NCBI GenBank assembly: GCA_900472675.1
Contig: UCJA01000022.1
Location: 1-64,000 of the forward strand
Origin: Hyphomicrobiales bacterium
GTDB lineage: Bacteria > Pseudomonadota > Alphaproteobacteria > Rhizobiales > Rhizobiaceae
Direction: 5' to 3'
Length of the DNA: 64,000 nt
Positions 1 through 64,000 of this stretch are shown in pieces. How positions within the stretch are numbered: the stretch's first letter is position 1; every line of letters starts with the position of its first letter. The position numbers and the translations under genes are program-made. The notes beneath the pieces were generated by a model. That model was not told where the DNA came from and did not search any database. It saw only the letters and a program-made list of their open reading frames with translations.

Positions 1-182
1 CCCCCCTCTGCCCTGCCGGGCATCTCCCCCTCAAGGGGGGAGATCGGATGGAGCCATCGTGCTGCCAGCAGTTGATAGTCGACATGGAGAGGTCGGAGAT
101 CCGGCGTCAAGAGGGGTTGGTGGCAGAGCCGCCTGCTGATCTCCCCCCTTGAGGGGGAGATGCCCGGCAGGGCAGAGGGGGG
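1..182. repeat. Palindromic intergenic repeat, copy 1
   Basis: A 182-base element bounded by perfect 45-base terminal inverted repeats (1-45 and 138-182), each containing a nested palindrome (CCCCCTCAAGGGGG type). The roughly 92-base interior has no coding potential. A second copy lies at 1772-1952 in the opposite orientation and a 20-base end fragment at 3909-3928. It resembles the REP/RIME class of mosaic repeats common between genes in rhizobia; the exact family name is not certain. It probably acts as a structured, passively mobilised intergenic element. Confidence 0.85.
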
Positions 183-549
183 TGTTGATTAAGCGCAAGC
201 GCCCATCCCGCAGCTATCCCCCCCGAAAACCCTGGGGGGCCCAAGCCAAGGGCGCCGCCGCTCGTCTCTTCATTCCTTCAGCCGCTCGACGACGAGAACC
301 GAGTGCGGATAACCTGCGAGACAGGCGGAAAATCTGGCTAAAAGCATGCCAGATCTTAACCTCAGTGGGGTCTGTTAACCAAGTCCGTCGCCTATGGGCG
401 ATGCGCGACGGGCGTTGGTTGGTATCTTGCGCGGCGCTGGTTGAAGAAATCCGGTAAGCTGTTAAAGCTTGGCGGAACAGATGGTGAATACCGCAGCATG
501 ATCGTCGGCGAAACGTGACTGGCGGCCGACAAATGAGTATTCAGACGAC
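183..549. other. Intergenic region without a convincing gene
   Basis: This 367-base stretch follows the repeat and precedes the histidine kinase. A 102-codon open frame crosses it, but it starts inside the repeat and shows no family signature. The one visible structure is a C-run/G-run hairpin at about 218-239 (CCCCCC, short loop, GGGGGG). No clear promoter could be assigned. Confidence 0.6.
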
Positions 550-1725
550 ATGCCGAATGATTTCCAGGATGACATCGACGCCGTCAGCGATATTCCGGCC
601 GTGCCGACGATTCTTGATGTCGTCTGTCGCACCACCGGCATGGGTTTTGCCGCCGTCGCACGGGTGACGGACGATCGCTGGATCGCCTGCCAGGTCCTCG
701 ACAATATCCATTTCGGGCTTGCGTCCGGCGGCGAACTCAAGGTCGAGACGACCCTTTGCCACGAGGTGCGGCAAAACCGCGAGGTCGTCGTGATCGACAA
801 CGTTGCGGACGACCCGATCTATGCGGATCATCACACCCCGCGGATCTATGGGCTGAAGAGCTATATCTCGATGCCGATCATCCTGCCGGACGGACGTTTC
901 TTCGGGACGCTGTGTGCGATCCATCCAGAACCGGCGGATCTCAACAACCCGCGGGTGCTCGGGACGTTCAAGCTGTTTGCCGAGCTCATCGCCTATCATC
1001 TCGACGCCGATGACCGGCTGCGTGTGGCGCGCAAAAGCCTGCTCGACGAGAAGGCGACCGCCGAACTTCGGGAGCAGTTCATCGCCATTCTGGGCCATGA
1101 CCTGCGCAATCCGCTGGCCTCCATCGACGGTGCGATCAATATTCTCGAACGGGAGCAGCAGAGCGACAAATCGCGCAGAGTGCTGACCATGATGCATGGC
1201 AGCGTGACGCGCATGTCGACGCTGATCGGCAACGTGCTCGATTTCGCGCGCGGCCGGCTGGGCGGCGGCCTGACACTGTCGCTGGATGCCGAGACGCCGC
1301 TGCGGCTGACCCTCGAGCAGGTCGTCTCGGAGATTCTGTCGGGACATCCGGGGCGAAATATCGAGCTTTCCTACGACGTCGAAACGGCAGTTGCCGTCGA
1401 TCACGAGCGGTTCGCCCAGATGTTTTCAAACCTGCTTGGAAATGCCGTCACCCATGGTTCGGCCGAGCATCCGATCCATGTCCGGTCCTCCATCGTGAAC
1501 GGGGAACTGCATCTGTCGGTCGCCAACGCTGGTCCGCCGATCCCCAGGGATGCGATCCAGAAGCTGTTTTTACCCTTCAAGCGTGGCAAGCCGGGTGGCC
1601 GCATGCAGGGCCTCGGGCTCGGCCTCTACATCGCCGCGCAGGTGGCCGAGGCGCATGGCGGCCGCCTGGATGTCGTGTCCGACGACAGCGAAACGCGCTT
1701 CACTTTCCGCATGCCGGCGCCCTGA
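550..1725 (+). CDS. GAF-domain sensor histidine kinase
   Basis: This is a cytosolic two-component sensor kinase of 391 residues. Residues about 15-155 form a GAF sensory domain, with the typical IDNVADDPIY and SYISMPIILPDG stretches. A HisKA dimerisation domain follows, with the phospho-accepting histidine in GHDLRNPLAS (His183), then an HATPase_c domain with an N box (SNLLGNAVTHG) and a glycine-rich GLGLGLYI lid. There are no membrane segments, so it probably senses an internal ligand or light/redox through GAF. No response regulator is adjacent, making it an orphan kinase. The gene sits between two oppositely oriented palindromic repeats. The ATG at 550 has only a weak ribosome-binding site, so the exact start is uncertain. 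Confidence 0.88.
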   Translation: MPNDFQDDIDAVSDIPAVPTILDVVCRTTGMGFAAVARVTDDRWIACQVLDNIHFGLASGGELKVETTLCHEVRQNREVVVIDNVADDPIYADHHTPRIYGLKSYISMPIILPDGRFFGTLCAIHPEPADLNNPRVLGTFKLFAELIAYHLDADDRLRVARKSLLDEKATAELREQFIAILGHDLRNPLASIDGAINILEREQQSDKSRRVLTMMHGSVTRMSTLIGNVLDFARGRLGGGLTLSLDAETPLRLTLEQVVSEILSGHPGRNIELSYDVETAVAVDHERFAQMFSNLLGNAVTHGSAEHPIHVRSSIVNGELHLSVANAGPPIPRDAIQKLFLPFKRGKPGGRMQGLGLGLYIAAQVAEAHGGRLDVVSDDSETRFTFRMPAP

Positions 1726-1771
1726 GCGGAGGGGTTGCGCCATGAGGATGGCGGGGTGGGATCATAGTTTA

Positions 1772-1952
1772 CCCCCCTCTGCCCTGCCGGGCATCTCCCC
1801 CTCAAGGGGGGAGATCAGCAGGCGGCTCTGTCACCGATCCATCCTGAAGCTGTATGTCCGACCTCTCCATGCCCACCATCGACTGGTGGCAGCACGGGTG
1901 GCTCCATCCGATCTCCCCCCTTGAGGGAGATGCCCGGCAGGGCAGAGGGGGG
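1772..1952. repeat. Palindromic intergenic repeat, copy 2 (inverted relative to copy 1)
   Basis: The left terminal repeat (1772-1816) is identical to that of copy 1. The right one (1910-1952) lacks two G residues. The interior matches the reverse complement of the copy 1 interior with scattered changes, so the two elements are in opposite orientation around the histidine kinase. It also separates that gene from the converging AraC regulator. Confidence 0.85.
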
Positions 1953-2069
1953 TGTTGCTTAGGCGCAGGGCGCTGCTGATGGCGGGTGGGGGTGTTGGCG
2001 TCACCCAAAACGTACCAAATGATGAGACGGGGCAAGCGGTGAAGGAGTGGCCATCCGCGCTTCGCCAGA

Positions 2070-2966
2070 TCACGGCAGCGGGGCGACAGTGGAACTTGCC
2101 CTCAGTTCCCGGATGTCGCGAGCAGGCGGACGCCCGAACATGCGGGCATATTCCCGGGTGAACTGGGAGAGGCTTTCATAGCCGACGGACAGCGAAACCG
2201 CGGCGACATCTCCGGGCCTGGCAAACAGTAGTCTGCGCGCTTCGTAGAGCCGGATCTGCTTTTGATACTGGATGGGAGAAAGGCCGGTGCTCGCCTTGAA
2301 GCGCCTTTGGAAGGCGGAGGTGCTCATGTTTGCGGTCCGCGCCAGGTCTTCCACCTGAAAGGCTGTCGCAAAATCTCTCCGCATCCCGATCACTGCGTTC
2401 CTGATCTGCGAGAAGCGATCATCGATCCCGGCGACCTGTCGAAGTACCGCGCCCTGCGGGCCGCGCAGCAGCCGGAAGAGGATTTCCCGTTCCAGCAGGG
2501 GCGCCATCACGGCGATCTCGTCGGGATGGTCCATCAGGCGCAACAGTCTGAGCCAGGCATCCAGCAGCAGGTCGCCTGCCGGGTGAACGGAAAAGCTGCG
2601 CGTATCGGGCAAATTCGATGGACCGGGCTCGACACTCACGAGATCGGCGACCACGGCGCGATCCAGCGTCAAGCGGATGGCAAGGTAGGGCCCGCGCTCG
2701 CTGGCCTTGACGACTTCGCCGATCACGGGAAGCTCGACGGAGGCGATGAAGGTCTGCCCTGCGGCGTAGCTTAGGACCTCATTTCCGACCAGAAGACGTT
2801 TTTCGCCCTGCAGGATCAGGCTCACCAGCGGCTGGTAGATCTCGGGAAAGAGTTCGGTCGGCTCGGTGACCTTGAGGATCTCGACGCGGGGGATGCCGGT
2901 GCGCGTGAGCACGCCGTTTGCCCGGTCTTCCACAAAGGATTTTACAGTTTCGAGGGTGTCGCTCAT
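2070..2966 (-). CDS. AraC-family transcriptional regulator (AraC_N cupin type)
   Basis: This is a transcription factor of 298 residues. The N-terminal half resembles the AraC_N ligand-binding cupin (about residues 20-170). The C-terminal 100 residues hold two helix-turn-helix units, the first around VEDLARTANMSTSAFQRRF and the second ending in the classic SLSQFTREYARMFGRPP. Regulators of this subfamily often sit next to, and control, a divergent oxidoreductase gene. The same is seen here: the SDR gene starts 153 bases away on the other strand. Autoregulation and control of that SDR are inferred. No operator could be pinned down. The ATG at 2966 lacks a strong ribosome-binding site. Confidence 0.9.
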   Translation of the reverse strand: MSDTLETVKSFVEDRANGVLTRTGIPRVEILKVTEPTELFPEIYQPLVSLILQGEKRLLVGNEVLSYAAGQTFIASVELPVIGEVVKASERGPYLAIRLTLDRAVVADLVSVEPGPSNLPDTRSFSVHPAGDLLLDAWLRLLRLMDHPDEIAVMAPLLEREILFRLLRGPQGAVLRQVAGIDDRFSQIRNAVIGMRRDFATAFQVEDLARTANMSTSAFQRRFKASTGLSPIQYQKQIRLYEARRLLFARPGDVAAVSLSVGYESLSQFTREYARMFGRPPARDIRELRASSTVAPLP

Positions 2967-3119
2967 CGCTGCAGATGTGGCACGCGATCAGGCTTCGATC
3001 AACAGCTTGGCAGGATTGTGCAAATTTCAGACCGGATCGGACACGCGGTGATTTGGGCGGCAGGCTATTGCTGTTTCCGAAGCTTGAAACGCAATGGCAT
3101 CCCGAAAGGAACCTGTCCT

Positions 3120-3854
3120 ATGGAAATCAGAGACGCAGTCGTCCTCGTGACCGGCGCTTCCTCGGGCATTGGCGCAGAGACGGCACGTGCTGCTGCGCAA
3201 GCCGGCGCGCGGGTGGTTCTGCTGGCGCGGCGGAAGGAGCGGATCGATGCGCTGGCGAGCGAATTCGGAGACGGCGCGCTCTCGGTCGCCTGCGATGTCA
3301 CGCGCGCCGACGACGTGCGCTGCGCCGTGGAGGCCACGATTGAAACGTTCGGTCGCATCGATGTGCTGGTCAACAATGCGGGACAGGGGCTGCATGCCGA
3401 CATCGAGGACATCGGCATCGACGATTTCCGGGCGCTGCTTGATCTCAATATCGTCGCCCCGTTGGCGATGATGCAGGCGGTAATCCCCCACATGCGCCGA
3501 CAGGGGGCTGGGAGCATCGTCAACGTCAGTTCGGGCGCAACGCTTGGCTCCTATCCGGGCTCTGCCGCCTATACCAGCTCCAAATCGGCTCTCAACATGC
3601 TGTCGAGCGTCGCGCGGCTGGAGCTTGCCGATGCGGGCATTGCGGTTTCGATCATGCACCCGTTCATCACCGCGACCGAGTTTTACGGGTCGGTGAAATC
3701 GGGCCTGTCGTCGGCAAAGGCCCAGGAGGCGGGTACGGCGTCGTTCGCGCAAGCCCCGTCGCTGGCGGCAAAAACCATCCTCGGCCTGATCCGAAGCGGG
3801 GAGGCGCAGGCCGATCTTGTGCCGAAGGAATACGGCGGCAGCTTCGAAGGCTGA
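3120..3854 (+). CDS. SDR-family NAD(P)-dependent oxidoreductase
   Basis: This is a classical short-chain dehydrogenase/reductase of 244 residues. It shows the TGASSGIG nucleotide-binding motif near the N terminus, NNAG at about residue 82, catalytic Ser in VNVSSG, and the YTSSK active-site Tyr/Lys motif. The ATG at 3120 is preceded by AAAGGA nine bases upstream and is preferred over a longer frame beginning at 3018. It is divergent from an AraC regulator that probably controls it. The substrate cannot be read from sequence. Relatives include general alcohol/carbonyl reductases of the YdfG type. Confidence 0.9.
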   Translation: MEIRDAVVLVTGASSGIGAETARAAAQAGARVVLLARRKERIDALASEFGDGALSVACDVTRADDVRCAVEATIETFGRIDVLVNNAGQGLHADIEDIGIDDFRALLDLNIVAPLAMMQAVIPHMRRQGAGSIVNVSSGATLGSYPGSAAYTSSKSALNMLSSVARLELADAGIAVSIMHPFITATEFYGSVKSGLSSAKAQEAGTASFAQAPSLAAKTILGLIRSGEAQADLVPKEYGGSFEG

Positions 3855-3908
3855 GATGTTTTGGGGCGGGGGTTGCATGACGCAGCCGCTGCACAGCGTC
3901 ATGCGGAT

Positions 3909-3928
3909 GGCAGGGCAGAGGGGGGTGT
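3909..3928. repeat. Remnant end of the palindromic repeat
   Basis: Twenty bases match the outer right end of the repeats at 1-182 and 1772-1952, including the G-run and the flanking TGT. No left arm is present. It lies in the short gap between the SDR and the converging xdhB gene. Confidence 0.6.
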
Positions 3929-3960
3929 CAGTGGAGAGAACAAGGCCGCCAGCCTTTCCC

Positions 3961-6303
3961 TCACTCCCCTATCGCCTTCAGCCGTTCCACCGCCATCAGC
4001 ACCCGTTCAGGTGTCGCGGGCGCATCGAGCCTTGGGCAGACGGAATAGTCGGCGACGCTGGCGACCGCCATGGAGATCGCCTCCAGCACCGAGATCGCCA
4101 GCATGAAGGGCGGCTCGCCGACGGCTTTCGAGCGGCCGATGGTGGCTTTCGTGTTTTCCGACCACTCAGCCAGCTGCACGTTGAAGATTTTTGGCCGGTC
4201 GGAGGCGAGCGGGATTTTGTAAGTGGAGGGGGCGTGGGTGCGCAGGCGACCCTTGTCGTCCCACCAGAGCTCTTCGGTCGTCAGCCAGCCCATGCCCTGC
4301 ACGAAGCCGCCCTCGATCTGGCCGATGTCGATCGCCGGGTTCAGCGACTTGCCCACGTCGTGGAGGATATCGGTGCGGTCCACCATGTACTCGCCGGTCA
4401 GCGTGTCGATCGAGACTTCCGAAACGGCGGCGCCATAGGCGTAATAGTAGAAGGGGTTGCCGCGGCCGGCTGCCCGGTCCCAGTGGATCTCCGGCGTCTT
4501 GTAGAAGCCGGCGGCCGACAGCTGCACGCGGTCGTAATAGGCGGCGCGCACAAAGGTGTCGAAGGGGATTTGCTCGGCGCCGATCCTCAGGCGTCCAGCC
4601 AGGAATTCGACGTCTTGTGGCTCCACCTTCCACTGGCGGCAGGCGAAATCGACGAGACGTTCCTTGATCTGGCGGCAGGCGTCATAGGCTGCCATCCCGT
4701 TCAAATCCGAGCCGGAGGAGGCGGCGGTCGCAGATGTGTTGGGCACCTTGCCGGTGGTCGTCGCGGTGATCTTCACCTCGGCGATATCCACCTGGAAGGC
4801 GTCCGCCACCACCTGCGCCACCTTGGTGTAGAGGCCCTGGCCCATTTCGGTGCCGCCGTGGTTCAGGTGGATCGAGCCGTCATTGTAGACGTGGACCAGC
4901 GCGCCCGCCTGGTTGTAGGCGGTCATGGTGAAGGAGATGCCGAATTTGACCGGCGTCAGCGCGATGCCCTTGCGGATTACCGGGCTGCCGGCATTAAACT
5001 CGAGGATAGCTTCGCGCCGCGCCTGGTAGTCGGATGAGGCTTCGAGCTCCTCGACGACGCGGGCGATGACGCAGTCGGAGACTTCCTGGTGATAGGGGGT
5101 CGTGGTACGTCCGGACCCCGGCTCACCATAGAAATTCAGCTTGCGGATCTCGAGCGGATCTTTTCCGACGGCGTAGGCGATCTCTTCGATCATCCGTTCG
5201 GCGCCGAGCATGCCTTGAGGGCCGCCGAAACCGCGGAAGGCGGTGTTGGAGACGGTGTGGGTCTTCAGCGGCTGCGAGGTCAGATGAACATGCGGGTAGA
5301 AATAGCTGGAATCCGCATGGAAGAGAGCGCGGTCGGTCACCGGGCCGGAAAGGTCCGCTGAAAAGCCGCAGCGGGCCGCATAGGTCGTGTCGACGGCGTG
5401 GATGCGGCCCTCCTCGTCGAAGGCGACGTCGTAGTCGACGCGGAAATCGTGGCGCTTGCCGGTGATTGCCATGTCCTCGTCGCGGTCGGGCCGGAATTTC
5501 ACGGCGCGGTTCAGCTTTTTGGCGGCAATAGCGGCGAGGGCCGCGAACTGGTTGCCCTGGGTTTCCTTGCCGCCGAAGCCGCCGCCCATGCGCCGGGTTT
5601 TGACCTCGACCGCGTGGTTGGCGACGCCCATCACATGCGCCACCATGTGCTGCACCTCGCTCGGGTGCTGGGTCGAGGACCAGACCACGACGTCCTCGTC
5701 TTCGCCCGGAATGGCAAGTGCGATGTGGCTTTCCAGGTAGAAATGCTCTTGGCCGCCGATCTCCATTGAGCCCTGTATCCGCAGCGCCGGCTTGCCGATT
5801 TCGGCGTCCGGGTCGCCGCGCCTCAGCGTCATGGGCTCGACCACGGTTTCTGCGCCATTGTCGCGGGCGGTTGCGATGTCGGTAAAATGGGGCAGGTCGC
5901 GGTATTCGATCTTGGCGAGCCGGGCGGCGCGGCGGGCCTGGTCGCGGGTTTCGGCAATCACGGCAAACACCGGCTGGCCGTGGAACTGCACGAGGTCGGT
6001 CGCCAGCAACGGCTCGTCGTGGCGGCCGGTCGAGGCGACGTCGTTGAAGCCCGGAATGTCGGCCGCGGTGATCACCCAGACCACGCCGGGGGCGGTTTTC
6101 ACCGCCTCCAGATCGATCGACAGGATTTCCGCATGGGCACGATCAGCCAGCCCGAGGCCGCCGTGCAGCAGGCCTGCGGGTTCGGGAATATCGTCGATAT
6201 ATTCGGCACTTCCGGTGACATGCTTGTGTGCTGAATCATGCGGCCGTGAGACATGCAGGGCACCATCGATGGCGGGGCTGGCGTCGAAGTTCGACTGGTC
6301 CAT
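3961..6303 (-). CDS. xdhB: Xanthine dehydrogenase, molybdopterin-binding subunit
   Basis: This large subunit (780 residues) binds the molybdenum cofactor of xanthine dehydrogenase, which oxidises hypoxanthine to xanthine and urate. Visible family signatures are the a/b hammerhead domain in the first 130 residues, GGFGGKE and FRGFGGPQG cofactor-contact loops, GGTEMGQGLYTK, and the C-terminal EGGFVQGMGW with the catalytic-glutamate region GEPPFM. The frame is open upstream to 6558, but an ATG at 6303 preceded by CTGGAGGAA gives the standard N terminus. It is the last gene of the bdhA-xdhA-xdhB operon, an order established for S. meliloti (bdhA-xdhA2-xdhB2). No xdhC chaperone gene is present here, so cofactor insertion must be served from elsewhere. 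Confidence 0.95.
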   Translation of the reverse strand: MDQSNFDASPAIDGALHVSRPHDSAHKHVTGSAEYIDDIPEPAGLLHGGLGLADRAHAEILSIDLEAVKTAPGVVWVITAADIPGFNDVASTGRHDEPLLATDLVQFHGQPVFAVIAETRDQARRAARLAKIEYRDLPHFTDIATARDNGAETVVEPMTLRRGDPDAEIGKPALRIQGSMEIGGQEHFYLESHIALAIPGEDEDVVVWSSTQHPSEVQHMVAHVMGVANHAVEVKTRRMGGGFGGKETQGNQFAALAAIAAKKLNRAVKFRPDRDEDMAITGKRHDFRVDYDVAFDEEGRIHAVDTTYAARCGFSADLSGPVTDRALFHADSSYFYPHVHLTSQPLKTHTVSNTAFRGFGGPQGMLGAERMIEEIAYAVGKDPLEIRKLNFYGEPGSGRTTTPYHQEVSDCVIARVVEELEASSDYQARREAILEFNAGSPVIRKGIALTPVKFGISFTMTAYNQAGALVHVYNDGSIHLNHGGTEMGQGLYTKVAQVVADAFQVDIAEVKITATTTGKVPNTSATAASSGSDLNGMAAYDACRQIKERLVDFACRQWKVEPQDVEFLAGRLRIGAEQIPFDTFVRAAYYDRVQLSAAGFYKTPEIHWDRAAGRGNPFYYYAYGAAVSEVSIDTLTGEYMVDRTDILHDVGKSLNPAIDIGQIEGGFVQGMGWLTTEELWWDDKGRLRTHAPSTYKIPLASDRPKIFNVQLAEWSENTKATIGRSKAVGEPPFMLAISVLEAISMAVASVADYSVCPRLDAPATPERVLMAVERLKAIGE

Positions 6304-6428
6304 CAGAAGGTTCCTCCAGATGTTGAGGCATGGGAGAGCGCGAAGAGGGCCGGCGCCGGATAGGGTGATCCGACCGCAGTCCTTTTTGGGTTGAACCTCT
6401 CCGCCGCCCTTCTGGTGCAGGTCCCAAC

Positions 6429-6500
6429 CGTCGTCATCCTCGGGCTTGACCCGACGATCCACCTTGGCCTGGCGCGCATGGCGCAAAGGGTCCTCGTCTT
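6429..6500. repeat. Short REP-like palindromic sequence in the xdhA-xdhB gap
   Basis: The 211-base gap between xdhA and xdhB is unusually long for this operon. It contains the common rhizobial intergenic motif that translates as ILGLDPTIH on one strand and RRVKPEDD on the other. The core, TCGGGCTTGACCCGA, is partly palindromic. Its presence inside an operon suggests insertion of a REP-type element that still permits transcription or processing. Confidence 0.55.
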
Positions 6501-6514
6501 CATCGCGGTCCCCA

Positions 6515-7987
6515 TCATGCGTCCTCCGGTTCGAAGCGGTGCAGCTGGGCAGGGGCACCGGCGGTTTCCAGGAAGAAACGGGTGAGCAGGTTCTTGGCCG
6601 CCAGGCTGCGGTAGTCGGCGGTGGCGCGCCAATCGGTCAGCGGCTGGTAGTCCTCATCGAAAGCATCGCGCACCGCCGAAACCGTCGACCATTGCCACGG
6701 CTGGCCAAGCAAGGCTTCCTCCACATGGGTGGCGCGCTTGGGGGTCGCGGCCATGCCGCCAAAGGCGATGCGGATCGCGGCCACCCGGTTGTCGGCGTCG
6801 AGGTCCAAGTTGAAGGCGCCGCAGAGTGCGGAGATATCCTCGTCGCGGCGCTTGGAGATCTTGTAGACGGCAAACTGGCCACCTTCGGCGGGTCGGGGCA
6901 CGAAGACCTTTTCGACGAATTCGCCGGGCAGGCGGTCCTGCCGGCCGTAGGCGAGGAAGTAGTTTTCAAGCGGCATGGTGCGGCGGCCGGAATGGGAGCG
7001 CAGCGTCAGCCGGGCACCGAGCGCGATCAGCGGTGGGGGCATGTCGCCGATCGGCGAGCCATTGGCGATATTGCCGCCGATCGTGCCCATGGCGCGGACC
7101 TGGCCGCCGCCGATGCGGTCGATCAGCTGGCCGAGCGCCGGGATATCGTCGACCAGCGCCTGTTGGGCACGGGCGTAGCTGACGCCGGCGCCGATCACCA
7201 GGCCGGTCTCGCCGATCTCGATCTCCTGCAGCTCGGTCAGGTGGTTGATGAAGACGACGGGGTCAAGCAGGCGCATCTGCTTGGTGACCCACAAGCCCAC
7301 ATCGGTTGCGCCGGCGACCACGGTTGCGGTCGGCTCCTGCGCCAGGATCTCGGCGAAATCGGCGAGCGAAGCGGGTACGATGGCGCGGGCGCCGTCCTTT
7401 TCGACGGTGATGGTCTGCGGCTCGGCGCGGATCGCCCAGAGCCTTGCCATGATCTGCGTGCGGTCGCGCTCCAGCGGATCGAAGAGGGCGCTCGGCCGCT
7501 CGCGCGCCACCTGCTCGGCGGCTTTGACGATCGGCTCATAGCCGGTGCAGCGACAGAGATTGCCCTGCAGCGCGCTTTCGATCTGCTGGCGGCCGGGCGT
7601 CGGGTTGGCGAGCCAGAGGCCGTAGAGCGCCATGACGAAGCCGGGGGTGCAGAAGCCGCATTGCGAGCCGTGGCAATCGACCATGGCCTGCTGGACCGGA
7701 TGCAGCCTGCCATCCTTGCCGGCCAGGTGCTCGACCGTCACCACATGGGTGCCGTGCAGGGAGCCGAGAAGGCGGATGCAGGCGTTGACGCCTTCGTAGC
7801 AGAGGCCGGTGCCGGTGACACGGCCGACGAGTACGGTGCAGGCGCCGCAGTCACCCTCGGCGCAGCCTTCCTTGGTGCCGGTCAGCCGGCGCTTCAGGCG
7901 CAGATAGTCGAGCAGCGTCTCGGTCGGCCCGAAATCGCCGAGCACGATGTCCTCGCCGTTCAGAATGAAGCGGATGGCCGATGTCAT
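6515..7987 (-). CDS. xdhA: Xanthine dehydrogenase small subunit (FeS and FAD domains)
   Basis: At 490 residues it carries the electron-transfer modules of xanthine dehydrogenase. The N-terminal plant-type [2Fe-2S] domain has CAEGDCGACTVLVG, and the second helical [2Fe-2S] domain has SQCGFCTPGF and CRCTGYEPIV. The rest is an FAD-binding domain with TVVAGATDVGLW and GGNIANGSPIGD, then a CO-dehydrogenase flavoprotein C-terminal domain. It starts 19 bases after bdhA, so co-transcription is near certain. With XdhB it should form a heterotetramer in the cytosol for purine catabolism. Confidence 0.95.
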   Translation of the reverse strand: MTSAIRFILNGEDIVLGDFGPTETLLDYLRLKRRLTGTKEGCAEGDCGACTVLVGRVTGTGLCYEGVNACIRLLGSLHGTHVVTVEHLAGKDGRLHPVQQAMVDCHGSQCGFCTPGFVMALYGLWLANPTPGRQQIESALQGNLCRCTGYEPIVKAAEQVARERPSALFDPLERDRTQIMARLWAIRAEPQTITVEKDGARAIVPASLADFAEILAQEPTATVVAGATDVGLWVTKQMRLLDPVVFINHLTELQEIEIGETGLVIGAGVSYARAQQALVDDIPALGQLIDRIGGGQVRAMGTIGGNIANGSPIGDMPPPLIALGARLTLRSHSGRRTMPLENYFLAYGRQDRLPGEFVEKVFVPRPAEGGQFAVYKISKRRDEDISALCGAFNLDLDADNRVAAIRIAFGGMAATPKRATHVEEALLGQPWQWSTVSAVRDAFDEDYQPLTDWRATADYRSLAAKNLLTRFFLETAGAPAQLHRFEPEDA

Positions 7988-8006
7988 GGGTGTCCCTTGT
8001 CGTTCT

Positions 8007-8783
8007 TTATTGGGCAGTCCAGCCGCCGTCGATGGAGATATGAGTGCCGGTTATCTGTCGGGCGGCGTCGCTTGCGAGGTAAAGCGCGGTGGCTGCCACC
8101 TCCTCGATGGAGACGAATTGCTTCGTCGCCTGCAGGCGCAGCATGACGTCCGTCTTGACGGCCTCTTCCGAGATACCACGTTCGCGCGCCGTGTCGGGAA
8201 TCTGCTTTTCCACGAGAGGCGTCAGCACGTAGCCGGGACAGATGGCGTTCACCGTAATGCCGGTTTCGGCAAGTTCCAGAGCGGCGGTCTTGGTCAGCCC
8301 AAGCACGCCGTGCTTGGCTGCCACATAAGCAGATTTGAACGGCGATGCAACAAGGGCGTGCGCCGAGGCGATGTTGATGATGCGGCCCTTGCCGGCGGTC
8401 TTCATGATGGGGATCGTGTGGCGCATGGTGTGGAAGGCCGACGACAGGAGAATGGCGATCAGCTGGTCCCATTTCTCCGGCGGAAAATCCTCGATGCGGG
8501 AGACATGCTGGATGCCGGCATTGTTGACCAGCACGTCGATGGTGCCGAATTCCCTGACGGCGGTCGCAATGAGGTCGCCGATCTCGTCCGGCTTCACCAT
8601 GTCGGCGGCGTGGTGGAGCACTTGGCCGGCACCCAGGCTCCGGAGCTCGCCCAGCGTGGATGAGATCGCGTCAGCCGGGCCAAAACCGTTGATCACCAGA
8701 TTGGCGCCCTCGGCGGCAAAGGCCTTCGCTATGCCAAGACCGATCCCCGACGTGGAGCCTGTGACGACGACTGTTCGTGGCAT
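8007..8783 (-). CDS. bdhA: D-beta-hydroxybutyrate dehydrogenase
   Basis: This SDR enzyme of 258 residues oxidises D-3-hydroxybutyrate to acetoacetate with NAD, in the degradation of polyhydroxybutyrate and its monomer. It begins MPRTVVVTGSTSGIGLGIA, has NNAG, YVAAKHGV (catalytic Tyr/Lys) and the family's C-terminal TGTHISIDGGWTAQ. Length and ending match rhizobial BdhA. The ATG at 8783 has GGGGAG seven bases upstream; the frame is open for another 48 codons but without a good start. It is the first gene of bdhA-xdhA-xdhB, the mixed-function operon known from S. meliloti. Confidence 0.95.
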   Translation of the reverse strand: MPRTVVVTGSTSGIGLGIAKAFAAEGANLVINGFGPADAISSTLGELRSLGAGQVLHHAADMVKPDEIGDLIATAVREFGTIDVLVNNAGIQHVSRIEDFPPEKWDQLIAILLSSAFHTMRHTIPIMKTAGKGRIINIASAHALVASPFKSAYVAAKHGVLGLTKTAALELAETGITVNAICPGYVLTPLVEKQIPDTARERGISEEAVKTDVMLRLQATKQFVSIEEVAATALYLASDAARQITGTHISIDGGWTAQ

Positions 8784-8969
8784 GCGGCATCTCCCCTGAC
8801 CGCGACGCTGCGGCGCGACGCGGACCTGCTCACAGGTTATGCGGAAATTCCCTGCGCTGGCAATCGGGGCCGAATCCGCGTTCGGCGCCGCGGGTACCGA
8901 CCGCAAGTTGTCACGAAAATGCAACAAAAACGCGAAGCCAATAAATATGACAAAAGCAGGAGTTGTTCA

Positions 8970-8994
8970 GGAACTTTCGAGACTTGGCCCTGTT
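8970..8994 (+). promoter_or_regulatory. Candidate general-stress (EcfG/RpoE2-type) promoter
   Basis: GGAAC at 8970-8974 is followed by 18 bases and TT at 8993-8994. This agrees with the GGAAC-N18/19-TT pattern known for RpoE2 of S. meliloti. It lies 31 bases before the manganese catalase start, the right distance for a short leader. The assignment rests on pattern match only. Confidence 0.5.
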
Positions 8995-9025
8995 CGGTCC
9001 ATATCTCCAAGGAAAGGAACATTCC

Positions 9026-9952
9026 ATGTTCATGCGAGTCGATAAGCTGCAGGCCAATCTCCCGGCCCCCAAGCGGGCCGATCCCAATGCCGCCGCTGCC
9101 CTCCAGGAACTGCTGGGCGGCAAGTACGGGGAAATGTCGACGCTCGGAAACTACATGTTCCAGAGCTTCAACTTCCGCTCGAAGTCCAAGCTCAAGCCCT
9201 TCTACAGCCTGGTCGCATCGATCACGGCGGAAGAACTCGGCCACGTCGAGCTGGTGAGCAACGGCGTTGCCATGCTCAACAACGGTCCGGACACGCCGGA
9301 TGGCGACGAAGGTGACGGCGGCGATATTTCCGGCGCCCCATGGGAAGGCATGAAGGATATCCGTCTTGCGGCCGCCTTCCTGTCAGCCGGTGGCGGCGCG
9401 ATGCCCGTCAACAGCAATGGCGCGTCGTGGAACAACGACTTCATCACCACCACGGGCAATGTCGTGGTCGACCTTCTGCACAACTTCCACCTGGAATGCG
9501 GTGCACGTCTTCACAAGCTGCGCGTCTATGAAACCCTGTCGGATCCGACCGGTCGCGAAGTCTGCGGCTATCTGCTGGTGCGCGGTTCGGTGCATGCGCA
9601 TGCCTATGCGCTGGCGCTCGAAAAGATCACTGGCGTCGACGTGAAGAAGTTTCTGCCGACCCCCAACATTCCGCTCGGCAACATTCCGGAATGCCAGAAG
9701 TATCTGGACGAGGGGTCGCACCGTCGCCTCTACACGTTCAGCCCGAAGGACTACAAGGAAATGTCCGGCATCTGGGGCAATGGCGAAGTCGCCCTGCCGG
9801 ATGATCCCGCGGGCGAGTTGGAAGTGGTTGACGGCATGCCTGAGGGCGGCAAGATTCACCAGCTGACCGGCGTTCCTTCAGCGTTCACTCCGGACTACTC
9901 GCCGGAAGAAATGTTCGAGATCGCCGAGAAGCTTTACAAGAAGTCCCGCTAA
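9026..9952 (+). CDS. Manganese catalase (non-haem)
   Basis: This 308-residue protein of the di-manganese catalase family disproportionates hydrogen peroxide to water and oxygen without haem. The ferritin-like four-helix core shows the metal-ligand signatures GEMSTLGNYM (Glu36), TAEELGHVELV (Glu69/Glu70, His73), HNFHLECGARLHKLRVYE and VRGSVHAHAYALALE. The ATG at 9026 has AAAGGA at 9013-9018. The longer frame to 8963 crosses the promoter region and is rejected. It is monocistronic, with a GGAAC-type stress promoter upstream and a terminator downstream. It is divergent from bdhA. Confidence 0.94.
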   Translation: MFMRVDKLQANLPAPKRADPNAAAALQELLGGKYGEMSTLGNYMFQSFNFRSKSKLKPFYSLVASITAEELGHVELVSNGVAMLNNGPDTPDGDEGDGGDISGAPWEGMKDIRLAAAFLSAGGGAMPVNSNGASWNNDFITTTGNVVVDLLHNFHLECGARLHKLRVYETLSDPTGREVCGYLLVRGSVHAHAYALALEKITGVDVKKFLPTPNIPLGNIPECQKYLDEGSHRRLYTFSPKDYKEMSGIWGNGEVALPDDPAGELEVVDGMPEGGKIHQLTGVPSAFTPDYSPEEMFEIAEKLYKKSR

Positions 9953-9973
9953 TCCGATCTGACACGAACTTTG

Positions 9974-10001
9974 GGCGGGGCATGCAATCGCGTGCCCCGC
10001 C
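9974..10001 (+). terminator. Hairpin terminator after the manganese catalase
   Basis: GGCGGGGCA (9974-9982) pairs with TGCCCCGCC (9993-10001) around a ten-base loop, 21 bases after the catalase stop codon. Only a short T-rich stretch follows, so termination may be partial. It also faces the converging diguanylate cyclase. Confidence 0.65.
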
Positions 10002-10117
10002 TTCGGTTGCAGCCGAGGCTGCGACCGGCGCCGGGTGATTGTCCGCCCGCTGTCGCATTTTAAAAACTTCCCTTAGAGATATTGACCGCCTGTAGATGGC
10101 GACCCGTCCGGCTGCGC

Positions 10118-11017
10118 CTAGCGGCGGCCGTTGCTGCCGTGTGCGGCTTCTGCGACGCGGTTGCGGCCGTTTGTCTTGGCCTGGTAGAGGGCCCGGTCGG
10201 CCATGGAGAGCATGTGGTGGAGGTTGTCGCCGGGCAGGGCCTCGTAGACGCCGAAACTCGCGGTGACATCGCCGCGGTTGGCGGGCGCGACCTGTAGGGC
10301 GGAGAAGGCGATCCGCAGCCGTTCGGCTATGGCGCGGGCTTCCGTAATATTGGTGCGGGGCAGGACCACACAGAATTCCTCGCCGCCCATCCGGGCCGGC
10401 AGATCGTAGCGGCGCAGGTGACTGCGCACCAGCTGGCCGGCCGCCACCAGCACCTCGTCGCCGACATCATGGCCGTGGGTGTCGTTGATGGTTTTGAAGA
10501 GATCGAGATCGAAGAGGATGACCGAGAGGGCTCTCGCCTGCGGCGGTGAGCTGGAGAGTTCGTCGTCGACCTTTTCCGACAGCCAACGGCGGTTGCCCAG
10601 TCCCGTCAGCGGATCGGTCATGGCCTGATGGTGCAGGCGTTTAACGGTGCCTTCGAGGCGAGCGACCATGGTCACGACGGCTGCCGTCAGGACGCCGATC
10701 TCGTCTTCACCACGGGCGGGGCGACGCGTCGCGAGCTGCAGCTGGCCGCCGTTCACCTGATAGGCTTCGACCGACCGGGCCAGCTGCTTCAGCGGCTGGA
10801 TCAGCCACATGAGCCCCATGAGGCAAAGGCCGGTTCCCGCAAGCGTCGCCACCAGCATCAGAACCAGCAGCGGCACAGGTACCGCGCCGAAGCCGGTGCC
10901 GAGATAGGCAATCACGGCGATCAGGGGAATGTGGACGCAGACAAAGCAGATCGCAAAGATCTTCAGGGTCAACGATCTGCGATACACGTGCAGCCAACTC
11001 CTCGGCAAGTGAGCCAT
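10118..11017 (-). CDS. Membrane-bound diguanylate cyclase (HAMP-GGDEF)
   Basis: This is a c-di-GMP synthase of 299 residues. Two membrane helices lie at about residues 15-40 and 45-72, with almost no periplasmic loop. A HAMP-like linker follows, beginning at LIQPLKQLARSVEAY. The GGDEF domain starts at DPLTGLGNRRWL, with the catalytic loop MGGEEF and the substrate region DLDLFKTINDTHGHDVGDEVL. No clear RxxD inhibitory site is seen. Start ATG 11017 is preceded by GAGGAGG. No EAL domain is present. With such short extracytoplasmic parts the input is probably membrane-related or comes from a partner protein. Confidence 0.92.
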   Translation of the reverse strand: MAHLPRSWLHVYRRSLTLKIFAICFVCVHIPLIAVIAYLGTGFGAVPVPLLVLMLVATLAGTGLCLMGLMWLIQPLKQLARSVEAYQVNGGQLQLATRRPARGEDEIGVLTAAVVTMVARLEGTVKRLHHQAMTDPLTGLGNRRWLSEKVDDELSSSPPQARALSVILFDLDLFKTINDTHGHDVGDEVLVAAGQLVRSHLRRYDLPARMGGEEFCVVLPRTNITEARAIAERLRIAFSALQVAPANRGDVTASFGVYEALPGDNLHHMLSMADRALYQAKTNGRNRVAEAAHGSNGRR

Positions 11018-11252
11018 TCATCCTCCTCCTCATTTTTAAAAGCGATCGCTAATTAGGGTCGTCGCGCTGAAAGGAAAGTAAATCTAGCCTCAGAATATCT
11101 CGCCACGGTTGCGATCCAACGGCAGGATCGGCCTATTGCGCAATGCTTTGCGCGGTCCCGCCATGGTGCTGCGAATTTCGTTTGACAGGCTCTTGCCGGT
11201 TCTGGTCAAACCTTGCCACAAATCGTGTGCGGACCTGGGGAGGAGCAGCGGC

Positions 11253-12740
11253 GTGGCAGGCTATATTCTGGCGATCGATCAGGGAACGACATCGACCCGG
11301 GCCATCGTCTTTGACGGCGACATGACGATCGCTGGCATGGGACAAAAGGAATTTCCGCAGATCTTTCCGAAATCGGGCTGGGTGGAGCACGATCCGGAGG
11401 CGATCTGGGACAGCGTCGTCTGGACGGTAAAGCAGGCGCTGAAGGAGGCCAAGCTCAAGGCCTCCGAGATCGCCGCGATTGGCATCACCAACCAGCGCGA
11501 GACGGCGGTGGTCTGGGAGTGCGAGAGCGGTCGCCCGATCTACAATGCCATCGTCTGGCAGGATCGCCGCACCGCCGCCTTCTGCGAAAAGCTCAAGCGG
11601 CAGGGGCTGGAGAAGCTCTTCACCCGCCGCACCGGGCTGCTGCTCGACCCGTATTTCTCCGGCACCAAGCTTGCCTGGATTCTGAGCAATGTGAAGGGCG
11701 CCCGCGCCAAGGCCGAGCGGGGCGAGCTCTGCTTCGGGACGATCGACAGTTTTCTGATCTGGCGGCTGACGGGGGGGCGGAGTTTCGTCACCGACGCCAC
11801 CAATGCCTCGCGCACGCTGCTCTACAACATCGGCAACAACAGCTGGGACGAGGACCTGATGGAGGTGCTGGACGTGCCGGCCTCCATGCTGCCAGAGGTA
11901 AAGGATTGCGCCGACCATTTCGGCATCTGTGACGAGAGCCTGTTCGGGGCGGCCATTCCGATCCTGGGCGTTGCCGGCGACCAGCAGGCGGCGACGATCG
12001 GCCAAGCCTGTTTCGAGCCCGGCATGATGAAATCCACCTATGGCACCGGTTGTTTTGCGGTGCTCAACACCGGCACCGACATGTGCCGCTCGAAGAACCG
12101 GCTGCTGACCACCATCGCCTACCGGCTCGACGGCGAAACCACCTATGCGCTGGAGGGCTCGATCTTTATCGCGGGCGCTGCCGTGCAATGGCTGCGGGAC
12201 GGTATCGGCGTCATCGAGAAAGCGAGTCAATCCGGTGAGTTGGCAGCAGAGGCGGATCCTCATCAAGAGGTTTATCTGGTGCCCGCCTTTACAGGGCTCG
12301 GCGCACCGCACTGGGATGCGGAGGCACGCGGGGCGATCTTCGGGCTGACCCGGGCAACCGGGCCGGCGGAGCTTGCACGGGCGGCGCTGGAAGCGGTCTG
12401 CTACCAGACCCGCGACTTGCTCGACGCGATGCGCAAGGACTGGCGCTCGCATGGCGGGGAAACGGTGCTTCGGGTCGATGGCGGCATGGTCGCCTCCGAC
12501 TGGACGATGCAGCGGCTGGCCGACCTCCTCGATGCGCCGGTGGACCGGCCGACCATCCTGGAGACGACAGCTCTCGGGGCAGCATGGCTTGCCGGTTCCA
12601 AGGCCGGTGTCTGGCCGGACCTCAAGGCGTTTGCGAAAAGCTGGGCGCGGCAGCGGCGGTTCGAGCCGCAGATGGACGAAAAGACCCGCAGCGCCAAGAT
12701 CCGCGGCTGGAAGAATGCGGTGAAACGGACGCTGAGCTGA
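11253..12740 (+). CDS. glpK: Glycerol kinase
   Basis: This FGGY-family kinase of 495 residues phosphorylates glycerol to glycerol-3-phosphate. Signatures include [15 protein letters not shown] near the N terminus, [33 protein letters not shown], the [10 protein letters not shown] loop and [20 protein letters not shown]. The reading frame is open back to 11109, but a GTG at 11253 preceded by GGGGAGGAG gives the family's normal N terminus ([11 protein letters not shown]). No glpD or transporter genes are nearby, so the gene stands alone. Confidence 0.95.
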
Positions 12741-12743
12741 GGG

Positions 12744-12788
12744 GTAGGCCTGCCCCCAGCCTGAGATGTAGGTTTGCCTCCAGGCTGA
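12744..12788. repeat. Short imperfect tandem repeat after glpK
   Basis: Two 21-base units (12744-12764 and 12768-12788), both beginning GTAGG and ending CTGA, match at about 17 positions. They fill the start of the 184-base gap between glpK and the DD-carboxypeptidase gene. No function is evident. Confidence 0.5.
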
Positions 12789-12924
12789 CGCGAAGCTGAC
12801 GTTGGTGGCCGCCCGAGGCGGCTGCAGACGTGAAAACCATCGAAAATCCGCAGGAAATATTCGCCCCGCCATTTTCACGCCAGCATCGGCAGCTTATTGT
12901 CCGCCGATTGATTAGGGGTGACTG

Positions 12925-14223
12925 ATGTTTCGATATGCGCGTGTCCTGGGTATCCTGTTCCTGGCCTTCGGCGGTCTTGCAGCGGGAAGGACGCCAGCCC
13001 AGGCCGGCTATGCCCATTTCATCTACGATGCGACGACCGGCAAGGTTCTCACCTCCGAGAACGGCGATGTCATCAATCACCCCGCGTCGCTCACCAAGAT
13101 GATGACGCTGTACCTCACCTTCGAGGCGCTGCGGGCGGGCAGGATCTCCTGGGATGACAAGATCATCATGACGCCGAATGCGGCATCGAAGATCCCCTTC
13201 AAGCTTGGCGTTCGAGCCGGCCAGACGCTCACCGTGCGCGAGGCCGTCTACGGCATGGCGATCCGTTCGGCCAATGATGCGGCCCAGGCCATGGGCGACC
13301 ACCTGGGCGGTTCGGAAGCGCGCTTCGGCACGATGATGACCGCCAAGGCACGGGCGCTCGGCATGCGCCAGACCGTGTTTCGCAATGCGTCGGGCCTGCC
13401 GGATGCGGCGCAGGTGACCAGCGCGCGCGACATGGCGACGATGGCGCTGTCTCTGATCCGCGACTACCCGCAGGAGTACAAGATCTTCTCGATGCGGTCG
13501 TTTGCGTTTCGCGGCAAGACGATCCGCGGCCACAACAACCTGATGTACCGCTATCCGGGCATGGACGGCGTCAAGACCGGCTTCGTCAACGCCTCGGGCT
13601 TCAACATTGCCAGTGCGGTGACGGTCAACGGTCACCGCATCATCGGCGTGATCATGGGCGGCAAGAGCGCCCGCAAGCGCGACGACCAGATGGCGGCACT
13701 GCTCGACAGATACACGGGCGCCGGCCCGGTCATCGTGGCGCAGGCACCTCTGACGACCGTCCAGCCGGATCCGACGGTGCCCGCCAATCAGCCGGCCGGG
13801 ACACGGGTCACCGCCGTGATGCCAACCGAGCGGCCGCTCGCCGACGGCACCAAGGTGCTGTCGTTTGCCGCGCCGCGCAAGGAAATCATGACTGCGCCGC
13901 GCAAGGAGATCATGGGCGGCAGCCCTCCCGTTACCGCGTCGCTCGGCGAACTTGGGCTGACCCCGAAGAGCGCCCGCGCCACCGAATGGCGGGTGCAGAT
14001 TTCTGCGGCGGGAACCCAGGAAGCGGCGATGGCGCAGCTGCAGCGGGCCATGCCGATCCTGTCGAACGGCTACAGCCAGGCCTCGCCCAGCGTCGAGGGC
14101 TATACGGAAGCGGGCCAGGAATACTACCGCGCCCGGTTCGCCGGCTTTGCCTCGAAGGATGCAGCAACCAGCGCCTGCTCGCTGCTTAAGGCCAAATCGG
14201 TCAACTGCTTCGTGGTGCAGTAA
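12925..14223 (+). CDS. D-alanyl-D-alanine carboxypeptidase (S11) with SPOR domain
   Basis: This is a 432-residue penicillin-binding-protein-type enzyme that trims the terminal D-Ala of peptidoglycan stem peptides. A signal peptide ends near residue 27. The serine active site is SLTK (Ser55, Lys58), with SAN at 115-117 and KTG at 217-219. After a proline-rich linker the last 80 residues form a SPOR domain (WRVQISAAGTQEAAMAQLQ onward), which binds denuded glycans at division sites. The linker holds a tandem seven-residue duplication, APRKEIM at 316-322 and 324-330. Fusion to SPOR is common in alphaproteobacterial DacC/DacF-like proteins. It probably acts in the periplasm at the septum. Confidence 0.93.
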   Translation: MFRYARVLGILFLAFGGLAAGRTPAQAGYAHFIYDATTGKVLTSENGDVINHPASLTKMMTLYLTFEALRAGRISWDDKIIMTPNAASKIPFKLGVRAGQTLTVREAVYGMAIRSANDAAQAMGDHLGGSEARFGTMMTAKARALGMRQTVFRNASGLPDAAQVTSARDMATMALSLIRDYPQEYKIFSMRSFAFRGKTIRGHNNLMYRYPGMDGVKTGFVNASGFNIASAVTVNGHRIIGVIMGGKSARKRDDQMAALLDRYTGAGPVIVAQAPLTTVQPDPTVPANQPAGTRVTAVMPTERPLADGTKVLSFAAPRKEIMTAPRKEIMGGSPPVTASLGELGLTPKSARATEWRVQISAAGTQEAAMAQLQRAMPILSNGYSQASPSVEGYTEAGQEYYRARFAGFASKDAATSACSLLKAKSVNCFVVQ

Positions 14224-14249
14224 GGCAGGAGCGCCGGCGCTGCTGAGTT

Positions 14250-14704
14250 TCAGTCCTGCGCCGCGTATTCTGCGACCAGTCCGCCATAGGCTTCCATGGG
14301 CGGGAAGGTGTCGAAGGAATGCACCGCTGGCGTCGTCGCCCAAAGCAGTTTCTCGCTCACATAGGTTTCGATAAAGGGCGCGAACCACTGCGCATCGTCC
14401 AGCATGGTCGGGCGCACATTGACGAAGCTATCCACCGCGACCATGCGGGTAACAGCCAGCTCTTGCAGTGCGGGCAATGGTAGTGGTTGAGGTCCGGCGA
14501 ATGCATTCCGCCAATTACCGGTTCACCCTGCAGGATCTCGAAGCCCTCGGTCGGGATGGCGGCAGACAGTGAAAAGGCGCTGGCGCTCATCTTCTGGCAA
14601 CCGGTGCAATGGCAGGCCATGGTGACGAGCGGCTGCGCCTTGATGCGCAGCCGGATCTGTCCGCAGCGGCAGCCGCCATCGAGGGGAAGCTTAGGCTTGG
14701 GCAT
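14250..14704 (-). pseudogene. GFA-family protein, frameshifted
   Basis: The glutathione-dependent formaldehyde-activating (GFA/CENP-V) fold is spread over two frames. The first (from ATG 14704) has GGCRCGQI, ACHCTGCQKMSASAFS and CPHCKSW, which are the zinc-binding cysteine motifs. It then runs into nonsense, while the family continues in another frame with TRMVAVDSFVNVRPTMLDD and a normal C terminus ending at 14250. Adding one base near 14450-14453, turning CTGTTACCC into CTGTTnACCC, would restore WLFTR and a 151-residue protein. This is either a real one-base deletion or a sequencing error. An intact paralogue is at 37628-38044. Confidence 0.85.
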
Positions 14705-14747
14705 TTCGGTCTCCTGGAATGCGGATGGTCAACGAGCGGTGAGGCGG

Positions 14748-15455
14748 TCAGGCCGGGCGCTTGGGGATCTCCAGACCGCGCTGGACGGCCGGGCGGGCAA
14801 GTCCTCGCTCCAGCCACTGCGGCACGCGCTCCAGCTGGTCGTAGCCCACGAAGTCCGCGGCGCCATAAAAGCCGATCAGATTGCGCACCCAGCCGAGCAT
14901 GGCGATGTCGGCGATCGTATATTCATCGCCCATGATCCAGTCGCGACCCTCGAGCCGTGTCTCCAGGACGCGGATGAGGCGGTGTGATTCCTTGGCGTAG
15001 CGGTCGCGCGGGCGCTTGTCTTCATAGTCCTTGCCGGCGAACTTGTGGAAGAAGCCAAGCTGGCCGAACATCGGCCCGAGGCCGCCCATCTGCCACATCA
15101 CCCACTGGATCGTCTCGTAGCGAAGGGCCGGATCGGCGGGCAGGAGCTTGCCGGTCTTTTCCGCGAGATAGAGCAGGATGGCGCCGCTTTCGAAGAGGCC
15201 GAGCGGCTTTCCGCCGGGGCCGTCGGGATCAAGGATGGCGGGGATCTTGCCGTTCGGGTTGAGCGCCAGATACTCCGGGCCCCAGGTCTCGTCGGCGCCG
15301 ATATTGATGAAATGCGGCTCGTAGGGCAGGCCGATTTCCTCCAGCATGATCGACACCTTTACGCCGTTCGGCGTCGGGGTCGAATAGAGCTGCAGGATGC
15401 CCGGGTCGTTCGGCGGCCATTTCCGGGTGATGGGGAAGGCGGACAGATCGGCCAT
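14748..15455 (-). CDS. Glutathione S-transferase (YfcG/YghU, Nu class)
   Basis: A cytosolic GST of 235 residues. The thioredoxin-like N domain has STPTPNGVKVSIMLEEIGLPY (Thr/Asn at the active site as in Nu-class enzymes), NPNGKIPAILDPDG and FESGAILLYLAEK for glutathione binding. The helical C domain contains the N-capping box region DEYTIADIAMLGWVRN. Nu-class members show disulfide-bond oxidoreductase activity towards glutathione-linked substrates. The gene is 43 bases upstream of the frameshifted GFA gene on the same strand; both are glutathione-linked families, so a former small operon is plausible. Confidence 0.9.
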   Translation of the reverse strand: MADLSAFPITRKWPPNDPGILQLYSTPTPNGVKVSIMLEEIGLPYEPHFINIGADETWGPEYLALNPNGKIPAILDPDGPGGKPLGLFESGAILLYLAEKTGKLLPADPALRYETIQWVMWQMGGLGPMFGQLGFFHKFAGKDYEDKRPRDRYAKESHRLIRVLETRLEGRDWIMGDEYTIADIAMLGWVRNLIGFYGAADFVGYDQLERVPQWLERGLARPAVQRGLEIPKRPA

Positions 15456-15542
15456 GGGGTGCTCCTCGCGGATCAGGATTTTGTTGCGCGGAATATAACC
15501 ACCGGCGCGCGATGCGCCAGTGGCGATCTGATCAACGCAGCG

Positions 15543-16382
15543 TCATTTGGCGCTTGCCGGGAAGACCGGCAGTTTGCCGATGTCGCGGGTGTCGTGCTGG
15601 ATGATCAGCTTGGCGTTCAGCGCCTTTGCCACCCCGTTCATGCGCTCCATCGAGGCGAGGCTTTCGGCCCTGTCGACATTGAAGGGCGGCACGCCGTTGC
15701 GGGCGATCTGCTCTTCGAAATGCACCACGTCGCCCGACAGCAGAACCGGACCGGTCTTCGGCAGGTTCACCAGAAGGGCCGTTTCGCCCTTCGTGTGGCC
15801 GGGCATGGCCAGCATCATCACCGAGCCGTCCTTGAAGACGTCGCGGTCGCCGGACACGAGATCAACCTTTGCCTTGCCGTCCATCCAGGGCTGGACGAGT
15901 GCCGGCACGACGCCAAAGGGCAGGGGATTTTCATGCAGGCTTTCCCAATCGCCGGCGCCGATCATCAGCGTGGATTTGGCAAAGGTCGAGGCCTGGCCGA
16001 GATGGTCGAAATGGTTGTGGCTGATGCCGACGAGGCCGATCTGCTCCGGCTTGATGCCGATCTTTGCGAGCTGGGTCGGAATGTCGATCTCGAGGGATGG
16101 CGCCAGCGGCTGGCTGAGATCCTGCTTCTGGCCGATCAGCCCGGCGGGCAGGCCGGTATCCCAGAGCATGTAGTCGGCGCCGTGGCGAATGACGTAACAG
16201 CTGTCGGTCAGCGTGCTGGTCTTGCCGGCATAATCGAATGTGTCGGAAAACATCGAGAGGTCTTTGACGGCGACATTGCCGCAATCGAGGCGCCAGAGTT
16301 CCAGATCGGCAGCGGCGTGGACCGGTGCGGACAGCGCCAGCAGCGTGGTGGCGAAGGTGACGAGAGAGGCCAGGGTCTTCAC
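15543..16382 (-). CDS. Exported MBL-fold metallo-hydrolase
   Basis: This 279-residue metallo-beta-lactamase-fold enzyme has an N-terminal signal peptide ending at about VHA-A. Metal ligands are in SHNHFDHLG (HxHxDH), MLAMPGHTKGE and LLSGDVVHFEE, with a further histidine near IIQHDTRD. It resembles lactonase-like hydrolases of the AiiA/AttM clan, but the substrate cannot be assigned. A GTG at 16382, with AAGGAT eight bases upstream, was chosen over the longer frame from 16646, because it begins exactly at the signal peptide. It is divergent from an AraC regulator that is probably its controller. Confidence 0.85.
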   Translation of the reverse strand: MKTLASLVTFATTLLALSAPVHAAADLELWRLDCGNVAVKDLSMFSDTFDYAGKTSTLTDSCYVIRHGADYMLWDTGLPAGLIGQKQDLSQPLAPSLEIDIPTQLAKIGIKPEQIGLVGISHNHFDHLGQASTFAKSTLMIGAGDWESLHENPLPFGVVPALVQPWMDGKAKVDLVSGDRDVFKDGSVMMLAMPGHTKGETALLVNLPKTGPVLLSGDVVHFEEQIARNGVPPFNVDRAESLASMERMNGVAKALNAKLIIQHDTRDIGKLPVFPASAK

Positions 16383-16551
16383 GGGGTCAGTATCCTTATG
16401 TTGAAGGCACGGGGTGTTGAAGGAGGGGGTGTTGAAGCCAGGGCCGTATTGCCCGCGCTGCCACTGCCATCCGGGCCGGATTCTTGCGGTCTTGAGCCCG
16501 CAACGCTCACGTGCATGTTTTTTTGGAATTTCGTTGGCGTATGGTGGCCCC

Positions 16552-17415
16552 ATGAACCTGATCCTCACCGAACGTTTGCCCGATCTCTCCCGCCGCCTCC
16601 TCGAGCGGCTGCGCCCTGTCGTCGCCGGTCGGCTGGTGCCCGGCATGAACCACTACGCGGAGCAGCTCTTCATCTATTGCTGCTTCGATCGTGAAAAGGT
16701 GAAAGCGCTCGCGCTGGAAAGTCCGATGATCGGCATCGTCCTCTATGGGCAGAAGGAGGTCTGGCTGGGCGACCGAACGCAGGTCTTTCCGGCCGGTTCG
16801 GTGTTCGTGCTGCCGGGCGGGGTGCCGATGGACGCCGTCAACACGCCCGACGAGACGAACGGTCGTTATGTGGCGCTGCGCCTCGACGTTCCCGCCCTGC
16901 CGATGGGAATTGAACCGCTCTCTGCGAGAGAGCGTCGCGACGGCGGCGAGACCGGCAGTTTCGGGGTGCCGCTCAGCGCCGATCTGGTCGAGGCGCTGTG
17001 TCATGCCGCCACGAGCATCGGCACTGGCAATGTCAGCGAAACGCTCAAGCGGCTGCGGCTGACCGAAGTGCTGGCGCTGCTGCGTCCTTTGGTTGAAGCG
17101 CGGGCACTCTTCCACTTGAGCCTTGCAGAGGAGCTCGCCTGGCTGATTGCCACGGCGCCGGCAGAGGCCTGGACGGTGGCCGACGTCGCCGCCGAACTCG
17201 GCATCGGCGCTTCGACGCTCCGGCGAAGACTGGCCGCGGAAAACACGTCCTTCCGGGCGACCCTTCGCCATGAGCGGCTGAAAGCGGCGCGCCATGCCCT
17301 GGCCTCCGGCGCGTCCGCCATTGCCGCGGCAGAAGCGGCTGGCTATGCGTCGCGCTCGCATTTCTCCAGGCGGTTCCGCGAGAGCTTCGGCACCAGTCCG
17401 ACCGGTCGACGCTAG
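16552..17415 (+). CDS. AraC-family transcriptional regulator
   Basis: This 287-residue regulator has a helix-turn-helix region in its last 90 residues: WTVADVAAELGIGASTLRRR for the first unit and AGYASRSHFSRRFRESFGTSP for the second. The N-terminal 170 residues form a cupin-like sensory domain (YGQKEVWLGDRTQVFPAGSV). The start at 16552 is chosen on protein similarity; the ribosome-binding site is weak. Only 169 bases separate it from the divergent MBL hydrolase gene, which it may regulate. Confidence 0.85.
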   Translation: MNLILTERLPDLSRRLLERLRPVVAGRLVPGMNHYAEQLFIYCCFDREKVKALALESPMIGIVLYGQKEVWLGDRTQVFPAGSVFVLPGGVPMDAVNTPDETNGRYVALRLDVPALPMGIEPLSARERRDGGETGSFGVPLSADLVEALCHAATSIGTGNVSETLKRLRLTEVLALLRPLVEARALFHLSLAEELAWLIATAPAEAWTVADVAAELGIGASTLRRRLAAENTSFRATLRHERLKAARHALASGASAIAAAEAAGYASRSHFSRRFRESFGTSPTGRR

Positions 17416-17610
17416 CCGCTTCATACGGATACGACGCCAGCGGCGGCCAGCCGTATGGTGCAGATCGTGCAGAAACGGGATGCGGCAGCGCGGAGTTTTT
17501 GACGATCGTCAAGTATGACTTTTATACACTTTGCTAAAATTCTGTCGCAGAATCGGATTCTGAGGGTTGGAGAGGCAAACGGCTCGCCCTAAGTCCATCC
17601 GCTGACGCGA

Positions 17611-19110
17611 ATGAAGAACAGCATGAGGCTTTCAGTGGTTGCGCCGAACCATCAGCAGGGTGACGAACCGGCCTTTCCCGCGGGCGGGGGCGAAGCGGGC
17701 AGATTGATCCGGAACTTCGACTGGTCGACGACGTCGCTGGGTCCGATGTCTGGCTGGCCGCAGAGCCTCAAGACCATGACCCACATGCTGCTCCTGTCGC
17801 CGGTGCCGATCGTGCTGCTCTGGGGCGAAGACGGCGTGATGATCTACAACGATGCCTATTCGGGCTTTGCAGGAAGCCGCCATCCGCAATTGCTGGGTTC
17901 CAAGGTCCGCGAGGGCTGGGACGAGATCGCCGATTTCAACGACAATGTCATGAAGGTGGGGCTTTCAGGCGGCACGCTCGCCTACGAGAACCAGCAGCTC
18001 ACCCTGTTTCGCCGCGGCAAGCCCGAACAGGTGTGGATGAACCTCGACTATTCGCCGGTGCCGGACGAGAGCGGCAAGCCTGCCGGTGTCATGGCGATCG
18101 TGGTGGAAACCACGCAGCGGGTGCTGGCGGAGCAGAAGCTGCGCGAAAGCGAGGAGCGTTTCCGGGCGCTGACGACAGCGACGTCCGACATCATCTACCG
18201 GGCCAGCGCCGACTGGAGCGAAATGCGCCAGCTCGACGGGCGCGGCCACCTGACCGATATCGACAGCCCCGTGATGGCCTGGCAGGACCTCTATCTTCTG
18301 CCGGAGGACCGGGCGGAGGTGGAGGAAGCCATCGCGCAGGCAGTGCGTGACCGCAGCGTGCTGCAATACGAGCATCGGGTGCGCCAGGCGGACGGCGCGA
18401 CGGGTTGGGTGCTGACCCGCGCGGTGCCGATCCTCGACGAGGCGGGCGAGATCATCGAGTGGTTCGGTGCGGCGACCGACGTGACGGACCGGCGGCGGCA
18501 CGAGGAGCATCTGCGGCTCGTCGTCCACGAGCTCAACCACCGGGTCAAGAACAACCTGGCGATGACCCAGGCGATCGCCGCGCAGACTTTTCGCAACGTC
18601 ACCGATCTCAAGGAATCGCAGCAGCGGTTTTCCCAGCGGATGGTGGCGCTGGGCCAGGCGAACGATCTTTTGACCGGCGAGCGCTGGGTCGGCGCCTCGC
18701 TGATCGGCGCCATCCGGCAGTCGATCCACCCGCATTGCCCGGAAGAGCATCGCTGCGGCGTCGACGGGGACGACATCAAGCTGTCGCCCAAGACGGCGCT
18801 GGCGCTGACGCTTGCCATGCACGAGCTTGCAACAAATGCCCTGAAATACGGTGCGTGGTCCGATCCGTCGGGCAGGGTGACGGTTGCATCCTCGACCTAT
18901 AAGGCACCGGACGGCAGCGGCCGCATCCGGATCGAATGGCGTGAAAGCGACGGGCCTCCGGTCAGTCCACCGCAGCGGCGGGGGTTCGGCTCGACGCTGA
19001 TCGAACGGGGCCTGGCGCGGGAGATGGGCGGCGAGGTGAAGATGGATTTCCAGCCCGAAGGGCTTGTCTGCATCATCGACGCGCCCGAGTCTCTCTATGC
19101 CAACAGCTGA
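17611..19110 (+). CDS. PAS-domain HWE-family sensor histidine kinase
   Basis: A soluble sensor kinase of 499 residues. Two PAS-like domains occupy about residues 30-165 (DWSTTSLGPMSGWPQSLK is typical of HWE kinases) and 185-305. The HWE kinase core follows: HELNHRVKNNLAMTQAIAAQ with the phosphorylatable His, MHELATNALKYGAWS as N box, and IEWRESDGPPV with the WRE signature, ending GLAREMGGEVKMDF. It overlaps the following receiver gene by 14 bases, so the two are a coupled pair. HWE kinases in this group respond to light, redox or general stress; the input here is unknown. Confidence 0.92.
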   Translation: MKNSMRLSVVAPNHQQGDEPAFPAGGGEAGRLIRNFDWSTTSLGPMSGWPQSLKTMTHMLLLSPVPIVLLWGEDGVMIYNDAYSGFAGSRHPQLLGSKVREGWDEIADFNDNVMKVGLSGGTLAYENQQLTLFRRGKPEQVWMNLDYSPVPDESGKPAGVMAIVVETTQRVLAEQKLRESEERFRALTTATSDIIYRASADWSEMRQLDGRGHLTDIDSPVMAWQDLYLLPEDRAEVEEAIAQAVRDRSVLQYEHRVRQADGATGWVLTRAVPILDEAGEIIEWFGAATDVTDRRRHEEHLRLVVHELNHRVKNNLAMTQAIAAQTFRNVTDLKESQQRFSQRMVALGQANDLLTGERWVGASLIGAIRQSIHPHCPEEHRCGVDGDDIKLSPKTALALTLAMHELATNALKYGAWSDPSGRVTVASSTYKAPDGSGRIRIEWRESDGPPVSPPQRRGFGSTLIERGLAREMGGEVKMDFQPEGLVCIIDAPESLYANS

Positions 19111-19474
19111 GGTACCGCTTCGAATCCTGGTCGTGGAAGACGAGATGACGATCGCCATGCTGGTCGAGGACATGCTTGTCGAACTCGGCCACCAGGTGAT
19201 CGATCTTGCCATGCGGCTGCCGCGGGCGGCCGAGCTTGCCAGTACAGCCGATCTCGATCTCGCCATTCTCGACGTCAATCTCGACGGGCGCAAATCCTTC
19301 CCCGTCGCCGAGATCCTGGGCGAGCGTGGCATCCCTTTCATCTTTGCGACAGGCTACGGGCCGAGCGGGCTCGATCCCGCCTATCAGGGACATCCGGTTC
19401 TCACCAAGCCTTTTCTGGTCGAGGAGCTTGACGCTGCGATCGCCGGTCTCGGCCTGACGGGTGAGGAGAGTTAA
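19097..19474 (+). CDS. Single-domain response regulator
   Basis: A stand-alone receiver domain of 125 residues with no output domain. The acidic pocket is EDE at 14-16, the phospho-acceptor is Asp59 in LAILDVNLDG, followed by FATGYG (conserved Thr) and LTKPF (conserved Lys). The ATG at 19097 lies inside the end of the HWE kinase gene, giving translational coupling. It likely relays phosphate from that kinase to a phosphotransferase or another kinase. FATGYG is close to, but not identical with, the FAT-GUY motif of general-stress receivers. Confidence 0.88.
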   Translation: MPTAEVPLRILVVEDEMTIAMLVEDMLVELGHQVIDLAMRLPRAAELASTADLDLAILDVNLDGRKSFPVAEILGERGIPFIFATGYGPSGLDPAYQGHPVLTKPFLVEELDAAIAGLGLTGEES

Positions 19475-19592
19475 GGATAATGGTGGTGCGGCGATCCATC
19501 CACTTGATCGATGACATACTTCGATCGATTGGGGTTTGCAGGTCGTGCTCCGGCAGCCTATCTCAGGCGAAACAGAGATTGGATCGCATCTG

Positions 19593-20666
19593 ATGGAACT
19601 GGGTCTTCATACCTTCGGCGACGTGGAAGCAAGCCTTGAAGCTAAGGGTGCGGAGGGCGCGCGACGGATCCGAGAACTGCTGGACGAAATCGAGCTGGCC
19701 GACCAGGTCGGTCTCGACGTGTTCGGGCTCGGCGAACACCACCGGCCGGACTATGTGATCTCGGCGCCGGCCGTGGTGCTGGCGGCTGCGGCCGCGCGGA
19801 CGAAGAACATCCGCCTTACCAGCGCCGTGACGGTGCTGAGTTCCGACGATCCGGTGCGGGTGTTCCAGCAGTTTGCGACGCTCGACCTGATATCGAACGG
19901 ACGCGCCGAGATCATGGCCGGGCGCGGCTCTTTCATCGAGTCGTTTCCGCTGTTCGGCTACGACCTTGGCGATTACGACGACCTGTTTTCCGAAAAGCTG
20001 GAGCTTCTGCTTGCGCTGCGCGATCAGGAAGAGGTGAGCTGGCAGGGCACGGTGAGGGCGCCGATCCGTGGCCGGGGCGTCTATCCGCGGCCGCTGCAGG
20101 ATCCGCTGCCGCTGTGGATCGCGGTCGGCGGTACGCCGCAATCGGCGGTGCGGGCGGGGTCGCTCGGGCTGCCGCTCGCGGTTGCCATCATCGGCGGCGA
20201 ATACCCGCGCTTTGCGCCCTTCTTCAAGCTCTACCGCGAGGCGGGACTGCGGGCCGGGCATGATGCGTCGAAGTTGAAGACCAGCATCAACGTGCACGGC
20301 TTTATTGCCGACACGACGCAAGGCGCTGCCGACACCTTCTACGGTCCGCAGGCGCAGGTGATGGACCGGATCGGCCGCGAGCGCGGCTGGGGTCCGACCA
20401 ACCGGGCGCAGTTCGACCTGGCCCGTTCGGCGCGCGGCAACCTGTTCGTCGGCGAGCCGGAACTGGTGGCCGAAAAGATCGTTGCGGCCCACAGGGTGTT
20501 CGGCATGGACCGGTTCCTGCTGCAGATGGCAATCGGCCCGATGCCGCACAAAGACCTGATGCGCGGCATCGAGCTCTACGGCACGAAGGTTGCGCCACTG
20601 GTGAGAAAAGAATTGACCGGCTCGGCGCATGGCGCGACACCGGCCACACTCGACGCACAGGCATGA
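19593..20666 (+). CDS. LLM-class flavin-dependent oxidoreductase
   Basis: A bacterial-luciferase-like monooxygenase of 357 residues with a TIM-barrel fold using reduced FMN or F420. Family hallmarks are [23 protein letters not shown] at about 33-55, [28 protein letters not shown], and [17 protein letters not shown]. This subgroup (MsnO8/CE1758-like) generally uses FMNH2 supplied by a separate reductase; no reductase gene is nearby. The ATG at 19593 was preferred over the upstream frame start because the family begins with [11 protein letters not shown]. It is followed after 11 bases by the aminopeptidase gene, suggesting co-transcription. Confidence 0.88.
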
Positions 20667-20677
20667 CAGGCTAGACA

Positions 20678-21433
20678 ATGGTAATCTCCACGGAAGACGA
20701 ACTGGCGAAGCTCAAGGAGATCGGCCGGCTTTGCGCGCTCACGATGGAAACCATGGCGAAGGCGCTGGAGCCGGGCATCACCACCCGCGAGCTGGATGCG
20801 ATCGGCCGAAGGCTGCTTGAGGAGAACGGGGCCCAGTCGGCACCGGAGACCAGCTACAAGTTTCCCGGCGCGACCTGCATCAGCGTCAACGAGGAGGTGG
20901 CCCACGGCATTCCGGGCGACCGGGTGATCCAGGCCGGCGACCTCGTCAATATCGACGTTTCGGCCGTCAAGGACGGGTTCTTTGGCGACACCGGTGCGTC
21001 CTATGCGCTGCCGCCGGTCAAGCGCGAGGTGGAGAAACTCTGCCGTGACGGGCGCCGGGCGCTGTGGACCGGGCTTCAGCAGGTGAAATCGGGAAAGCCG
21101 GTTGCCGGCATCGGCAATGCGATCGGCAGCTTTGCCAAGAAGAACCGCTATACGCTGATCACCAACCTTTCCAGCCACGGCATCGGCCGTTCGCTGCACG
21201 AGGAGCCCAAGGAAGTGCCGACCTGGCCTGACGCCCACGAGCGGCGGGTGCTGGAGGAGGGGCTGGTGCTGACGGTGGAGCCCTTCCTGTCGCTCGGCGC
21301 AAAATGGGCCGAGGACGGCGACAATGGCGATCCCTGGACGCTCTACAGCGATCCCAAGGCACTGACTGTGCAGTACGAGCACACCATCGTGGTGACCCGC
21401 AACGGACCGATGATCCTGACGCTGGCGGCCTGA
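20678..21433 (+). CDS. map: Type I methionine aminopeptidase (second, divergent copy likely)
   Basis: A 251-residue pita-bread-fold metallopeptidase that removes initiator methionine. All five metal ligands are visible: Asp93 and Asp104 (NIDVSAVKDGFFGDTG), His167 (SSHGIGRSLHEEP), Glu201 (LTVEPFL) and Glu234 (QYEHTIVV). The usual CGHGIG motif is SSHGIG here, and the 205-230 region (AEDGDNGDPWTLYSDPKAL) differs from housekeeping Map. This suggests an accessory paralogue, with the essential map gene outside the window. The final 27 bases of the gene are duplicated 60 bases downstream. Confidence 0.88.
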   Translation: MVISTEDELAKLKEIGRLCALTMETMAKALEPGITTRELDAIGRRLLEENGAQSAPETSYKFPGATCISVNEEVAHGIPGDRVIQAGDLVNIDVSAVKDGFFGDTGASYALPPVKREVEKLCRDGRRALWTGLQQVKSGKPVAGIGNAIGSFAKKNRYTLITNLSSHGIGRSLHEEPKEVPTWPDAHERRVLEEGLVLTVEPFLSLGAKWAEDGDNGDPWTLYSDPKALTVQYEHTIVVTRNGPMILTLAA

Positions 21434-21493
21434 GCGGCGCATCTGCCCGCTCTCGCTCCCGCTTATTCCTCCGGATCATCGCTCCGGATCGAG

Positions 21494-21520
21494 CCGATGA
21501 TCCTGACGTTGGCGGCCTGA
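21494..21520 (+). repeat. Duplicated 3' tip of the aminopeptidase gene
   Basis: Bases 21494-21520 match 21407-21433, the last nine codons including TGA, at 26 of 27 positions (C to T in one). The copy is in the same orientation and has no start codon of its own. The intervening sequence is unrelated filler. It looks like a partial tandem duplication or the scar of a replacement of the gene end. Confidence 0.8.
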
Positions 21521-21666
21521 CGTTGTAGAGCGGGGATGCCAGCATCACACGTTTTCATCGCAGCGATGATTATTCCTGAATTGAGCCGGTTTCGTTGCGG
21601 TGCAATAAGCGGGCCCTGATCCGGGCCCCAAGGGTTCGGTTCTTCCTCTCTTCCCGGAGCCTCACC

Positions 21667-22182
21667 ATGAGCCGCGCCCTTCTCGTCATCGACATCCAGA
21701 ACGATTATTTTCCAGGCGGCGCGCTGCCGCTGTTCCAGCCGGTCGAGACCGAAGCGCGGATCGTGGCTGCGATCGGTGCGGCACGGCGGGCTGGCGACCG
21801 GATCATCCTGGTGCAGCATGTCTCCAAGGCGTCGGGCGGACTGTTCGACGCGGCAGGCACCGGCGTTGCAATCCGCCCCGCCATCCTAGCGGCTTCTGGT
21901 GAGGCGCCTGTCGTGACCAAGCATGTGGCGGACGCTTTCCAGGACACGGATCTCGCCGACCATCTGGCCGGAGTCGAGACCCTGCTGGTGTGCGGAATGA
22001 TGACCCAGAACTGCGTCGTCTTCACCGCGCTGTCGCGGGCTGCGGACGCCTTCCAGGTGCGGGTGGTCGGCGATCTCTGCACGGCGCCGATCGAGCCGGT
22101 GCACAAGATTGCGCTCAATGCGCTGGGCTCCAAGCTCACCATGTCCAAGGCGTCCGACGAGTGGCCGGAACTGGCAGCGTGA
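21667..22182 (+). CDS. Isochorismatase-family cysteine hydrolase
   Basis: A 171-residue cysteine hydrolase of the isochorismatase/nicotinamidase fold. The catalytic triad is Asp9 (LLVIDIQNDYF), Lys85 (VVTKHVADAF) and Cys116 (VCGMMTQNCV), with the usual cis-peptide region just before the cysteine. The ATG at 21667 has GGAG upstream, and the longer frame to 21595 is rejected. The stop codon overlaps the start of the following MFS transporter, so the two are co-translated. That pairing suggests hydrolysis of an amide-type compound moved by the transporter. The substrate is unknown. Confidence 0.9.
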   Translation: MSRALLVIDIQNDYFPGGALPLFQPVETEARIVAAIGAARRAGDRIILVQHVSKASGGLFDAAGTGVAIRPAILAASGEAPVVTKHVADAFQDTDLADHLAGVETLLVCGMMTQNCVVFTALSRAADAFQVRVVGDLCTAPIEPVHKIALNALGSKLTMSKASDEWPELAA

Positions 22183-23348
22183 CGGCGAGCCGGATGCCCG
22201 GACGTCCGCTACTGACCGGCTTTGCCGGTGCCATCGCCATGGCGTCGGCGATGGGGTTCGGGCGGTTCTTCTATACGCCGATCCTGCCGGGCATGATGGC
22301 GGGCATACCGCTCACGGCAGCCGATGCCGGATATATCGCAGCCGGTAATTTCGCGGGCTATCTCGCCGGTGCCATCCTGTCGGCCTATGGCTGGGCCGCG
22401 GGGCGCGAGCGGACGGTGGCGCTGAGCGCTCTCTTCGCGACGGCTGCCCTGCTCGCCCTGATGGCCGCGACGACCTCGGTGCCTGCCTTCATCGCGATCC
22501 GATTCCTGGCCGGGCTTTCGAGCGCGCTCGCGATGATCTTCACCTCGTCGATCGTGCTGCCGCATGCGGCAGGCCGGAGCATGGTGAGCGTGCTCCATTA
22601 CGGCGGTGTCGGCGCCGGGATCGCGATCTCCTCGGCGCTTGCGCTTTTCGTCAATACGGCAGCGGGCGACGGCGCGCATGGCTGGCGGGTCAACTGGCTG
22701 GCCGGCGCGGCGATCGCGCTCGCCGTCGCGCTCATCGTGACGCGCATCCTGCCGAGGGAGGCGCACGGAGCGCAAAGGGCCATCGAGCCACCGCTGACCT
22801 GGCGGCTGCCGCTGGTGCTGGTGACCGCCTCCTACGGGCTGTTCGGCTTCGGCTATGTGATCACCGCGACATTTCTCGTCACCATTGCCCGCCAGGGTGC
22901 CGCCGGTCCGCTGGTGGAGTTTCTGGCGTGGTTCGTCACCGGCTGCGCGGCGGCGGTCTCGCTGCTTGCCTGGCAGCCGGCGGTCCGGCGCATCGGGCTA
23001 TCGCGGTCCACTCTCGCCGCCATGCTTTTGCTTGCCTTCGGCGTCGTCGGTTCGGTCAGCCTGCCGGCCGTTGCGGGGACGCTGGTGGGTGGCCTGCTGC
23101 TCGGGGCGACCTTTATGGTGGTGACGGCGTTCGGCCTGCAGATCGGCCGCAATCTGGCGCCGGAAAGCCCGCGGCGCGCCTTCGCCTTCATGACGGCGGC
23201 CTTCGGAACCGGACAGATCCTCGGGCCGCTGGTGGCCGGCTGGCTGGCGCAGTGGAGCGGCAGTTTCACCGCTCCGACGCTTGCTGCAGCCGGCGTGCTG
23301 ATCGTCTGCGTGCTGCTGATCTCTCCGCTGGCGCTGCGGCGGCTGTAA
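22179..23348 (+). CDS. YbfB/YjiJ-family MFS transporter
   Basis: An inner-membrane major facilitator of about 389 residues with roughly 12 hydrophobic helices. The N-terminal segment AMASAMGFGRFFYTPILPGM is diagnostic of the YbfB/YjiJ family. A GTG at 22179 forms a GTGA overlap with the isochorismatase stop codon. An ATG at 22194 is an in-frame alternative five codons later. Substrates of this family are poorly known; efflux of small organic compounds is usual. The operon with a cysteine hydrolase suggests linked import or export of its substrate or product. Confidence 0.87.
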   Translation: MTASRMPGRPLLTGFAGAIAMASAMGFGRFFYTPILPGMMAGIPLTAADAGYIAAGNFAGYLAGAILSAYGWAAGRERTVALSALFATAALLALMAATTSVPAFIAIRFLAGLSSALAMIFTSSIVLPHAAGRSMVSVLHYGGVGAGIAISSALALFVNTAAGDGAHGWRVNWLAGAAIALAVALIVTRILPREAHGAQRAIEPPLTWRLPLVLVTASYGLFGFGYVITATFLVTIARQGAAGPLVEFLAWFVTGCAAAVSLLAWQPAVRRIGLSRSTLAAMLLLAFGVVGSVSLPAVAGTLVGGLLLGATFMVVTAFGLQIGRNLAPESPRRAFAFMTAAFGTGQILGPLVAGWLAQWSGSFTAPTLAAAGVLIVCVLLISPLALRRL

Positions 23349-23469
23349 GCAGCACGCTTACATTTCCGTAACAAAGGCCGGGGGCCATTGCCGCTCCCTT
23401 GGAACTGCCTTAATTTCCGCGTCAATCGTCGATCCCGACCTTGCGCAGATTCGAACTCAGGTAAGCTTC

Positions 23470-24747
23470 GTGTTCCATTCCTTTTTTCCACGCCCAAAGC
23501 TGTTCTTCATGTCTGCGGCCATCTGGACTGTCGTTACCATCCTGGCCTGGTATTTCATCTTCGACGGGCTTGGCCAAAGCCTCGGCTTCACCATGCCGGA
23601 GGGCTCGCCCGATCGTTACGATCTCACCTACTTCCTGATGCCGACCAACATCTGGTTCTATTCGTATTTTGCCATCACCCTGCTTTTGTTCGGTGCGGCC
23701 TGGAGCGTGCTCGACAAGCACAATCCATGGATCGGCTGGTCCGTCTGGGGATCGCTGCTGATCATCGCGGTCACCTATTTCGGCGTGCAGATTTCGGTCA
23801 TCTTCAACAATTGGCGCCGACCGTTCTTTGACCTGATGCAGGATGCGCTGGGAGGAAAACCCGGGATTACCGAGTGGAACTTCTACGGTCTGATGGTGAT
23901 CTTCGCCCAGGTTGCATTCCTGAGCATGTTCGTCTCCATCCTCACGGACTTCTTCACCAGCCACTATATTTTCCGCTGGCGCACGGCGATGAACAATTTC
24001 TACATGTCGAAGTGGGAGAAGCTGCGTCATATCGAAGGTGCATCCCAGCGTGTCCAGGAAGATACGATGCGGTTTTCCTCGACGCTGGAATCGCTCGGCA
24101 TATCGCTGATTACGTCCGTCATGACGTTCGTGGTCTTCCTGCCAATCCTGCTCGGTCTTTCAAGCTACGTCACGGACATCCCGTTCTTCGGCCAGGTGCC
24201 CTATGCGCTATTCTGGGCGGCGATCTTCTGGTCCCTGTTCGGAACCGTGCTGCTTGCTGTCGCCGGTATCAAGCTGCCGGGCCTGAACTTCCGCAACCAG
24301 CGCGTCGAAGCCGCCTACCGCAAGGAACTGGTCTACGGCGAAGACCATGCGGACCGCGCCCAGCCGCTGACGGTCATGGAACTGTTCGGCAATGTGCGGA
24401 AAAACTATTTCCGCATGTACTGGCACTACCTCTACTTCAATGTGGCCCGCTACGCCTATCTGCAGGCCGATGCGCTGTTCCTGATCTTCCTGTTGGTACC
24501 GACGATCGTGGCTGCGAAAATCACGCTCGGCATCTGGCAGCAGATCAGCACCGCGTTCGGACAGGTTTCGAACTCCCTGCAGTACCTGATCAGTTCCTGG
24601 ACGACGATCATCGAGCTTCTGTCCATCCACAAGCGCCTGAAGGCCTTCGAGGCGGCGATCGACGACAAGCCGCTGCCGGAGATCGACCGGCACTATCTGG
24701 AACGGGAAGCTGAAGGCGGCGAGATGGCGGCAAACAAGCCGACCTGA
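23470..24747 (+). CDS. bacA: BacA/SbmA peptide antibiotic transporter
   Basis: An inner-membrane protein of 425 residues, the normal length for rhizobial BacA. It begins MFHSFFPRPKLFF and has about seven to eight hydrophobic helices without an ATP-binding domain. Conserved SbmA/BacA stretches include ISVIFNNWRRPFFDLMQDAL, FTSHYIFRWRTAMNNFYM, and RVEAAYRKELVYGEDHADRA. SbmA/BacA import proline-rich and NCR-type peptides using the proton gradient; in legume symbionts BacA is needed for chronic infection. The start is a GTG at 23470. The gene is monocistronic and ends at a strong terminator. No nod or nif genes are in the window, so symbiosis cannot be inferred from this gene alone. Confidence 0.95.
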   Translation: MFHSFFPRPKLFFMSAAIWTVVTILAWYFIFDGLGQSLGFTMPEGSPDRYDLTYFLMPTNIWFYSYFAITLLLFGAAWSVLDKHNPWIGWSVWGSLLIIAVTYFGVQISVIFNNWRRPFFDLMQDALGGKPGITEWNFYGLMVIFAQVAFLSMFVSILTDFFTSHYIFRWRTAMNNFYMSKWEKLRHIEGASQRVQEDTMRFSSTLESLGISLITSVMTFVVFLPILLGLSSYVTDIPFFGQVPYALFWAAIFWSLFGTVLLAVAGIKLPGLNFRNQRVEAAYRKELVYGEDHADRAQPLTVMELFGNVRKNYFRMYWHYLYFNVARYAYLQADALFLIFLLVPTIVAAKITLGIWQQISTAFGQVSNSLQYLISSWTTIIELLSIHKRLKAFEAAIDDKPLPEIDRHYLEREAEGGEMAANKPT

Positions 24748-24778
24748 GGCGTTTCCACCTTTCTCGCAGCACTTTTGG

Positions 24779-24809
24779 CCGCGCCGGATCGTCACTCCGG
24801 CGCGGTTTT
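24779..24809 (+). terminator. Rho-independent terminator of bacA
   Basis: CCGCGCCGG (24779-24787), a nine-base loop, and CCGGCGCGG (24797-24805) form a perfect nine-pair stem followed by TTTT. It lies 31 bases after the bacA stop codon. Confidence 0.88.
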
Positions 24810-25276
24810 GCGTTTAGGGGCTTGTCAGGCCCTGGGCACCTGTTCGGGCCCTTGGGAATAGGCAGGCGGAGGTATCGGTGTATGGGGGTGGTTTTTAGGC
24901 TTTCCGCCTGCTCCGGATGCTTTTGCCGTTTTTTGAGGATTTCCGAGCCCTCGTCGACGACATCTGCACCCATCATCGGAAACCGGATCCTTGAAGAACC
25001 AGAGGAGGCCGGTTCGCGAACCCGGTTTCCCGCCGATGACAGCGCCATTATGCCAAGGCTTGAGGAGGCGGGGATGAGGAGCGGCTGCGGCTGCGATCTG
25101 CCGTTTGATCGTCCAGCGAAAAATCCTCAGGAGCCGGTGGAAATATCCCCGAAAACATGCGTTGTGGGAGGCTCAACTGTGCCGGATCGGGGCAGGCGTT
25201 TACGGGGTTTTTACCATCCGCCGTCTAGCATAGCGATGCGCCAATGATCTGGGCGTGCAACAGCTATGGAATCAAC
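24810..25276. other. Gap with an inverted repeat and no convincing gene
   Basis: No protein family is recognisable in this 467-base stretch; a 141-codon open frame across it has no family signature. It contains an interrupted inverted repeat between about 24973-24986 and 25022-25039 (ATCGG and AAACCGG pairing with CCGGTTT and CCGAT), with an inner CCGGTTCGCGAACCCGG palindrome. This could be a REP-type element or a structured RNA. No promoter or terminator pattern was clear enough to call an sRNA. Confidence 0.45.
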
Positions 25277-25504
25277 ATGTACGTTGTGTCAGTGCTCGAT
25301 AACGGCGATCTTCGAACCTTCGTGTCCGCCAGCCTCAAGGTTCTCGATCGTGTGGTCTATGCCATGATCGGTGGATCCGAGAAGCGATTCCTGCTGTCGC
25401 AGGTGGTCGATATCGTCCCCGTCGGCACCGCGCCCTCAAGGGTCGCCCCCAAGGTTGCGGCCGATGCCGCCGCGCCGCGGATGATCACCACCCAGATTCA
25501 GTAG
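25277..25504 (+). CDS. Small hypothetical protein
   Basis: A possible 75-residue protein starting MYVVSVLDNGDLRTFVSAS. An in-frame ATG at 25244 would give 86 residues; neither start has a strong ribosome-binding site. The composition looks genuine (hydrophobic beta-rich first half, then an Ala/Pro-rich tail ending TTQIQ). No family is recognised, and there is no signal peptide or membrane helix. It lies alone between the bacA terminator and a converging deacetylase gene. Confidence 0.45.
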   Translation: MYVVSVLDNGDLRTFVSASLKVLDRVVYAMIGGSEKRFLLSQVVDIVPVGTAPSRVAPKVAADAAAPRMITTQIQ

Positions 25505-25551
25505 CATTCACTGTTTTCTAAGCCAGCCGGCCAAGCCGGCGCCATCGGGCA

Positions 25552-26556
25552 TCAGAGGCCTGGCGGCTGCCGCGGCTTGTCGCGTTCCTTCAGCATCCCG
25601 ATCGCCTGCGAATAGCTAACGCAGGCGACGTCTTCGCGGGTGCAGACCTCGCTCACCAGCCGCTCCATGGCCCGCCAGTAGGCGCCGGAGTTCATCTCCA
25701 CGAAGTGCAGGCCGATCTGCAGCGGAATGCGCTCGCCTTCGTACTGCTTCTCGAAGGCGGCCTTGAAGGCGGCATAGGCGCGCTCCTCATATTCGCCGGC
25801 GCGGGCAGGATCCTCGACGGCCTTCGAATGGCGGACGTAGAGATTGTAGTCCATGGCGATGATCGGCTTTTGCGCGGGGCCCTCGGGGATCAGCGGCAGG
25901 CCGAAGCGCAGCAGACCTCGCTCTTCCTGGGGCAGGGCCGGGCCCTTGGTGACGAGGCTTGCGTCATAGCTGAGGCCCGCTGTCTTTTCCGCCTCGACCA
26001 GCCCCGGGCTGGCGGAGAAATAGGGCGCGCGGAAGCCGCGGATGTCGTTCTCGACAAAGGTCTTCCAGCCTTCCGGCTGCTGATCGGTTGCGCCGAGACG
26101 GGTCCAGGCATTGCCTAGCACCTCACGGAAGGTGCGGAACTCGGCCGTCCAGTCGGCGGCGGTCCAGTCCTTGCCGTCAAAATGACCGCAGGTGTGGCTG
26201 GAAATGTCGTGGCCCTCGACATGCGCCTGCCAGATCTGCGACAGGCGCTCGCGGGCTTCTTCTGCCGTCTGGGCAAAGCCGATGTTGGAGCGGCCGGGCT
26301 TCTGGTGCGGGCCCTGGTAGGTTTTCGCATCGGCGCGGGGGATGACCAGCGTGCAGGACAGGAAGTAGCTGAAGTGCGCCTTGTTGCGGCGGGCGATATC
26401 GCGACTTTTCTCCCAGAGCGGGTTCGGGCCGGCGCCGTCGAAGGAGATCATCACCAGTTGCTTGGGCTTTTGCACCTCTGCCACCGCGGGTGTGGAAACG
26501 GTGGCGAGCGCTGCAAGCAGCAGTGCGGGAATGGTCAGGGCGGAGAAGGGACGCAT
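25552..26556 (-). CDS. Exported polysaccharide deacetylase-like protein
   Basis: A 334-residue protein with a signal peptide cleaved near VAEVQ. It has a NodB-like fold: SFDGAG (motif 1, with the second metal Asp of TFDD replaced by Gly), SSHTCGHF (motif 2, HxxxH-type zinc ligands) and FRAPYF (motif 3, RxPY). The altered first motif makes the exact metal site and activity uncertain. It may be a carbohydrate esterase acting on envelope polysaccharide, or an inactive relative. The ATG at 26556 was chosen because it starts the signal peptide and has GGAAA upstream. The longer frame to 26628 is unlikely. Confidence 0.82.
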   Translation of the reverse strand: MRPFSALTIPALLLAALATVSTPAVAEVQKPKQLVMISFDGAGPNPLWEKSRDIARRNKAHFSYFLSCTLVIPRADAKTYQGPHQKPGRSNIGFAQTAEEARERLSQIWQAHVEGHDISSHTCGHFDGKDWTAADWTAEFRTFREVLGNAWTRLGATDQQPEGWKTFVENDIRGFRAPYFSASPGLVEAEKTAGLSYDASLVTKGPALPQEERGLLRFGLPLIPEGPAQKPIIAMDYNLYVRHSKAVEDPARAGEYEERAYAAFKAAFEKQYEGERIPLQIGLHFVEMNSGAYWRAMERLVSEVCTREDVACVSYSQAIGMLKERDKPRQPPGL

Positions 26557-26753
26557 TACGGGTTTCCAGCAAATCAAGCCTGGCTTCCTTGCTGCCGATT
26601 GCGGCGAAGCTTTGAAACCGCCCCGCAAATTCCGCTTTCTCCTGCACGCTGGCTCAAGAAGCCGGGGGCAGATTCACCTTGGGGCCTTACATCCTTGGCA
26701 AAATAGGCTAGAAGGCGCTTTTCCCAAGCTGGGCCGTAGGGCCGGAGACGTTG

Positions 26754-27425
26754 ATGGTGAAGGACGACGACAGTTTTTTTCGCGAGGTGAACGAGGAACT
26801 CCGTTCGGACCAGATGCGAATTGTGTGGAAGCGGTTTGGCAGGATCCTGATCGGCGTCGCTGTTCTGATTGTGGTCGGCACCGCCGGCTACCGCGGCTAT
26901 GAATACTGGGATTCCCATAACGCTTCGCAGTCCGGCGACCGCTTCACCGCAGCACTGCAGCTGGCGTCGCAGAACAAGCCCGACGAGTCGCTTGCCGCAC
27001 TTTCTGCCATCGAAAAGGACGGCACTGGCGCCTATCCGGTGCTGGCCAAGCTGCGCGCCGCTTCCGTGCAGGCCGACAAGGGTGATACGGCGGCGGCCGT
27101 TGCAGCGCTGACCGAGATCGGCAACGATGGCAAGGCGCCGTCCGCGATCCGCGATCTTGCCAAGCTGCGCGCCGCCTGGCTGCTGATCGATACGGGCACT
27201 TACGAGCAGGTGGCCGCGCAGGCCGAGGGCATGGTTGCGCAGGGCCAGATGCTGGCCAATTCCGCCCGCGAGGCGCTGGGGCTTGCCGCCTACAAGGCCG
27301 GCAATCTTCCCCAGGCCAAGCAGTGGTTCAAGCAGATTGCCGACGACGGCACGGCGCCGCGCAATGTCAGCAATCGTGCGCAGATCATGCTGGACAATAT
27401 CGCCGCTTCGGGCAAGGCACCCTAA
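26754..27425 (+). CDS. YfgM-like tetratricopeptide membrane protein
   Basis: A 223-residue protein with a cytosolic N-terminal stretch, one membrane helix (about residues 32-50, [19 protein letters not shown]) and a periplasmic tetratricopeptide region of the TPR_21 type. It corresponds to YfgM, an ancillary factor of the SecYEG translocon that helps hand proteins to periplasmic chaperones. The position directly upstream of der parallels the E. coli yfgM-bamB-der order, but bamB is absent between them here. An in-frame TTG lies immediately before the chosen ATG. The gap to der is 32 bases, so the two are probably co-transcribed. Confidence 0.85.
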
Positions 27426-27457
27426 CCGACCCGGACACCGGGTTCCAAGGAACGAAC

Positions 27458-28882
27458 ATGAGCTTTACCGTCGCCATTGTCGGCCGCCCGAACGTCGGCA
27501 AGTCCACGCTCTTCAACCGGCTGGTGGGCAAGAAGCTGGCGCTGGTCGACGACACGCCGGGCGTGACCCGCGACCGTCGGCCGGGCGACGCCAAGCTGCT
27601 CGACCTGCGCTTCATCATCATCGACACGGCAGGCCTTGAAGAGGCAGGCCCCGATACGCTCGAGGGTCGGATGCGGGCGCAGACCGAGGCCGCGATCGGC
27701 GAGGCGGACCTGACGCTGTTCGTGGTCGATGCGAAGGCGGGGCTGACGCCACTCGACAAGACTTTCGGCGAGCTTTTGCGCCGCAGCGGCAAGCCGGTGG
27801 TGCTGGTCGCCAACAAGTCCGAAGCGCGCGGCTCCGACGGCGGCTTCTACGACGCCTTTACGCTGGGTCTTGGCGATCCCGTTCCGATTTCGGCCGAGCA
27901 CGGCGAAGGCATGGTCGACCTGCGAGACGCGGTGGTCGCTGCGATCGGCGAAGAGGTCGCCTTTCCCGAGCCCGAAGACGTGGCGGAAACCAATATCGAC
28001 CTGCCGATGCTTGCGCCCGGCGACGAGGACGATGTCGAGGCGGAATACGACGAGACCAAGCCGCTGCGGGTTGCCATCATCGGCCGTCCCAATGCCGGCA
28101 AGTCGACGCTGATCAACCGTTTCCTCGGCGAAGACCGGCTGCTGACTGGACCGGAAGCCGGCATTACCCGCGATTCCATCTCGGTGGAATGGGAGTGGCG
28201 CGGCCGCACGATCAAGATGTTCGACACGGCTGGCATGCGCCGCAAGGCTCGCGTGCAGGAGAAGCTCGAGAAGCTTTCCGTCGCCGATTCGCTTCGCTCG
28301 ATCCGCTTTGCCGAAACCGTCGTCATCGTGTTCGACGCGACCATTCCCTTCGAGAAGCAGGACCTGCAACTCGTCGACCTGGTGCTTCGCGAAGGCCGGG
28401 CCGCCGTGCTCGCCTTCAATAAGTGGGACCTGGTGGAAGACACCCAGGCGGTGCTCGCCGACTTGCGCGAAAAGACCGAGCGGCTGCTGCCGCAGGCGCG
28501 CGGCATCCGCGCCGTGCCGATTGCCGGACAGACGGGCTACGGGCTCGACAAGCTGATGCAGAGCATCATCGACACCGACCGGGTGTGGAACATCCGCATT
28601 TCGACGGCCAAGCTCAACCGCTGGCTGGAAGGCACGCAGATCCAGCATCCGCCACCGGCAGTTTCGGGGCGTCGCCTCAAGCTGAAGTACATGACGCAGG
28701 TCAAGGCTCGCCCGCCGGCCTTCATGATTTCCTGCACCCGTCCGGATTCGCTGCCGGAAAGCTATGTACGCTATCTCACCAACGGGCTGCGGGTCGACTT
28801 CAAGCTGCCCGGCGTGCCGATCCGGATCCACTTCAAGGCCGGCGAGAACCCGTTCGAAGGCCGCAAGCGCAAGCGGACCTGA
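27458..28882 (+). CDS. der: Ribosome biogenesis GTPase Der (EngA)
   Basis: An essential GTPase of 474 residues with two tandem G domains and a KH-like C-terminal domain, acting in 50S subunit assembly. G domain 1 begins [20 protein letters not shown] with DTAGLEE and ANKSE. G domain 2 has [27 protein letters not shown] and NKWDLVE. The C-terminal region ends [20 protein letters not shown], typical of Der. The two G domains are joined by an acidic linker. The ATG at 27458 has AAGGA upstream; the longer frame overlaps the preceding gene and is rejected. Confidence 0.97.
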
Positions 28883-28957
28883 GGGGCCGCATGCGATAGC
28901 GCTGATGCAAGGCAAGCTTGCATTTCGACCCATGGCGTGATCCACTCATCCGGTCAT

Positions 28958-28979
28958 TGCAACGCAGGAGGGCGTTGCA
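28958..28979 (+). promoter_or_regulatory. Hairpin with an AGGAGG loop upstream of the microprotein gene
   Basis: TGCAACGC (28958-28965) and GCGTTGCA (28972-28979) form a perfect eight-pair stem whose six-base loop is exactly AGGAGG, an anti-Shine-Dalgarno complement. A second ribosome-binding sequence (GGAGGAG, 28988-28994) follows nine bases later, before ATG 29001. The exposed loop could serve as a ribosome standby site or be a control element. No U-tract follows, so it is not a terminator. Confidence 0.5.
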
Positions 28980-29000
28980 GTCGACATGGAGGAGATATTC

Positions 29001-29084
29001 ATGATCGTTGTGGGCCTTTTGGCAGCCGTCTGTCTTGGTGCGGGAAGCATCGCCTATTTCGTGTGGCGCGACCGGCAGATCTGA
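29001..29084 (+). CDS. 27-residue single-helix membrane microprotein
   Basis: ATG 29001 is preceded by an excellent ribosome-binding site (GGAGGAG, six bases upstream) and opens a 27-codon frame ending at TGA 29082-29084. The product is one hydrophobic helix (MIVVGLLAAVCLGAGSIAYF) followed by the polar tail VWRDRQI. This layout, a single membrane helix plus a short charged cytosolic tail, is typical of microproteins such as KdpF, CydX or CcoQ-like subunits. An in-frame ATG at 28986 could add five residues. No partner complex is encoded nearby. It is too short for family assignment. Confidence 0.6.
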   Translation: MIVVGLLAAVCLGAGSIAYFVWRDRQI

Positions 29085-29146
29085 ACGATAAGCCCAGCCC
29101 CAATCCTTACCCGCCTTTAGACCGTCCGATCGACCTGCGATGATAC

Positions 29147-30220
29147 TCAGGCGCGACCGACGAGCGGCGTGCCGTCCTTGGAAGGCGCCGGAGCGGGCAG
29201 CAGTCCGCGGCTCTGAGCCTGCAGCACGTTGCCGAGGAACTGCCGGGTGGCAGCTTCCCAGGTGAACTTGCGGGCAAGACTGCGGGCGTTTTCGCGCGAG
29301 CAGCGAAGCGCCGCGAGGCAGGCTTCGTGCAGGTCCTCGCTCATGGCGCCGGCGCCCGAGCCTTCCTCGATGATATCGACGGGACCGGTGACCGGATAGG
29401 CCGCCACCGGCACGCCGCTCGCCAGCGCTTCCAGGATCGTATTCCCGAATGTGTCCGTGCGGGATGGAAACACGAAGACGTCCGCCTGGGCATAGGCTGT
29501 GGCGAGATCGCTGCCGGTCTTCAGGCCGGTGAAGAGGACGTTCGGATAGCGCTTCTGCAGGTCGGCACGTGCCGGCCCGTCGCCGACCACGACCTTGGAG
29601 CCGGGCAGGTCGAGATCCAGGAAGGCCGGCAGGTTCTTTTCCACCGCGACGCGGCCGACGGTGATGAAGATCGGTCGCTGCAGTCCGAAGGGCTTGTCGT
29701 CAGGCTCCATCGGGCGGAACACCGTCTGGTCGATGCCGCGGCTCCAGCGCAGGAGATTGCGGATGCCGAGCTTGCCGAGGTCCCGCTCCAGACTGCCGGT
29801 CGCGACCATGCAGCCGTTTCCGGCATTGTGGAACCAGCGGGCGAAGGCATGCAGCCAGCGCACCGGCACCGGGAAGCGGGCCGCGACATATTCGGGAAAC
29901 CGGGTGTGGTAGCTGGTCGAAAACGGCATGCGGTTCTTCAGGCACCAGCGGCGGGCCAGCAGGCCGAGCGGGCCTTCCGTGGCGATATGGATGGCGGTCG
30001 GCAGGGTTCCGGTGATGGCATGGGCGACCTGGCCATAGGTTGCGACAGAGAGCCGGATCTCGGGATAGGTGGGGCAGGGAATGCTGGCGAAATCGCGCGG
30101 CGTGACCATGCAGACCTCGACCCCCATGCGGGTGAGCTCCCGGTTGGTATTCTCGATCGAGCGGACGACGCCATTGACCTGGGGGTGCCAGGCATCCGAA
30201 ACGATGGTCAATCTGGTCAT
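29147..30220 (-). CDS. GT4-type glycosyltransferase
   Basis: A retaining GT-B glycosyltransferase of 357 residues. The N-terminal acceptor domain begins TIVSDAWHPQVNGVVRSIEN, typical of lipid or mannosyl GT4 enzymes. The C-terminal donor domain has FITVGRVAVEKNL, VVVGDGPARADL and FPSRTDTFGNTILEALASGVPVAAYP, the E-x7-E nucleotide-sugar motif region. No signal peptide is present, so it works on the cytosolic membrane face. Similar rhizobial enzymes make diacylglycerol glycolipids under phosphate limitation; whether this one does is an inference. The gene is isolated. Confidence 0.85.
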   Translation of the reverse strand: MTRLTIVSDAWHPQVNGVVRSIENTNRELTRMGVEVCMVTPRDFASIPCPTYPEIRLSVATYGQVAHAITGTLPTAIHIATEGPLGLLARRWCLKNRMPFSTSYHTRFPEYVAARFPVPVRWLHAFARWFHNAGNGCMVATGSLERDLGKLGIRNLLRWSRGIDQTVFRPMEPDDKPFGLQRPIFITVGRVAVEKNLPAFLDLDLPGSKVVVGDGPARADLQKRYPNVLFTGLKTGSDLATAYAQADVFVFPSRTDTFGNTILEALASGVPVAAYPVTGPVDIIEEGSGAGAMSEDLHEACLAALRCSRENARSLARKFTWEAATRQFLGNVLQAQSRGLLPAPAPSKDGTPLVGRA

Positions 30221-30401
30221 CAGCCTTGCCCCGTTGCCGATCCGCCGGCGACTCAGGCGCCGGAAAAGCGTTTCAGCCTCCTATCGCGTGGCAGTGTAAC
30301 AGGAGGATGTCACCTGCTGTGTTCTCGAACGCGCGCGGCTGCGATTGACACCAGTTGATGGAAGAGGCGACGATGTGTCTGCCGTCAACATGGTCCTTAC
30401 G

Positions 30402-31148
30402 ATGTCAGAACTTCACGGATGCGTGGTAGTCGTCACAGGTGCTGGCCGCGGACTTGGCGCAGCACTGGCGCTAGCGTTTGCCGACGCCGGCTGCAGGATG
30501 ATAATTTGCGGACGAAACGAGGATGCGCTGCGGCATAACGCGGCCGCCATCACCGAGCGCAGCAAACGACCTTGCGATGTCATCCAACTTGATCTCGCTG
30601 CTGCCGAAAGCGTGGCAGCAGCGGTTGCCACAATTCGAGCGAGCCACGAAAAGATCGATGTATTGGTCAACAACGGAGCCATGTGGCTCGAAGGGCGCTC
30701 TACACCGTATTCAGCGCAGGAAATCATGGGAACCATCAACTCAGCGGTTTCCGGGACGTTCCTTTTTGTCCAGGGATTACTGCCGCAGTTAAATAAGTCG
30801 CACCGACCTGACATTGTGACCATAGGTTCGACAAGTTCTCTGCCAACTGCAGCACTCAGGCACGTCTCGGTGCCATTTTATGCGGCAAAACGAGCTCAAG
30901 GGGCTTTAGCTGACGGCTTCCGCCAACAACTGCTTGGTACACCGGTGCGCTCCATCATCATCAATCCACCCGATCTTGATGACATTTCTACCCTCGATCC
31001 GGAGTGGGATAAGTCTCCAAGTCGACAGAAAGGCGAGCGTGCTACCAACCGCGATATCGCCGACGCAGTGATCTTTGCAGTTACACGCCCGCGGCATATC
31101 AACTTGTCTATAACTGTCGATGCCGACCAAGGCGGGGTGTTTTCCTGA
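30402..31148 (+). CDS. SDR-family oxidoreductase (lower-GC region)
   Basis: A short-chain dehydrogenase of about 248 residues: TGAGRGLGAAL for cofactor binding, GSTSS, and FYAAKRAQG with the catalytic Tyr/Lys. The usual NNAG is NNGA (VLVNNGAMW), an inverted variant. The start is unclear: ATG 30402 (MSELHGC) gives the standard N terminus, ATG 30390 and TTG 30345 are in-frame alternatives, and the best ribosome-binding site precedes an out-of-frame ATG at 30373. Base composition is visibly lower in GC than its neighbours, suggesting recent transfer. The substrate is unknown. Confidence 0.8.
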   Translation: MSELHGCVVVVTGAGRGLGAALALAFADAGCRMIICGRNEDALRHNAAAITERSKRPCDVIQLDLAAAESVAAAVATIRASHEKIDVLVNNGAMWLEGRSTPYSAQEIMGTINSAVSGTFLFVQGLLPQLNKSHRPDIVTIGSTSSLPTAALRHVSVPFYAAKRAQGALADGFRQQLLGTPVRSIIINPPDLDDISTLDPEWDKSPSRQKGERATNRDIADAVIFAVTRPRHINLSITVDADQGGVFS

Positions 31149-31171
31149 CGCCTTGTTACGGGGCGGCGAGG

Positions 31172-31224
31172 CTATTCGACGATGGTGACGTCCTTGTCGA
31201 CAACCGAGGTCAGGTCGTGGATCG
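31172..31224 (-). pseudogene. C-terminal stub of a paralogue of the gene at 32193-32708
   Basis: Read on the minus strand, this 53-base segment encodes IHDLTSVVDKDVTIVE and a TAG stop. The gene at 32193-32708 ends IHDL-SGDQ-TSVVEQDVTIVE and TAG. The stub lacks the four SGDQ codons in frame and differs at three other bases. No start or upstream coding part remains: the methyltransferase stop codon lies one base away. It is the tail of a former homologous gene, cut off by the methyltransferase insertion. Confidence 0.85.
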
Positions 31225-31225
31225 G

Positions 31226-31951
31226 TCACTTGATCGCCAGTGTATAGCAAAAGGACGCCATGACGGTGACGCCCTTGCTCCTGATGAAGTCCGTTATCCT
31301 GCGGTGGATATTCCTGATCATCGGCAGGCTTTTGTAGTAGCCGTGGCCGTAGAACGGTATCTGGACGACCTCGCTGAAGTCCTGTCCTTTGAGGTTGTCT
31401 CTGACCTTCCGGCTGATGACGCAATGGTCATAGAGGGCCGGAAATTTCGGATTTCTCATCCTGGTTCGGTCAGTTCTCAGGGCGTAGAGCAGAGGGTCCG
31501 ACAGGCGCTCCGGCATCAGCCTGTTGATGACAAAGGGAAAGGCATAAAGCACCGGGTGAAAGTTCAAGGCCACCCCGCCGTGCTTGAGCATCTTGGCCAG
31601 GTTTTGGTAGTACCGAGGCGTCCCTTCGATGTGTTCCTGTACCATTTTGGAAAAGATGAAATCGAAGCGATCGAGACAGTCGGCCGGGACATCCTTGCTG
31701 GCGTCGAAAACATACTTCGGGACGGCAAGGGGCATGGCATCCAGTTCCACCTGGCTTATGTCATTGCCCACATAGTTGATCTCGTATTGGACCAGTTCTT
31801 CCGGCGAGAAAAGCGGTTGCCGTCCTGCCCCTATCTCCAGAACGGTCTTCCCCTTCGACTGTTCTATGACGATGCTCTTGTAGTTCTTAAATGCTTCCGA
31901 TGACGTGTTGTCTAATGATGCAATTTTTGAATGTAATGAATGCCTCTTCAT
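31226..31951 (-). CDS. Class I SAM-dependent methyltransferase (probably acquired)
   Basis: A 241-residue Rossmann-fold methyltransferase. SAM-binding motif I is GKTVLEIGAGRQP, motif II is NYVGNDIS, and the DRFDFIFSKMVQEHIEGTPRY region resembles motif IV and its helix, as in Methyltransf_11/25 proteins often found in surface-polysaccharide or natural-product clusters. ATG 31951 is preceded by GAGGGG; a TTG at 31996 could add 15 residues. The gene and its 150-base upstream region are AT-rich compared with the surroundings, and gene-end stubs lie on both sides. The methyl acceptor is unknown. Confidence 0.8.
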   Translation of the reverse strand: MKRHSLHSKIASLDNTSSEAFKNYKSIVIEQSKGKTVLEIGAGRQPLFSPEELVQYEINYVGNDISQVELDAMPLAVPKYVFDASKDVPADCLDRFDFIFSKMVQEHIEGTPRYYQNLAKMLKHGGVALNFHPVLYAFPFVINRLMPERLSDPLLYALRTDRTRMRNPKFPALYDHCVISRKVRDNLKGQDFSEVVQIPFYGHGYYKSLPMIRNIHRRITDFIRSKGVTVMASFCYTLAIK

Positions 31952-32103
31952 GCGTTCACACCCCTCAATCCCTGAGGAGCGATAGTATTCTCGCAAATGT
32001 GTAAGATCAACTTTTGATTGATCATCTAAATTGTATTAGCGTATTAGTTGTTAATGCATTAGTAATTTTCGGCCACAATGGGTCTCTGTTCGCCGGGGCC
32101 AGA

Positions 32104-32187
32104 TCAGGTCTCAGGGGGCATTCCAGCCGAGGACCAAGGCGGATAGGCCCGTCCGCCGTGGTTGCCGATGACGAGCGAGGCGGCGCC
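32104..32187 (-). pseudogene. Possible C-terminal stub related to a PfkB-type KDG kinase
   Basis: On the minus strand this reads GAASLVIGNHGG and continues to a TGA. The intact KDG kinase at 34907-35818 ends GAAVASVVIGHHGALVDAELLPR. The DNA 32154-32187 matches 34939-34978 apart from one six-base in-frame gap and a few substitutions. After the shared part the stub diverges. The match is short, so a chance resemblance is possible, but its place beside the other stub and the acquired methyltransferase supports a recombination scar. Confidence 0.4.
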
Positions 32188-32192
32188 GAGCC

Positions 32193-32708
32193 CTATTCGA
32201 CGATGGTGACGTCCTGCTCGACCACCGAGGTCTGGTCGCCGCTCAGGTCGTGGATCGTATACTGCAGCTGGTATTTTCCAGCCGGAACGCCGGTCAGGGT
32301 CAGGGTGAAGTCCATGGAGAACTCGGTGTTGGCGTTGTGGCTCTGCAGGATGTTCTTGGCAAAGCCTTTCTGGTCGGTAACGACCTCGCCGCTTGCGGTC
32401 TTGAAGAGCAGGTCGGAGACGAAGTTCATCTCGTACATGTCGCCCGGGAGTTCCTTCCAGCCGTAGCCGATGGGCTCCACATAGGTGATGATCTTCTCGC
32501 CAACCTTGAAGATGCTGGACTGCTTGTCCTGGTACATGCCGTAGCCCTGCGACGGGCCGGTGATGAAGGTGACGACGCGTTCTGTCAGCGGCAGCTTGCC
32601 CCAGGCCTCGTAGGCCTTGGTCTCGGCGCTGTTCAGCGCATCGAGAGGGTCGGCATGGGCCACGGAGGAGAGTGCGATCAGTGCAAAGACTGTTATCAAG
32701 GCGCGCAT
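32193..32708 (-). CDS. Secreted hypothetical protein
   Basis: A 171-residue protein with a clean signal peptide (MRALITVFALIALSSVAHA) and no further membrane helix, so it is probably periplasmic. The mature part is beta-rich towards the C terminus (TLTLTGVPAGKYQLQYTIHD), reminiscent of an immunoglobulin-like or DUF-type beta sandwich. No family could be named. A truncated paralogue tail sits about 1 kb away at 31172-31224, so the gene once had a neighbouring relative. Confidence 0.75.
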   Translation of the reverse strand: MRALITVFALIALSSVAHADPLDALNSAETKAYEAWGKLPLTERVVTFITGPSQGYGMYQDKQSSIFKVGEKIITYVEPIGYGWKELPGDMYEMNFVSDLLFKTASGEVVTDQKGFAKNILQSHNANTEFSMDFTLTLTGVPAGKYQLQYTIHDLSGDQTSVVEQDVTIVE

Positions 32709-32918
32709 CGGGCATTCCCCAGTGGAGATGAAGGATGCCTTCAGCTATGACGCGCAAGTATTGATATTGGGTTATACAGTAGTGGCGGAATCCGGCTAAA
32801 CCCATGTTTTTGTTTTCTAATGTAGTTTTTGTGCAGAGTGGTCGCGCGGGCGCGGCGGTTGTCTCCGGAGCCCCTGAGGCTTAAGGGGTGACGGATAACA
32901 GCCCGGCGAAGAGGCAGG

Positions 32919-34910
32919 ATGCGATACAGACCCGAAATCGATGGCCTGCGGGCCGTGGCTGTGATCCCCGTGATCCTGTTCCATGCGAACCCCGGCCTGT
33001 TGCCGGGCGGCTTTGTGGGCGTCGACGTCTTCTTCGTGATCAGCGGCTATCTGATCTGCTGCATCCTTCTCGCGGATCTGGCCGAAGGGCGGTTCAGCCT
33101 GCTCCGATTTTACGAGCGCCGCGTGCGGCGCATCGCGCCGGCGCTGCTTACGGTGTGCCTGGCCTGCCTGCCGTTTGCCGCATTGTGGATGCTTCCCTCC
33201 GAGCTCAGCCGCTTTGGGCGTAGCCTGCTCAACACGCTGCTGATGGTCTCCAACTTCGAACTCTGGGACGATGTGGGCTATTTCGCGCCAAAGAGCGAGT
33301 TGAAGCCGCTCCTGCACACCTGGACGCTGTCGGTGGAGGAGCAGTTCTATCTGGTCTTCCCGCTCATGCTGTTTTTTCTGCGGCACTGCTCCCGGCGCAC
33401 AGGTTTCCTGGTGATCGGGGCGGTGGCGCTGGCGAGTTTTGGGCTGACATGGCCGATGGCAAGGCTCGACCCGGTCGGCAATTTCTACCTGCCGTTCACC
33501 CGGTTCTTCGAACTTGCCCTTGGTGCGCTGCTTGCGATTTATGGCGTCGACCGGATCGCGCTGCCCGAACGGGTGAGGGTCGGGCTTGCCATGGCGGGCC
33601 TTGTCGCCATCATCGGCAGTTGCTTTCTTCTGCCCACGATCCCGCATTATCCGGGCCCGCTGACGCTGATCCCCTGTGTCGGCGCCCTGCTGGTGATCGC
33701 CTTTGGCTCGGACGACAGCCTGGCGGGGCGGCTGCTGCGGTTGCGGCCGGTGGTCGGCATCGGGCTGATCAGCTACAGCCTTTACCTGTGGCATCAGCCA
33801 GTGTTTGCGTTTGCCCGCCTGCGGTCGCTCGAAGACCTGTCGCCCGCCGCCTACAGCCTGCTGATCGCCCTCATCTTCGGGCTTTCGATCTGCTCCTATT
33901 TGCTGGTGGAAAGGCCGTTCCGGAATGCGCGCCGGTTCGGGCGCCGGTCGCTGTTTGCGCTCTCCGGCAGCCTTGCGTCACTGCTGATCACGACGTCCAT
34001 CGTCCTCTCGTCCACGCATGGTTTCCGAAGCCGCGATCCGGGGCTTGCTGCGATCCGGGAGATCAGCTTCGGGATCGCCGAGGCCTGCAACGGGCAGATC
34101 CTGCCCGAATGCGCGACGGGGCCTAAGCCGACGATGGCGGTGCTTGGCGATTCCTTTGCCATGCATCTGGTGGACGGGTTGAAGGCCTCCATGCCGGAGG
34201 ATGGCGGCGGGTTGATGCAGCTCCACATGGGCAAGTGTGCCTTCATCGAAACGCTGGCGCCCGTGCTGCCGGACATGGCTGAAGCCTGGCCACTCGACTG
34301 CATGCGCCACACTGCGGAGGTCAAGCGTTTCCTCTCTACCAAGCCTTCGTTTCGCACCGTCGTGGTGGCGTCGCAGTTCCGCACCTACCTTGATGGCACC
34401 CGGCTGATGACGCCGGAGGGCAAGGTGATCGAGACCGACTACCAGCGCGTGCTAAAGGCGATAGAGGAAACGCTGGAGCGCCTCCGCCAGCAGGGACTGA
34501 AGCCCGTGGTGTTTGCGCCGCCGCCGCGCTCCGGCCGTGATGCGGGTCTTTGCCTGTCGCGCACAAGGCTTCTCGGTTTGCCGAACGATATCTGCGCCCT
34601 GCAGCGGCCGGAGCAGCGTCGCTATGATGCGTTCGTGATGCGGCTGATGGCGGATCTTGCCAGGCGTTTCCCGGTCGCCTCACTGGAGAACTATCTGTGC
34701 GACGAGCAGCGCTGCCGGGTGGTGGATGATGGTGTGCCGCTCTACCGCGATGACGGCCATCTCTCCCGGCAGGGATCCATCCACCTTGGCCGCAGCCTTC
34801 ACCTGTTTAAAGCACTTGAGGGCCTGGCCGAGCGGGGCTGCATGCCCGGCCCGGAAGAACCGCGGGGTCTTTGCCCGCTGGAGCCGGAGGGGGCTGCGGG
34901 ATCGTTCTAG
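32919..34910 (+). CDS. OafA/YrhL-type acyltransferase with SGNH domain
   Basis: A 663-residue envelope O-acyltransferase. The first 370 residues form an acyltransferase-3 membrane domain with about ten helices and the motifs YRPEIDGLRAVAVIPVILFH (catalytic His), FVGVDVFFVISGYLI and LHTWTLSVEEQFYLVFP. The C-terminal 280 residues are a periplasmic SGNH hydrolase-like domain (MAVLGDSFAMHLVDGL, with a DDGHLS end block). Such fusions O-acetylate LPS O-antigen or exopolysaccharide. The stop codon overlaps the stop of the converging KDG kinase by a few bases. Confidence 0.92.
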   Translation: MRYRPEIDGLRAVAVIPVILFHANPGLLPGGFVGVDVFFVISGYLICCILLADLAEGRFSLLRFYERRVRRIAPALLTVCLACLPFAALWMLPSELSRFGRSLLNTLLMVSNFELWDDVGYFAPKSELKPLLHTWTLSVEEQFYLVFPLMLFFLRHCSRRTGFLVIGAVALASFGLTWPMARLDPVGNFYLPFTRFFELALGALLAIYGVDRIALPERVRVGLAMAGLVAIIGSCFLLPTIPHYPGPLTLIPCVGALLVIAFGSDDSLAGRLLRLRPVVGIGLISYSLYLWHQPVFAFARLRSLEDLSPAAYSLLIALIFGLSICSYLLVERPFRNARRFGRRSLFALSGSLASLLITTSIVLSSTHGFRSRDPGLAAIREISFGIAEACNGQILPECATGPKPTMAVLGDSFAMHLVDGLKASMPEDGGGLMQLHMGKCAFIETLAPVLPDMAEAWPLDCMRHTAEVKRFLSTKPSFRTVVVASQFRTYLDGTRLMTPEGKVIETDYQRVLKAIEETLERLRQQGLKPVVFAPPPRSGRDAGLCLSRTRLLGLPNDICALQRPEQRRYDAFVMRLMADLARRFPVASLENYLCDEQRCRVVDDGVPLYRDDGHLSRQGSIHLGRSLHLFKALEGLAERGCMPGPEEPRGLCPLEPEGAAGSF

Positions 34911-35818
34911 CGGGGCAGCAGTTCCGCATCGACCAGGGCGCCGTGGTGGCCGATGACGACCGAGGCAACGGCGGCGCCATAGGCGGCGGCTTCACCGGGT
35001 GACTGGCCGGCGAGAAGGCGCGACAGGAAGGCGCCGTTAAAACTGTCGCCGGCGCTGGTGGTATCGACGATCTTGTCGGTCGCGACGCTTGGCACATGCA
35101 CCTCGACTTCGCCGAAGCTGAGGGTGACGCCATCCGCGCCGTTCTTCACCACGACATCGCGGACGCCCAAGGCGTGGTAGCGGGCGATCGTATCGGTCAC
35201 CGTAGCATCGCCGAAATGGGTGGTCTCGTCATCGAAGCTCGGAAGGACGAGGGTGGCTGCGCGGGCGCCGTCCTCAATGGTCTTCAGCATGATGTCCTTG
35301 CTGGCCCAGAGGCGGGGACGGAGGTTCGGGTCGAAGGCGACGGTCTTGCCGGATGCCTTGGCGCGGCGCAGTTCCGCAAGCAGCGTATCGACCGCTTCAG
35401 GCGCAAGGATGCCGAGCGTGATGCCGGAGACATAGACCAGGTCGGCCTGCTCGATCGCTGAGCGTAGATGGTCTGCGTCATCGGCGAGCGTGCGGGCTGC
35501 GGCCGAGTCGCGCCAGTAGCTGAAGGTGCGTTCGCCCTTGTCGAGGCTGATCAGGTAGAGGCCGGGCGTCTTGCCGGCGATGCGGCGGATGAAGCCGGTG
35601 CCGATGCCGGCCTTGCTCATCATGTCGAGCATGTCGGACGAGAGCGGATCGTCGCCGAGTGCGGTAAAATAATCCACCGACCAGTCGGGGCCGAAGCAGG
35701 CGCGGGCATACCAAGCGGTGTTGAAGGTATCGCCGGCAAAGCCCTTGCGCAGCAGGCCTTCGCCCGCCTGCGACAGTTCCACCATGCATTCGCCGATCGA
35801 AAGAAACCGTCCGCCCAT
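34907..35818 (-). CDS. kdgK: 2-dehydro-3-deoxygluconokinase (PfkB family)
   Basis: A ribokinase-type sugar kinase of 303 residues that phosphorylates KDG in hexuronate / modified Entner-Doudoroff breakdown. It begins GGRFLSIGECMVELSQ, has GLAGDTFNTAWYA-like substrate contacts (KGFAGDTFNTAWYAR), AFDPNLRPRLW and the catalytic DTTSAGDSFNGAFL, where the family's GAGD is SAGD. Neighbouring genes do not include KDPG aldolase or uronate genes, so the pathway context is elsewhere. It ends tail to tail with the acyltransferase and is divergent from the alpha-glucosidase gene. Confidence 0.9.
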   Translation of the reverse strand: MGGRFLSIGECMVELSQAGEGLLRKGFAGDTFNTAWYARACFGPDWSVDYFTALGDDPLSSDMLDMMSKAGIGTGFIRRIAGKTPGLYLISLDKGERTFSYWRDSAAARTLADDADHLRSAIEQADLVYVSGITLGILAPEAVDTLLAELRRAKASGKTVAFDPNLRPRLWASKDIMLKTIEDGARAATLVLPSFDDETTHFGDATVTDTIARYHALGVRDVVVKNGADGVTLSFGEVEVHVPSVATDKIVDTTSAGDSFNGAFLSRLLAGQSPGEAAAYGAAVASVVIGHHGALVDAELLPR

Positions 35819-35964
35819 TCAAAAACTCCCGCATCCCTTTGCGTCCGCATAGGCTGAAGTGCCTGCAGTGGCAAGAGCGCTCGAGACCTTTGCTTTCGCG
35901 TTGTGTTTTGCGGTCGTGGTATTAGTTTGGCTTCATATCGACAGACAGAAGGGAATCAGGGCGC

Positions 35965-37614
35965 ATGGTAGCGGACGTGAAGGCATTGGACGCAAACTGG
36001 TGGCGCGGCGCGGTGATCTACCAGATCTATCCGCGCTCCTTCCAGGACACGACAGGCGACGGACTAGGCGATATTCGGGGGATTACCGAACGCCTGCCCT
36101 ATGTCGCCTCGCTCGGCGTCGATGCCATCTGGCTGTCGCCGTTCTTCACCTCGCCAATGGCCGACATGGGTTATGACGTGTCAGACTACTGCAATGTCGA
36201 CCCGATGTTCGGGACGCTTGCGGATTTCGACGCGATGATGGTGGAGGCGCACCGGCTGGGTCTCAAGGTGATCATCGACCAGGTGATCAGCCACACCTCC
36301 GACCGGCACCCCTGGTTCATCGAGAGCCGCTCGAGCCGCAGCAATTCGAAGGCCGACTGGTATGTCTGGGCCGATCCGAAGCCTGACGGCACGGCGCCCA
36401 CCAACTGGCTGTCGATCTTCGGCGGTCCCGGCTGGGAATGGGACGGCGTGCGCAAGCAGTACTACATGCACAACTTCCTGATCTCGCAGCCGGACCTCAA
36501 TTTCCACAATGCGGACGTCCAGGAGGCGATGCTGGACACGGTGAAGTTCTGGCTCGACCGCGGCGTCGACGGCTTCAGGCTCGATACGGTCAACTACTAT
36601 TTCCATGACAAGCAGCTGCGCGACAACCCGCCGATGGTCTACGACACCGACGGTGCCGGCATGGAAACCGACACCAACCCCTATTCCATGCAGAACCACC
36701 TCCACGACAAGAGCCAGCCGGAGAACGTCGAGTTCCTGAAGCGGTTGCGCTCGCTGCTCGACACCTATGAAGGCCGCGCGACAGTGGGTGAAGTGGGCGA
36801 CGGCCCGCGCTCGCTGACGACGCTTGCGATCTACACGAGCGGCAACGACAAGCTACACATGTGCTACACGTTCGACCTTTTGGGGCCGGCATTTTCCGCC
36901 TCCTACCTGCGCAAGATCCTGACCACGGTGCAGGATACGGTCACCAACGGCTGGGTGTGCTGGGCGTTTTCCAACCACGACGTGGTGCGGCATGCGACGC
37001 GGTTTACCGAAGTGCCGGAAGAGCAGGACCGGGTGGCCAAGCTGTCCATCACGCTGTTGACGTCGCTGCGCGGTTCGATCTGCCTCTACCAGGGCGAAGA
37101 GCTCGGGCTGACCGAGGCGGAGCTTTCGTTCGAGGATCTGCGCGACCCCTATGGCATCCGCTTCTGGCCGGCCTTCAAGGGGCGCGACGGATGCCGCACG
37201 CCGATGGTGTGGGATGCGCAGGCCCCGCATGCGGGCTTTACCACGGGTGCTGCGACATGGTTGCCAGTGCCGAGCGAACATGCCAGCCGGGCAGTCGCTG
37301 CGCAGGAGGCGCTGTCGGATTCCGTGCTGAACCACTACCGGGATGCGATCTGCTTTCGCAAATCGCATGCGGCGCTGCTCGACGGCGACATGACCTTCCT
37401 TGAGACCAACCAGGACCTTCTGGCCTTCATCCGCGAGAAGGGCGGCGAGAAGCTGCTGTTCGTCTATAACCTGACCCGCGAGGCGCAAAGCTTTACCCTG
37501 CCGAAGCGGATGGGCGACGTGCTGCCGGTCTCGCTGCCGGGGTTTTCGTCGGCGCGGTTCGAAGGCGGCGTGGTGATGCTCGAACCGCTCGACGCTTTCT
37601 GCGCAAGGGTGTGA
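35965..37614 (+). CDS. aglA: GH13 alpha-glucosidase
   Basis: A cytosolic glycoside hydrolase of 549 residues cleaving alpha-glucosidic bonds in sugars such as maltose, sucrose or trehalose. The (beta/alpha)8 barrel starts WWRGAVIYQIYPRSFQDTTG. Conserved regions are DQVISHTSDRH, GFRLDTVN (nucleophile Asp207), TVGEVGD (acid/base Glu276) and WAFSNHDVVRH (transition-state Asp). It resembles S. meliloti AglA-type enzymes, but the aglEFG transporter genes are not here. There is no signal peptide. The gene is divergent from kdgK across 146 bases. Confidence 0.9.
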   Translation: MVADVKALDANWWRGAVIYQIYPRSFQDTTGDGLGDIRGITERLPYVASLGVDAIWLSPFFTSPMADMGYDVSDYCNVDPMFGTLADFDAMMVEAHRLGLKVIIDQVISHTSDRHPWFIESRSSRSNSKADWYVWADPKPDGTAPTNWLSIFGGPGWEWDGVRKQYYMHNFLISQPDLNFHNADVQEAMLDTVKFWLDRGVDGFRLDTVNYYFHDKQLRDNPPMVYDTDGAGMETDTNPYSMQNHLHDKSQPENVEFLKRLRSLLDTYEGRATVGEVGDGPRSLTTLAIYTSGNDKLHMCYTFDLLGPAFSASYLRKILTTVQDTVTNGWVCWAFSNHDVVRHATRFTEVPEEQDRVAKLSITLLTSLRGSICLYQGEELGLTEAELSFEDLRDPYGIRFWPAFKGRDGCRTPMVWDAQAPHAGFTTGAATWLPVPSEHASRAVAAQEALSDSVLNHYRDAICFRKSHAALLDGDMTFLETNQDLLAFIREKGGEKLLFVYNLTREAQSFTLPKRMGDVLPVSLPGFSSARFEGGVVMLEPLDAFCARV

Positions 37615-37627
37615 CCGCCCAGGCTTT

Positions 37628-38044
37628 TCAGCCGGCGGGCGGCATGCGCGCAAAATGGGGCAGGGCGGGATCCGGCCTGTCCCAGGGCTGGCCGGCATCG
37701 GTCCACAGGGTGAACTGCGGGCTGTAGAGCTCCGGTTCGTCGAGGCTTGCTGCGGCGATTGAGAACTGCTCCGGCCTTTCCGGGAACGTCATGTAGACGG
37801 ACGCGCCGCAGGTGGGACAGAAGGCGCGCCGTTTGACCGTGCCACCATCGCCGACGGAGATCCAGAAGGAGGCCTTTCCCGACACGGTCACGTCCGCGTT
37901 GCGGAAGGCGATGTGCGAGGCGTGGCCGGTGCCGCTGTCATGCTGGCACTGGCGGCACTGGCAGTCGAGCATGACGACCGGCTCGCCGGAAACGTCGTAG
38001 CGAATGGCACCGCAGGCGCATCCGCCGACAAAGGACTTGGGCAT
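37628..38044 (-). CDS. GFA-family glutathione-dependent protein (intact)
   Basis: A 138-residue zinc protein of the GFA/CENP-V fold. Zinc-ligand cysteines lie in GGCACGAIRYD, LDCQCRQCQHDSG and AFCPTCGASVYM. Members include glutathione-dependent formaldehyde-activating enzymes, but most have unknown substrates. The ATG at 38044 has GGAG upstream. It is the third gene of an apparent arsR-SRPBCC-GFA operon and converges on the alpha-glucosidase gene. An inactivated relative is at 14250-14704. Confidence 0.9.
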   Translation of the reverse strand: MPKSFVGGCACGAIRYDVSGEPVVMLDCQCRQCQHDSGTGHASHIAFRNADVTVSGKASFWISVGDGGTVKRRAFCPTCGASVYMTFPERPEQFSIAAASLDEPELYSPQFTLWTDAGQPWDRPDPALPHFARMPPAG

Positions 38045-38080
38045 GATCTTTCTCCGTTAGGTTCAAGGGTGTCTGCCTGT

Positions 38081-38623
38081 TCACTCCGCCGGGATGAGGC
38101 GGTCGTAGTCCTGCTTCAGGCGGCTCCAGCCTAGCCAGAAGGATTCCGGCCTTGTGCCGCTCGCACGGGCGACGAGAATATCGAGGTGCATGTGCCAGCC
38201 GGCGCCGATCATGACCATGTTCCTGCGGTCGGAGATGCGCTGGTGGGTCAGCGTCAGAAGCACCTGCTTGCCAACCGTCTGAAGCTCGAAGGAGACTTCG
38301 CCGCGTGGCGGCCATGAGAACACCAGCTTGTGCGGCGGCTCGAAGACCAGGATCTCGCTCTGCATGCGGTGTTCGGCTGGAAATCCCTCGGGGCGGCCTT
38401 CGGGTGTCTCGGCCAGTTCGTCATTGCGCCAAGTGAGCTCGAAGGGCTCTCCGGCCTGCGCCGGCATGACGCCGGAGGCGAGCCATTGGCGCCTGAGATC
38501 GCTGTCGGTCAGATAGGCCCAGACGCGCTCGATCGGTCCGGGCAGCCTGCGCTGGATTGTGAGGGCAAGCGGGGCGCTGACGGTGCCGTAGGCACTGATG
38601 GACGTCATGTCATTCATTGTCAT
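38081..38623 (-). CDS. SRPBCC (AHSA1-like) domain protein
   Basis: A 180-residue START/Bet v1-like protein of the AHSA1 type, with a large hydrophobic ligand cavity. Visible features are IERVWAYLTDSDLRRQWL near the N terminus, PPHKLVFSWPP and the C-terminal W-x(2)-H helix (GAGWHMHLDILVARASG). Its ATG overlaps the stop codon of the ArsR gene (ATGA), a very common gene pair in which the regulator controls the SRPBCC gene. The biological ligand is unknown. Some in-frame alternative ATGs are within the first six codons. Confidence 0.9.
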   Translation of the reverse strand: MTMNDMTSISAYGTVSAPLALTIQRRLPGPIERVWAYLTDSDLRRQWLASGVMPAQAGEPFELTWRNDELAETPEGRPEGFPAEHRMQSEILVFEPPHKLVFSWPPRGEVSFELQTVGKQVLLTLTHQRISDRRNMVMIGAGWHMHLDILVARASGTRPESFWLGWSRLKQDYDRLIPAE

Positions 38624-39021
38624 TCTCCCTTGTCGTGTTGCGGTTGGCTGCGTTCAGGCGATAATGGCTCGGCGGGCGATGAATCCTGTTGTTCATCCCC
38701 CTGCCGCAGCAGGCGTTCCAGGGTATCGAGGCTGCCGGTCCACAAGGTCTCGTAGAAGGCCAGCCATTCGTGGGCGGTCGCCAGCGGACCGGCCTCGAGG
38801 CGGCACAGATGCGTTCGGCCGTGGATTTCGCGACGGACCAAGCCTGCTCCCTCCAGCACCTTGATGTGTTTCGAGGCGGCCGCCAGCGACATCTCGTAGG
38901 GCTGAGCCAGTTCACCCACCGTGCGCTCGCCAGATGCCAGCGTGCGCAGCATGTGGCGGCGGGTGGCGTCGCTCAGCGCGTGAAAGATACGATCGACCGG
39001 ATGTGCGTTTAATTCAACCAT
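38620..39021 (-). CDS. ArsR-family repressor of the SRPBCC operon
   Basis: A winged-helix regulator of 133 residues: HALSDATRRHMLRTLASGE, VGELAQPYEMSLAAASKHIKVLE for the recognition helix and LVRREIHGRTHLCRLE for the wing. No metal-site cysteine motif of the ELCVCD type is present, so it is the non-metal subclass coupled to SRPBCC proteins. ATG 39021 lies inside a palindromic operator and is preferred over the 12-codon extension. It is first in the operon with the SRPBCC and GFA genes and probably represses itself. Confidence 0.9.
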   Translation of the reverse strand: MVELNAHPVDRIFHALSDATRRHMLRTLASGERTVGELAQPYEMSLAAASKHIKVLEGAGLVRREIHGRTHLCRLEAGPLATAHEWLAFYETLWTGSLDTLERLLRQGDEQQDSSPAEPLSPERSQPQHDKGE

Positions 39022-39031
39022 GCAGTTGAAT
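39012..39031 (-). promoter_or_regulatory. ArsR operator candidate 1, over the start codon
   Basis: ATTCAAC (39012-39018), six bases and GTTGAAT (39025-39031) make a perfect inverted repeat that spans the arsR start codon. A second related palindrome lies 35 bases upstream. Binding here would block both transcription and early elongation. Confidence 0.65.
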
Positions 39032-39053
39032 ATGCGCGCGGCGAGCAGGATTG

Positions 39054-39069
39054 TCAACCAGGTGGTTGA
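39054..39069 (-). promoter_or_regulatory. ArsR operator candidate 2
   Basis: TCAACCA (39054-39060), two bases and TGGTTGA (39063-39069) form a perfect inverted repeat with the same TTCAAC/GTTGAA half-site as the copy at 39012-39031. It lies in the 51-base gap before the LuxR gene, in the promoter position for arsR. Confidence 0.65.
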
Positions 39070-39072
39070 ATG

Positions 39073-40257
39073 TCAGGGAAGGCAGTGCTGCTTTCGTGCG
39101 CCGCTGCAGGCCGCCGACTCGGACCGGCTGCGGCTGACGGGCGGCGACAGTTCCATCATCAGGCTCTGCAGGCTGCGCTGGTCGCTGGTGCCGGTCTTGT
39201 CGTAGATGGCCGACAGCTGCGATTTGACTGTGCCTTCGGTCACGCCTTGCGCCTGGGCGATCTCGTGGCGGGTCATGCCCTCCGACACATAGTTGGCGAC
39301 CCGTTTTTCGGCGGAGGTGAGGGCAAACAGCGCGGCGATCGCTTCGATCGCCGTCTGGATCACGGTGCCGGCCGCCGCGATGAAGATGGCGGCTGCGGCG
39401 CGGGTTTCGATGCGGTTGCGGATCGAGCGCCGGGCGAGCGGCATGACATGGGCGACGGCCGGGCGGCTTGTGGTTCCAAGCGGCACGTCGATGCCGGAGC
39501 CGCCGAGGCTGACCTCGTCGGCTACGCCTAGCGACACGGCGCGCGTCAGGGCCGTGTGGGCCACGGGGAAGGGGGCGGCCAGGCGACCGCCCGTGACCGA
39601 GACCACGGCCTTTTCCCGGATATGTCGTTCGGCTGCGGCATTGGCATAGAGAACCTCCATCGTATCCGAAACGATGACCACGCCATGTTCGAGACCCTCA
39701 AGGATATCGTGGAAGATGCGCGTTTCGGCCCGCTCCATTTCGAGCATGTCCTGGATCGTCAGCGAACGTCGGATATGGGGCCCGAGCAGGCCTACGAGGT
39801 CCAGGCGGTCGCGGCTGATATCGGCATATTTGACGGAGATATTGATGGTGCCGATGCGGGTCGGACGCTTCAGAACCGCCATGTCGATGGAATTGTGGAC
39901 GCCGAAGCGGGAATGGAAGTTGCGGTAGAGGCCGCCCTCTTTCCAGACCTTTTCGCCGTCGGATCCATAGAGCGCAAACATGCGCTCCAGCGGTCCCGGC
40001 TGGTCGATCTCCATCAGATGCAGCAGATGGTAGAAGGGGACTTCCCGCGCGTACTGCATCAGCACCTCGATGGCGCGGCTGTCATCGCAGGCCACCTGCG
40101 CCAGACGCGCCGTCTGGGTCGTCGTGTCGAAAACGGCGACGGTGGTAAGAAAACCGTCCACCTGATTGCCGATCAGCCTCAGCGCCTGCGGCCAGAGGTC
40201 TTCATCGGCAACGCAGTCGTAGATGGCGCCGATGACGCCGGAAATTTCATGCTCCAT
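39073..40257 (-). CDS. LuxR-type HTH regulator with PAS-like middle domain
   Basis: A 394-residue regulator. The first 200 residues are an uncharacterised sensory region, followed by a PAS-like segment (about 205-320, FHDILEGLEHGVVIVSDTMEVLYAN). The C-terminal LuxR-type helix-turn-helix reads LTSAEKRVANYVSEGMTRHE and continues through EGTVKSQL. The architecture is common in rhizobial LuxR proteins of unknown signal and is not the AHL-binding type. ATG 40257 follows a G-rich ribosome-binding site; the frame upstream to 40455 crosses the shared promoter region. It is divergent from a small secreted protein gene. Confidence 0.85.
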   Translation of the reverse strand: MEHEISGVIGAIYDCVADEDLWPQALRLIGNQVDGFLTTVAVFDTTTQTARLAQVACDDSRAIEVLMQYAREVPFYHLLHLMEIDQPGPLERMFALYGSDGEKVWKEGGLYRNFHSRFGVHNSIDMAVLKRPTRIGTINISVKYADISRDRLDLVGLLGPHIRRSLTIQDMLEMERAETRIFHDILEGLEHGVVIVSDTMEVLYANAAAERHIREKAVVSVTGGRLAAPFPVAHTALTRAVSLGVADEVSLGGSGIDVPLGTTSRPAVAHVMPLARRSIRNRIETRAAAAIFIAAAGTVIQTAIEAIAALFALTSAEKRVANYVSEGMTRHEIAQAQGVTEGTVKSQLSAIYDKTGTSDQRSLQSLMMELSPPVSRSRSESAACSGARKQHCLP

Positions 40258-40475
40258 TGCGTGTCCCCCGAGAGGTGGCTGAACCTGCATGTGCTGATGA
40301 CGGGGCTGCCGGGCCAAGTGGCGCCAAGACTGTCCCTGGGTGGCGAAAATGCCCCCTTGGTCGTGGAGGATAATGGCAGAAAACTGACAAATCCATCCCC
40401 CGTGCGGCAGATGACGCAGGGCCGCAATTGCCGGAAATAGCTCCCGCCTTAGCAAAGGTCAGAAGGAGAGGTATC

Positions 40476-41000
40476 TTGAAAAGGACATACCGAAAGATCG
40501 CATGGGCGGCCTTGCCGCTCTTCATCGCATGGGCAGCACAGGGCCATACCGACCAGGTGGAGGCCCTTCGCGGGGCAAAGACGCTGCCCGAGCAGGTGCG
40601 CCAGGCCGACAGCCGCTTCAAGGACGTGGGCGTTGCCGTGAAGGAAGGCTACACGCCTATTCCCTGCACGAGCGGCGTCGATGGCGGCGCCATGGGCATC
40701 CACTACGTCAACGGCGACCTCATCAAGGACGAGACGGTGGAGATCGGCAAGCCGGAGGCCGTCATGTACGAGCCGGGGCCTGACGGCAGGCTGAAGCTGG
40801 TGGCGGTCGAATACATCACCACCAAGGGACCGGCGAACCTTGGCGGCCAGCTGTTCAGCCTGACCGGCGCCCCCAATCGCTACGGCCTGCCGGCGTTCTA
40901 CGAGCTGCATGTCTGGGCCTGGAAGGACAACCCGAAAGGGGTGTTTGCCGACATGAACCCGACCGTTTCCTGCGAGCACGCCCATGACCACCATCAGTAA
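40476..41000 (+). CDS. Small secreted protein with His-rich tail
   Basis: A 174-residue protein beginning at a TTG (40476) that follows AAGGAGAGG at an ideal distance; no in-frame ATG gives the signal peptide. The signal sequence (IAWAALPLFIAWAAQGHT) is followed by a mature domain with MYEPGPDGRLKLVAVEYI and PAFYELHVWAWKDNPKG, and a metal-binding-looking tail CEHAHDHHQ. No family name is recognised. It is divergent from the LuxR-type regulator and may be controlled by it. A periplasmic metal-handling role is only a guess from the tail. Confidence 0.75.
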   Translation: MKRTYRKIAWAALPLFIAWAAQGHTDQVEALRGAKTLPEQVRQADSRFKDVGVAVKEGYTPIPCTSGVDGGAMGIHYVNGDLIKDETVEIGKPEAVMYEPGPDGRLKLVAVEYITTKGPANLGGQLFSLTGAPNRYGLPAFYELHVWAWKDNPKGVFADMNPTVSCEHAHDHHQ

Positions 41001-41207
41001 CGGGAGCGCGGTGAACGAGCGGTCCCGCCAGCCGGAACTGGATCGACAAGCCGCCGGGTCGCCCAAAACCCCGCCTGCCACTCCATCGACCGGGCTTTCC
41101 GGCGTCCTGAGACAGCTTTGCGAAGAGCGCGGCCTGTCGGTCAGGCCGTGCTCGACAGCCCTTCAACCGCAATTTCATTCAGCCAACGCCAGCAAAGGAT
41201 CATGACC

Positions 41208-41474
41208 ATGCCCCAGTTCGTCATCCAACGTCACATTCCCGGCCTCAGCGGTTTCAGCAAGGAAACGCTGCAGGAGATCACGAAGAAGTCCAACGCCGTC
41301 GTCGCCGGCCTCAACGAGCCCTACACCTGGATCACCAGCTATGTGACCGGCGACACGATGTACTGCATCCATGAGGCCGAAAGCGCCGAGACGGTGATGC
41401 GCCATGCGCGCGAAGGCGGCTTTCCGGCCGACAGCGTGAGCGAGGTCACGACCCAGATCGGGCCGAATTACTGA
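41208..41474 (+). CDS. DUF4242-family protein
   Basis: An 88-residue ferredoxin-like-fold protein starting MPQFVIQRHIPGLSGFS, with MYCIHEAESAETVMRHAREGGFPAD in the centre. The length and pattern fit DUF4242, whose structurally studied member SCO4226 binds nickel. ATG 41208 is eight bases after AAAGGA; an ATG two codons earlier is too close to it. It lies in the same direction as the His-rich secreted protein 208 bases upstream. The physiological role is unknown. Confidence 0.85.
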   Translation: MPQFVIQRHIPGLSGFSKETLQEITKKSNAVVAGLNEPYTWITSYVTGDTMYCIHEAESAETVMRHAREGGFPADSVSEVTTQIGPNY

Positions 41475-41523
41475 TTTTCCGTCATCCCGCTCTGAAGGAG
41501 CGTTTGCGCTTCGGGTGAGCGGG

Positions 41524-41559
41524 CGCCCGGCCGGCGCAGACCTCCTCGGCGGCCGGGCG
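41524..41559. terminator. Hairpin between converging genes
   Basis: CGCCCGGCCG (41524-41533) and CGGCCGGGCG (41550-41559) form a ten-pair stem with a 16-base loop in the gap between the DUF4242 gene and the converging antiporter. There is no T-run on either side, so termination strength is uncertain. Confidence 0.5.
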
Positions 41560-41565
41560 ATCCCT

Positions 41566-43107
41566 TCAGATCTCCTCGATTCGCCGCTCTTCTTCCGGCA
41601 GCACGGAAAGCTCGCGCCAGTCGATCTCCTCGAGCAGGAGGTTGTAGACATCCGGGTTCAGCTGGTGCTCGATGCGCAGGCGCTCCAGGGCATGACGCTG
41701 GCTGTCGATTGCCTCCAGGGCCAGCGCCCGGTAGCGGTTCAGCGAGGCCATCTCGCGGGTCGAGAAGGAATGTTTTTCCATCCGCATCTTGGTGCGCAGC
41801 AGCTCGGCTTCGTCGCCGGTCGAGCCCTCCAGCCGTTCAAGACCGGCGATCGCGATCTCGCCCCGCATGTGGTTGAGACCGCCTTTGCCATCGTCGCTGC
41901 GGTCGAGGCCCAGCCAGCGGATGACGTAGCGCAGCGACAGACCCTGCATCACCACCGTCACCAGCACGACGGAAAAGGCCGTCAGCACCACCACGTCGCG
42001 ATTGGGGAAATCGTCCGGCAGGGCAAAGGCGGTCGCGAGCGTCAGCAGGCCGCGCATGCCGCACCAGCCTGCAAGGATCGCCTCGCTCAGAGTGGGCGGA
42101 TCATCCCGGCCCTCGCGACGGGCGGCGTAAACCTCGTAGCGGTAGAGCGCAAAGCAGAGAACGAAGCGGACGAGGACGACGATGGCGACCACGGCAGCGG
42201 CCACGAAGGCTGCCTCGCCGATATGGCCGGGCTCCATGTCCTGCAGGATGGCGCGCACCTGCATGCCCATCAGCAGGAAGGCCATGACGTTCAAGACGAA
42301 GACGACGGCGCTCCAGACCGCATAGGACTGGACCCGCATGCGCGCCGAGGAGGTGGACGGATCGCTGATGCGGGCAGCGGTCATGGCGAAGGAGACCACG
42401 GCCAGCACCGGCGACAGGTGAAACCGTTCGGCAAGGATCCACAAGAGGAAGGTCTGCACGAACTGCAGGAGATTGCCGCCAAGCGTGCCGACGACGAAGC
42501 GGTAGAGATAGCGGGTGATCCAGGCGGTGCCGACGCCCAGCAGGATGCCGCCGGGGGCTGCCAGCGCGATGTGGAACGCGACGGAGCCATCCAGCGCGCC
42601 GGCCGACTGGACCGAGAGCGCGGCAGTGAAGATCAGCAGGGCCGCGGCATCGTTGAACAGGCTCTCGCCGCGCAGGATGGCGTCGAGATTGCGCGGGACG
42701 GAGACCGATGAGAGGACGGCAGTGGCCGACACGGCATCCGGCGGCGCGACAATGGCGCCGAGCACCAGGGCTGCGGCAAACGGCAGGCCGGCGAAGGCCC
42801 AGCCGGCCAGCGCGACGGAGAGGGCGGTGACGACGACGCCGCCGACGGCAAACACCAGCAGCGGCAGCCAGTAGCGCCGGGCGGTGCCGAGCGGAAAATC
42901 ATAGGCCGCATCGAGAAGGGCCGGCGCGATGAACAGCGCCAGCGCCATCTGCGGGTCGAGCGCCACGACGGGCGTGCCGGGCAGGAGCGCCACCGCCACG
43001 CCTGCAACGGCGAGCATGGAGGGATAGGGGATATGGAGCCGCCGCGAGACCTGCAGGAGGACGATCGACACCAGAAGCAGCAGGAGCAGGCTTTCGAAGA
43101 ATTGCAT
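41566..43107 (-). CDS. CPA1-family Na+/H+ antiporter
   Basis: An integral membrane antiporter of 513 residues with about 12 helices followed by a 100-residue cytosolic tail. The NhaP/NHE-type core shows PALLDAAYDFPLG, VLGAIVAPPDAVSATAVL, GESLFNDAAALLIF (the ND ion-binding pair) and MRGLLTLATAFALP. It exchanges Na+ or K+ for protons in pH and salt homeostasis. ATG 43107 opens directly into the first helix, whereas the longer frame to 43197 adds a Cys/His-rich stretch unlike the family. The ribosome-binding site is weak. Confidence 0.9.
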   Translation of the reverse strand: MQFFESLLLLLLVSIVLLQVSRRLHIPYPSMLAVAGVAVALLPGTPVVALDPQMALALFIAPALLDAAYDFPLGTARRYWLPLLVFAVGGVVVTALSVALAGWAFAGLPFAAALVLGAIVAPPDAVSATAVLSSVSVPRNLDAILRGESLFNDAAALLIFTAALSVQSAGALDGSVAFHIALAAPGGILLGVGTAWITRYLYRFVVGTLGGNLLQFVQTFLLWILAERFHLSPVLAVVSFAMTAARISDPSTSSARMRVQSYAVWSAVVFVLNVMAFLLMGMQVRAILQDMEPGHIGEAAFVAAAVVAIVVLVRFVLCFALYRYEVYAARREGRDDPPTLSEAILAGWCGMRGLLTLATAFALPDDFPNRDVVVLTAFSVVLVTVVMQGLSLRYVIRWLGLDRSDDGKGGLNHMRGEIAIAGLERLEGSTGDEAELLRTKMRMEKHSFSTREMASLNRYRALALEAIDSQRHALERLRIEHQLNPDVYNLLLEEIDWRELSVLPEEERRIEEI

Positions 43108-43228
43108 GGGACCGATGGTGCCCTTTTCAGCGCGGGGGATGTGCCGACGACAACAGGTCACGGTGGCCGCGATCGACACGCATGCAATATCGATCACGGG
43201 CGATCAAAGGCAAGGGAAGCTGGGGAAA

Positions 43229-43259
43229 CCCGGCGGCGGGATCGCATCCTACCGCCGGG
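43229..43259 (-). terminator. Terminator after the Liv-type binding protein gene
   Basis: CCCGGCGG (43229-43236) and CCGCCGGG (43252-43259) form a perfect eight-pair stem followed on the minus strand by TTT. It lies 15 bases beyond the stop codon of the binding-protein gene and separates it from the antiporter gene. Confidence 0.65.
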
Positions 43260-43273
43260 CGTTTGCGGTAGCC

Positions 43274-44380
43274 TTACTCGGCCGGGACGATCTTGCCGTC
43301 CTGCCACTTGAAGAGCGAGAAGCTGCGCGACGTCAGGTCGCCCGTCTCGCCATAGGTCAGCTTGCCGATCGCAGTCTGGATGGCTTCGCCACCCTTGAGC
43401 GCCGTGGCGACCGCTTCCGCGTCGTCGGCGCTCTTGGCCTTCTCGATGCCGGCCTTGATGACTTCCACGGCCGCATAGGCGTTGAGCGTGAAGGCTTCGA
43501 CCGGGATGTTGCGAGCCGTCAGGGCATCGGCGGCAGCCTTGGAGTCCGGGCTCTTGGTGGCGTCGGCGGCATTGGTGAAGATCGTGCCTTCCGCTGCCTT
43601 GGTGCCGATCGACCAGAATTCGGTGTTGGACAGGCCGTCACCACCGATGATGGTGGCCTTGACGCCGAGATCGGCCAGCTGGCGCACCAGCAGGCCGCCT
43701 TCCGGATGATAGCCGCCGAAATAGATGGCATCCACCTTCTCGGCCTTGAGGCGGGTGGTGAGCGCGCTGAAATCCTTGTCGCCCGGGGTCAGGGCATCGT
43801 TCAGGACTTCCTCGACGCCGCCGGCGTTCAAGGTCTTCTTGAAGGCATCGGTCAGGCCCGCCCCATAGGCGCCCTTGTCGTTGATGATGGCGATGCGCTT
43901 GCCCTTCATCGCGTTCAGCACGTACTGGGCGGCGACTTCCGCCTGCTGGTCATCGCGACCGCAGGTGCGCAGTACGTTGGTGAGACCACGGCTCGTCAGC
44001 GCCGGCGTGGTGGCGGTCGGGGTGACCATGAGCACGCCGTTTTCAGCCAGCGCATCGGAGGCCGGCATGGCGACACCGGAGGTGACCGGGCCAACCACGA
44101 AGCGGATGTTCTGGCCGACCAGCTGGTTTGCGGCGGACACGCCCTGCTTGGGTTCGGCTGCGTCGTCAGCGGTTGCCAGCACAAGCTTTTCGCCGAGCAC
44201 GCCGCCCTTCTTGTTGATCTCGTCGATGGCGGTTTCCGCGCCGTTCTTTACCTGGGTGCCGTAAGCGGCGACCGGGCCTGTCAGCGGCGCGATCAGGCCA
44301 ATGGTGATGTCGGCATGTGCCAGCGGCGCAAACGACATCGAGGCGAGGGCGGTGGCGCCCATGATGGTCTTGAGGTTCAT
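43274..44380 (-). CDS. Branched-chain amino-acid-type ABC substrate-binding protein
   Basis: A periplasmic binding protein of 368 residues, type I fold (LivK/BraC family). The signal peptide ends at LAHA, and the mature protein starts [20 protein letters not shown]. Conserved segments are [35 protein letters not shown] and [18 protein letters not shown]. No permease or ATPase genes accompany it, so it must dock with a transporter encoded elsewhere, as LivJ/LivK-type proteins often do. ATG 44380 has AAGGAG nine bases upstream. Confidence 0.9.
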
Positions 44381-44577
44381 GGTCTTAAATCTCCTTGGGT
44401 GGGCCATTGCGGCCCTTCATGACCGGCGCATGCCATGCGGCCGGTGCCGGGCCGCGCCATGTTTGGCTTTCGTCCGGGCGATCGTTTGTTAAAAATTCGT
44501 GGGCGCTTGCGCAAGTCCCTAACGCCGCAGGCCCGGTTTGGGTCCGTTCGTTTCGCGGGGGCGGTCGGATAAGCTCG

Positions 44578-45222
44578 CTACCAGCGCAGTAGGCGGGGGC
44601 CGAGCAGAAGGCCGAGCAGGCCGGTTGCGAGGATGCCGAGCGAATACCAGATCAGCACGAAGGGCATGCCGTTTTCCGTGCAGAACCAGGAGTAGACGAA
44701 GGCGCCGGCGGCACCGGCTGCGAGGCCGGCCATGAAGCCCGCCTGGCGCAGATCCGCCGGGGCTGCGGCACGCATCCACAAGAAGGCGGCGACAAGCACG
44801 GGTAGGGCGAAGGCAAAGATCAGGAAAGGGCAGTGCAGTGCCGAATGTCCAAGGATCAGGCGGCGATAGACCGCCTCGGGGGAGAGGGCCAGCTGGAACA
44901 CTGCCGCCACGCCCATCAGCGCCACGACGACGGCGATCTCGCGGAACACCGGTCCGGTGTCCCCGTCCGGCCGGGCGATGCGATAGAGGGCGAACAGGGC
45001 AATCGCGGCGATCAGGAAGTTGTAGGCCGCCTTGATCCAGAAGACGGGCAAGGTGAGCGCCACCGCCATATCCACCCGCAGGCCGGCGAGGGTCAGCATC
45101 AGCACGAGCGAGACGGCGAGCGACGACAGGATGGCGACCAGAAACCGCCTCGAGAGGGCGTGCCGTGCAACCGGCTTCAGGTCGCCAACCAAGCTCTCGA
45201 TGATGTCGTCGGTCTTCCTCAT
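44578..45222 (-). CDS. nrsF: NrsF-type (DUF1109) transmembrane anti-sigma factor
   Basis: A 214-residue inner-membrane anti-sigma factor of the DUF1109 family with about six helices and a short cytosolic N-terminal segment (MRKTDDIIESLVGDLKPV) expected to hold the sigma factor. It has only two cysteines, Cys131 and Cys181, the positions reported as essential for signal sensing in Caulobacter NrsF. Its ATG overlaps the sigma factor stop codon (ATGA). Oxidation or metal binding at these cysteines would release SigF. Partner gene and order fit the SigF/NrsF system. Confidence 0.9.
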   Translation of the reverse strand: MRKTDDIIESLVGDLKPVARHALSRRFLVAILSSLAVSLVLMLTLAGLRVDMAVALTLPVFWIKAAYNFLIAAIALFALYRIARPDGDTGPVFREIAVVVALMGVAAVFQLALSPEAVYRRLILGHSALHCPFLIFAFALPVLVAAFLWMRAAAPADLRQAGFMAGLAAGAAGAFVYSWFCTENGMPFVLIWYSLGILATGLLGLLLGPRLLRW

Positions 45223-45767
45223 GCTTCGCCTCGTATTCTCGCTGCCAATGCCTTCAAACCCCTGTGAATACTCACCTTGACCGCCGATTCGGACTGGCCC
45301 CTGCTGCTTGCGGTTTCGGCGACCGACCGCCCCTCGAGCCGCACCTGCCGGATCATCTCACGCTGGGCGGGCGGGAGTGCGTCGAGGAGCCGGTCCAGGT
45401 CCAGACGCGCGGTCAGGGACTCGGCGCTGAAATCGTCCTCGATCTTGTCGTGCAACTGCGTCTCGGCTGCCTTTCGGCCACCCCGGCCGCGGTGGTGGTC
45501 GATCAGCTTGTAACGGGCGATCGAGAAGAACCAGGCGGTAAACGGACGCGTCCGGTCGTAGGTATGGCGCCGGGCATGAAGAGAGAGCAGGGTATCCTGC
45601 ACCAGATCCTCGACGTCCGCCTGCGCCGCACCGCTCATCCGGCGTCCGTAATAGGCGACGAGAAGCGGCCGGGCAGCGTGCAGAAGACGCCGGTAGGCGC
45701 CCTCGTCGCCGTCAAGCGAGAGCAGCATCAGGGTCTTCAAATCGTCTTCTGTCCGCGCGGCCGTCAT
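45219..45767 (-). CDS. sigF: SigF-like ECF sigma factor (ECF16 type)
   Basis: An extracytoplasmic-function sigma factor of 182 residues. Region 2 contains DVEDLVQDTLLSLHARR and TAWFFSIARYKLIDHHR; region 4 contains LPPAQREMIRQVRLEGRSV and the HTH end ESAVKVSIHRGLKAL. It is followed with four-base overlap by its DUF1109 anti-sigma. Its own promoter (TGTAACC-N16-CGTAA) ends only about 14 bases before ATG 45767 and there is no Shine-Dalgarno, so the message is either near-leaderless or translation begins at Met14 (45728). In S. meliloti the related RpoE1/RpoE4 respond to sulfite; in Azospira SigF responds to chlorine oxidants. Confidence 0.9.
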   Translation of the reverse strand: MTAARTEDDLKTLMLLSLDGDEGAYRRLLHAARPLLVAYYGRRMSGAAQADVEDLVQDTLLSLHARRHTYDRTRPFTAWFFSIARYKLIDHHRGRGGRKAAETQLHDKIEDDFSAESLTARLDLDRLLDALPPAQREMIRQVRLEGRSVAETASSRGQSESAVKVSIHRGLKALAARIRGEA

Positions 45768-45781
45768 CTGTCTTTAGGCTC

Positions 45782-45809
45782 TTACGAAGGAAGGGGCCTG
45801 CAGGTTACA
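45782..45809 (-). promoter_or_regulatory. ECF promoter for sigF-nrsF
   Basis: On the minus strand TGTAACC (45809-45803), 16 bases, then CGTAA (45786-45782). It matches the SigF-type pattern and mirrors the promoter at 45854-45881 facing the other way, implying positive autoregulation of the sigma factor. Confidence 0.8.
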
Positions 45810-45853
45810 GGCGATCGTCACTTTCTTTGATGCGTATCACATGCACGTGAGCC

Positions 45854-45881
45854 TGTAACCGTCGACCGCCGGCCTGCGAAT
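45854..45881 (+). promoter_or_regulatory. ECF promoter for the mrpX-yedZ1-yedY1 operon
   Basis: TGTAACC (45854-45860), a 16-base spacer and CGAAT (45877-45881). The -35 element is identical to that of the divergent sigF promoter 45 bases away and the spacing is the same. Transcription would start about 50 bases before the methionine-rich peptide gene. Confidence 0.8.
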
Positions 45882-45936
45882 GAGCAGATGTGAGGCTTCG
45901 GCATGGCGCCGGGGCCTGATCATCAGGGAGACCATC

Positions 45937-46197
45937 ATGACCAGATTTCTTTCCAGCCTTGCCGCCTGTTCGCTCGTCCTTAGCCTCGGGATCGCTTCGG
46001 CCCAGGCCCAGGCCCAGACCAGCACCGGCACCATGAAGACGGACAGCATGCACAGCGACACGATGAAGGCCGATCCGATGAAGACCGATGCCATGCATAC
46101 GGCGACCACCAAGAAGGACTGCATGCATTCGGCCTCGATGGAGAAGGACTCGATGAAGAAGGCCGACATGATGAAGCATTGCGACGCCATGAAATAA
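45937..46197 (+). CDS. mrpX: Methionine-rich periplasmic peptide (MXKDX repeats, MrpX-like)
   Basis: An 86-residue protein: signal peptide to about residue 24, then a roughly 62-residue mature chain containing 11 methionines in loose pentapeptide repeats of the form M-K-x-D-x / M-x-x-D-x (MKTDSMHSDTMKADPMKTDA region). Methionine-rich MXKDX proteins act as sacrificial oxidant scavengers whose Met sulfoxides are then reduced. In Azospira suillum, MrpX does this for hypochlorite together with YedY1/YedZ1. ATG 45937 has AGGGA upstream; the frame from 45880 overlaps the promoter. First gene of the operon. Confidence 0.85.
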   Translation: MTRFLSSLAACSLVLSLGIASAQAQAQTSTGTMKTDSMHSDTMKADPMKTDAMHTATTKKDCMHSASMEKDSMKKADMMKHCDAMK

Positions 46198-46207
46198 GCG
46201 CACTGCC

Positions 46208-46233
46208 GCGGCCGCCCGGCCAAGGGCGGCCGC
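46208..46233 (+). terminator. Intra-operon hairpin after mrpX
   Basis: GCGGCCGCCC (46208-46217), a six-base loop and GGGCGGCCGC (46224-46233) form a perfect ten-pair stem with no T-run. Placed between the small abundant peptide and the membrane genes, it probably protects the upstream message or attenuates read-through, giving more peptide than reductase. Confidence 0.65.
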
Positions 46234-46264
46234 AGTCCCCAAGGGTTCACTCAGGGAGAGGAAC

Positions 46265-47101
46265 ATGGATCCGAACGCTTCCGCACCTCACGGGCGGGTC
46301 AAGGTCTACCGCCACAGCCTGCTCGTGCGACTGTCGCACTGGTTCAATGTCCTGTGCATGAGCTTTCTGCTCTTGAGCGGGCGGCAGATCTTCAACGCCC
46401 ATCCGGCGCTCTACTGGGGCCAGTACGGGGCGGACAATGACCCGTCGTTCATTTCCATGCAGGCGGTGGAAGAGGGCGGAGCGCAAAGGGGCGTGACGCA
46501 GGTCGGCGCGCTGACGTTCGACACGACCGGGCTGCTCGGGCTTTCCAAGGTGGACGGCGAGGAGACTGAGCGCGGCTTTCCGAGCTGGGCGACGCTTCCG
46601 AGCTACCAGGATCTGGCCGCCGGGCGGCGATGGCATTTCTTCTTCGCCTGGCTCTTCGTCATCAACGGCTTCGTCTATCTCATCTACGGGATTATCAGCC
46701 GGCATCTGCGCTCGGACCTTACGCCCGCAAGCGCCGAGCTTGCGCCCGTTCACCTGCTGCAGGAGGTCAAGGATCACGCACGCCTGCGCTTTCCCAAAGG
46801 GCAGTCGGCACGCCACTACAACACGCTGCAGAAGCTCGCCTATCTCGCTGTCATCTTCGTGCTTTTGCCGATGATGATCGCCACCGGGCTCACCATGTCG
46901 CCCGGCTTCAACGCGGTCGCACCGATTCTGCTCGACCTGTTCGGCGGGCGGCAATCGGCCCGCACGCTGCACTTCCTCAGCGCCTTCGGCCTTGTCGCCT
47001 TCGTCGTCGTGCATGTGGTGATGGTGCTGGTGTCCGGTGTCTTCAACAACATGCGCTCGATGATCACCGGCTATTACGCGATCGAAGGAGACAAGCCATG
47101 A
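46265..47101 (+). CDS. Cytochrome b / b6-domain membrane protein (YedZ1-like)
   Basis: A 278-residue inner-membrane b-type cytochrome with four main helices and haem-ligand candidates in VRLSHWFNVL, RRWHFFFAWLF, LHFLSAFGLV and VVVHVVMVL. It belongs to the Ni,Fe-hydrogenase/formate-dehydrogenase cytochrome b superfamily. It should pass quinol electrons to the periplasmic molybdopterin reductase, whose gene overlaps it by four bases. ATG 46265 has GGGAGAGG upstream. The context identifies it as the YedZ1-like electron donor of the oxidant-repair operon. Confidence 0.88.
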   Translation: MDPNASAPHGRVKVYRHSLLVRLSHWFNVLCMSFLLLSGRQIFNAHPALYWGQYGADNDPSFISMQAVEEGGAQRGVTQVGALTFDTTGLLGLSKVDGEETERGFPSWATLPSYQDLAAGRRWHFFFAWLFVINGFVYLIYGIISRHLRSDLTPASAELAPVHLLQEVKDHARLRFPKGQSARHYNTLQKLAYLAVIFVLLPMMIATGLTMSPGFNAVAPILLDLFGGRQSARTLHFLSAFGLVAFVVVHVVMVLVSGVFNNMRSMITGYYAIEGDKP

Positions 47102-47874
47102 GCCGCCTTCTCACCCGCCGCCGGTTTCTGGTAGGCTCGACGCTAACAGCTTCGGCGCTCGGGCTGACCGGCTGCGATGCGCTCGTCGAAAACAGCCGCG
47201 TGCAATCGGTGCTGAAGATCGCCGAAGGCTTCAGCATGAAGACGCAACGCTTCCTGCAGGGTGACAACGCGCTGGCGCGGGAATTCTCTACGGCCGATCT
47301 GTCGCCGGTGTTTCGCGCCAACGGCACGAGCATGCCCGACAATCCGCAGTATCTGAGCTGGATGAGTGCGCAGTTTTCCGACTGGAAGCTCGGCGTCGAC
47401 GGGCTGGTGAACAGCCCGCTGCAGCTTTCGCTGGCCGAGATCAAGGCGATGGCGTCGCGCACCCAGATCACCAGGCATGACTGCGTCGAGGGCTGGAGCG
47501 CGATCGGCCAGTGGACGGGTGTGCCGCTCGGCCTCGTGCTGCAGAGAGCGCAGCTGAAGCCCGAAGCGCGCTACATCGTCTTCCACTGCGCCGACGAGTA
47601 CGAGAAGTCACTCGACGGGTCGGGCTGGTATTACGAGAGCATCGATCTGGTCGATGCCTTCCATCCGCAGACGATCCTTGCCTATGGGATGAACGGGCGC
47701 GACCTGGAGGTCGCTCATGGTGCGCCGCTGCGGCTGAGGGTGGAACGGCAGCTCGGCTACAAACAGGCGAAATACCTGACGCGGATCGAGGTGGTGGCCG
47801 ATCTTGGCCAGCTCTACGGCGGGAATGGCGGCTTCTGGGAAGACCGCGGCTACGAATGGTATGCGGGGATCTGA
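47098..47874 (+). CDS. Tat-exported molybdopterin oxidoreductase (YedY1-like)
   Basis: A 258-residue sulfite-oxidase-fold molybdoenzyme. The N terminus has a twin-arginine signal, RRRFLVGSTLTASALGLTGC, in which the final Cys lies in a possible lipobox. The molybdenum-ligand cysteine is in TRHDCVEGWSAIGQW, followed by FHCADEYEKSLDGSGWYYES and LAYGMNGRDLEVAHGAPLRL. In MsrP/YedY-type systems such enzymes reduce methionine sulfoxide; related SorT-like enzymes oxidise sulfite. Given the methionine-rich peptide in the same operon, repair of oxidised MrpX is the preferred reading. ATG 47098 overlaps the cytochrome stop codon. Confidence 0.88.
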   Translation: MSRLLTRRRFLVGSTLTASALGLTGCDALVENSRVQSVLKIAEGFSMKTQRFLQGDNALAREFSTADLSPVFRANGTSMPDNPQYLSWMSAQFSDWKLGVDGLVNSPLQLSLAEIKAMASRTQITRHDCVEGWSAIGQWTGVPLGLVLQRAQLKPEARYIVFHCADEYEKSLDGSGWYYESIDLVDAFHPQTILAYGMNGRDLEVAHGAPLRLRVERQLGYKQAKYLTRIEVVADLGQLYGGNGGFWEDRGYEWYAGI

Positions 47875-47891
47875 GTTTTCTCAAAAACAGA

Positions 47892-47915
47892 AAAGGCGGC
47901 CCCAAGGCCGCCTTT
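47892..47915. terminator. Bidirectional terminator
   Basis: AAAGGCGGCC, loop CCAA and GGCCGCCTTT form a ten-pair stem with A-run and T-run ends, 17 bases after the molybdoenzyme stop codon and 20 bases before the end of the converging aminotransferase gene. It can serve both strands. Confidence 0.85.
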
Positions 47916-47934
47916 CCCTCGGTATCGTCCAGGA

Positions 47935-49263
47935 TCAGATGTTGCTGGTCAGGATCTCGCGCAGCTTGCCGAAGATTTCATCGATATGGTGCTTTTCGAC
48001 AATCAGCGGTGGCGACATGGCGATGGTATCGCCGGTGGTGCGGATTAGCAGTCCGTCCTCATAGGCCTTCAGGAAGGCGGTGAAGGCGCGTTTGGTCGGC
48101 TCGCCGGCGATCGGATCGAGCTCGATCGCGCCGATCAGCCCGAGATTGCGGATGTCGATGACATTCGGCAGATCGCGCATCGAATGCAGGGCATCTTCCC
48201 AGTAGGGAGCAATGTCGCGGGCGCGGTCGAAGAGGGCCTCTTCCTTGTAGGTCTCGAGAGTCGCCAAGGCTGCCGCCGAAGCGAGCGGATTGCCCGAATA
48301 GGTGTAGCCGTGGAAGAACTCGATGAGGTGTTCCGGGCCGTTCATGAAGGCATCATGGATTTCGGAGGTGACGAACACCGCGCCCATCGGCACGACGCCG
48401 TTGGTCAAGCCCTTGGCGGTGACCATGATATCCGGCATGACATCGAAATACTGGGCGGCGAACGGGGTGCCGAGACGGCCAAAGCCGGTGATGACCTCGT
48501 CGAAGATCAACAGGATGCCGTGCTTGGTGCAGATCTCGCGCAGCTTCTGCAGGTAGCCCTTCGGCGGAATGAGGACGCCGGTCGATCCCGCCACCGGCTC
48601 GACGATGACGGCTGCCACGGTCGAGGCATCATGCAGGGTCACGATGCGCTCGAGTTCGGTCGCCAGGTCGCCGCCGTGCTCCGGCATGCCGCGTGTAAAG
48701 GCGTTCTTGGCGGGCAAATGGGTGTGGGGCATGTGGTCGACGCCGGTCAGCAGCGTGCCGAACATTTTTCGGTTGGAAACGATGCCGCCGACCGAAATGC
48801 CGCCGAAGTTGACGCCGTGGTAGCCGCGCTCGCGGCCGATCAGGCGGAAGCGGGAGCCGTTGCCCTTGGCGCGGTGATAGGCGAGCGCCACCTTCAGCGC
48901 CGTTTCCACCGATTCCGAGCCGGAGTTCGTATAGAGAACGTGGTTCATGCCTTCCGGGGCAATATCAACAAGGCGGTTGGCGAGCTCGAAGGCCTTGGGG
49001 TGGCCGAGCTGGAAGGCCGGCGCATAGTCCAGCTCGCCCGCCTGCTCGCGGATCGCCTCGGTGATCTTCGGGCGGCAGTGGCCGGCATTGACGCACCAGA
49101 GGCCCGCCGTCGCATCCAGAACCTGGCGGCCGTCGTGGGTGGTGTAGTGCATGTCCTTGGCGCCGACGAAGAGGCGCGGTTCCTTCTTGAACTGGCGGTT
49201 GGCCGTGAACGGCATCCAGAAGGCGCGTAGGTCGTTCGGCGTTGTGTTGAGGCGGTTGGACAT
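47935..49263 (-). CDS. Class III omega-amino acid:pyruvate aminotransferase
   Basis: A PLP enzyme of 442 residues. It starts RAFWMPFTANRQFKKEPRL, typical of beta-alanine:pyruvate transaminases. Active-site segments are YTNSGSESVETALKVAL, GYHGVNFGG, LIFDEVITGFGRLG, and VTAKGLTNG with the PLP lysine. It transfers amino groups from beta-alanine or other omega-amines to pyruvate. ATG 49263 has AGGAGA upstream. A palindromic site (49332-49349) lies 69 bases upstream and may be its operator. The exact amine substrate is not certain. Confidence 0.9.
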   Translation of the reverse strand: MSNRLNTTPNDLRAFWMPFTANRQFKKEPRLFVGAKDMHYTTHDGRQVLDATAGLWCVNAGHCRPKITEAIREQAGELDYAPAFQLGHPKAFELANRLVDIAPEGMNHVLYTNSGSESVETALKVALAYHRAKGNGSRFRLIGRERGYHGVNFGGISVGGIVSNRKMFGTLLTGVDHMPHTHLPAKNAFTRGMPEHGGDLATELERIVTLHDASTVAAVIVEPVAGSTGVLIPPKGYLQKLREICTKHGILLIFDEVITGFGRLGTPFAAQYFDVMPDIMVTAKGLTNGVVPMGAVFVTSEIHDAFMNGPEHLIEFFHGYTYSGNPLASAAALATLETYKEEALFDRARDIAPYWEDALHSMRDLPNVIDIRNLGLIGAIELDPIAGEPTKRAFTAFLKAYEDGLLIRTTGDTIAMSPPLIVEKHHIDEIFGKLREILTSNI

Positions 49264-49331
49264 GCTGTTCTCCTATGGCCCTCTTCATTCTTCCCGGGGA
49301 CCATTCCCGGCCGGCGGCGCAGCGCCGAGTT

Positions 49332-49349
49332 TTTGACTGCGTGGTCAAA
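49332..49349 (-). promoter_or_regulatory. Palindromic operator candidate before the aminotransferase
   Basis: TTTGAC (49332-49337), six bases and GTCAAA (49344-49349) form a perfect inverted repeat of the TTGAC-N-GTCAA type used by many TetR-class regulators. It also lies 153 bases before phoX on the other strand. The cognate regulator is not in the window. Confidence 0.5.
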
Positions 49350-49501
49350 TTATCAGCGGCATTGGGGCCGTCAACCCGCGCCGGCGACGGAAGCGAGCGC
49401 TCTGCCGTCATCAAGCTTTTGCCTGGCGCTGCTAGGCATCAGCCCATTCAGCATTTCATCCCCGCATTGCCAGCACATCAACGTCCTGACCGGAGATCAG
49501 C

Positions 49502-51472
49502 ATGTCAGACCGCCAGAAGACAAGGGCGCGGCCCACCCCGCGTCGTGCATTTGCGCAAAGCTACGGCGCCGTTCTCGAGGAGGGCCTGCGCCGCCGCAGC
49601 GTCCTCAAGGGGTTTCTTGCCGCCGCCGGTGCCGTGGCGCTCGCCCCTGCCATGGGTTTGCGTGCGCAAGCGGCCGGCTCGACCCTGAACTTTCCAGAGC
49701 TTGCGCGGGTGCGCGACGCGCATGATCACTGGCCGGAAGGCTATGGCCGGCAGGTGCTCTTGCGCTGGGGTGACGGGATTTTTCCCGACAGTCCGCCGTT
49801 CGACATCGCTACGCTTGACGGCAAGGCAGCCGAGCGGCAGTTCGGCTACAACAACGATTTTACCCAGTTCCTGCCGCTTCCTTTAGGCGACAAGACCTCC
49901 GACCACGGGCTGCTGGTCGTCAGCCACGAATATGCGACGCCCTTCCTGATGTTCCCAGGCCTGACCGACGAGGACTACCGCGCGGCGCTTACCGACAACC
50001 AGATCCGCGCCATTATGGCGGCGCTCGGGGTGAGCGTCGTGGAAGTCCGCAAGACGGAGGGTCAGTGGACGGTCGTCAAGGACGGGATCTACAACCGACG
50101 CATCCATATGGGCACGGAGATCGGCATTGCGGGCCCGGCTGCCGGCGACGACCGGTTGAAGACCAAGGCGGATCCGACAGGGACGGTCGTGTTCGGAACC
50201 ATCTCCAACTGCAACGGCGGGATCACGCCCTGGGGCACGATGCTCTCGGGCGAGGAAGGCGCGATGGACGTGTTTGCCGGAGACTACAAGGTGCTCGCCA
50301 ACCAGGACCTTGTGGAACGCCAGGGCTGGGACGAGGACGAGAACGACATCTATTCGGTGAGCCGGGTCGAGCCGCGGTTTCGCTTCGACGTGGAACCGAA
50401 CGAATGGATGCGTTTCGACTGGGTGGTCGAGATCGACCCCTTCGACCCTTCGGCGCGGCCGATCAAGCGCACGTCGCTTGGCCGGATGACGCATGAAGGG
50501 GCGCAGTGCTGCGTTGCGCCGGATGGCCGGGTCGTGGTCTTCATGGGCGATGACGACGACTTCGAGTATCTCTACCGCTTCGTCACCCGCGACCCCTGGA
50601 ACCCGAAGGACCGGGCGGCCAACAAGGACCTGCTCGACCATGGGACGCTCTCGGTCGCAAGGTTCGACAGCGACGGGACGATGCACTGGATCCCGCTCAC
50701 GGCCGGTCAGGGGCCGCTGACTTCGGACGCCGGCTTTCACAGTCAAGCCGACGTGGTGCTGAATACACGCGCTGCCGCCGATCTGGTCGGCGCAACGCCG
50801 ATGGATGCGCCGGAGGGCTTCATTGTCCACACGGGAACCGGCAAGCTTTATGTGGCGATGACGGAAAACGAGGATCGCCTGCCGAAGGCCGAGGGTGCCG
50901 ACGCGCGCGAGCAGGTCAACACGGCCAACCCGCGCGGCCCCAACCCGCATGGCCACCTGCTCGAACTGGTGGCGCCGGGCGCTCCGGCCAAGCCGGATTA
51001 TGCGGCCGTCAGCTTCCGGTGGGATGTGTTCATTCTGTGCGGCGATCCCGCAAAGCCCGAGGACCAGGCGATGTTCCATCCGGCCACCACGGCTTCGGGC
51101 TGGTTCACGGACCCCGACAATCTGGCCGTCGACCCGGCGGGGCGGTTGTGGGTGACGACGGACGGGCCGCCACCCGAGGGCATTGCCGATTCCGTCTACG
51201 TGATGGACACGGAAGGGCCGGGCCGCGCCTTGCCGAAGCTGTTCTACATCGCGCCCGTCGGTTCCGAATGCTGCTCGCCGACCTTTACGCCGGACGCTGC
51301 CAGCATCTTCCTGTCGGTGCAGCATCCCGGAGAGTTGCGCATGGCGGACAACGAGGATGCCACGTCGATGGATGACGCCGGGACTGCCTGGCCCGACTTT
51401 ACGCCGGGCATGCCCGCGCGCCCGTCGCTGGTGGTGCTGAGCCGCTCCGACCGGGGCGTCGTCGGCAGCTGA
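49502..51472 (+). CDS. PhoX-family alkaline phosphatase
   Basis: A 656-residue DUF839/PhoX enzyme, a calcium/iron-dependent periplasmic phosphatase releasing phosphate from organic esters. The Tat signal is RRRSVLKGFLAAAGAVALAP at residues 30-49. The mature part has VVSHEYATPF, SNCNGGITPWGTMLSGEE, THEGAQCCVAPDGRVVVFMG and FTDPDNLAVDPAGRLWVTTDG, characteristic of the PhoX beta-propeller. ATG 49502 has GGAG upstream. I looked for a Pho box (two CTGTCAT repeats) in the upstream region and saw only a single imperfect half-site, so PhoB control is unproven. Confidence 0.9.
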   Translation: MSDRQKTRARPTPRRAFAQSYGAVLEEGLRRRSVLKGFLAAAGAVALAPAMGLRAQAAGSTLNFPELARVRDAHDHWPEGYGRQVLLRWGDGIFPDSPPFDIATLDGKAAERQFGYNNDFTQFLPLPLGDKTSDHGLLVVSHEYATPFLMFPGLTDEDYRAALTDNQIRAIMAALGVSVVEVRKTEGQWTVVKDGIYNRRIHMGTEIGIAGPAAGDDRLKTKADPTGTVVFGTISNCNGGITPWGTMLSGEEGAMDVFAGDYKVLANQDLVERQGWDEDENDIYSVSRVEPRFRFDVEPNEWMRFDWVVEIDPFDPSARPIKRTSLGRMTHEGAQCCVAPDGRVVVFMGDDDDFEYLYRFVTRDPWNPKDRAANKDLLDHGTLSVARFDSDGTMHWIPLTAGQGPLTSDAGFHSQADVVLNTRAAADLVGATPMDAPEGFIVHTGTGKLYVAMTENEDRLPKAEGADAREQVNTANPRGPNPHGHLLELVAPGAPAKPDYAAVSFRWDVFILCGDPAKPEDQAMFHPATTASGWFTDPDNLAVDPAGRLWVTTDGPPPEGIADSVYVMDTEGPGRALPKLFYIAPVGSECCSPTFTPDAASIFLSVQHPGELRMADNEDATSMDDAGTAWPDFTPGMPARPSLVVLSRSDRGVVGS

Positions 51473-51493
51473 GCCGGTCGCCACGCAATAGAA

Positions 51494-51529
51494 CACCGCC
51501 CCACGAACGCATCCGTTCATGGGGCGGTG
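51494..51529 (+). terminator. Long hairpin after phoX
   Basis: CACCGCCCCA (51494-51503) and TGGGGCGGTG (51520-51529) pair, and the interior GAACG/CGTTC continues the stem past one C-A mismatch to a CATC loop. It lies 21 bases after the phoX stop codon. No T-run follows. Confidence 0.65.
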
Positions 51530-51734
51530 GCAGACTTAGCCGATCAATGTGCGTTTGCCTTTGTCCGGCGCCGACTGGTCTGCCGGCTGGCGGTCAGCGC
51601 GACGCGGTCGTCTATGCCTCTGCAAAGCCGCCCCCCGGCGTCACTTGCTTCGGCTCAACGAGCCCGCCGATGCATCCCGCCCACGCCCAGGTCCCCCCGG
51701 ACCCGGGCAGTGCCGTCATGTCAGCGCTGTCATT

Positions 51735-52055
51735 TCAGGCTGCAGCAGACTGTGCCTCTTCCGGCGCACAGTAGAGGTCTTCCAGGGTCGCAAGGACCTT
51801 CAGGACCGATACCGAAGAGCTGGAATAGTAGATCGTCTGGGCATCGCGCCGTGTCTTCACCAGCTTCTGCGCGCGCAACTTAGACAGGTGCTGCGACAGA
51901 GCGGACTGGCTGAGGCCGACCTGCGACGCGAGTGCGCCGACGGCGACCTCGCCCTTGACCAGGCAGCACAAGATCATCAGCCGTTTGGGATTGGCCATGG
52001 CCGACAATAGACTGGCCGCTGCCGTCGAATGTTCTGAAAGTGTTGTCGTATCCAT
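51735..52055 (-). CDS. ArsR-family regulator, SqrR/BigR- and NolR-like
   Basis: A 106-residue winged-helix repressor. MANPKRLMILCCLVKGE, VGALASQVGLSQSALSQHLS (recognition helix) and RRDAQTIYYSSSS strongly resemble rhizobial NolR. It also has Cys30 in MILCC and Cys96 in DLYC, 66 residues apart, the same separation as the C41/C107 persulfide-sensing pair of SqrR and the BigR pair. NolR as I recall it lacks these, so a sulfide/persulfide (possibly haem-modulated) sensor is favoured. ATG 52055 has GAGGGGA upstream; the 32-codon extension is rejected. A TTTAG-N9-CTAAA palindrome lies 99 bases upstream. Confidence 0.85.
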   Translation of the reverse strand: MDTTTLSEHSTAAASLLSAMANPKRLMILCCLVKGEVAVGALASQVGLSQSALSQHLSKLRAQKLVKTRRDAQTIYYSSSSVSVLKVLATLEDLYCAPEEAQSAAA

Positions 52056-52153
52056 TTGTTCAATTCCCCTCAGAACCAGAGCCCACCGCTCTGGCCGTCG
52101 CCGTCGTCCATCTACAAAATAAATCAACGGAAGTTGAAGTTGTATCCCCAAGA

Positions 52154-52181
52154 TTTAGGGTAATATTCTAAAGCGCTTTAG
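52154..52181 (-). promoter_or_regulatory. Twin palindromes upstream of the SqrR/NolR-like gene
   Basis: TTTAG (52154-52158)-N9-CTAAA (52168-52172) overlaps a perfect 14-base palindrome CTAAAGCGCTTTAG (52168-52181) that also encodes the end of the upstream hugZ-like gene. The first resembles the NolR site (A/T)TTAG-N9-A(T/A). It may be an operator for the ArsR regulator; the second could alternatively be part of an RNA hairpin at the gene end. Confidence 0.5.
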
Positions 52182-52902
52182 TCGATACAGAAATATAGTC
52201 CGTAATATCTTGCGGCTTCAAAATACTGCACTCGAATTCGTGCCTCATTTGTAAGTCGCCAGCGATTAGATCCAACCCCGCCGGATCGACGCCCCCGAAG
52301 CGCCAGCGAAGATTGCTATTACCACCCATCTTGTGCGCAAGATCATTTGCCTCATTTGTCAATTTTTTCAAGCGATTTTGCAGTTCCAGCCACTCTTGCG
52401 GAGAAGCTTGGCCGTCAATCAGCAGATCCTGGCTTTCCAGGACATAAGCGCGACCAAAACCGCCGTTGAGTGATGCGGAAACGGGCTCAAGACGGAAGAA
52501 GCAAAAGTCAGCAAAATCCACGTATAGTTCGGACTTCGGGTGGCGGTCGAGAAAGCGCTGACGGATGACCGCATGGGCCACTGAGTCGCGCGAAACGGGC
52601 TTGGCATCGCATTGCAGGGTGATTCTCGGGTGCGCCAGAGGGTCGCCCTTGCCGGGCTCGCCGGCCAGAAGCGAGCAGCGGGTATCGGCTGCGAGCGCCT
52701 TGGTGTGGGCGGACAGGCTAGAGACAAGGATAACGGGTACGCCGTCGAGATCGGTCGCGGTCAAAACGCGGCTGGCGGCGGGGTAGCCGGTCGCCGGATC
52801 GATGACGGCCACCGCCATGTAACGGGCACCCCGCACGAGGACGCGAGCCAAGCGGCGCGCCTCGTCGTCCGTCTGCCGCAGAACCTGGGGTTTGTCTGCC
52901 AT
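52168..52902 (-). CDS. HugZ-family haem utilisation protein
   Basis: A 244-residue cytosolic protein with a split-barrel pyridoxamine-phosphate-oxidase-like domain (about residues 10-150, ARYMAVAVIDPATGYPAASR and ILVSSLSAHTKALAAD) and a C-terminal DUF2470 domain (FGGVDPAGLDLIAGD). HugZ-type proteins bind haem and degrade it to release iron. The gene reads towards the SqrR/NolR-like regulator 112 bases downstream; the pairing with a possibly haem- or persulfide-responsive repressor is suggestive. ATG 52902 has weak upstream pairing. Confidence 0.88.
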   Translation of the reverse strand: MADKPQVLRQTDDEARRLARVLVRGARYMAVAVIDPATGYPAASRVLTATDLDGVPVILVSSLSAHTKALAADTRCSLLAGEPGKGDPLAHPRITLQCDAKPVSRDSVAHAVIRQRFLDRHPKSELYVDFADFCFFRLEPVSASLNGGFGRAYVLESQDLLIDGQASPQEWLELQNRLKKLTNEANDLAHKMGGNSNLRWRFGGVDPAGLDLIAGDLQMRHEFECSILKPQDITDYISVSTKAL

Positions 52903-53018
52903 CTCTACCCGCGTCTCATCACTGATATTCAGGCGAGTGTTAGCATGTCGTTACGCAAAGGGAAAGCAGAGCCTAATGCTCCACTTCAGCATTCTTGCGG
53001 TTGCAGGCCGAAAAATGC

Positions 53019-54077
53019 TCAGCTCCTGGTGCCCCGCCTGCGGTGGCGGGTCAGTCCGGTGATCACGTCGTCGGGGGAGATGGTGCCAACGATGGCGCCA
53101 TTGTCCACCACCGCGATCGATCCCGTCTGGCGGGACAGGGCGTCGAGGATGTCGACCAGCGGCGTTTCCCGCCGGGCGGTGCCGGCAACCGGGGCTGCCG
53201 CCGCCGTTCCCTGCACGCCCGGGCGCATGATGTCGCTCGCGGTCAGCATGGTGATCGGGTTGAGGTGCTGGACGAAATCGGCCACGTAGCTATCGGCCGG
53301 CTCCCGCACGATGTCCTGCGGGGTGCCGCACTGGACGATGCGGCCGCCTTCCATGATGGCGATGCGGTTGCCGATGCGGAAGGCTTCGTCGAGATCGTGG
53401 CTGACGAAGAGGATGGTCTTCTTCAGTCGCCGCTGGAATTCCAGGAGCTCATCCTGCAGGCGGGTGCGGATCAGCGGATCGAGGGCCGAGAAGGGCTCGT
53501 CCATCAGGAGGATGGGGGCGCCGGTCGCAAAGGCGCGGGCAAGCCCGACGCGCTGCTGCATGCCGCCCGAGAGTTCGCCGACCTTGCGATCCGACCAGGT
53601 GGAGAGATTGACCAGTTCCAGCTGCTCGGCGATGCGCTTGCGGCGCTCGGCCTCGGGAACGCCGGCAAGCTCCAGACCGAAGCCGACATTCTCGGCCACG
53701 GTGCGCCAGGGAAGCAGGCCGAACTGCTGGAAGACCATGGAGACGGTGTGCATGCGCAGGTCGCGCAGGGTTTTGGCGCTCGCCTTGTAGGGATCGACGG
53801 GCCCCGAGGGCGTCGCAACGGTGACATTGCCGCGCACCACCGGGGCAAGCCCGTTGACGGCGCGCAGCAGCGTCGACTTGCCGGAGCCGGAGAGGCCCAT
53901 TAGCACGAGGATCTCGCCTTCGCGGATGGCGAGCGAGGCATTGGCAACGCCGAGCACGATGCCGGTTTCGGCGGCGATTTCGTCGCGCGTGCGGCCCTGG
54001 TCGATCAGCGGGATGGCGCGCTCGGGGCGATTGCCGAAGACGATGTCGACATTGCCGAAGGTGACGGCATCACTCAT
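53019..54077 (-). CDS. choV: Choline ABC transporter ATP-binding protein
   Basis: A 352-residue ATPase of the glycine betaine/choline (ProV) family. Walker A is GLSGSGKST, the Q-loop lies in FQQFGLLPWRTVAENVGFGL, the signature is LSGGMQQRVGLARAF, Walker B is ILLMDEPFSALDP and the switch His is in FVSHDLDEA. A C-terminal CBS-like region (MLTASDIMRPGV to the end) may sense ionic strength or nucleotides. It overlaps choW by four bases and completes choXWV, the high-affinity choline importer known from S. meliloti. Confidence 0.94.
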   Translation of the reverse strand: MSDAVTFGNVDIVFGNRPERAIPLIDQGRTRDEIAAETGIVLGVANASLAIREGEILVLMGLSGSGKSTLLRAVNGLAPVVRGNVTVATPSGPVDPYKASAKTLRDLRMHTVSMVFQQFGLLPWRTVAENVGFGLELAGVPEAERRKRIAEQLELVNLSTWSDRKVGELSGGMQQRVGLARAFATGAPILLMDEPFSALDPLIRTRLQDELLEFQRRLKKTILFVSHDLDEAFRIGNRIAIMEGGRIVQCGTPQDIVREPADSYVADFVQHLNPITMLTASDIMRPGVQGTAAAAPVAGTARRETPLVDILDALSRQTGSIAVVDNGAIVGTISPDDVITGLTRHRRRGTRS

Positions 54078-54937
54078 GAGCTCTTCCCCGGTTCGGCGGT
54101 GCGGAACATGCGGTCCAGGATGATGGCGAGGATGACGATGCAGAAGCCGGCGTCAAACCCCTTGGCGATGTTGACGGTGTTCAGCGCCCGCACGACCGGG
54201 ACGCCGAGGCCGGGTGCGCCGACCAGCGCCGCAATCACCACCATCGACAGCGACAGCATGATGGTCTGGGTGAGGCCGGCCATGATCTGCGGCATGGCAT
54301 AGGGAAGCTCGACCTTGCGCAGCACCTGGGCGGGCGTGGCGCCGAAGGCGATCGCGGCTTCGGTGAGCGCTTCCGGCGTCGAAATGATGCCAAGCCGCGT
54401 CAGGCGGACCGGGGCAGGGATGGCGAAGATGACCGTTGCAATCAGGCCCGGCACCATGCCGAGGCCGAACAGGATCAGCGCCGGGATCAGATAAACGAAG
54501 GTCGGGATGGTCTGCATCAGGTCGAGGACAGGCCGCAGGAATTCGTAGAGCCAGGGGCGGCGGGCGGCGGCGATGCCGATCGGAACTCCGACCACCATGC
54601 AGACGGCGGTGGCGGCAAGCACGAGCGCCAGCGTTTCCGTCGTCTCCTTCCAATAGCCCTGGTTATAGATCAGCAGAAGGCCGATGAGAGTGAAGGCGGC
54701 GATCCCCAGCGAGCGGCGCAGCAGATAGGCGAGCACCGTCACCACGGCAATCAGCACGAAGGGGTTCGGCGACTGCAGGACGAAGAGAAGCGCGTTGATG
54801 ATGGCCGAGAGGACGGCGGAGAGCCAGTCGAAGAACCAGTCCGCATGGGCGGTCAGCCCATCCACGACGTCCTTTGCCCAACTGCCGAGACGTATCTTGC
54901 CGGTTGAATCCGCGAGCCATTCGGGAAGCCAGTTCAC
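54074..54937 (-). CDS. choW: Choline ABC transporter permease
   Basis: An inner-membrane permease of 287 residues with about six helices, ProW family. The EAA-type coupling loop is EAAIAFGATPAQVLRKVELPYAMPQI. The N-terminal 40 residues are amphipathic (MNWLPEWLADSTGKIRLGSW), as in ProW-type permeases of choline/betaine systems. It follows choX after a 90-base gap containing a hairpin and overlaps choV. Confidence 0.94.
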   Translation of the reverse strand: MNWLPEWLADSTGKIRLGSWAKDVVDGLTAHADWFFDWLSAVLSAIINALLFVLQSPNPFVLIAVVTVLAYLLRRSLGIAAFTLIGLLLIYNQGYWKETTETLALVLAATAVCMVVGVPIGIAAARRPWLYEFLRPVLDLMQTIPTFVYLIPALILFGLGMVPGLIATVIFAIPAPVRLTRLGIISTPEALTEAAIAFGATPAQVLRKVELPYAMPQIMAGLTQTIMLSLSMVVIAALVGAPGLGVPVVRALNTVNIAKGFDAGFCIVILAIILDRMFRTAEPGKSS

Positions 54938-54977
54938 GTGTCTGCCTGCCTTGTGGGAGGAAATTCTCTAGCCATGC

Positions 54978-55009
54978 GGGCAAAGAGCCGGTGCGCCGAC
55001 CCTTTGCCC
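54978..55009 (-). other. Hairpin in the choX-choW gap
   Basis: GGGCAAAG (54978-54985) pairs with CTTTGCCC (55002-55009), with a small inner CGG/CCG stem in the 16-base loop. It has no T-run. Such hairpins between binding-protein and permease genes commonly stabilise the upstream message, giving excess ChoX over ChoW/ChoV. Confidence 0.6.
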
Positions 55010-55027
55010 ATGACATGAACGCGAAGC

Positions 55028-55981
55028 TTACAGGCCGAGCTTTGCCTTGACGGCATCGAAGCCTGGCTTGCCGTCCTTGGTGGTGACGCCGGCGAACCAG
55101 GGCTCGATGGCTGCGCCATTGGCCTTCAGCCAGGTGGTGGCGGCGGCTTCCGGCTCCTGCTCGTCATTGAGGATGCCGCCCATGATCTGGTTTTCCATGG
55201 GAAGCGAGAACTTCAGGTTCTTGATGAAGGTCCCGACGTTGGTGCATTCCTGGGTGTAGCCGGCACGCACGTTGGTGAACACCTCGGCGCCTCCGAAGTT
55301 GGGGCCGAAGACATCGTCGCCGCCGGTGAGGTAGGTCAGCTTGAAGTTGCTGTTCATCGGATGCGGCTCCCAGCCGAGGAAGACGACCGGCTGGCTGGAC
55401 TTTTCGGCGCGGGCGACCTGGGCCAGCATGCCCTGCTCGGAGGATTCAACCACCTCGAAGCCCTTCAGCTTGAAGGCGTCCTTCTCGATCATGCCGAGGA
55501 TCAGGCGGTTGCCGTCGTTGCCGGGCTCGATGCCGTAGATCTTGCCTTCGAGCTTTTCCTTCTGGGCAGCGATATCCTTGAAGTCCTTGATGCCGAGTTC
55601 GGCGCCCTTGGCGTTGGTGGCGAGCGTGTACTTGGCGCCGACCAGGTTGGGGCCGAAGGATTCGACGCTCTTGTCGGTGAGGAAGGGCCGCACATCGGCT
55701 TCCTGGGTCGGCATCCAGTTGCCGAGGAAGATGTCGATGTCCTTGTTCTTCAGCGACGAATAGGTGACGGGCACGGAGAGGACCTTGACGTCCGTCTCAT
55801 AGCCGAGCGCCTTCAGCAGCACCGAGGCCGTGGCGGTGGTGGCGGTAATGTCGGTCCAGCCGACATCGGAGAAGCGCACCGTGCCGCAGCTTTCCGGCTC
55901 GGCAGCGGATGCGGTTCCCGCCAGGACCAGCAAGGAGGCGGTGAATGCGAGGGTCGTCTTCAATGGAGAAGTGATGCGCAC
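55028..55981 (-). CDS. choX: Choline-binding periplasmic protein
   Basis: A 317-residue type II binding protein with a signal peptide ending at ASAA. Aromatic residues expected to cage the choline ammonium group are in RFSDVGWTDI (Trp42), FLGNWMPT, GAKYTLATN and FLGWEPHPMN, matching the S. meliloti ChoX pocket. The start is a GTG at 55981 with GGGAG upstream. It is the first gene of choXWV. Choline taken up here can be oxidised to glycine betaine as osmoprotectant or carbon source; bet genes are not in the window. Confidence 0.94.
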   Translation of the reverse strand: MRITSPLKTTLAFTASLLVLAGTASAAEPESCGTVRFSDVGWTDITATTATASVLLKALGYETDVKVLSVPVTYSSLKNKDIDIFLGNWMPTQEADVRPFLTDKSVESFGPNLVGAKYTLATNAKGAELGIKDFKDIAAQKEKLEGKIYGIEPGNDGNRLILGMIEKDAFKLKGFEVVESSEQGMLAQVARAEKSSQPVVFLGWEPHPMNSNFKLTYLTGGDDVFGPNFGGAEVFTNVRAGYTQECTNVGTFIKNLKFSLPMENQIMGGILNDEQEPEAAATTWLKANGAAIEPWFAGVTTKDGKPGFDAVKAKLGL

Positions 55982-56195
55982 GATAGGCTCCCGTTTCTTT
56001 TGTGTTCTGTGTTCCCGCCATTATCAATAACTTCGCCGAACAGGCAAGCGCGCGCAAATGCGCCGCAGGGGGAGGGGTATTTGCGACATCATGCCCTTGC
56101 GCCTGCGCGGCATGGGTTTTCTGCCTGGTGCAGTTTTTTGTGCGTTTCGCTTCCGGCCGCTTCCCTTGCCCGTCAATGCGCATCACAAGGCATGC

Positions 56196-56852
56196 ATGGC
56201 CAAGCTCTATTTCCACTACGCAACGATGAATGCCGGCAAGTCCACCATGCTGCTGCAGGCATCCTACAACTACCGGGAGCGCGGGATGCGCACGGTGATC
56301 TTTACCGCCGGGCTCGACGACCGGGCCGGCAAGGGTCGCGTGTCGTCGCGCATCGGACTGGCGTCGGACGCCATTCCCTTTCACGGGGACGACGACCTGC
56401 AGCAGATGATCGGCGAGATGCATGCCGCGGAATCGATCGCCTGCGTGTTCGTCGACGAGGCACAGTTCCTGTCGGCGCCGCAGGTGTGGCAGCTGGCGCG
56501 GGTTTCCGACCGGCTCGGAATTCCGGTCATGGCCTATGGGCTGAGGACGGATTTCCAGGGCAAGCTGTTTCCCGGCTCGCTCGAGCTTCTGGCGATCGCC
56601 GACGAGCTTCGCGAGGTGCGCACCATCTGCTTTTGCGGACGCAAGGCGACCATGGTGGTGCGGATGGATCTCAACGGCCGGCTGGTGCGCGAGGGCGCGC
56701 AGGTGGATGTGGGCGGCAACGAGAAATACGTGTCGCTCTGCCGCCGCCACTGGGAAGAGCAGATGAGCTGCGAAGCGGTGCCGGAAAACGAAGACAGCGC
56801 ATCAGACGAGGCAGAGGCGGAAACCGTGCCGCGGGCCATCCGGGCCGGCTGA
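56196..56852 (+). CDS. tdk: Thymidine kinase
   Basis: A type II thymidine kinase of 218 residues for nucleoside salvage. The P-loop is MNAGKST, Walker B is CVFVDEAQFLS, the lid/substrate region is YGLRTDFQGKLFPGS, and two zinc-binding Cys pairs are suggested by CFCGRKA and SLCRRHW. The acidic C-terminal tail (ENEDSASDEAEAE) is longer than in E. coli Tdk. ATG 56196 with AAGG upstream is preferred over the ORF start at 56058. It is divergent from choX and isolated from nucleotide genes. Confidence 0.94.
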   Translation: MAKLYFHYATMNAGKSTMLLQASYNYRERGMRTVIFTAGLDDRAGKGRVSSRIGLASDAIPFHGDDDLQQMIGEMHAAESIACVFVDEAQFLSAPQVWQLARVSDRLGIPVMAYGLRTDFQGKLFPGSLELLAIADELREVRTICFCGRKATMVVRMDLNGRLVREGAQVDVGGNEKYVSLCRRHWEEQMSCEAVPENEDSASDEAEAETVPRAIRAG

Positions 56853-56931
56853 TTTCGGCCGAACCGCGGGGTGCTGGCCCCTTCCTTCTCGCCGGGCTAT
56901 GCTTGAGGCAGGAGCTGCGGAGGGGAAGGGC

Positions 56932-57822
56932 GTGAAGCGACCGGGGTTCAACCAGATTTTCGGGGAGGCGGCCCGTCAGATTGCGGGCATGTGGCCAAAC
57001 ATCAGCGCTTCGCGGGCGCTGCTGTCGCAGACGGTCAACGCGCGGGAACTGCCGCAGGAGGACGCGCTTTCCGCAGAGACGGAGCGCCAGACCGTGGAGA
57101 CCCGCAGGTGGCGTCTGGTGGAGGCGGCGCTGGCGGCAGAGGTTGCCCGGTTCGCCGAGGCCGCCCGGCGTCACAAGCTTGCCTTTGACCGGCGCGACCA
57201 GCCCAACCGGAGGGAGCGGCTGACGGGCTTTCTGTCCGCAGGTGCAATGCGGCGGATGACCGATCGTCGCTGGCGGCGGCTCGACAGTTTCGACCAGCTG
57301 GGGCGCATGCTGCGGCATGCGGATGCGCTCTACGGGCTGGTCGCCGTAACGCGAGAGCGGCTGCAGGAGGAGCGCCACGCCTGCGAAGGCGATCTGGCGC
57401 GGCTGGCGCAGTATCGTCCCGAGCTGCTGCCGCCAGCGGATGAGGATGCGGCCGCGTTTGTCGATGCGGTGGAAGAGGTGGAGGCGAGCCTTGCCCTGTT
57501 CGGCGCGCTGCCAAAGGCCTTCAATGCCCGGATCGCCGGTTGCAACGCGCTCCTCCACAAGCTGGTGGTGGAGACCGAGGAGGTGCTGATCCTCTACCGG
57601 GTGCTGGCCGACCTCTCGCGACAGGGTGTCGTCGCCGAGGCCGAACTGTCGCGTCTCGTGCATCTCGGCGAGGCCGATGCCCGCTTCCGGAGCGGGCGGT
57701 TGATTGGGCGCGATCTCGACCGGTTGCGGGAGGCTGCCGATGCGGCCTTCTTCCGGATGTTTCCGCGCCATGCGCCGCCCGAGACCCGACTGGAGCCGGC
57801 GGCCCCCGAAGCGTCGGCCTGA
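56932..57822 (+). CDS. Hypothetical helical cytosolic protein
   Basis: A 296-residue protein, almost entirely alpha-helical by composition and very rich in Arg, Ala, Glu and Leu, with likely coiled-coil stretches (TVETRRWRLVEAALAAEVARF; EEVEASLALFGALPKAF). No signal peptide, membrane helix or catalytic motif is seen and no family could be named. A GTG at 56932 preceded by GGAGGGG is a better start than ATG 56899. It lies between tdk and a DUF2333 membrane protein gene, all on the same strand. The 151-base gap to the latter leaves co-transcription open. Confidence 0.75.
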   Translation: MKRPGFNQIFGEAARQIAGMWPNISASRALLSQTVNARELPQEDALSAETERQTVETRRWRLVEAALAAEVARFAEAARRHKLAFDRRDQPNRRERLTGFLSAGAMRRMTDRRWRRLDSFDQLGRMLRHADALYGLVAVTRERLQEERHACEGDLARLAQYRPELLPPADEDAAAFVDAVEEVEASLALFGALPKAFNARIAGCNALLHKLVVETEEVLILYRVLADLSRQGVVAEAELSRLVHLGEADARFRSGRLIGRDLDRLREAADAAFFRMFPRHAPPETRLEPAAPEASA

Positions 57823-57973
57823 TCCCGCCGAGCCCGATATTTTACCGCCGGACGACCGTTCATGACGCCGCGGGCGGACCTTTCGGCAGGCTGCGTTGCC
57901 CGCCGCTGTTGTGCTTGGCCCGCCCAAGCCATATCTGTGTCGCTCGATTGCCACCGCTTGACAGGAGACAGCG

Positions 57974-59191
57974 ATGCTCGACCGCGTGACCGCCTTTTTC
58001 CAGAGGATGGGCCAGTTGGCCGGCAGGGGGCTCGGGCTCCTCGTGGCATGGCTGATCTGGCCATTCATGGCCGCGCATGGCTGGTACCGCGGTCGCCACT
58101 GGATGGTGAAGGGGCCAATCCTGGTCGTGCTGGTGCTGCTCGGCGGTCTCTACGGCTATTTCGTGTGGCAGACGCAGGTCTGGACGGGCTTCAACGCCAA
58201 CTACGTCGACAACTACCGCTGGTCCGAGCGGACGGTGGCGGCCGGTCAGGAACTGCCATCCGTGGCTGCGGCCAGCGCCACGCCCGTGTCGCCGCCTGTC
58301 AGCGCTGAGCCCGGTGCCGCACCGGCCACAGCACCTGCTACAGCACCGGTGTCCCAGCCTCCGGTTCAGGCGGCCCGGCAGTGCCAGTCGTCGGCGATCG
58401 TCGACGTGGCGGCGGACCTCACCGACATGACCGTGAACCAGAACGCCTGGATCTCCTCCATGGTGCTCTACAAGCTCGGCCTGTTCGGGGTAGACTGGGA
58501 CAACACGCCGTTTCTCGACAACAAGGCCTCGTTCCAGCGGGGCGTGAACCAGGCGGTGCGCCGCACCTCTGTCGAGCTGGTGGATACGCTGGCACGCATG
58601 CGCGGCACCTCGGGCGTCAACAACAACCTCCAGAGCGCCCGCAGCAACCTGCAGTTCGACGAATATTCCTGGTACTTCGGCTTCAGCCCGTTCGGGCCGA
58701 AGACGCCGACACCGAGCTATTACCGGGCGGCGATCAAGAACCTGCGGACCTTCAACACCGAGCTTGCCGCCTGCAGCGTCGTGTTTGACGGCCGCGGCGA
58801 CAATTTCGTGCAGTTCATCGACCGGATCGCCAACGACCTCGGCAATACATCGGCCATCCTCAAGGAGCGGTCGGAAAACTACAACGGCGGCTGGTTCGAC
58901 ACGCGCGCCGACGACCGCTTCTGGTTCGCCTATGGCCAGCTCTACGGCTACTACGGGGTGCTGGCTGCGGCAGGCGCAGACTTCTCGCAGGTGATCCGGG
59001 AGCGCAATCTCGGGCCGATCTGGGTCGAGACGCTGGCGCAGCTCAAGGCCGCACTGCGGATCCAGCCGGCGATCATCTCGAACGGCCGCGAGGACGGATG
59101 GATCATGCCGACGCATCTGGCAGTCATGGGCTTTTATATCCTGCGGGTGCGTTCGAACCTGGTGGAAGTGCGCTCGGTGCTGGACCGTTAG
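57974..59191 (+). CDS. DUF2333-family membrane-anchored protein
   Basis: A 405-residue protein with one N-terminal membrane helix (about residues 47-66, GPILVVLVLLGGLYGYFVW), a Pro/Ala/Thr-rich linker (about 95-135) and a conserved periplasmic DUF2333 domain containing MTVNQNAWISSMVLYKLGLF, FDEYSWYFGFSPFGPKTPT and NYNGGWFDTRADDRFWFAYG. The function of the family is unknown; its wide conservation in proteobacteria suggests an envelope role. ATG 57974 has AGGAG upstream. Confidence 0.88.
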   Translation: MLDRVTAFFQRMGQLAGRGLGLLVAWLIWPFMAAHGWYRGRHWMVKGPILVVLVLLGGLYGYFVWQTQVWTGFNANYVDNYRWSERTVAAGQELPSVAAASATPVSPPVSAEPGAAPATAPATAPVSQPPVQAARQCQSSAIVDVAADLTDMTVNQNAWISSMVLYKLGLFGVDWDNTPFLDNKASFQRGVNQAVRRTSVELVDTLARMRGTSGVNNNLQSARSNLQFDEYSWYFGFSPFGPKTPTPSYYRAAIKNLRTFNTELAACSVVFDGRGDNFVQFIDRIANDLGNTSAILKERSENYNGGWFDTRADDRFWFAYGQLYGYYGVLAAAGADFSQVIRERNLGPIWVETLAQLKAALRIQPAIISNGREDGWIMPTHLAVMGFYILRVRSNLVEVRSVLDR

Positions 59192-59211
59192 CGGTCCAGG
59201 CCAAAGCCAGG

Positions 59212-59934
59212 CTAGACGATCAGCTTCAGCCGCAAAGCCTTCGCCACCAGCTGGGTGCGGTTGACGCAATCGAGCTTCTTGATGGCATTGTTCATGTAGG
59301 CGTTGATCGTGTGGTCCGACAGGGACAGGATCTTGCCGATCTCCACCGAGGTTTTGCCCTGCGAGGTCCAGCGCAGGACTTCCAGCTCGCGGGTGGTGAG
59401 GGGGGTGACGGCGCGGGCCTCGGCTCGGCGGATCCTGTCGAAGACGCCGAAGGCGTGAAGCAGGATCATGCCGATCTCGTTCAGTTCGACCTGGGTCAGA
59501 CGCGGGCGGTTGCCGTCGATGCGGATGCAGAAGCTGCTGCCATCCAGGGAATGCAGGACCATTGCCACGGTGGTCGTCAGCTTGTGACGGCGGTGGAGAT
59601 CCGCTAAGTCCGAGGGGAAGGGGATGCCGGCCGCTGCGACCGTATCGTCGATATTCCAGCAGAGAGGCAGGTTGGTTTCAAGCGCCGGGGAGCAGACGAA
59701 ACACTTGTGCAGCAGCCGGCGCTGGTCGAATTCGTACATGTAGTCGCGGGGAAGATTGGTCTCGAGGATGACCCGGTCGAGCAGCATGTCTTCGGTCTGC
59801 GGCAGCCGGATCAGTGCAAAGCAGCGAAACCCGAATTCGTGGGTGATCCTGGCGAGAGCGTCGGATACTCCCTGCCGGCTTTGCGCGGCTGAAACTTCGG
59901 TGCTGAGGATGGCCTGCCGCTCCAGCGTGATCAT
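59212..59934 (-). CDS. LuxR-type regulator with divergent autoinducer domain (LuxR solo)
   Basis: A 240-residue LuxR protein. The N-terminal 165 residues align with the autoinducer-binding fold, but the invariant Asp-Pro pair of AHL-binding members is not found: the region reads YEFDQRRLLHKCFVCSPAL. The C-terminal LuxR helix-turn-helix is canonical: LTTRELEVLRWTSQGKTSVE, followed by DHTINAYMNNAIKKLD. There is no luxI synthase in the window, so it is a solo that may bind another ligand or none. It converges on the DUF2333 gene. Confidence 0.88.
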   Translation of the reverse strand: MITLERQAILSTEVSAAQSRQGVSDALARITHEFGFRCFALIRLPQTEDMLLDRVILETNLPRDYMYEFDQRRLLHKCFVCSPALETNLPLCWNIDDTVAAAGIPFPSDLADLHRRHKLTTTVAMVLHSLDGSSFCIRIDGNRPRLTQVELNEIGMILLHAFGVFDRIRRAEARAVTPLTTRELEVLRWTSQGKTSVEIGKILSLSDHTINAYMNNAIKKLDCVNRTQLVAKALRLKLIV

Positions 59935-60198
59935 CTCTAAGGCACTGGTTCTCCCTGATTACGATGCAGGCAAGGTGTAGTGGAAAGCCCTCCGATTACC
60001 AGCATATTCTAGGGCGCGGATGCGCCTGTCCCCGTGTCTTGCGAAAGGTCATCGGTTTGGATTGCTATTTTATCCATTTAACTGCGGTGGGCAGGCGCAC
60101 CGGGGGCGGACGATGGCCCGGAAGACCCCGCTTCCGTATCCTGAGAGGCGGCCCCGGGCGGTGCCAGGAGCGGGTGTTTGGCCCGAATCACCCGGCAG
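59935..60198. other. Intergenic region without a gene
   Basis: This stretch lies between the LuxR solo gene (reading left) and the TonB receptor terminator. Small open frames here have no family features. No lux-box-like palindrome was found upstream of the LuxR gene. Confidence 0.55.
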
Positions 60199-60226
60199 AA
60201 AAAACGCCGCAGATGTTGCTGCGGCG
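60199..60226 (-). terminator. Rho-independent terminator of the TonB receptor gene
   Basis: On the minus strand CGCCGCAG, a six-base loop and CTGCGGCG form a perfect eight-pair stem followed by TTTTTT (60204-60199). It lies 38 bases beyond the receptor stop codon. Confidence 0.92.
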
Positions 60227-60263
60227 CGGTTCCGGTGGTTGAGTCTGTCTGGTCCAGAGCGTC

Positions 60264-62552
60264 CTAGAACTGCTTGGTGAGGGAGAGCTTGAAGCTGCGG
60301 CCGGGCTCGCTGAAGTAGTCCCGCGCGGCAAGCGTCGTCCCGTCCGGCACGCTGACGGCGTCCCAGTATGTCTTGTCGAAGATGTTGAACACGCCCGCCT
60401 GGACCTTCAGGCCGCGCAGTTCGATCTCGCCGATCCGCTCGGGCGCCCACCAGAGGGTGGCGTCGACCAGCCCGTAGCCCGGCGCCTTGAAGCCCGTGCC
60501 GCTGACCTTGTTGCGGGCGGAGGCAAGCGTCAGCGAGACGTCCGAACCCCAGGTTTCCGCGGCGTAGCCCAGGCCGACGATGGCCTTCAGCGGCGCCACG
60601 GAATTGAGATTGTCGCCGGTTTCGGTGTTGCGGCCATGGGTCCAGGCAAACGAGCCCCAGGTGCGCCAGTTGGGCTGGAAGCGCCACTCGCCGCCCAGTT
60701 CGACGCCGTAGATCCGGACGCGGTCGAGATTGTCGTAGCCGGTGATGCCGCCGATCGGATATTCGCCGCCGGGCGGTGCGATGGTGACGGTATCGATGAA
60801 GTTGCGGTAGTAATTGTTGAACAGCGTGGCCTTGAGGGAATAATCGGGCGCATCGTATTTCGCGCCGATCTCGAAGCCGTTGCTGGTTTCGGTTTCCAGC
60901 TGCGGATTGCCGATGGTGGCATAGGAGCCGGGGGAACCGTAGTTCTGGTAGAGCTCGGTTGCGGTCGGGGCGCGGAAGCCGCGGGCATATTGCGCAAAGA
61001 GCTCCAGTTCGTGTGTCGCCTTCCAACCGAGGCGAAGCTTCGGCGAAATGCCGACGTCGTCGTTGGACTGGAGATAGGACGGGTCGAAGTTCGGGCTGTT
61101 TTCGAAGGCAGCGGTGGATTTCGGATCGTAGCTGTACCAGTCGAAGCGAAGCCCGGGGGTCACCGTCAGCCTGTCTTCGAAGAACTTGATGTCATCCTCC
61201 GCATAAAAGCCGAAGACGACGCCGTCGACATCCGGCATGTCGGAGGAGTTGGAGTGGAGGAGGCGGCAGGACTGGGGGCCGAAGGGCTGCGGGATCGTCG
61301 TCCAGTCGACATCCGGGCAATTGTCGACGCCTGCCGAATACTGGTGGACATCCTGCCAGGAGAGCTCGCCGCCGAAGCGGAAGCTGTGGGTCAGGCCGCC
61401 GATCTCGGTCTCCTTGGCGGCGCTTCCGGTCAGCCCGTAGGTCGACTGTTCGATCATATTGTCACGCTTGTAGAGCCCCGAGGGGTAGCCATAGTAAAAG
61501 GGATCGCCGGGGATGATGCCGCCCAGCGCGCTCGGGATGCGAATGCCGTCGGTGGTGTTGTTGATGCGCTGGCGCTGCCAGAAGGCGGTGATATTGGCCT
61601 GGTCCAGCCAGTCGCTTCCGTCCGGGGAGATGAAGTCATAGGCGGCCGAGACGCGCTTTCGGTCGGTTTCCTCGCCTGACTGAAGGGTTCCCGGCACGTA
61701 GCTGGCGCTGCTGCCGCGCCGGTTGTCGCTGTCCTCGTCGCGGTTGAAGGTTTCGGCGGTCAGGCCCAGCCGGTGGCCGCCGTCGATGTACTGGTGGAAT
61801 TTCATCAGAAGGTTCTTATGGTTGAAGTCCATGGGGTTGGCCTCGGTGCGCGTGGTGCCGTAGCCGCTAACCTCGCCCTGGTTATCGGTCTCGTGGCCGC
61901 GCTTGTAGCCGCCCTGAACCAGCAGCCAGGTATCCTCGACATGGCCGGCGATGGTGGCGCTGCTGCCGATGCTGCGGTCGGCGCTGTCGTAGGTGGTCTT
62001 GGTGAGCGCCCCGAAGCTCTTGCCGTCCGGGACGATGTCCTCCGGGTTCAAGGTGTAGAGCTGTACGGCGCCGCCGAGCGCACCGGAGCCGGCACGGCTG
62101 GAATCGGCACCCTTGGTGATGTCGATGGCCGACAGGCTTTCGAAGTCAAAGGTGCTGGCGCCGCCCTTGGCGCTCTGGCGGGGATCGATCAGCCAGGGAA
62201 TGCGGATGCCGTCGATGGTCGTCAGCACCCGCTCGTTCTGCAGGCCGCGGATGTTGATGCTCTTGCTGTTGGTATTGACGTTGACCCCGGCATCGACCCG
62301 GCGGGCAAAATCGCGGAAGCTGGTGACCATGCGCTGCTGCAGCACACTGCGTTCGGTCGTCTCGGTCAGCGGCGATTCGACGATGCGGCCGGTCTTGCGG
62401 TCGCGAAGCACGATCGGCTTCAGCTGCGTGGAGATGGCGGCCGGGTCGTCAGCGACGGCGGCCTCCTGCGCGCCAGCCGTCGTCAGGCTGCAGGTCAAAA
62501 GAACGGCGGTGCCGGCAAACAGTGCGCGGTGTCTCGGCGAAATTGTAGCCAT
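60264..62552 (-). CDS. TonB-dependent haem/haemoglobin receptor
   Basis: A 762-residue outer-membrane receptor of the haemoglobin/transferrin/lactoferrin family, similar in length and plan to rhizobial ShmR/HmuR. After a signal peptide (to about residue 28) comes the plug domain with INIRGLQNERVLTTIDGIRIP and the SSRAGSGALGGAVQLYTLNP block. The 22-strand barrel ends in the canonical aromatic residue (KLSLTKQF). It imports haem across the outer membrane using TonB energy. ATG 62552 has AAGGGG upstream. A TGA-N9-TCA iron box lies in its promoter and a strong terminator follows; no hmuTUV transport genes are adjacent. Confidence 0.92.
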   Translation of the reverse strand: MATISPRHRALFAGTAVLLTCSLTTAGAQEAAVADDPAAISTQLKPIVLRDRKTGRIVESPLTETTERSVLQQRMVTSFRDFARRVDAGVNVNTNSKSINIRGLQNERVLTTIDGIRIPWLIDPRQSAKGGASTFDFESLSAIDITKGADSSRAGSGALGGAVQLYTLNPEDIVPDGKSFGALTKTTYDSADRSIGSSATIAGHVEDTWLLVQGGYKRGHETDNQGEVSGYGTTRTEANPMDFNHKNLLMKFHQYIDGGHRLGLTAETFNRDEDSDNRRGSSASYVPGTLQSGEETDRKRVSAAYDFISPDGSDWLDQANITAFWQRQRINNTTDGIRIPSALGGIIPGDPFYYGYPSGLYKRDNMIEQSTYGLTGSAAKETEIGGLTHSFRFGGELSWQDVHQYSAGVDNCPDVDWTTIPQPFGPQSCRLLHSNSSDMPDVDGVVFGFYAEDDIKFFEDRLTVTPGLRFDWYSYDPKSTAAFENSPNFDPSYLQSNDDVGISPKLRLGWKATHELELFAQYARGFRAPTATELYQNYGSPGSYATIGNPQLETETSNGFEIGAKYDAPDYSLKATLFNNYYRNFIDTVTIAPPGGEYPIGGITGYDNLDRVRIYGVELGGEWRFQPNWRTWGSFAWTHGRNTETGDNLNSVAPLKAIVGLGYAAETWGSDVSLTLASARNKVSGTGFKAPGYGLVDATLWWAPERIGEIELRGLKVQAGVFNIFDKTYWDAVSVPDGTTLAARDYFSEPGRSFKLSLTKQF

Positions 62553-62676
62553 GGTTTACCCCTTGATAAGACATGCAGAAGCCTCGCGCGCCGCGACCTG
62601 CGGACGCGCGTCGAGCCAGATGAGAAATGTCGTATTCCGCCTATGCGGAAGCCCCGGCAGCAGGTCTAGTGAATCA

Positions 62677-62691
62677 TGAGCAAAAGAGTCA
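62677..62691 (-). promoter_or_regulatory. Candidate RirA iron-responsive box and -35 element
   Basis: On the minus strand TGA-CTCTTTTGC-TCA fits the TGA-N9-TCA core of the rhizobial iron-responsive operator bound by RirA. It overlaps TTGACT, a plausible -35 element, about 125 bases upstream of the TonB receptor start. Only the short core matches, so confidence is moderate. Confidence 0.45.
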
Positions 62692-62881
62692 AGTTTAAAA
62701 ATAACGACTGAGCGGTCAGCCCGTTGCCCTGGTTTCTGCGCGGTCGGATCGCCTGTATCGGGAGCTCGAAGCGGTACGGACGTGCCGCGCTTGCCCGCTC
62801 TCTATTCACAGCAGGCTCTCGTTTCGCTATCGATGAGCGGCGCCTCGCAACGGGGCGCAGCACTTGCAGAGGGGGGAAGAC

Positions 62882-64000
62882 ATGGCAGCGTTCAAATCGG
62901 ACATCGAGATCGCGCGTGCGGCAGCCAAGAAGCCGATCCTGGAGATCGGCGCGAAGCTCGGCATCCCGGTCGAGGCGCTCTCGCCCTATGGGCATGACAA
63001 GGCGAAGATCGGTGCCGATTTCATCGGTTCGCTGTCGGAGCGGCCAAACGGCAAGCTAATCCTGGTGACGGCCATCAACCCGACGCCGGCGGGCGAGGGG
63101 AAGACGACGACGACGGTCGGGCTCGGCGACGGGCTGAACCGGATCGGCAAAAAGGCGGTGATCTGCGTACGCGAGCCGTCGCTCGGCCCCTGCTTCGGTG
63201 TGAAGGGCGGGGCGGCTGGCGGCGGCTATGCGCAGGTGGTGCCGATGGAAGACATCAACCTGCATTTCACCGGCGATTTCCACGCAATCACCTCGGCGCA
63301 CAATCTGCTGTCGGCGATGATCGACAACCACATCTACTGGGGCAATGCGCTCGACATCGACACGCGGCGGATTACCTGGCGGCGGGTGATGGACATGAAC
63401 GACCGGGCACTGCGCCAGGCGGTGACCTCGCTCGGCGGCGTGTCGAACGGGTTTCCGCGCGAAAGCGGCTTCGATATCACGGTCGCCTCGGAGGTGATGG
63501 CGATCCTCTGCCTCTCTGAGGATCTCGCTGATCTAGAAGCCCGGCTCGGCGGCATCGTCATCGGCTACCGGACGGACCGCTCCGCCGTGTTTGCGCGCGA
63601 CATCAAGGCAGACCGGGCCATGGCTGTGCTGCTGAAGGATGCCATGCAGCCGAACCTGGTGCAGACGCTCGAAAACAATCCGGCGCTGGTGCATGGCGGC
63701 CCGTTCGCCAATATCGCGCATGGCTGCAATTCGGTGATCGCCACCAAGACGGCGCTGAAGCTCGGTGATTACGTGGTAACGGAGGCAGGCTTCGGCGCGG
63801 ATCTCGGCGCGGAGAAGTTCTTCGACATCAAATGCCGCAAGGCGGGCTTAAAGCCCGATGCGGCAGTGATCGTGGCGACGGTACGGGCGCTGAAAATGAA
63901 CGGCGGCGTCAAGAAGGATGCCCTGTCGGAGGAAAACGTCGAGGCGCTGGTCAAGGGCTGCGCCAATCTCGGCCGCCATATCGCCAACGTGCGCCAGTTC
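62882..64000 (+). CDS. fhs: Formate-tetrahydrofolate ligase (partial, runs off the right edge)
   Basis: The first 373 codons of an enzyme normally near 555 residues; the frame is open to the end of the window. Fhs makes 10-formyltetrahydrofolate from formate, THF and ATP in one-carbon metabolism. The P-loop is TPAGEGKT at 68-75, followed by [20 protein letters not shown] and [20 protein letters not shown], both strongly conserved. ATG 62882 is preceded by a G-rich ribosome-binding site ending at 62880. It is divergent from the TonB receptor across about 330 bases with no visible riboswitch. Confidence 0.96.

Follow-up and report, generated by a model that had tools for sequence, protein, structure and literature searches.

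The 64,000-nucleotide window (the whole stretch of contig that we analysed) carries what is probably a SigF/NrsF-controlled methionine bait-and-recharge cassette, an arrangement already known from other bacteria. By analogy, the window's copy would probably work to the same plan as the Brucella bcrS-abcS/bcrXQP system and the Azospira set. Its nrsF and sigF genes diverge from mrpX, a cytochrome b561 gene and a molybdoenzyme gene, the last two lying in the same operon as mrpX by the gene layout in the window, with one ECF16-type promoter per strand in between:

44578–45222, minus strand: nrsF, anti-sigma factor, 214 aa, with Cys131 and Cys181 (PF06532, E = 8.9e-64)
45219–45767, minus strand: sigF, ECF16-like sigma factor, 182 aa (matches to regions 2 and 4)
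45783–45808, minus strand: predicted ECF16 promoter of sigF-nrsF, GTAACC-N16-CGTA (motif match)
45855–45880, plus strand: predicted ECF16 promoter of mrpX-cytB-yedY1, GTAACC-N16-CGAA (motif match)
45937–46197, plus strand: mrpX, methionine-rich secreted peptide, 86 aa, signal peptide at about residues 1–24 (TIGR02953)
46117–46194, plus strand: two-cysteine module of MrpX, Cys62 and Cys82 (C-x19-C; AlphaFold2)
46265–47101, plus strand: cytB, cytochrome b561-type membrane subunit, 278 aa, with His25, His124, His236 and His250 (PF01292)
47098–47874, plus strand: yedY1, Tat-exported molybdoenzyme, 258 aa, probable lipoprotein (LTGC-D), Cys129 ligand (PF00174)

The sigF and nrsF genes overlap by 4 bases, and yedY1, whose start at 47098 corrects that of the initial annotation, overlaps the cytB stop (ATGA). 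That annotation had placed five genes here, and open reading frames with Pfam and NCBIfam profile matches recover them all. Its account of the parts also stood: an ECF16-like sigma factor with a DUF1109 anti-sigma factor (PF06532, NrsF Cys131 and Cys181, and the promoter form), 11 methionines in about 62 mature residues (supposing cleavage after residue 24), a cytochrome b (PF01292 b561, E = 6.7e-25), a Tat-exported molybdoenzyme with a cysteine ligand (PF00174, HDCVEGW motif) and, by profile matches, the same SigF, NrsF, MrpX, molybdoenzyme and cytochrome as in Azospira.

Judging from studied relatives, NrsF, a membrane protein with six helices by published models, would hold SigF in the resting state. 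A strong periplasmic oxidant would alter NrsF via Cys131 and Cys181 and free SigF, which would drive both divergent operons, in keeping with the motif and the cysteines seen here. The methionines of secreted MrpX may then react with hypochlorous acid or related oxidants, and YedY1, which a lipid anchor probably holds at the inner membrane, would reduce the methionine sulfoxide with electrons passing from quinol through the adjacent b561 cytochrome, as family and gene order suggest. Such a sink-and-repair cycle had been proposed in the initial annotation; it is mostly right, all of its parts having been found, but it is not new, an equivalent being described in Brucella (PMC8315932).

The closest experimental precedent that we found is Brucella bcrXQP, not Azospira alone. 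As described for Brucella melitensis, bcrS-abcS/bcrXQP is induced by HOCl, directly activated by its sigma factor and contributes to HOCl resistance, with BcrP and BcrQ called homologous to MsrPQ (PMC8315932). The published description matches the window in its ECF16 sigma factor, DUF1109 anti-sigma factor, divergent MXKDX peptide operon, identical order of cytochrome and molybdoenzyme genes and GTAAC/CGAA promoters on both sides, a likeness of cassette plan that draws on what is said there of BcrP and BcrQ (PMC8315932). At least 589 named relatives match the window enzyme, and none of the best 80 has a Brucella title; a query with an enzyme of the distant clade gave no hit in the 297 family genomes at E 1e-50. 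The Azospira suillum sigF-nrsF-mrpX-yedY1-yedZ1 genes, said to come from Melnyk's work of 2015, reportedly serve hypochlorite scavenging. The window has an equal functional set, and the likeness holds at set level; the Azospira hypochlorite-scavenging set is summarised in PMC4623255.

SigF passes NF009191 (176.3 bits, cut-off 171) and scores 186.4 bits to NF009188, under its cut-off of 250; we infer its membership of the ECF16 group from an NrsF with Cys131 and Cys181 and from the promoter form. Across the aligned NrsF rows, which include the window and some places entered twice, Cys131 is present in 87/87 and Cys181 in 86/87. The search pattern GTAAC-N15..18-CGWA has two matches in the intergenic region, one per strand, pointing outward to both operons. 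It occurs at 74 places in the whole genome against 361 for a backwards control pattern, so a match carries little weight by itself; the evidence lies in the two sites facing outward. For a regulon check, 50 of the 74 motif regions were available, and of the 34 motifs classified, those with C or A after GTAAC, 29 fall within an open reading frame of at least 150 codons, which suggests that the SigF regulon is likely little more than these two operons. Of the other five, one (L383) lies 81 bases upstream of an open reading frame that resembles a response regulator by eye. The base after GTAAC beside sigF is C 21, A 3, G 2 and T 2 times at peptide-type loci (n = 28) and A 22, G 5, C 4 and T 1 times at the others (n = 32), these being crude classes in which some of the others have or have lost a peptide and loci without a site are uncounted. 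C versus A at this position may track promoter class, a lead only.

The inducing signal may differ from that of the precedents. Sulfite had been raised on the ground that related S. meliloti sigma factors respond to it, which was a mix-up: in the published account the responders, RpoE1 and RpoE4, belong to group ECF26 and not ECF16, and the ECF16 member is RpoE7; DUF692 and DUF2063 genes are among its strongest targets, and its reporters gave no response to H2O2, Cd or chromate (PMC6180224). In other bacteria, ECF16 pairs respond to chromate and cadmium (SigF of Caulobacter, as described in PMC3511200) or to H2O2 (Bradyrhizobium; PMC3420878), so the signal here may be something other than chlorine oxidants.

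The cassette recurs among relatives. The enzyme search listed 97 matches in 297 family genomes, from which 40 loci were taken, not at random; the peptide and sigF are divergent in 13 of these 40, with a site in each direction in 13/13 and nrsF in 12, the exception (L132) having sigF split over two frames. This is a lower bound, since at least one further cassette (G400, L269) lies beyond the 40 loci. Rhizobium johnstonii 3841 also carries the cassette (L173). At least 80% of the cassette block is present in 32 plasmid records, and outside the family a full cassette occurs in a Xanthobacteraceae MAG (L189) and in Chelatococcus reniformis (L194), with enzymes 66–68% identical to the window's. 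Of five enzymes in a distant clade, L090 alone is accompanied by both SigF and the peptide; the peptide occurs without SigF in the stretch at L095 and L096, and SigF without the peptide at L094 and L098. The host's description as a rhizobium holds for the family, as judged from named relatives; no NodC match reached the cut-off. With the cassette, common plant-associated bacteria would possess a protection against oxidants that has been known mainly from a perchlorate reducer and a pathogen of animals.

At 90% identity, 152 loci with this enzyme type fall into 117 clusters, and in 31 of these a small secreted protein rich in methionine lies beside the enzyme on the same strand. The clusters, near relatives of the window enzyme, are not independent of one another and do not make a fair sample. 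The detector, designed after several such proteins were known, flagged 32, of which L079 was dropped as a likely chance open reading frame; by its criterion 85 clusters have no such neighbour, L079 making one more that is doubtful only. No such neighbour was found on the opposite strand (0/117) or at canonical MsrP loci (0/40, from 41 control loci less L348, which at 34 bits is not MsrP; MsrQ was recognised at 11/41 with a single query). Fisher's p is 4.6e-5 for 31/117 versus 0/41 if loci are treated as independent, and the contrast between 31/117 and 0/40 speaks for an enzyme that reduces methionine sulfoxide in baits of this sort.

These neighbours are of at least three kinds without recognisable kinship: TIGR02953 MXKDX peptides, which in rhizobia carry a C-x19-C hairpin; HdeA-like proteins containing DDMAADDM repeats; and proteins with 18–20 Met downstream of the enzyme, with no family match. 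MAPDAM-type peptides do not form a kind of their own (L151 and L230 exceed the TIGR02953 cut-off, and L159 falls short by a bit). L202 has a further methionine-rich neighbour with no family match. On an enzyme tree of 116 clusters (L100 omitted; L079, L099 and L147 trimmed to their last 262 residues), the SigF-plus-bait context requires 7 changes, of which well-supported branches force at least 4, implying that the enzyme–bait pairing was repeatedly gained, lost or swapped. We tentatively suggest, with rather less than even confidence, that YedY1, with its lipid anchor and b561 link, recharges bait proteins in general and that these are interchangeable. If different baits do recur beside one reductase type, methionine content itself would be the selected trait, and enzyme neighbours could be used to find unknown oxidant sinks.

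MrpX could instead be a sacrificial sink, with YedY1 and its cytochrome repairing ordinary periplasmic proteins in parallel. Two relatives, G620 (96% complete, 8% contaminated) and G574, have sigF, nrsF and mrpX together with canonical MsrP, and the YedY1-type enzyme was not found in either genome; YedY1 is therefore not essential to the peptide's use, and a dedicated reductase is not obligatory. Such parallel action would also suit the majority of enzyme clusters, which have no methionine-rich neighbour, but we think it unlikely, given that mrpX is the first gene of the enzyme operon in cassettes and that more than one kind of methionine-rich protein recurs beside this enzyme and not beside MsrP.

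The peptide that the bait-and-recharge reading casts as bait passes TIGR02953, 'pentapeptide MXKDX repeat protein' (50.6 bits, cut-off 41), and if cleaved after residue 24 has 11 Met in 62 residues (binomial p 4e-7 on an assumed background of 2.5% Met). The C-x19-C spacing is found in 24 of the 43 methionine-rich proteins compared, and Met, often also His, adjoins the conserved Cys pair of MrpX-type peptides; the pair is missing from two cassettes (L145, L146) and from the distant MXKDX peptides L095 and L096. AlphaFold2 predicts helices at residues 47–67 and 72–84, with a mean pLDDT of 91–92 over residues 61–80. As modelled, rhizobial MrpX is more than a methionine run, combining repeats with a conserved C-x19-C helical hairpin, a concrete structural feature that is probably a folding or docking element and perhaps a disulfide or metal site. 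A likeness by eye of the module to the PsiF repeat was rejected, because five module sequences gave no Pfam match with HMMER, 0/40 relatives had a PsiF match and the profile–profile score of 11.0 was equalled by 9 of 60 column shuffles.

The same residues would also suit a metal buffer, in which Met, Cys and His of MrpX would bind a soft metal such as Cu(I) and YedY1 would keep the binding methionines reduced. Published accounts describe sigma factor and NrsF genes in bufferin clusters, whose peptides chelate copper (PMC12452194), an E. coli MsrP that restores the oxidised copper chaperone CusF, with msrPQ under CusSR (PMC9302797), and the response of Caulobacter SigF to Cd and chromate (PMC3511200). 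However, the four peptides without the Cys pair speak against it, as does HOCl induction of the Brucella equivalent (PMC8315932). Among the eight open reading frames around the locus (43.3–51.5 kb), Pfam found no efflux pump or metal chaperone and, of bufferin (MNIO) traits, no DUF2282 and no DUF692, and we regard a metal buffer as quite improbable.

The proposed recharging enzyme, YedY1, matches PF00174 (E = 1.2e-36) and combines a SUOX fold with the ligand motif HDCVEGW, its Cys lying in a CVE[AG]W motif. Its best PDB sequence match is E. coli YedY, it scores 101.1 bits to the MsrP model NF003767, far under the cut-off of 207, and the fold comparison against MsrP and SorT called for in the initial annotation put 1xdy and 1xdq first (E = 8e-15) and SorT and SorA-type folds not far behind (E = 1e-12). 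Sulfite dehydrogenases SorA, SorT and SoxC carry a C-terminal dimerisation domain. YedY1 is without one, having 258 aa against the 365–390 aa chains of solved bacterial sulfite enzymes and profile and PDB matches that end near residue 235. It is thus nearer MsrP than the sulfite dehydrogenases in sequence, length and fold, while under the MsrP cut-off, and these comparisons support the methionine-sulfoxide rather than sulfite role first proposed for it. That the molybdoenzyme is a sulfite dehydrogenase feeding the cytochrome, in sulfite or thiosulfate oxidation, is scarcely credible: the superfamily is shared and Caulobacter CC2748 is named a sulfite oxidase subunit YedY (PMC3511200), but the SorA, SoxC and SorT models match weakly (65.0, 54.3 and 46.2 bits against cut-offs of 600, 420 and 570), and length, fold, the b561 partner, the methionine-rich neighbours and the ECF26 membership of the S. 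meliloti sulfite sigma factors (PMC6180224) all oppose it.

YedY1 also departs from MsrPQ. Like the E. coli system it joins a SUOX-fold molybdoenzyme with a Cys ligand and Tat export to a membrane haem partner, but it is shorter (258 versus 314 aa) and probably a lipoprotein, the partner is b561-type (PF01292) and not MsrQ, and a methionine-rich peptide adjoins. A lipobox follows the Tat motif in 101 of 116 enzyme clusters (L100 omitted) versus 3 of 28 readable canonical MsrP (L348 and 12 loci without a recognised core motif omitted), and cytochrome His25 is present in 113/115 rows (2 gaps) and His124, His236 and His250 in 115/115. In contrast to MsrPQ, YedY1 would probably be a Tat-exported lipoprotein working with a b561 cytochrome.

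Canonical MsrPQ is present in the same genome (L040, 4001–5646), where MsrP (485.8 bits) and MsrQ (NF003831, 151.3 bits) both pass. A second enzyme pair (L038, 3189–4840), with a molybdoenzyme 66% identical to YedY1 and a b561 cytochrome, adjoins a TetR gene and the gene of a secreted protein of 208 aa that no Pfam or NCBIfam model matches significantly; sigF and mrpX are absent directly beside it, and a second sigF lies about 10 kb off. Besides the window's SigF/NrsF pair the genome holds a second, and it has one sigF locus of each promoter class.

The sigF/nrsF, mrpX, cytochrome and molybdoenzyme set that the initial annotation proposed is present and complete at 44578-47874 of the window, where five genes form two divergent operons and all five match their family profiles. 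The name yedY1 is borrowed from its namesake gene.

Features of the window locus
44578-45222, minus strand: nrsF (PF06532)
45219-45767, minus strand: sigF, with sigma regions 2 and 4; 4-base overlap with nrsF
45808 to 45783, minus strand: predicted ECF16 promoter, sigF side, GTAACC-N16-CGTA
45855-45880, plus strand: predicted ECF16 promoter, mrpX side, GTAACC-N16-CGAA
45937-46197, plus strand: mrpX, TIGR02953 MXKDX repeat protein
46265-47101, plus strand: cytochrome b561-type gene (PF01292)
47098-47874, plus strand: yedY1, molybdoenzyme (PF00174); start overlaps the cytochrome stop

The cassette is real, complete, conserved and of a known kind, and Rhizobium plasmids are already annotated with it: at least 80% of the window block occurs in 32 plasmid records; those listed, 20 in number, all come from Rhizobium, and several carry an annotation for each gene. 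In the literature found, as far as its accessible text extends, published study of the cassette concerns Azospira and Brucella only. The neighbours inspected, genes for an AptA-type aminotransferase, a PhoX phosphatase and a branched-chain amino-acid binding protein, are by name unrelated to it.

Window YedY1 scores 101.1 bits against the MsrP profile (cut-off 207) and 65.0, 54.3 and 46.2 against the sulfite dehydrogenases SorA, SoxC and SorT, and among PDB sequences it matches E. coli YedY best (1xdq, E 3.8e-14). The structural comparison with MsrP and sulfite enzymes that had been suggested as a check favors the former, as the AlphaFold2 model (mean pLDDT 77.7, pTM 0.75) lies nearest 1xdy and 1xdq (E 8e-15), followed by sulfite dehydrogenases (E 1.3e-12). 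Bacterial sulfite enzymes have 365-390 aa, whereas YedY1 has 258, and its Cys129 shows no variation in either of two alignments. Downstream of the Tat motif sits a lipobox, LTGC, followed by Asp in the +2 position, a residue that in E. coli retains lipoproteins in the inner membrane. By regular-expression match, a lipobox occurs in 101 of 116 enzyme clusters (86 of those with Asp at +2) but in just 3 of the 28 canonical MsrP proteins readable by script. The cytochrome conserves four histidines, as in di-haem b561 proteins, three in 115/115 rows and one in 113/115 (two gaps). The same genome also encodes canonical MsrP (485.8 bits) and MsrQ (151.3 bits), at locus L040.

The neighborhood of the enzyme provides the best evidence here on its substrate. 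Our simple detector required a signal peptide, a length of 55–200 aa and a mature part containing 10% Met or more. The search covered 1.5 kb upstream and 1.3 kb downstream of the cytochrome-enzyme pair (1.5 kb upstream and 2 kb downstream at control loci). On the strand of the pair it found such a neighbor in 32 of 117 enzyme clusters, one of which, L079, is discounted; the opposite strand gave 0/117, and the control loci, 40 of them canonical MsrP, 0/41. Because more than one kind of methionine-rich partner adjoins the YedY1 type and none adjoins MsrP, the substrate would be methionine sulfoxide in such partners, a reading held with reserve, as the clusters are a non-independent sample and the detector was devised after some of the proteins had been seen. 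The kinds comprise TIGR02953 peptides, including MAPDAM forms (for example, L151 and L230); HdeA-like proteins with methionine repeats; and proteins with 18–20 Met 3′ of the enzyme (L184, L186, L188 and L191); the three of these compared with NCBIfam had no match there, and L188 had none in Pfam. The L202 neighbor matched no family. Being low-complexity in sequence, the kinds may share common descent. That one reductase type is repeatedly paired with different kinds of methionine-rich bait makes the system worth pursuing, as do the predicted YedY1 lipid anchor and the modeled two-cysteine hairpin of MrpX.

Secreted proteins at L149, L150, L153 and L242, beside the same enzyme type, carry methionine repeats flanked by two cysteines; L150 is marginally HdeA-like (PF06411, 21.1 bits, cut-off 22) and L242 more weakly so. 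Locus L250 4313-5971, on the conjugative IncF E. coli plasmid p152661_p2, which also bears sul2 and aph(3'')-Ib, brings together genes for a DUF4405 cytochrome, a molybdoenzyme sharing 37% identity with window YedY1, and a methionine-rich peptide of 82 aa (38.8 bits to TIGR02953, cut-off 41). Of 5426 complete E. coli genomes, 73 contain DNA matching this stretch, plasmid-borne in 76/76 places.

In the MrpX model (AlphaFold2, 14 sequences), residues 18-41 have pLDDT <50, and helices span 47-67 and 72-84, with mean pLDDT 91-92 across 61-80. Residues 61-86 form a conserved module, D-C-x3-A-x-M-E-x8-M-x-K-x-C-D, whose C-x19-C spacing recurs in 24 of 43 methionine-rich proteins compared; in these 23 distinct sequences, D, C, A, M, E, M, K, C and D are invariant. 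At L139, L141, L178 and L180, repeats are found after the module and not just before it, and the L145 and L146 peptides do without the module. The module is retained where the enzyme is absent: in two relatives, genomes G574 and G620 (the latter 96% complete with 8% contamination), sigF, nrsF and a module-type peptide are present, but YedY1 was found nowhere in either. Canonical MsrP was present in 8/8 genomes checked, these two included.

The promoter form is that described, in the text accessible, for Caulobacter (PMC3511200), Bradyrhizobium (PMC3420878) and Brucella (PMC8315932). Genome-wide, the pattern occurs at 74 places versus 361 for the backwards control, so the motif as such is not enriched; all 13 cassettes seen in the 40 fetched family loci have an outward-facing pair of sites within one intergenic region. 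In the genome's other sigF/nrsF pair (contig C31, L038 14585-15797), a GTAACA-form site lies 11 bases upstream of sigF.

We expect a strong oxidant to be the inducing signal, with a chlorine species as the likeliest candidate, because the accessible parts of the reports describe HOCl induction of the Brucella equivalent (PMC8315932), a requirement for Cys179 of Bradyrhizobium OsrA in the H2O2 response (PMC3420878) and raised basal expression on C131 and C181 substitution in Caulobacter NrsF (PMC3511200), and window NrsF has both Cys131 and Cys181. Metals would be the main rival, as Caulobacter NrsF responds to chromate and cadmium in the same partial source (PMC3511200). The sulfite response attributed to related sigma factors stems from S. 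meliloti RpoE1 and RpoE4, which the available text places in ECF26, not ECF16 (PMC6180224).

At E 1e-30, a YedY1 relative was found in 87 of 297 family-rank genomes (Rhizobiaceae, by inference), and 13 of the 40 matches fetched, from 97 listed, have the cassette. Named carriers are Rhizobium, Neorhizobium and Phyllobacterium and, outside the family, Chelatococcus reniformis and a Xanthobacteraceae MAG. A gene for a 208-aa secreted protein follows yedY1 in 4/13. In a 73-row tree, the window groups with the 13 cassettes in a single clade (SH-aLRT 90) nested in a 24-row clade (SH-aLRT 97), whose other ten rows have the 208-aa protein (10/10) and a TetR gene (8/10) and include the genome's own second enzyme copy, 66% identical to window YedY1. 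A wider tree of 116 clusters (simpler LG+G4 model, SH-aLRT only) assigns the window to a clade of 35 rows (98) with 16 SigF-plus-bait, 15 208-aa-protein, 3 bait-only and 1 SigF-only contexts. On this tree, 7 changes are required to explain the SigF-plus-bait label, of which well-supported branches force at least 4, and 11 to explain the presence of any bait, with gain and loss counted alike. A distant enzyme clade (38–40% identical) is mixed in context, and only L090 in it combines SigF with the peptide.

Among individual loci, L201 2586-5777 (Rhizobium tropici IGFRI Rhizo-19) is an intermediate arrangement, with sigF-nrsF opposite a 208-aa-protein/cytochrome/molybdoenzyme block in place of mrpX. 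Traces of decay appear at L304 1863-2015, where a short yedY1-like reading-frame fragment adjoins sigF-nrsF without mrpX, and at L132 2581-3721, one of the 13 cassettes, where sigF is split over two frames and nrsF was not found. In the window's own genome, L038 3189-6208 (contig C31) holds a second b561/molybdoenzyme pair, a TetR gene and the 208-aa secreted protein, for which neither Pfam nor NCBIfam gave a significant match; comparable blocks are found in Bordetella, Salinicola and Stutzerimonas as well as in other Rhizobiaceae.
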